9,513 nucleotides of DNA from Caulobacter sp. (GTDB taxonomy: Bacteria; Pseudomonadota; Alphaproteobacteria; Caulobacterales; Caulobacteraceae). Shown here piece after piece: positions 1 to 9,513 of this stretch. Where the stretch lies: contig JACMOF010000308.1 in the NCBI GenBank assembly GCA_014378155.1, positions 1 through 9,513 of the forward strand, written 5' to 3'. The translations under genes and the position numbers were made by a program. Below the pieces are notes generated by a model, which was not told the origin of the DNA, did not search any database, and saw only the letters and a list, made by a program, of their open reading frames with translations. Each line of letters begins with the position of its first letter. Within the stretch, counting starts at the first letter, position 1.

Positions 1-699
<699 letters not shown>

Positions 700-775
700 A
701 CGCGTTGTCTTCCCAACGATAATCTCTGACCTTCCAAGATAGGATGGTCGGACCGGTTTCGCCACGCGCGGGATA

Positions 776-2137
776 TCATGTCGCGGGTTCTTGATCGACA
801 CGGCCCGTCGCCGCACCGAAACGATCCATGACAAGACAACGCGCTCGCGCCTGATCGGTGTCTGCAAGGATCGGGCAAGTCACCCGTCCGGTGGCGTCGA
901 CGATGGCCGGCAGCGAGGCGCGCGCAGCGGCCGGAAAGCCTTTCAGGGCTTGGCGTTGCGCCGGCGGCAGGCGGGCGGCCAGGCCTTGCAGCGGGCGGAC
1001 GGAGAGGCCGGGCTCTATCGCCGTGATCTCATAACGACCGTCCCAAACCAAGGTCCTTCCCCCTAGGGGGAGGCGGTCCGCAGGACCGGTGGGGGGAGTC
1101 GTCGGGCGCGGGATCACGCCCCCCTCCCTCGGCTGCGCCGACACCTCCCCCACAGGGGGAGGACTTGGGCCGCGCCGCGATTCGCCGGGTTCACGGAAGA
1201 AGCCGACGGTGTCGCCCGCCTCGATCCGCGCCCCAGCCAGGGTGGCGGTGAAGGTTTCACCGGACCTTAGCCGATCGACCAGCCGCCGCAGACGCTCGCC
1301 GCGCGGCGGGGTCGCGGTGCCGGCGGCGCACAGGCAAGCGGCGGCGACCTGGGCGGCGGGGGCGTCGCGGGGGAGGATGAGATAGCCTTCTCCTCCCCCG
1401 TGCAGCGGGGTTGGTGGCGCGGCGCCAATAGGCGACGTGACGGATGGGGCGCCAGCGGCGGCGGACGTCCCATCCGTCGGCTTCGCCGCCACCTCCCCCG
1501 TTGCGCTGCGCTCCTCGGGGGAGGAAAGCAACCGCCGCGCCCGGGCCCGGGCATAGGTCACGTCCTCATTGGCCGGATCATCCAGCCAGGTCTCGCCCCG
1601 CGCCGTCAGCCAGTCGCGGAGCTCCACGCGCCCCACCGCCAGCAAGGGTCGCAGCACGAACACCCTCCGCCCCTCTGGCCAGGCCGGCGACGGCGCCCAA
1701 TCGCGGGGGTCGGACACCGTCGAGCCCTCGGCGCGCATGGCGGCGGCCTCGGCCAGATCGCCCTGAGTGTGGCCCAACAGCAGAACGCTGGCTCCGGCCT
1801 CGCGCGTGGCGTCGGCCAGCAGGGCGTGGCGGGCGGCGCGAGCGGCGGCGGGCAGGCCGGTCGCGGGTTTGTCGCCAGTCCACGACAAACCGGATGGTTT
1901 GGCGCCCAAAGCCTGAGCCTTGGCCACGGCCTGGGCGGTCCAGGCGGCGCTGGCGGGGTTGAGCTGGTGATCGACCGTCAGGCTGACCACCGCCCGCCCG
2001 TGGGCGCGGGCCCAGTCCAGGGTCAGGATCAGCAGCGCCAGACTATCGCCGCCGCCGGAGAAGCCGACGGCCAGCGGCGCGGGGGCCGAAGGGCGCAGGC
2101 GGCGGTCCAAGGCGGCGGTGAAGGGGGGGAAGGTCAA
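776..2137 (-). CDS. tilS: TilS, tRNA(Ile) lysidine synthetase carrying two in-frame repeat insertions
   Basis: TilS uses ATP to attach lysine to C34 of the CAU-anticodon tRNA-Ile, so that it reads AUA codons and is charged with isoleucine. It acts in the cytoplasm. The PP-loop motif SGGGDS is at residues 27-32, VDHQL at 55-59, and the region equivalent to HHxDDQAE reads [14 protein letters not shown] (122-135), which departs from the usual DDQ. RPLL and WLDDPAN (163-190) are typical, and residues about 368-425 resemble the TilS C-terminal domain ([13 protein letters not shown]). Residues about 206-250 and 318-360 are Pro/Gly/Ala/Ser-rich and are encoded by two palindromic repeats; without them the protein would be about 365 residues. 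The farthest start is TTG at 2137, because a TGA in the upstream hairpin closes the frame. A second TTG at 2110 is possible. Neither has a clear ribosome-binding site, so the start is uncertain. Confidence 0.93.
1048..1168 (-). repeat. Palindromic repeat A, inserted in frame in tilS
   Basis: The element is about 121 bp with imperfect outer inverted arms (CCAAGGTCCTT at 1048-1058; AGGACTTGG at 1160-1168). It contains two strong hairpins: a near-perfect CCTTCCCCC/GGGGGAGG palindrome at 1055-1073, and CCTCCCCC-ACA-GGGGGAGG at 1144-1162. It encodes about residues 318-360 of TilS without a stop. Positions 1129-1151 match 1477-1499 of repeat B at 21 of 23 bases, and both stretches are read in the same frame. 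Boundaries are estimated from the inverted arms. Confidence 0.8.
1386..1527 (-). repeat. Palindromic repeat B, inserted in frame in tilS
   Basis: The element is about 140 bp. The outer arms are TCCTCCCCCG (1391-1400) and CGGGGGAGGA (1516-1525). Inside are CCCCG-TGCAG-CGGGG near 1396-1410, a perfect 10-bp pair GACGGATGGG/CCCATCCGTC (1439-1448 and 1469-1478), and CCTCCCCCG/CGGGGGAGG (1492-1500 and 1516-1524). It encodes about residues 206-250 of TilS without a stop. It shares a 23-base segment (21 identical) with repeat A, in the same orientation and codon phase. The exact ends cannot be fixed from one genome. Confidence 0.8.
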
Positions 2138-2144
2138 ACCAAAA

Positions 2145-2178
2145 TCCGCTCATCCCGGCCAATGCCGGGATGAGCGGA
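2145..2178 (-). terminator. Terminator-like perfect hairpin between cpoB and tilS (REP-like)
   Basis: The arms are perfect 15-base complements (2145-2159 and 2164-2178) around a 4-base loop. On the minus strand the hairpin begins 6 bases after the cpoB stop codon and is followed by TTTTGGTTTG, which is what an intrinsic terminator looks like. Its core, TCATCCCGGC-N4-GCCGGGA, is shared with the long tolR-tolA palindrome, so it is probably a dispersed repeat serving as a terminator. A-runs on both sides (2141-2144 and 2178-2182) mean it could also act on the other strand. It ends only 7 bases before the TTG start of tilS. Confidence 0.7.
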
Positions 2179-2184
2179 AAAAGA

Positions 2185-3027
2185 TCAAGCCGCGCACTTG
2201 GCCTGGGCCCGGGTGGTGGCGGCCTTGGCGGTGAGGGCGGCGGGGGCCTTGGGATAGCGCTTGGCCAGCTCGTCCAGGGTCTTGCAGGCGTCGGCCGGCT
2301 TGCGCAGGGCCACCAGGGCCCGCGACAGCTTCAGCACCGCGTCGGGCGCCCAGCTGGTCTGGGGCCAGCCGCGCACCGCGCCCAGATAGGAGCCAGCGGC
2401 GTCGCCGTAAGCCTCGCGCACGAACTGGGTCTCGCCCAGCCAATAGCGCGCCTCGGGAGCCTTGGCGCTGTCGGGGTAGGTCTCGACATAGCCGGAAAAG
2501 GCCGTCTCGGCGGCGCCATAGTCGCCGTCCAGCAGCAGTTGGCGGGCCTGTTTGAAGGCGGCGGTCGCGTCGCCGGGCGCGGCGGGCAAGGCGGCGGCGC
2601 TGGGCGCGGGAACGGCGGCGGCTGCGGCGGCTTGGTCGGCGAGGCGCTTTTCGAGGGCGGCCAGGCGCTGGTCCAGCGCCTCGGCGCGGGCCTTCTGGAC
2701 GTCGCTGGACCGGCGAGCCTCGTCCAGGTCATGGGTCAGGGTCTCGTTGGACCCGTTCATCCGGGTGAGAGTCTGCTCCAGGTCGCCCAGCTTTTCGGAC
2801 AGGGCGGCGATCTGGGCGTCGGTCTCGGCGGGCTGCACGACCACCGGCTTGCCGGTGTCGCGGCCCTGAAAGACGATCGAGCGCAGCTCGCGCACCACCT
2901 TCTCCATGCGCTCCAACCGCTTGGCCGAGCGATCGTCCAGCGGGTCGGGCATCGGGGTCTGGGCCATGACCGGCGCGAAGATCGCGAGGGTCAGGACGGA
3001 GGCCAGCAAGGCGGCTTTCAGCTTCAT
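2185..3027 (-). CDS. cpoB: CpoB (YbgF), periplasmic coiled-coil/TPR protein of the Tol-Pal system
   Basis: In E. coli CpoB links Tol-Pal activity to peptidoglycan synthesis by PBP1B during constriction; a similar role here is inferred from family and context. The product is 280 aa. Residues 1-22 are a signal peptide (KLKAALLASVLTLAIFAPVMA) with a good signal peptidase I site, V-M-A before Q23. Residues about 32-140 are charged and heptad-rich, predicting the trimerising coiled coil, followed by an Ala/Pro linker. Residues about 160-280 form the TPR part (FKQARQLLLDGDYGAAETAF, then DSAKAPEARYWLGET), typical of the YbgF family. The ATG at 3027 was chosen because it starts the signal peptide. 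The frame stays open up to 3213, but that extension is translated repeat DNA. The ribosome-binding site is weak (GGGG about 13 bases upstream). It follows pal, as in many proteobacteria. Confidence 0.93.
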   Translation of the reverse strand: MKLKAALLASVLTLAIFAPVMAQTPMPDPLDDRSAKRLERMEKVVRELRSIVFQGRDTGKPVVVQPAETDAQIAALSEKLGDLEQTLTRMNGSNETLTHDLDEARRSSDVQKARAEALDQRLAALEKRLADQAAAAAAVPAPSAAALPAAPGDATAAFKQARQLLLDGDYGAAETAFSGYVETYPDSAKAPEARYWLGETQFVREAYGDAAGSYLGAVRGWPQTSWAPDAVLKLSRALVALRKPADACKTLDELAKRYPKAPAALTAKAATTRAQAKCAA

Positions 3028-3156
3028 GTCGGCGATTATGCCCCGATTGCGGACGAAAGTGCGGCCAAAACAAAAGCCATCCGCCTTTGATGGAGGAGGT
3101 TGGGTGGCGGTGACGCGGCCCCGCCGGCTGAACCGCCGCTGCACCCCCCTCCCCGG

Positions 3157-3188
3157 CCCTTCCCCCATCAAGGGGCAAGGGGGAAGGG
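3157..3188. repeat. Inverted repeat with CCCTTCCCCC/GGGGGAAGGG arms
   Basis: The 10-base arms at 3157-3166 and 3179-3188 are perfectly complementary around a 12-base loop. The right arm lies inside the heptamer tandem repeat. The C-run/G-run style resembles the palindromic repeats inside tilS, but no shared core was found beyond the C/G tracts, so common origin is only a guess. Confidence 0.5.
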
Positions 3189-3220
3189 GCAAGGGGCAAG
3201 GGGCAAGGGGCAAGGGGCAA
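3172..3220. repeat. Heptamer tandem repeat, GGGGCAA x7 (TTGCCCC on the coding strand)
   Basis: Seven back-to-back 7-bp units occupy exactly 49 bp. Six are GGGGCAA and the second (3179-3185) is GGGGGAA. The array starts 6 bases after the pal stop codon, in the transcribed gap before cpoB. Arrays of short identical units are prone to slippage, so copy number may differ between strains. Confidence 0.9.
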
Positions 3221-3226
3221 GATTAT

Positions 3227-3781
3227 CTAGCGCGCGCCGTCGGTGATGGCGGTGCGGGCGTTGCGGTTCTTGGCCCAACTGTCGTCGCCCGAGCCGCCGT
3301 CGATCGGCTTTTCCTTGCCATACGAAAGGGTCTCGATGCGCGCGCCCGAGACCCCCTGTGAAACCAGGAACTCGCGGACGGCGTTGGCGCGGCGAGCGCC
3401 GAGCGCCAGGTTGTATTCGCGGGTGCCGCGTTCGTCGGCATTGCCCTCGATGCGCACGCGCACGGCAGGATAGCGGTTCAGCCACTGGGCCTGGGCGCCG
3501 AGCGTCGGCTGGGCGTCGCTGCGGACCTCGTAGCTGTCGGTGTCGAAATAGATCCGCTCGCCGATATTGATGACGAAGTCCTGCACCGTACCGGGCAAGA
3601 CTCCGGTATTGACCGGCGAGTTTGGACCGGTGGGCTGGCTATAGGGCGGCGTCGAAGGTTGCGAGGGCGTGGTGGTGGCGACCGGGCCCTGGGGCTTCGG
3701 CCGCGAGGCGCAGGCGGCGAGCGAAGCGGCCGCCAGACCGATCATCGCCAGTCTAGCGACGCGTTGGGTGTCGAAGCTCAT
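3227..3781 (-). CDS. pal: Pal, peptidoglycan-associated outer-membrane lipoprotein
   Basis: Pal anchors the outer membrane to peptidoglycan and is released from or captured by the wall through TolB. The product is 184 aa. The N-terminus is a lipoprotein signal with lipobox L-A-A-C (Cys24); the following A-S gives no inner-membrane retention signal. Residues 25-65 are a Pro/Thr/Ser-rich tether. Residues about 75-180 are the OmpA-like domain with the diagnostic NADERGTREYN (114-124) and GARRANAV. Asp116 and Arg131 have the 15-residue spacing of the diaminopimelate-binding pair in the OmpA family. The ATG at 3781 is preferred over an upstream in-frame start at 3808: it gives a normal lipoprotein signal and has GAGGAG 7 bases upstream. 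It lies 199 bases after tolB, a gap large enough for its own promoter. Confidence 0.96.
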   Translation of the reverse strand: MSFDTQRVARLAMIGLAAASLAACASRPKPQGPVATTTPSQPSTPPYSQPTGPNSPVNTGVLPGTVQDFVINIGERIYFDTDSYEVRSDAQPTLGAQAQWLNRYPAVRVRIEGNADERGTREYNLALGARRANAVREFLVSQGVSGARIETLSYGKEKPIDGGSGDDSWAKNRNARTAITDGAR

Positions 3782-3810
3782 CCAGTTTCTCCTCAAGTCC
3801 ACGGCCAAGG

Positions 3811-3823
3811 CTCATACTTTATA
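3811..3823 (-). promoter_or_regulatory. Possible -10 element of a pal promoter
   Basis: On the minus strand TATAAA occurs at 3823-3818, within TATAAAGTATGAG, about 37 bases before the pal ATG. This A/T-rich hexamer stands out in the G+C-rich surroundings. I see no good -35 element 16-18 bases upstream, so the call is tentative. Confidence 0.25.
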
Positions 3824-3900
3824 CGCGCGGAGTCTTTGTGGCGCCCCTCGAAAACGCCACCTGAACCTCACAATGGCGTCAGATTGTCGAAGGGCCACCT

Positions 3901-3921
3901 CGTTCACCCGGCAGGTGAACG
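3901..3921. other. Hairpin in the tolB-pal gap
   Basis: The perfect 8-base arms CGTTCACC and GGTGAACG flank a 5-base loop, about 60 bases after the tolB stop codon. No U-run follows on either strand, so it is not an intrinsic terminator. It could protect the tolB mRNA 3' end or be an operator; nothing in the sequence decides between them. The rest of the 199-base gap shows only the possible -10 element near pal. Confidence 0.4.
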
Positions 3922-3980
3922 CCAGATGAACGACAAAAGGGGCATCGCGCGGCGCCGGCTCAGGTTTCGATGATCGCGCC

Positions 3981-5297
3981 CTAGTCCAACAGCGGCGACC
4001 AGGCCGGGTCCGACGCCGCGCCCTGATAGGCGGCGGGGCGCAGGATGCGGCCGGTGATGTCCACGGTCCACAGTTTCGGCACGCCAGCCGGGCCCTCGCG
4101 GAAGAACATCAGCACCCGGCCGTTGGGCGCCCAGGTGGGGCCCTCGTCCAGATAGCTGGTGGTCAGCAGGCGCTCGTCGCCGCCGTCGGTCTTCATCACG
4201 CCGATATGGAACTCGCCGCCGGTCTGCTTGGTGAAGGCGATGAAGTCGCCGCGCGGGCTCCAGACCGGGGTGGTGTAGCGGCCGCCGCCGTAGGAGATGC
4301 GGCGCACGCCCGAGCCATCGGCGTTCATCACATAGAGCTGGGCCTGGCCGCCGCGGTCGGAATTGAAGACGATCTTGCTGCCGTCGGGCGAAAACGACGG
4401 CGAGGTGTCGATGGAGGGATCGGTGGTGATCCGGGTCGACTGGCGGGTGCGCAGGTCCAGCACATAGATGTCGCTGTTGCCGCCCTTCTCCACCGAAAAG
4501 GCGACCTTGCGGCCGTCGGGCGAGAAGCGCGGTGCGAAGACCATGCCGGGGAACTTGCCCACGGTCTCGGTGCGGGCGGTCTCCAGGTTCTGCAGATAGA
4601 TGGTCGAGCCCGTGGGCCGCAGGGCCATGAAGGTGATTTCCTGGCTGGTCGCCGAGAAACGCGGGGTCATGACGATGTAGGAGCCGTCGGTCAGGTACTG
4701 CGGGTTGGCCCCGTCCTGGTCCATGATCGCCAGCTTCTTGATGCGATTGAGCTTGGTGCCGCTCTCGGCGACGAACACCACGCGGGTGTCGAAATAGCCC
4801 TTCTCGCCGGTCAGCCGCTCATAGACCGCGTCGCTGATCTTGTGGGCCACGCGCCGCCAGTTCTCGGCGGTGGAGGTGAACTGCAGGCCCAGCAGCTGCT
4901 GCTGGCTGAAGGTGTCCCACAGGCGGAAGTCGACGCGCAGCACGCCATCGGCGCCCACCGTCACCTGGCCGTTGATCAGGGCCTGGGCCCCGGTCGCCTG
5001 CCAGTCGGGGAAGCGCGGCTGGACATTTACGTCGGTCAGCTTGTCGGCGACATTGGCGACGTTCAGCGGCTGGAACAGCCCCGAGCGCTCGAGATTGCCG
5101 GTGATGACCTGGGCGATGTCGGCCCCGCGGCCGCCGGCCCCGGAGAAGGCCGGGATGGCGACCGGCAGCGGCTTGACCGCGCCCTTGTCGATATCGACCT
5201 CGATCTGGGCCCGGGCGATCGACGGGGCGAGCGCGACCGTGGAGACGGCCAGGACGGCGGCGGTCGCCAAGCTCGAGAAGAGGATCTTGAGGTTCAT
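3981..5297 (-). CDS. tolB: TolB, periplasmic beta-propeller protein of the Tol-Pal system
   Basis: TolB shuttles between TolA and Pal in the periplasm and controls whether Pal is bound to peptidoglycan. The product is 438 aa. Residues 1-30 are a signal peptide ending A-R-A before Q31. Residues about 31-165 match the TolB N-terminal domain ([25 protein letters not shown] pattern, [16 protein letters not shown]). From about 170 to the end is the propeller, with repeated blades carrying the family signature: [12 protein letters not shown] (256-267), [11 protein letters not shown] (301-311), [11 protein letters not shown] (345-355) and [11 protein letters not shown] (388-398). The ATG at 5297 has a strong GGGAGGA site 8 bases upstream, overlapping the end of tolA, so translation may be coupled. 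The open frame continues upstream to 6284 across tolA, but that is a G+C-rich shadow. Confidence 0.97.
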
Positions 5298-5311
5298 GCG
5301 TCGTGTCCTCC

Positions 5312-6199
5312 CTATCGCGCCGCGCAAGCGTCGCGCGCCTTGAAGTTCAAATTGAGTTGCTGGCCATAATAGTCCGGCGGCAAGCCCTCGAAGGGCGCCG
5401 ATTGATAGACGGCCCGGATCGCTCGCTCGGCGGCGGCCTGGGTCATGGAATCGACCGCGCCGGTGACGGTGTTGCTGCTGGACTGGCCGGTCGAGGTGAC
5501 CCGGCCCACCGCGCCGCCGCCGGTCAGAATGTCGGCGGTGACCTTGTCGATGATCCGGCCGGACGGCAGCAGCTTGAAGCCGACCCGCACCTGCACGCTG
5601 GCGCCGCCTTCGACCTCGCAATTGGGGTTCCAGCGGCGCTGGATCTCGTCCTTCATGCCGGCGATGGCGGCGGCCTGCAGGCCGGTCATCGCCCCCGCCC
5701 CGGGACGGGCCTGGGTGGCGGTTTCCGGGCGGGTCGGGCCCTTGGCGGCGTTGGCCACAGGCTTGCCGGCCGCCTTGGGCGTCTTGGCCAGGGTCTTTTC
5801 CAGCGAGGCGAAAAAGTCGGGCTCGGGCTTGGCGGGCTTTGCCGGCTTGGGGGGCGTCGGCGGCTTTGGCGTGGGCGGCTTGGGGGTCGGGGTGGGGGTT
5901 GGCTTTGGCGGAGCGGGCGCAGGCGTCGGCGCCGGCGCGGGCACGGGGGCCGGCGGCTGCGGATCGGCCTCGGGGACCGGGTCCTCGGTCTGGGCGACCT
6001 GGTCCTGCGGCGCTTCGAGCGCCGGGCGGACATTGGTCGGGCCTTCGGTGACGAGGGTCACCGGCACGCTCTCGCCGATGATGATCGGCTTGGGCGGCTT
6101 CGACGGCAGGCCGACCAGGATCGCCGCGACCACCAGGCCGTGCAGGATGACCGAGCCGACCAAGGCGGGCGAGGTGTTGTCGCGGTCGTGGCGGCTCAT
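5312..6199 (-). CDS. tolA: TolA, inner-membrane/periplasm-spanning protein with a proline-rich arm
   Basis: TolA is energised by TolQ-TolR and reaches across the periplasm to TolB and Pal. The product is 295 aa. A single membrane segment lies at residues about 11-31, with the S-x3-H pattern (Ser16, His20) typical of TolA/TonB anchors that contact TolQ/ExbB. Residues 75-127 are Pro-rich with many P-K-P and P-T-P steps, instead of the long Ala/Lys helix of enterobacterial TolA. Residues about 175-295 form the C-terminal globular domain ([18 protein letters not shown], then [11 protein letters not shown]). Cys194 and Cys292 could form a disulfide. The ATG at 6199 starts a normal short cytoplasmic head. 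A GTG at 6220 is also in frame but lies within the repeat stem. The tolA stop is 14 bases before the tolB start. Confidence 0.94.
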
Positions 6200-6215
6200 G
6201 AGGGGCCACCCCAAT

Positions 6216-6321
6216 TCCACTCATCCCGGCGAAGGCCGGGACCCAAGCCGAGCTTGGGGTTTCGTGCTGAATTCGGACCGCCAATCCCGCTTGGGTTCCG
6301 GCCTTCGCCGGGATGAGTGGA
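6216..6321. repeat. Long composite palindrome between tolR and tolA (REP-like pair)
   Basis: Arms of 32 bases at 6217-6248 and 6289-6320 are complementary at 31 positions; the exception would be a G-U pair in one orientation of RNA. A further T-A pair extends the stem at 6216/6321. The loop is 40 bases. Each arm itself contains a small hairpin with the core CCCGGC-GAAG-GCCGGG or its relative, so this looks like two REP-like units in inverted orientation. The core is shared with the cpoB-tilS hairpin. No U-run follows on the tol coding strand, so it is not an intrinsic terminator. It fills most of the 149-base tolR-tolA gap. Confidence 0.85.
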
Positions 6322-6348
6322 GAGAAAGGGGCCGGGCACTGCCGAATC

Positions 6349-6870
6349 CTACTGCGCTGGGCGCAGCGCGCCGGTGTCGGCCGCGCCCGCCGCCTTCGGC
6401 GCGACGCCCGACGACGGCCCGCCGGTGTCGGTCAGCAAGTTGATCTTGCTGAAGCCGGCGTTGGACAGCGCCGCCATCACTTGGGCCACCGTAGCGTAGT
6501 TGGCCTTGCCGTCGGCCCGCACGAAGATCGGCTTGTCATAGCCGTAGCCGGCGACGGCGTTCAGGCGCGGGGCCAGGTCGGCGAAGGGCACGGGGGCCTC
6601 GCCCACGAAGGTCGAGCCGTCGGCCTTGATCGAGACGGTGATCGGCTCTTGCTGGTTCTGCAGGGCGGCGGCCTCGGTCTTGGGCAGTTCCAGCGGCACG
6701 CCGGCGGTCAGCAGCGGGGCGCCGATCATGAAGATGATCAGCAGCACCAGCATCACGTCGACCAGCGGCGTGACATTGATCTCCGACAGGGCGCCCTTGC
6801 CCCGGCGGCCGCGACGACGGCGACCGCGACGGCCGCCGGTGGCGAAGGCGTCATTGGCTGACATCGCCAT
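6349..6870 (-). CDS. tolR: TolR, ExbD/TolR-family proton-channel subunit
   Basis: TolR works with TolQ to convert the proton gradient into movement of TolA. The product is 173 aa. Residues 1-27 are cytoplasmic and very Arg-rich ([15 protein letters not shown]). The family signature [21 protein letters not shown] (29-49) contains the single membrane segment, with Asp38 at the position of the essential proton-carrying Asp. The periplasmic domain (about 60-150) has the usual ExbD form, including [24 protein letters not shown] and [18 protein letters not shown]. An Ala/Gly-rich tail follows. The ATG at 6870 lies 4 bases after the tolQ stop; a second ATG at 6864 would remove only two residues. Neither has a strong ribosome-binding site, which suggests coupling to tolQ. 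Confidence 0.95.
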
Positions 6871-6874
6871 GAGG

Positions 6875-7573
6875 CTAGACCCGCTCGCTCAGGCGACGCT
6901 GGATGGCCGTCGACAGGTCGTCGGCGAAGTTCTCCAGCCGGCCCGCGTACTTGCCGGCGTCGGTCGAGAACTTGTTGTAGGCGATATAGGCCGGAATGGC
7001 GGCGATCAGGCCGATGGCGGTGGCGAACAACGCCTCGGCGATCGACGGCGCCACCACGGCCAGCGAGGTGTTCTTCGACAGGGCGATGCTCTGGAAGGCG
7101 TGCATGATGCCCCACACCGTGCCGAACAGGCCGATGAACGGGCTGGCGGTGGCGACGATGGCCAGGCTGCCCAGGCCCTCCTCGGCCTTGCCGGTCTCGC
7201 GCGAGATCAGCGTGTCCATCATCCGGTCGATGCGCTGGATCAGGAAGGCGGCCTGGCTCTCGCCGATCGGACCCTTGGCCTTGGCGTCGCGCCATTCCTT
7301 CAGGGCCGACTGCAGCATGCGCGGCAGGGGATGGCGCGGATTGGCCCCGGCCTGGGCGGCGACCTCCTCCAGCCCCTGGCCGGAACCGACCTGGTCCTCG
7401 AACCGGTTGGCGGCGCCGTTCAACGCGGCGAAACGGAACAGCTTGTCGATGATCACCGCCCACGAGCCCAGCGAGGCCAGGATCAGGCCGATCATCACCG
7501 CCTTGACCACCCAGTCGGCCTGGAGGAACAGCGAGATGAAGGAAAAGCTCTGGGGGCCTGCGGCGGCGTCCAT
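6875..7573 (-). CDS. tolQ: TolQ, MotA/TolQ/ExbB-family proton-channel subunit
   Basis: TolQ forms the multimeric inner-membrane ring around TolR. The product is 232 aa, the usual length. Three membrane segments are visible: about 21-43 (WVVKAVMIGLILASLGSWAV), about 134-156 (SLAIVATASPFIGLFGTVWG) and about 172-197 (SIAEALFATAIGLIAAIPAY). Segments two and three carry the family's conserved A-T-A-S-P-F-I-G-L-F-G-T-V-W-G-I and A-P-S-I-A-E-A-L-x-A-T-A-x-G-L signatures. A long cytoplasmic loop lies between segments one and two. The ATG at 7573 has GGAG about 10 bases upstream. It lies 139 bases after ybgC, enough for a separate promoter, and is followed almost immediately by tolR. Confidence 0.96.
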   Translation of the reverse strand: MDAAAGPQSFSFISLFLQADWVVKAVMIGLILASLGSWAVIIDKLFRFAALNGAANRFEDQVGSGQGLEEVAAQAGANPRHPLPRMLQSALKEWRDAKAKGPIGESQAAFLIQRIDRMMDTLISRETGKAEEGLGSLAIVATASPFIGLFGTVWGIMHAFQSIALSKNTSLAVVAPSIAEALFATAIGLIAAIPAYIAYNKFSTDAGKYAGRLENFADDLSTAIQRRLSERV

Positions 7574-7712
7574 GCGGGGTCAGCTCCGTCGGGGCGTCTA
7601 ATCGTAGGAGCAGGTCATAGCGCACCCGCTCAGGTTCCGTTGCGCCTTACTGGCATGAAGCGGCGCAATGGTGAAACTATGACGCCTGGCGGGCGGGATG
7701 GTTTTTGATTGC
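7574..7712 (-). promoter_or_regulatory. YbgC-tolQ gap with a possible tolQ promoter
   Basis: This 139-base gap separates ybgC from tolQRAB. On the minus strand GCTATGAC (7621-7614) matches the Caulobacter housekeeping -10 consensus GCTANAWC at 7 of 8 positions and would give a leader of about 35 bases. No good TTGACG-type -35 is present at the expected distance. I see no terminator for ybgC, so read-through from ybgC into tolQ is also possible. Confidence 0.25.
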
Positions 7713-8177
7713 TCAAGCTTGAACCTCAAGCCACGGCGCGAGCTTGGCCGCCATCTCCGGCGCGGGCTTGCGCGGCCGGCCGCCCAGGGTGATGCACACC
7801 GCCTCGCCCGCCGCCTGGGCGATCAGGTCATCGCCACGCGTAAGCGTCTGGCTGAAGAACAGCCGCACGCCCTTGATCCGGTCATAACAAGTGCGCACCA
7901 GAAGGGCGTCGTCGACCCGCGCGGCCTTCTTGAAGTCCAGCGCCATACGGGTGATCGCGAAGGCCGTATCGACCGCCGCCAGCTCGGTGTGCGAAATCCC
8001 CACCAGCCGAAAGAAGTCGCTCCGCCCGCGCTCGAAATAGCGCAGATAGTTGGCGTGATAGACGAGGCCGGAGAAGTCGGTGTCCTCGTAGTATATGCGC
8101 ACCGGCAGTCGGTGCTCGCGGCCCTCGAAAACGCCGGCGGTGGGTTCGATCATCCTGGACTCCGGCTTGAGCGACAT
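7713..8177 (-). CDS. ybgC: YbgC, acyl-CoA thioesterase of the Tol-Pal cluster
   Basis: YbgC is a hotdog-fold thioesterase that hydrolyses acyl-CoA in the cytoplasm; its link to Tol-Pal is conserved by position, but its role there is unclear. The product is 154 aa. The 4-hydroxybenzoyl-CoA thioesterase signature is complete: YYEDTDFSGLVYHANYLRYFERGRSDFFR (29-57), with Asp34 in the D-T-D-x2-G-x-V-Y-H motif as the expected catalytic residue. The rest is typical (FAITRMALDFKKAARVDDAL). The ATG at 8177 is chosen over the longer open frame to 8579 because GGGAG lies 6 bases upstream and the upstream frame covers the opposite-strand antitoxin gene. An ATG at 8153 is also possible. It heads the tol genes and starts only 36 bases from the divergent antitoxin gene. 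Confidence 0.95.
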   Translation of the reverse strand: MSLKPESRMIEPTAGVFEGREHRLPVRIYYEDTDFSGLVYHANYLRYFERGRSDFFRLVGISHTELAAVDTAFAITRMALDFKKAARVDDALLVRTCYDRIKGVRLFFSQTLTRGDDLIAQAAGEAVCITLGGRPRKPAPEMAAKLAPWLEVQA

Positions 8178-8178
8178 C

Positions 8179-8207
8179 TTGGGCTCCCGCCCTTGTAGTG
8201 CTATGCT
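8179..8207 (+). promoter_or_regulatory. Possible promoter of the toxin-antitoxin module
   Basis: TTGGGC (8179-8184) and TATGCT (8202-8207) are separated by 17 bases, a standard spacing, although each hexamer matches consensus only in part. The predicted transcription start falls at about the antitoxin ATG (8214), and no ribosome-binding site precedes that ATG. A leaderless mRNA is therefore plausible. The -35 lies against the ybgC ribosome-binding site. Confidence 0.35.
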
Positions 8208-8213
8208 GGCCCC

Positions 8214-8390
8214 ATGAAAATCGAGCCTTCCCTGTTCGATGAGATTGATGACGACGCCGAGGCCGCCGCCGACGCGCGGGCCGAGGCCGACGTCGCGGCG
8301 GGCCGCACGATTAGCCATGAGGCGGTCACGCGCTGGCTGGCGTCCTGGGCCAGCGGCGCACCTACGGCGCCTCCCAAGCCAGGTGACTAG
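8214..8390 (+). CDS. Putative antitoxin of a RelE/ParE-type toxin-antitoxin module
   Basis: This is a 58-aa, strongly acidic small protein, rich in Ala, Asp and Glu. Its C-terminal half reads ARAEADVAAGRTISHEAVTRWLASW, a pattern common in short antitoxins encoded just before RelE/ParE toxins (A-G-R-x-[IV]-x-H-E-x-V followed by a W-L-x-x-W segment). This assignment is from recalled family pattern plus context, not from a search. No ribbon-helix-helix DNA-binding domain is evident. The ATG at 8214 is the only sensible start and has no upstream Shine-Dalgarno. The toxin-like frame begins 3 bases after its stop, the usual two-gene arrangement. It is intact while its partner is frameshifted, so it may be an orphan. 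It lies divergent to ybgC and opposite to all neighbours, consistent with acquisition. Confidence 0.72.
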   Translation: MKIEPSLFDEIDDDAEAAADARAEADVAAGRTISHEAVTRWLASWASGAPTAPPKPGD

Positions 8391-8393
8391 GCC

Positions 8394-8665
8394 TTGCGTC
8401 GGGTGATCTGGACGAGCGAGGCCATCGCCAATCTCAACAATATCTTCCGCTATATCGCCGGCTTCAACCCGTCGGCCGCCGCGCGCCTGGCGCAGCGGTT
8501 GCAGACGGCGGCCAATAGCCTGATCGATCATCCCGAACGCGGCGCCCCGCTTCGCGCGGGTTACGCGAACTGGCCGCAATCCATCCCTATCTGATCCGTT
8601 ATCGGTTTTCCGGTGAGACCGTGGTCATCCTGCGCATCCGCCATGGCGCACAAGAGCCAGACTAG
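8394..8665 (+). pseudogene. RelE/ParE-family toxin gene broken by a one-base frameshift
   Basis: From TTG at 8394 the first frame reads RRVIWTSEAIANLNNIFRYI, then RLAQRLQTAANSLIDHPERGAPLRAGY, a good match to the ParE/RelE fold (V-x-W-T/S-x-x-A start, helix pair, H-P-x-x-G). It then runs into ANWPQSIPI and a TGA at 8592-8594, giving only 66 aa. In the next frame, from 8564, the sequence continues RELAAIHPYLIRYRFSGETV and ends with the typical ILRIRHGAQEPD and TAG at 8663-8665. Joining the frames at about 8562-8564 (GGTTA-CGCGAA), with one missing base restored, gives about 90 residues, the normal family length. The lost part includes the last beta strands with the R-x-R-H-G segment, so toxicity is probably lost. 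A sequencing error cannot be excluded. Confidence 0.85.
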
Positions 8666-8769
8666 AGCATTTCCCGACCTGACTGCGTCAGGCCGTGATC
8701 TCTAATCTGTTGTTTTGACGCATTTTTCTTCACGCGAACCGGAACCACTTCGCTCGAAAAATGCTCTAG
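8662..8769. repeat. 108-bp palindromic repeat with 11-bp terminal inverted repeats
   Basis: CTAGAGCATTT at 8662-8672 is perfectly repeated in inverse at 8759-8769. Inside are a small hairpin CCTGAC-TGC-GTCAGG (8678-8692), TTGTTTTGACGCATTTTTC and GCGAACCGG. This resembles the AGAGCATTTTC...GCGTGAAG...GCGTCAAAAC repeats that I recall as common in Caulobacter and other alphaproteobacterial genomes; no search was run. It lies between the convergent toxin and 52-aa genes. The left end contains the toxin's TAG stop codon. It is too small to encode a transposase, so it would be a non-autonomous element. Confidence 0.8.
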
Positions 8770-8786
8770 TGGGTCTGGGCCTTGGC

Positions 8787-8945
8787 CTAGGTCACGATGA
8801 ACTCGCCGAGCTCCAGAGCTTGGCGCGCAATGAGCTCGACCGGGTCGCTGTGCGGTTCCTTGAGTTTGAGCACCAAGACGCCGTCGTCATCCCAGAGGGC
8901 GATGTCGCCGCCGGCGAATTCGAAGGTCGCCTCTCCGCGCTCCAT
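8787..8945 (-). CDS. Small acidic protein of unknown function, coupled to ruvB
   Basis: This is a 52-aa product that I do not recognise as a named family. It begins [20 protein letters not shown] and contains LVLKLKEPHSDPVELIARQALELGEFIV; there is no signal peptide or membrane segment. The ATG at 8945 shares one base with the ruvB stop (TGATG), and GGAGGAGG lies 5 bases upstream inside the ruvB end, so it is almost certainly translated by coupling with ruvB. The longer open frame to 9035 would only overlap ruvB. The H-x-D-P-V-E-L segment is the sort found in small conserved alphaproteobacterial proteins, but that is from memory. A role near RuvB is suggested only by position. Confidence 0.75.
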   Translation of the reverse strand: MERGEATFEFAGGDIALWDDDGVLVLKLKEPHSDPVELIARQALELGEFIVT

Positions 8946-9513
8946 CACGCCTCCTCCCCGAACAGCCCGCCCTGCACGATCTTCGGCGCGCTCACCGGCT
9001 CCTGCAAGCCCAGGTGCAGATAAGCCTTGCCACAAGCCATCCGCCCGCGCGGGGTGCGCTGGATGAAGCCCTGCTGCATCAGATAGGGCTCGATGACGTC
9101 CTCGACCGCGTCGCGGGCCTCGGCGATGGCGTAGGCCAGGGTCTCGACGCCGGCCGGGCCGCCGCCATAGTTCTCGATCAGGGCCCGCAGGTAGCGGCGG
9201 TCCAGGGAGTCCAATCCGAGTTGCTCGCCTTCAAGCCGCGTCAGGGCCAGGCCGGCCGCCTTTCGGCCGATGACGCTGGCGCCGTCGGCCTCGGCGAAGC
9301 CGCGCACCCGGCGCAGCAGGCGGCCGGCGACCCGGGGCGTGCCCCGCGCCCGGGCGGCGATCTCGGCGGCGCCCTCCTCGTTCAGCGGCGCACCCATCTT
9401 GCGGGCGGCGCCCAGCAGCACGAGCGGCAGCCCCTTGGGCGTGTAGAATCCCAGGCGGATAGGGATGCCGAAACGGTCGCGCAGGGGCGTCGCCAGCATG
9501 CCCGCCCGCGTCG
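8945..9513 (-). CDS. ruvB: RuvB, Holliday-junction branch-migration ATPase (3' part)
   Basis: RuvB is the hexameric AAA+ motor that, with RuvA, drives branch migration of Holliday junctions. About 189 codons are visible and the N-terminal Walker A/B part lies beyond the right edge. The first visible residues, [23 protein letters not shown], are the classic stretch that includes the arginine-finger segment PLRDRFG. Next come the sensor 2 region ([20 protein letters not shown]) and the C-terminal winged-helix domain ([50 protein letters not shown]). The protein ends a little after the conserved A-Y-x-H-L-G in GLFGEEA. It overlaps the downstream 52-aa gene by one base. Confidence 0.96.

Follow-up and report, generated by a model that had tools for sequence, protein, structure and literature searches.

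Two palindromic repeats of a dispersed Caulobacter family lie in frame in tilS, at linkers predicted to be disordered

The tilS gene of a Caulobacter-like draft genome carries two palindromic segments inside its reading frame. Palindromes within proteins are best known from Rickettsia, where, in our reading, the decay of the genome makes tolerance hard to judge. The present case concerns a free-living genus for which many related genomes exist, and two sites of a single enzyme are seen there empty, full, with one arm, eroded, replaced or nested. The whole stretch of DNA that was analysed, 9,513 nt in length, is referred to as the window. It is contig C78 of G000, a draft genome of 3.83 Mb in 598 contigs.

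The product of tilS matches PF01171 in Pfam and scores above the cut-off for the TilS N-terminal domain in TIGR02432. It has a PP-loop domain with the SGGxDS motif, and its fold matches TilS structures (the fold search covered mainly residues 1-316). The gene, the two elements that it contains and the motifs around them are listed in Table 1.

Table 1. tilS and its in-frame elements in the window. The bounds of elements A and B are given as far as they could be drawn from the sequence.
Feature	Position in window	Strand	Description
tilS, tRNA(Ile)-lysidine synthase	776..2137	-	ORF, 453 codons, TTG start as listed
Element A	1050..1166	-	117 nt; two inverted arms, in frame at site A of tilS
Element A, first arm	1119..1166	-	48 nt, read as 16 residues
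Element A, second arm, inverted	1050..1099	-	50 nt, read as 14 residues
Element B	1389..1525	-	137 nt; sister subfamily, in frame at site B, after the PP-loop domain of tilS
VWDGR	1034..1048	-	conserved, closes site A
PP-loop motif SGGGDS of tilS	2042..2059	-	intact

Elements A and B share a 23-base segment (1129-1151 and 1477-1499), and the two copies are spaced by 348 bases, i.e., 116 codons. As the first-pass annotation of this DNA had it, the segments agree at 21/23 positions, lie in the same orientation and are read in one codon phase, as G330-E-V-S-A-Q-P336 in A and G214-E-V-A-A-K-P220 in B. The highest identity among 500 codon-order shuffles of both stretches was 19/23. A repeat search of the window extended the pair to 31 nt at 87%. 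Both elements also fold better than all of 200 shuffles, with a fold z of -3.89 for A and -5.80 for B. The annotation went on to call them two copies of one palindromic repeat. This holds in so far as both belong to one dispersed family. However, because A and B can be aligned over 31 nt only, and because B has its own, different full-length relatives, we take them to be two related sister subfamilies and not two copies of a single repeat. The size of the insertion had also been put too high, at about 88 added residues. The window TilS has 453 aa versus 402-404 aa in the homologues P0076, P0077, P0089 and P0104; site A has 42 residues versus 15-17 in empty linkers, and site B has 51 versus 26-33. 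Since the elements lengthen linkers that already existed, the net gain is about 50 residues.

The repeat is not restricted to tilS, which the annotation had made a condition for its view. We found 70 arm cores across G000 at three mismatches or fewer and none with a reversed-pattern control; after de-duplication, 69 arms remained. The core of the first arm of element A (1121-1150) has one mismatch to the family pattern and the core of element B (1469-1498) has two. The best other place for element A in G000 reaches 84% over 120 nt. Relatives of element B are found on C366, C22 and C585 at 76-80%, and these differ from the best full-length relatives of A. A recognisable inverted tail is present in 49/69 arms, giving elements of 106-144 nt. 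The elements resemble MITEs in being small, with inverted arms of about 48 nt, and too short for a transposase gene. The window gave no match in Rfam at the gathering score. Many arms of G000 lie within a few hundred bases of contig ends (C356, C297, C25, C169, C577 and others). It is therefore probable that the assembly broke at the repeats, and the count for G000 is likely a lower bound.

The family was also surveyed outside G000. Within the genus, 57 of 75 genomes have arms with at most two mismatches, and the maximum is 107 per genome. In a survey of the class, 2 of 384 other genomes sampled match, with a single copy each. We provisionally consider the family to be confined to Caulobacter, provisionally because genomes of the same taxonomic family outside the genus account for 3/385 in the class sample. 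A separate observation concerns the outer end of the arm, which in 10/69 G000 arms reads GGGGGAGGA, with an NTG triplet at most 14 nt further on (L002, L004, two in L005, L012, L014, L019, L096, L110 and L114). With such an end the element may give the next gene a putative ribosome-binding site.

Copies inside genes are rare. A frame-blind scan, in which an arm was judged to be inside a gene from the best coding frame on both flanks, placed 3/69 G000 arms in genes, two of them in tilS and the third in a gene for urea carboxylase. The same scan placed 0/53 arms in genes in G003 (47 arms) and part of G002 (6 of its 47 sites). The flank codon scores of the tilS copies are low (0.04 to -0.26), and these copies were counted as interior because the best frame agrees on both flanks and is open. 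The urea carboxylase arm (C551:799, L089) is found at about residue 267, between CT_A_B (1-220) and CT_C_D (295-517). A second C-rich palindromic stretch adjoins this arm.

All three interior arms of G000 use one frame, read as GEVSAQP, GEVAAKP and GDVSAQP. The annotation had offered a single stop-free frame as one reason for such repeated use. We reject this idea. Of the 49 G000 copies with an inverted tail, 32 are open in the used frame, 11 and 37 in the two remaining sense frames, and 34, 26 and 32 in the antisense frames, so that frames other than the used one are open in 11-37 of the 49 copies. Because the other frames are also open and the independent events are few, we regard the repeated use of one frame as suggestive. 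Gene ends were seen to use this frame as well. Two near-identical gene ends in G000 (L105 on C364 and L111 on C520) enter an arm in the tilS frame and stop at the TAG of the arm; they are either duplicated genes or an assembly double. A gene of G020 (L171) ends within an arm in a tilS-type frame.

When proteins were searched with only the peptide of insert A, one protein among 19 candidates was returned, the query's own cluster. A genus search with a 22-residue peptide, a query biased to the used frame, gave one interior copy among the 20 listed matches outside G000 that had an open frame of at least 316 aa with no internal stop. This copy is in the TilS of Root1455 (G019), and the best coding frame is the same on both of its sides. 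Another four matches to the 22-residue peptide have the look of gene ends, of extensions upstream of a gene or of chance frames. In-gene arms number 3/69 and 0/53, so that the independent events behind the description of these elements as tolerated at linkers are few.

Orthologues that lack the inserts exist, as the annotation had anticipated. In a comparison of the window with 18 relatives, inserts of this kind were found in the window, Root1455, Root655 and AP07. Root655 has one arm at site A, and AP07 has a remnant at site A and another repeat at site B. Six of the 18 relatives (L034-L037, L039 and L044) are short at both sites, at 398-400 residues, and two MAGs (L038 and L040) carry yet another insert at site B alone. 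A larger set was drawn from 120 listed of 2201 TilS homologues, which were aligned, classed by motif and placed on a tree built without the insert columns. The tree was made by a quick method and 35/117 of its inner branches are starred; the motif classes are regular expressions, and some rows are misfiled. All 59 rows with an A-type site A fall within one 68-row clade (SH-aLRT 94), to which strain K31 (P0018) also belongs, and the 52/52 rows outside the clade lack A, with 15-17 residues at this site. The annotation had named two findings that would reduce the inserts to ordinary linkers, their presence in all related TilS proteins and a repeat found nowhere else in the genome. We looked at both, and neither is the case.

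Within the clade, site A is found in partly deleted, in-frame states. Of its 59 A-type rows, 37 are full, 19 have the second arm and 3 have the first arm, by motif class (P0030 is classed as first arm though it is nearly full). Among the nine other clade rows, P0054, P0061 and P0066 have a plain site of 15 residues and the rest are short or eroded; short remnants are present in P0051, P0052, P0056 and P0065. On the tree, the presence of A needs 5 changes and the states of site A need 23. The close pairs P0026/P0046 and P0021/P0067 differ by one arm. In the DNA of G015 and G010, CTCCCCCC of the first arm is directly joined to the second arm, in phase. The C-tracts of the two arms of element A share a codon phase, so that a deletion between them would leave the reading frame intact while taking out one arm, in keeping with the large number of one-arm states seen here. 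In G039 (P0060, L222), which is also among the misfiled rows, site A has the second arm in a frame unlike that of the other clade members, and other frames would thus be tolerated too.

Site B has a more varied record. In the 68-row clade this linker is B-type in 32 rows, C-type in 15, B with C in 2, E-type in 5, A-type in 3, D-type in 3 and unclassed in 8. A distant group of nine rows has F-type motifs in six rows, from MAGs, and long unclassed linkers in three. The 42-row empty group has 26-33 residues at this site, and 37 are found in a lone row, P0068. On the tree, the site B label has to change at least 27 times. Close relatives differ in what they carry: the cores of P0004 (Root1455) and P0012 (Root487D2Y) are almost identical, but their linkers are B-type and E-type, respectively, and the close pair P0011 and P0031 has a B-type and a C-type linker. 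P0013 and P0029 combine a C-type head with a B-type tail behind it, the arrangement that a nested insertion would leave. Root655 has an A-type insert at site B, with 83% identity over 108 nt to element A of the window.

Several of these linker types are themselves dispersed in their genomes. The C-type matches 40 distinct places in the AP07 genome including tilS, at up to 92% (best 40 of 134 candidates scored), and the F-type matches more than 20 places in its own genome, at up to 87% (best 40 of 178 candidates scored). In tblastn searches, the E-type of P0054 and P0061 has DNA matches in L086, L140 and L146 (best at 1e-10 or below), the E-type of P0012 has weak matches (1e-5) and the D-type has a single partial match, in L160. 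As a control, the linkers of two insert-free TilS proteins were put through the same tblastn, with no match for one and 2 weak matches for the other. A blastn comparison of C, E and F with each other and with A and B found no match, save for 18 nt shared by A and F at an E value of 0.004. It is likely, as judged from these sequences, that unrelated repeats replaced one another many times at site B. The first-pass annotation, which opposed palindromic inserts to ordinary linker sequence, could not see what the comparison of linkers indicates, namely that several repeat families struck one linker.

The predicted structure (AlphaFold) has pLDDT below 50 only at residues 220-242 and 338-358, that is, within the two inserts, and the linkers with inserts are thus predicted to be disordered, although a low pLDDT does not by itself prove disorder. 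The prediction agrees with the suggestion made earlier that the peptide is tolerated for a structural reason. The pN/pS ratio is 0.35 in the core of TilS and 0.80 in the inserts, values from nine genes that are uncorrected, come from non-independent pairs and include an unsure alignment of the inserts. They indicate a core under constraint and inserts that are hardly so.

Our favoured explanation, held with good confidence, is that the two palindromes of a dispersed family found in frame in tilS likely came there as non-autonomous mobile elements and are probably tolerated because they lie in linkers predicted to be disordered. An element is made up of a pair of inverted, hairpin-bearing arms of about 48 nt, and would have arrived by transposition. 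Where a linker is permissive, ribosomes would translate the element into a Pro/Gly/Ala-rich peptide, and tolerance would be the reason that the insert persists. Deletion between the C-tracts would take away one arm at a time. Site B would serve as a landing pad, with newly arriving repeats inserting into those already present or on top of them, and this linker would turn over as the core of the enzyme stays constrained. The best reading is thus one of mobile palindromes, similar to the Rickettsia palindromic elements (RPE), that would be tolerated at disordered linkers and erode in frame. If this is true, it can be tested whether mobile repeats seed lasting protein segments and what decides where proteins absorb them, and tilS would be a natural experiment on proteins that absorb mobile DNA.

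The inserts could instead be selected, with a long flexible linker tuning the activity, stability or partner binding of TilS and the repeats serving as a convenient source. Site B has 30-64 residues in 68/68 clade rows, whatever the repeat, versus 26-33 in the empty group, and its repeated refilling, with the 27 or more changes on the tree, speaks for selection. The pN/pS of the inserts, at 0.80 versus 0.35 for the core, speaks against it, as do the four clade rows in which site A has shrunk to a remnant (P0051, P0052, P0056, P0065) and the three with a plain 15 residues (P0054, P0061, P0066), and we find this explanation distinctly unlikely. A bolder proposal is that TilS of Caulobacterales is a peptide nursery, in which the interdomain linker is refilled among close species by in-frame palindromes of at least four not recognisably related families, and in which a long disordered linker is favoured and not merely tolerated. 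This is unlikely, although we give it some chance. That tilS is decaying or redundant, so that insertions have no consequence, might be suspected from two inserts in one gene and from their limitation to one clade, but is scarcely credible. The tilS frame is open in ten clade genes (G000, G010, G015, G016, G017, G019, G020, G032, G039 and G059), nine of which gave the core pN/pS of 0.35; the invariant PP-loop residues are retained, the predicted model is one confident fold, and no second full-length TilS is present among the matches listed in the genus search.

Equally hard to credit are ordinary low-complexity linkers that look like repeats through G+C-rich composition alone. The peptides are indeed rich in Pro, Gly and Ala, the genome is G+C-rich, and some E-type and unclassed linkers match DNA weakly, but composition does not account for 70 cores versus a control of 0, a palindromic fold beyond that of shuffles, a match of 84% over 120 nt elsewhere in the genome, or the 0 and 2 weak tblastn matches of insert-free linkers. 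As to the mover, one candidate is a RAYT (Y1) transposase acting on the arms as REP-type elements, in which case this would be an instance of the known REP/RAYT systems. Pairs of inverted hairpins are reminiscent of BIME-like arrangements, and G000 has one Y1 gene. However, Y1 is present in 5 of the 21 genomes with at least 20 arms, leaving 16 of these arm-rich genomes with none, and arm counts with and without Y1 are not significantly different (p 0.20). Across the genus, Y1 is found in 22/75 genomes, and 0/30 Y1 loci (of 33 matches) hold an arm. A RAYT origin is accordingly disfavoured, and we hold it to be very unlikely.

Other features of the window are of note. An inverted repeat of 33 nt, 97% complementary, is located between tolA and tolR (6216-6248/6289-6321), and a palindrome related to it lies between tilS and the next gene (2129-2179). 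By their resemblance, the two would constitute a further palindromic family in the window. A short tandem run of GGGGCAA-like units is found at about 3168-3220, between two genes. At about 8216-8665 there is a small gene pair, which we take from its look to be a ParD/ParE-type toxin-antitoxin module; its second frame is seemingly interrupted by a frame change.

Our literature search, which covered titles and the starts of abstracts with subscription papers mostly out of reach, found no report of such palindromes in the TilS of Caulobacter. The accessible parts of earlier reports already describe repeats in frame, and even repeats that share a site, given the RPE, ERIC, QMITE and REP precedents, including a recB site at which two Xanthomonas species have different REPs at about the same place (PMC3733652). 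What looks new, as far as this search goes, is the family, its host and the deep record of several families at one linker.

CIR elements are about 110 bp long, have two hairpin arms and a linker, and occur in many copies in Caulobacter (PMC2229807). The present family is similar in size, in its two-arm hairpin layout and in genus. In the portion of that report available, CIR elements carry GANTC, are strictly intergenic and have stops in all six frames (PMC2229807). Here, in contrast, GANTC, the CcrM site, is found in 2/69 arms (positions -20 to +45), the frames are often open and three of the 69 arms are inside genes, and we reject membership in CIR. GTAG- and CGTC-tagged REPs are palindromes that occur in ORFs, sometimes twice per gene, according to the part of the source seen (PMC3733652), the main text of which has no occurrence of Caulobacter. 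The consensus arm is without GTAG, and CGTC is on the other strand, overlapping the stem. A RAYT link was not found for the Caulobacter family in the 75 genomes, and the record at one linker described here, unlike that of these REPs, spans many related species and several families.

ERIC/RU-1 and the Coxiella QMITE are MITE-like palindromes of a non-autonomous kind, and some copies are in frame with a gene (PMC2229807; PMC5896051); together with RPE in Rickettsia they provide precedents, ERIC and QMITE in gammaproteobacteria (PMC2229807; PMC10969869; PMC5896051). They differ from the present family in their hosts and apparently in sequence, and the accessible parts of these reports do not describe repeated replacement at one protein site. 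RPE, as far as the sources were available, are dispersed palindromes of about 100-150 bp, some of them fused in frame in conserved genes and encoding a recurrent peptide (PMC2229807; PMC10969869). The Caulobacter elements are likewise dispersed palindromes of this size (106-144 nt for 49 G000 copies), and are in frame in conserved genes with a shared peptide (twice in tilS and once in urea carboxylase, in the same frame). The likeness to RPE that the first-pass annotation had drawn is sound as an analogy in an alphaproteobacterium other than Rickettsia, but does not extend to membership. The host is Caulobacter and in-gene copies are rare (3/69 arms); the family is set apart by host and not by sequence comparison. 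We therefore describe it as RPE-like by behaviour, filed under neither RPE, CIR nor RAYT-linked REPs, and it adds to Caulobacter a repeat family that fits neither of the latter two.
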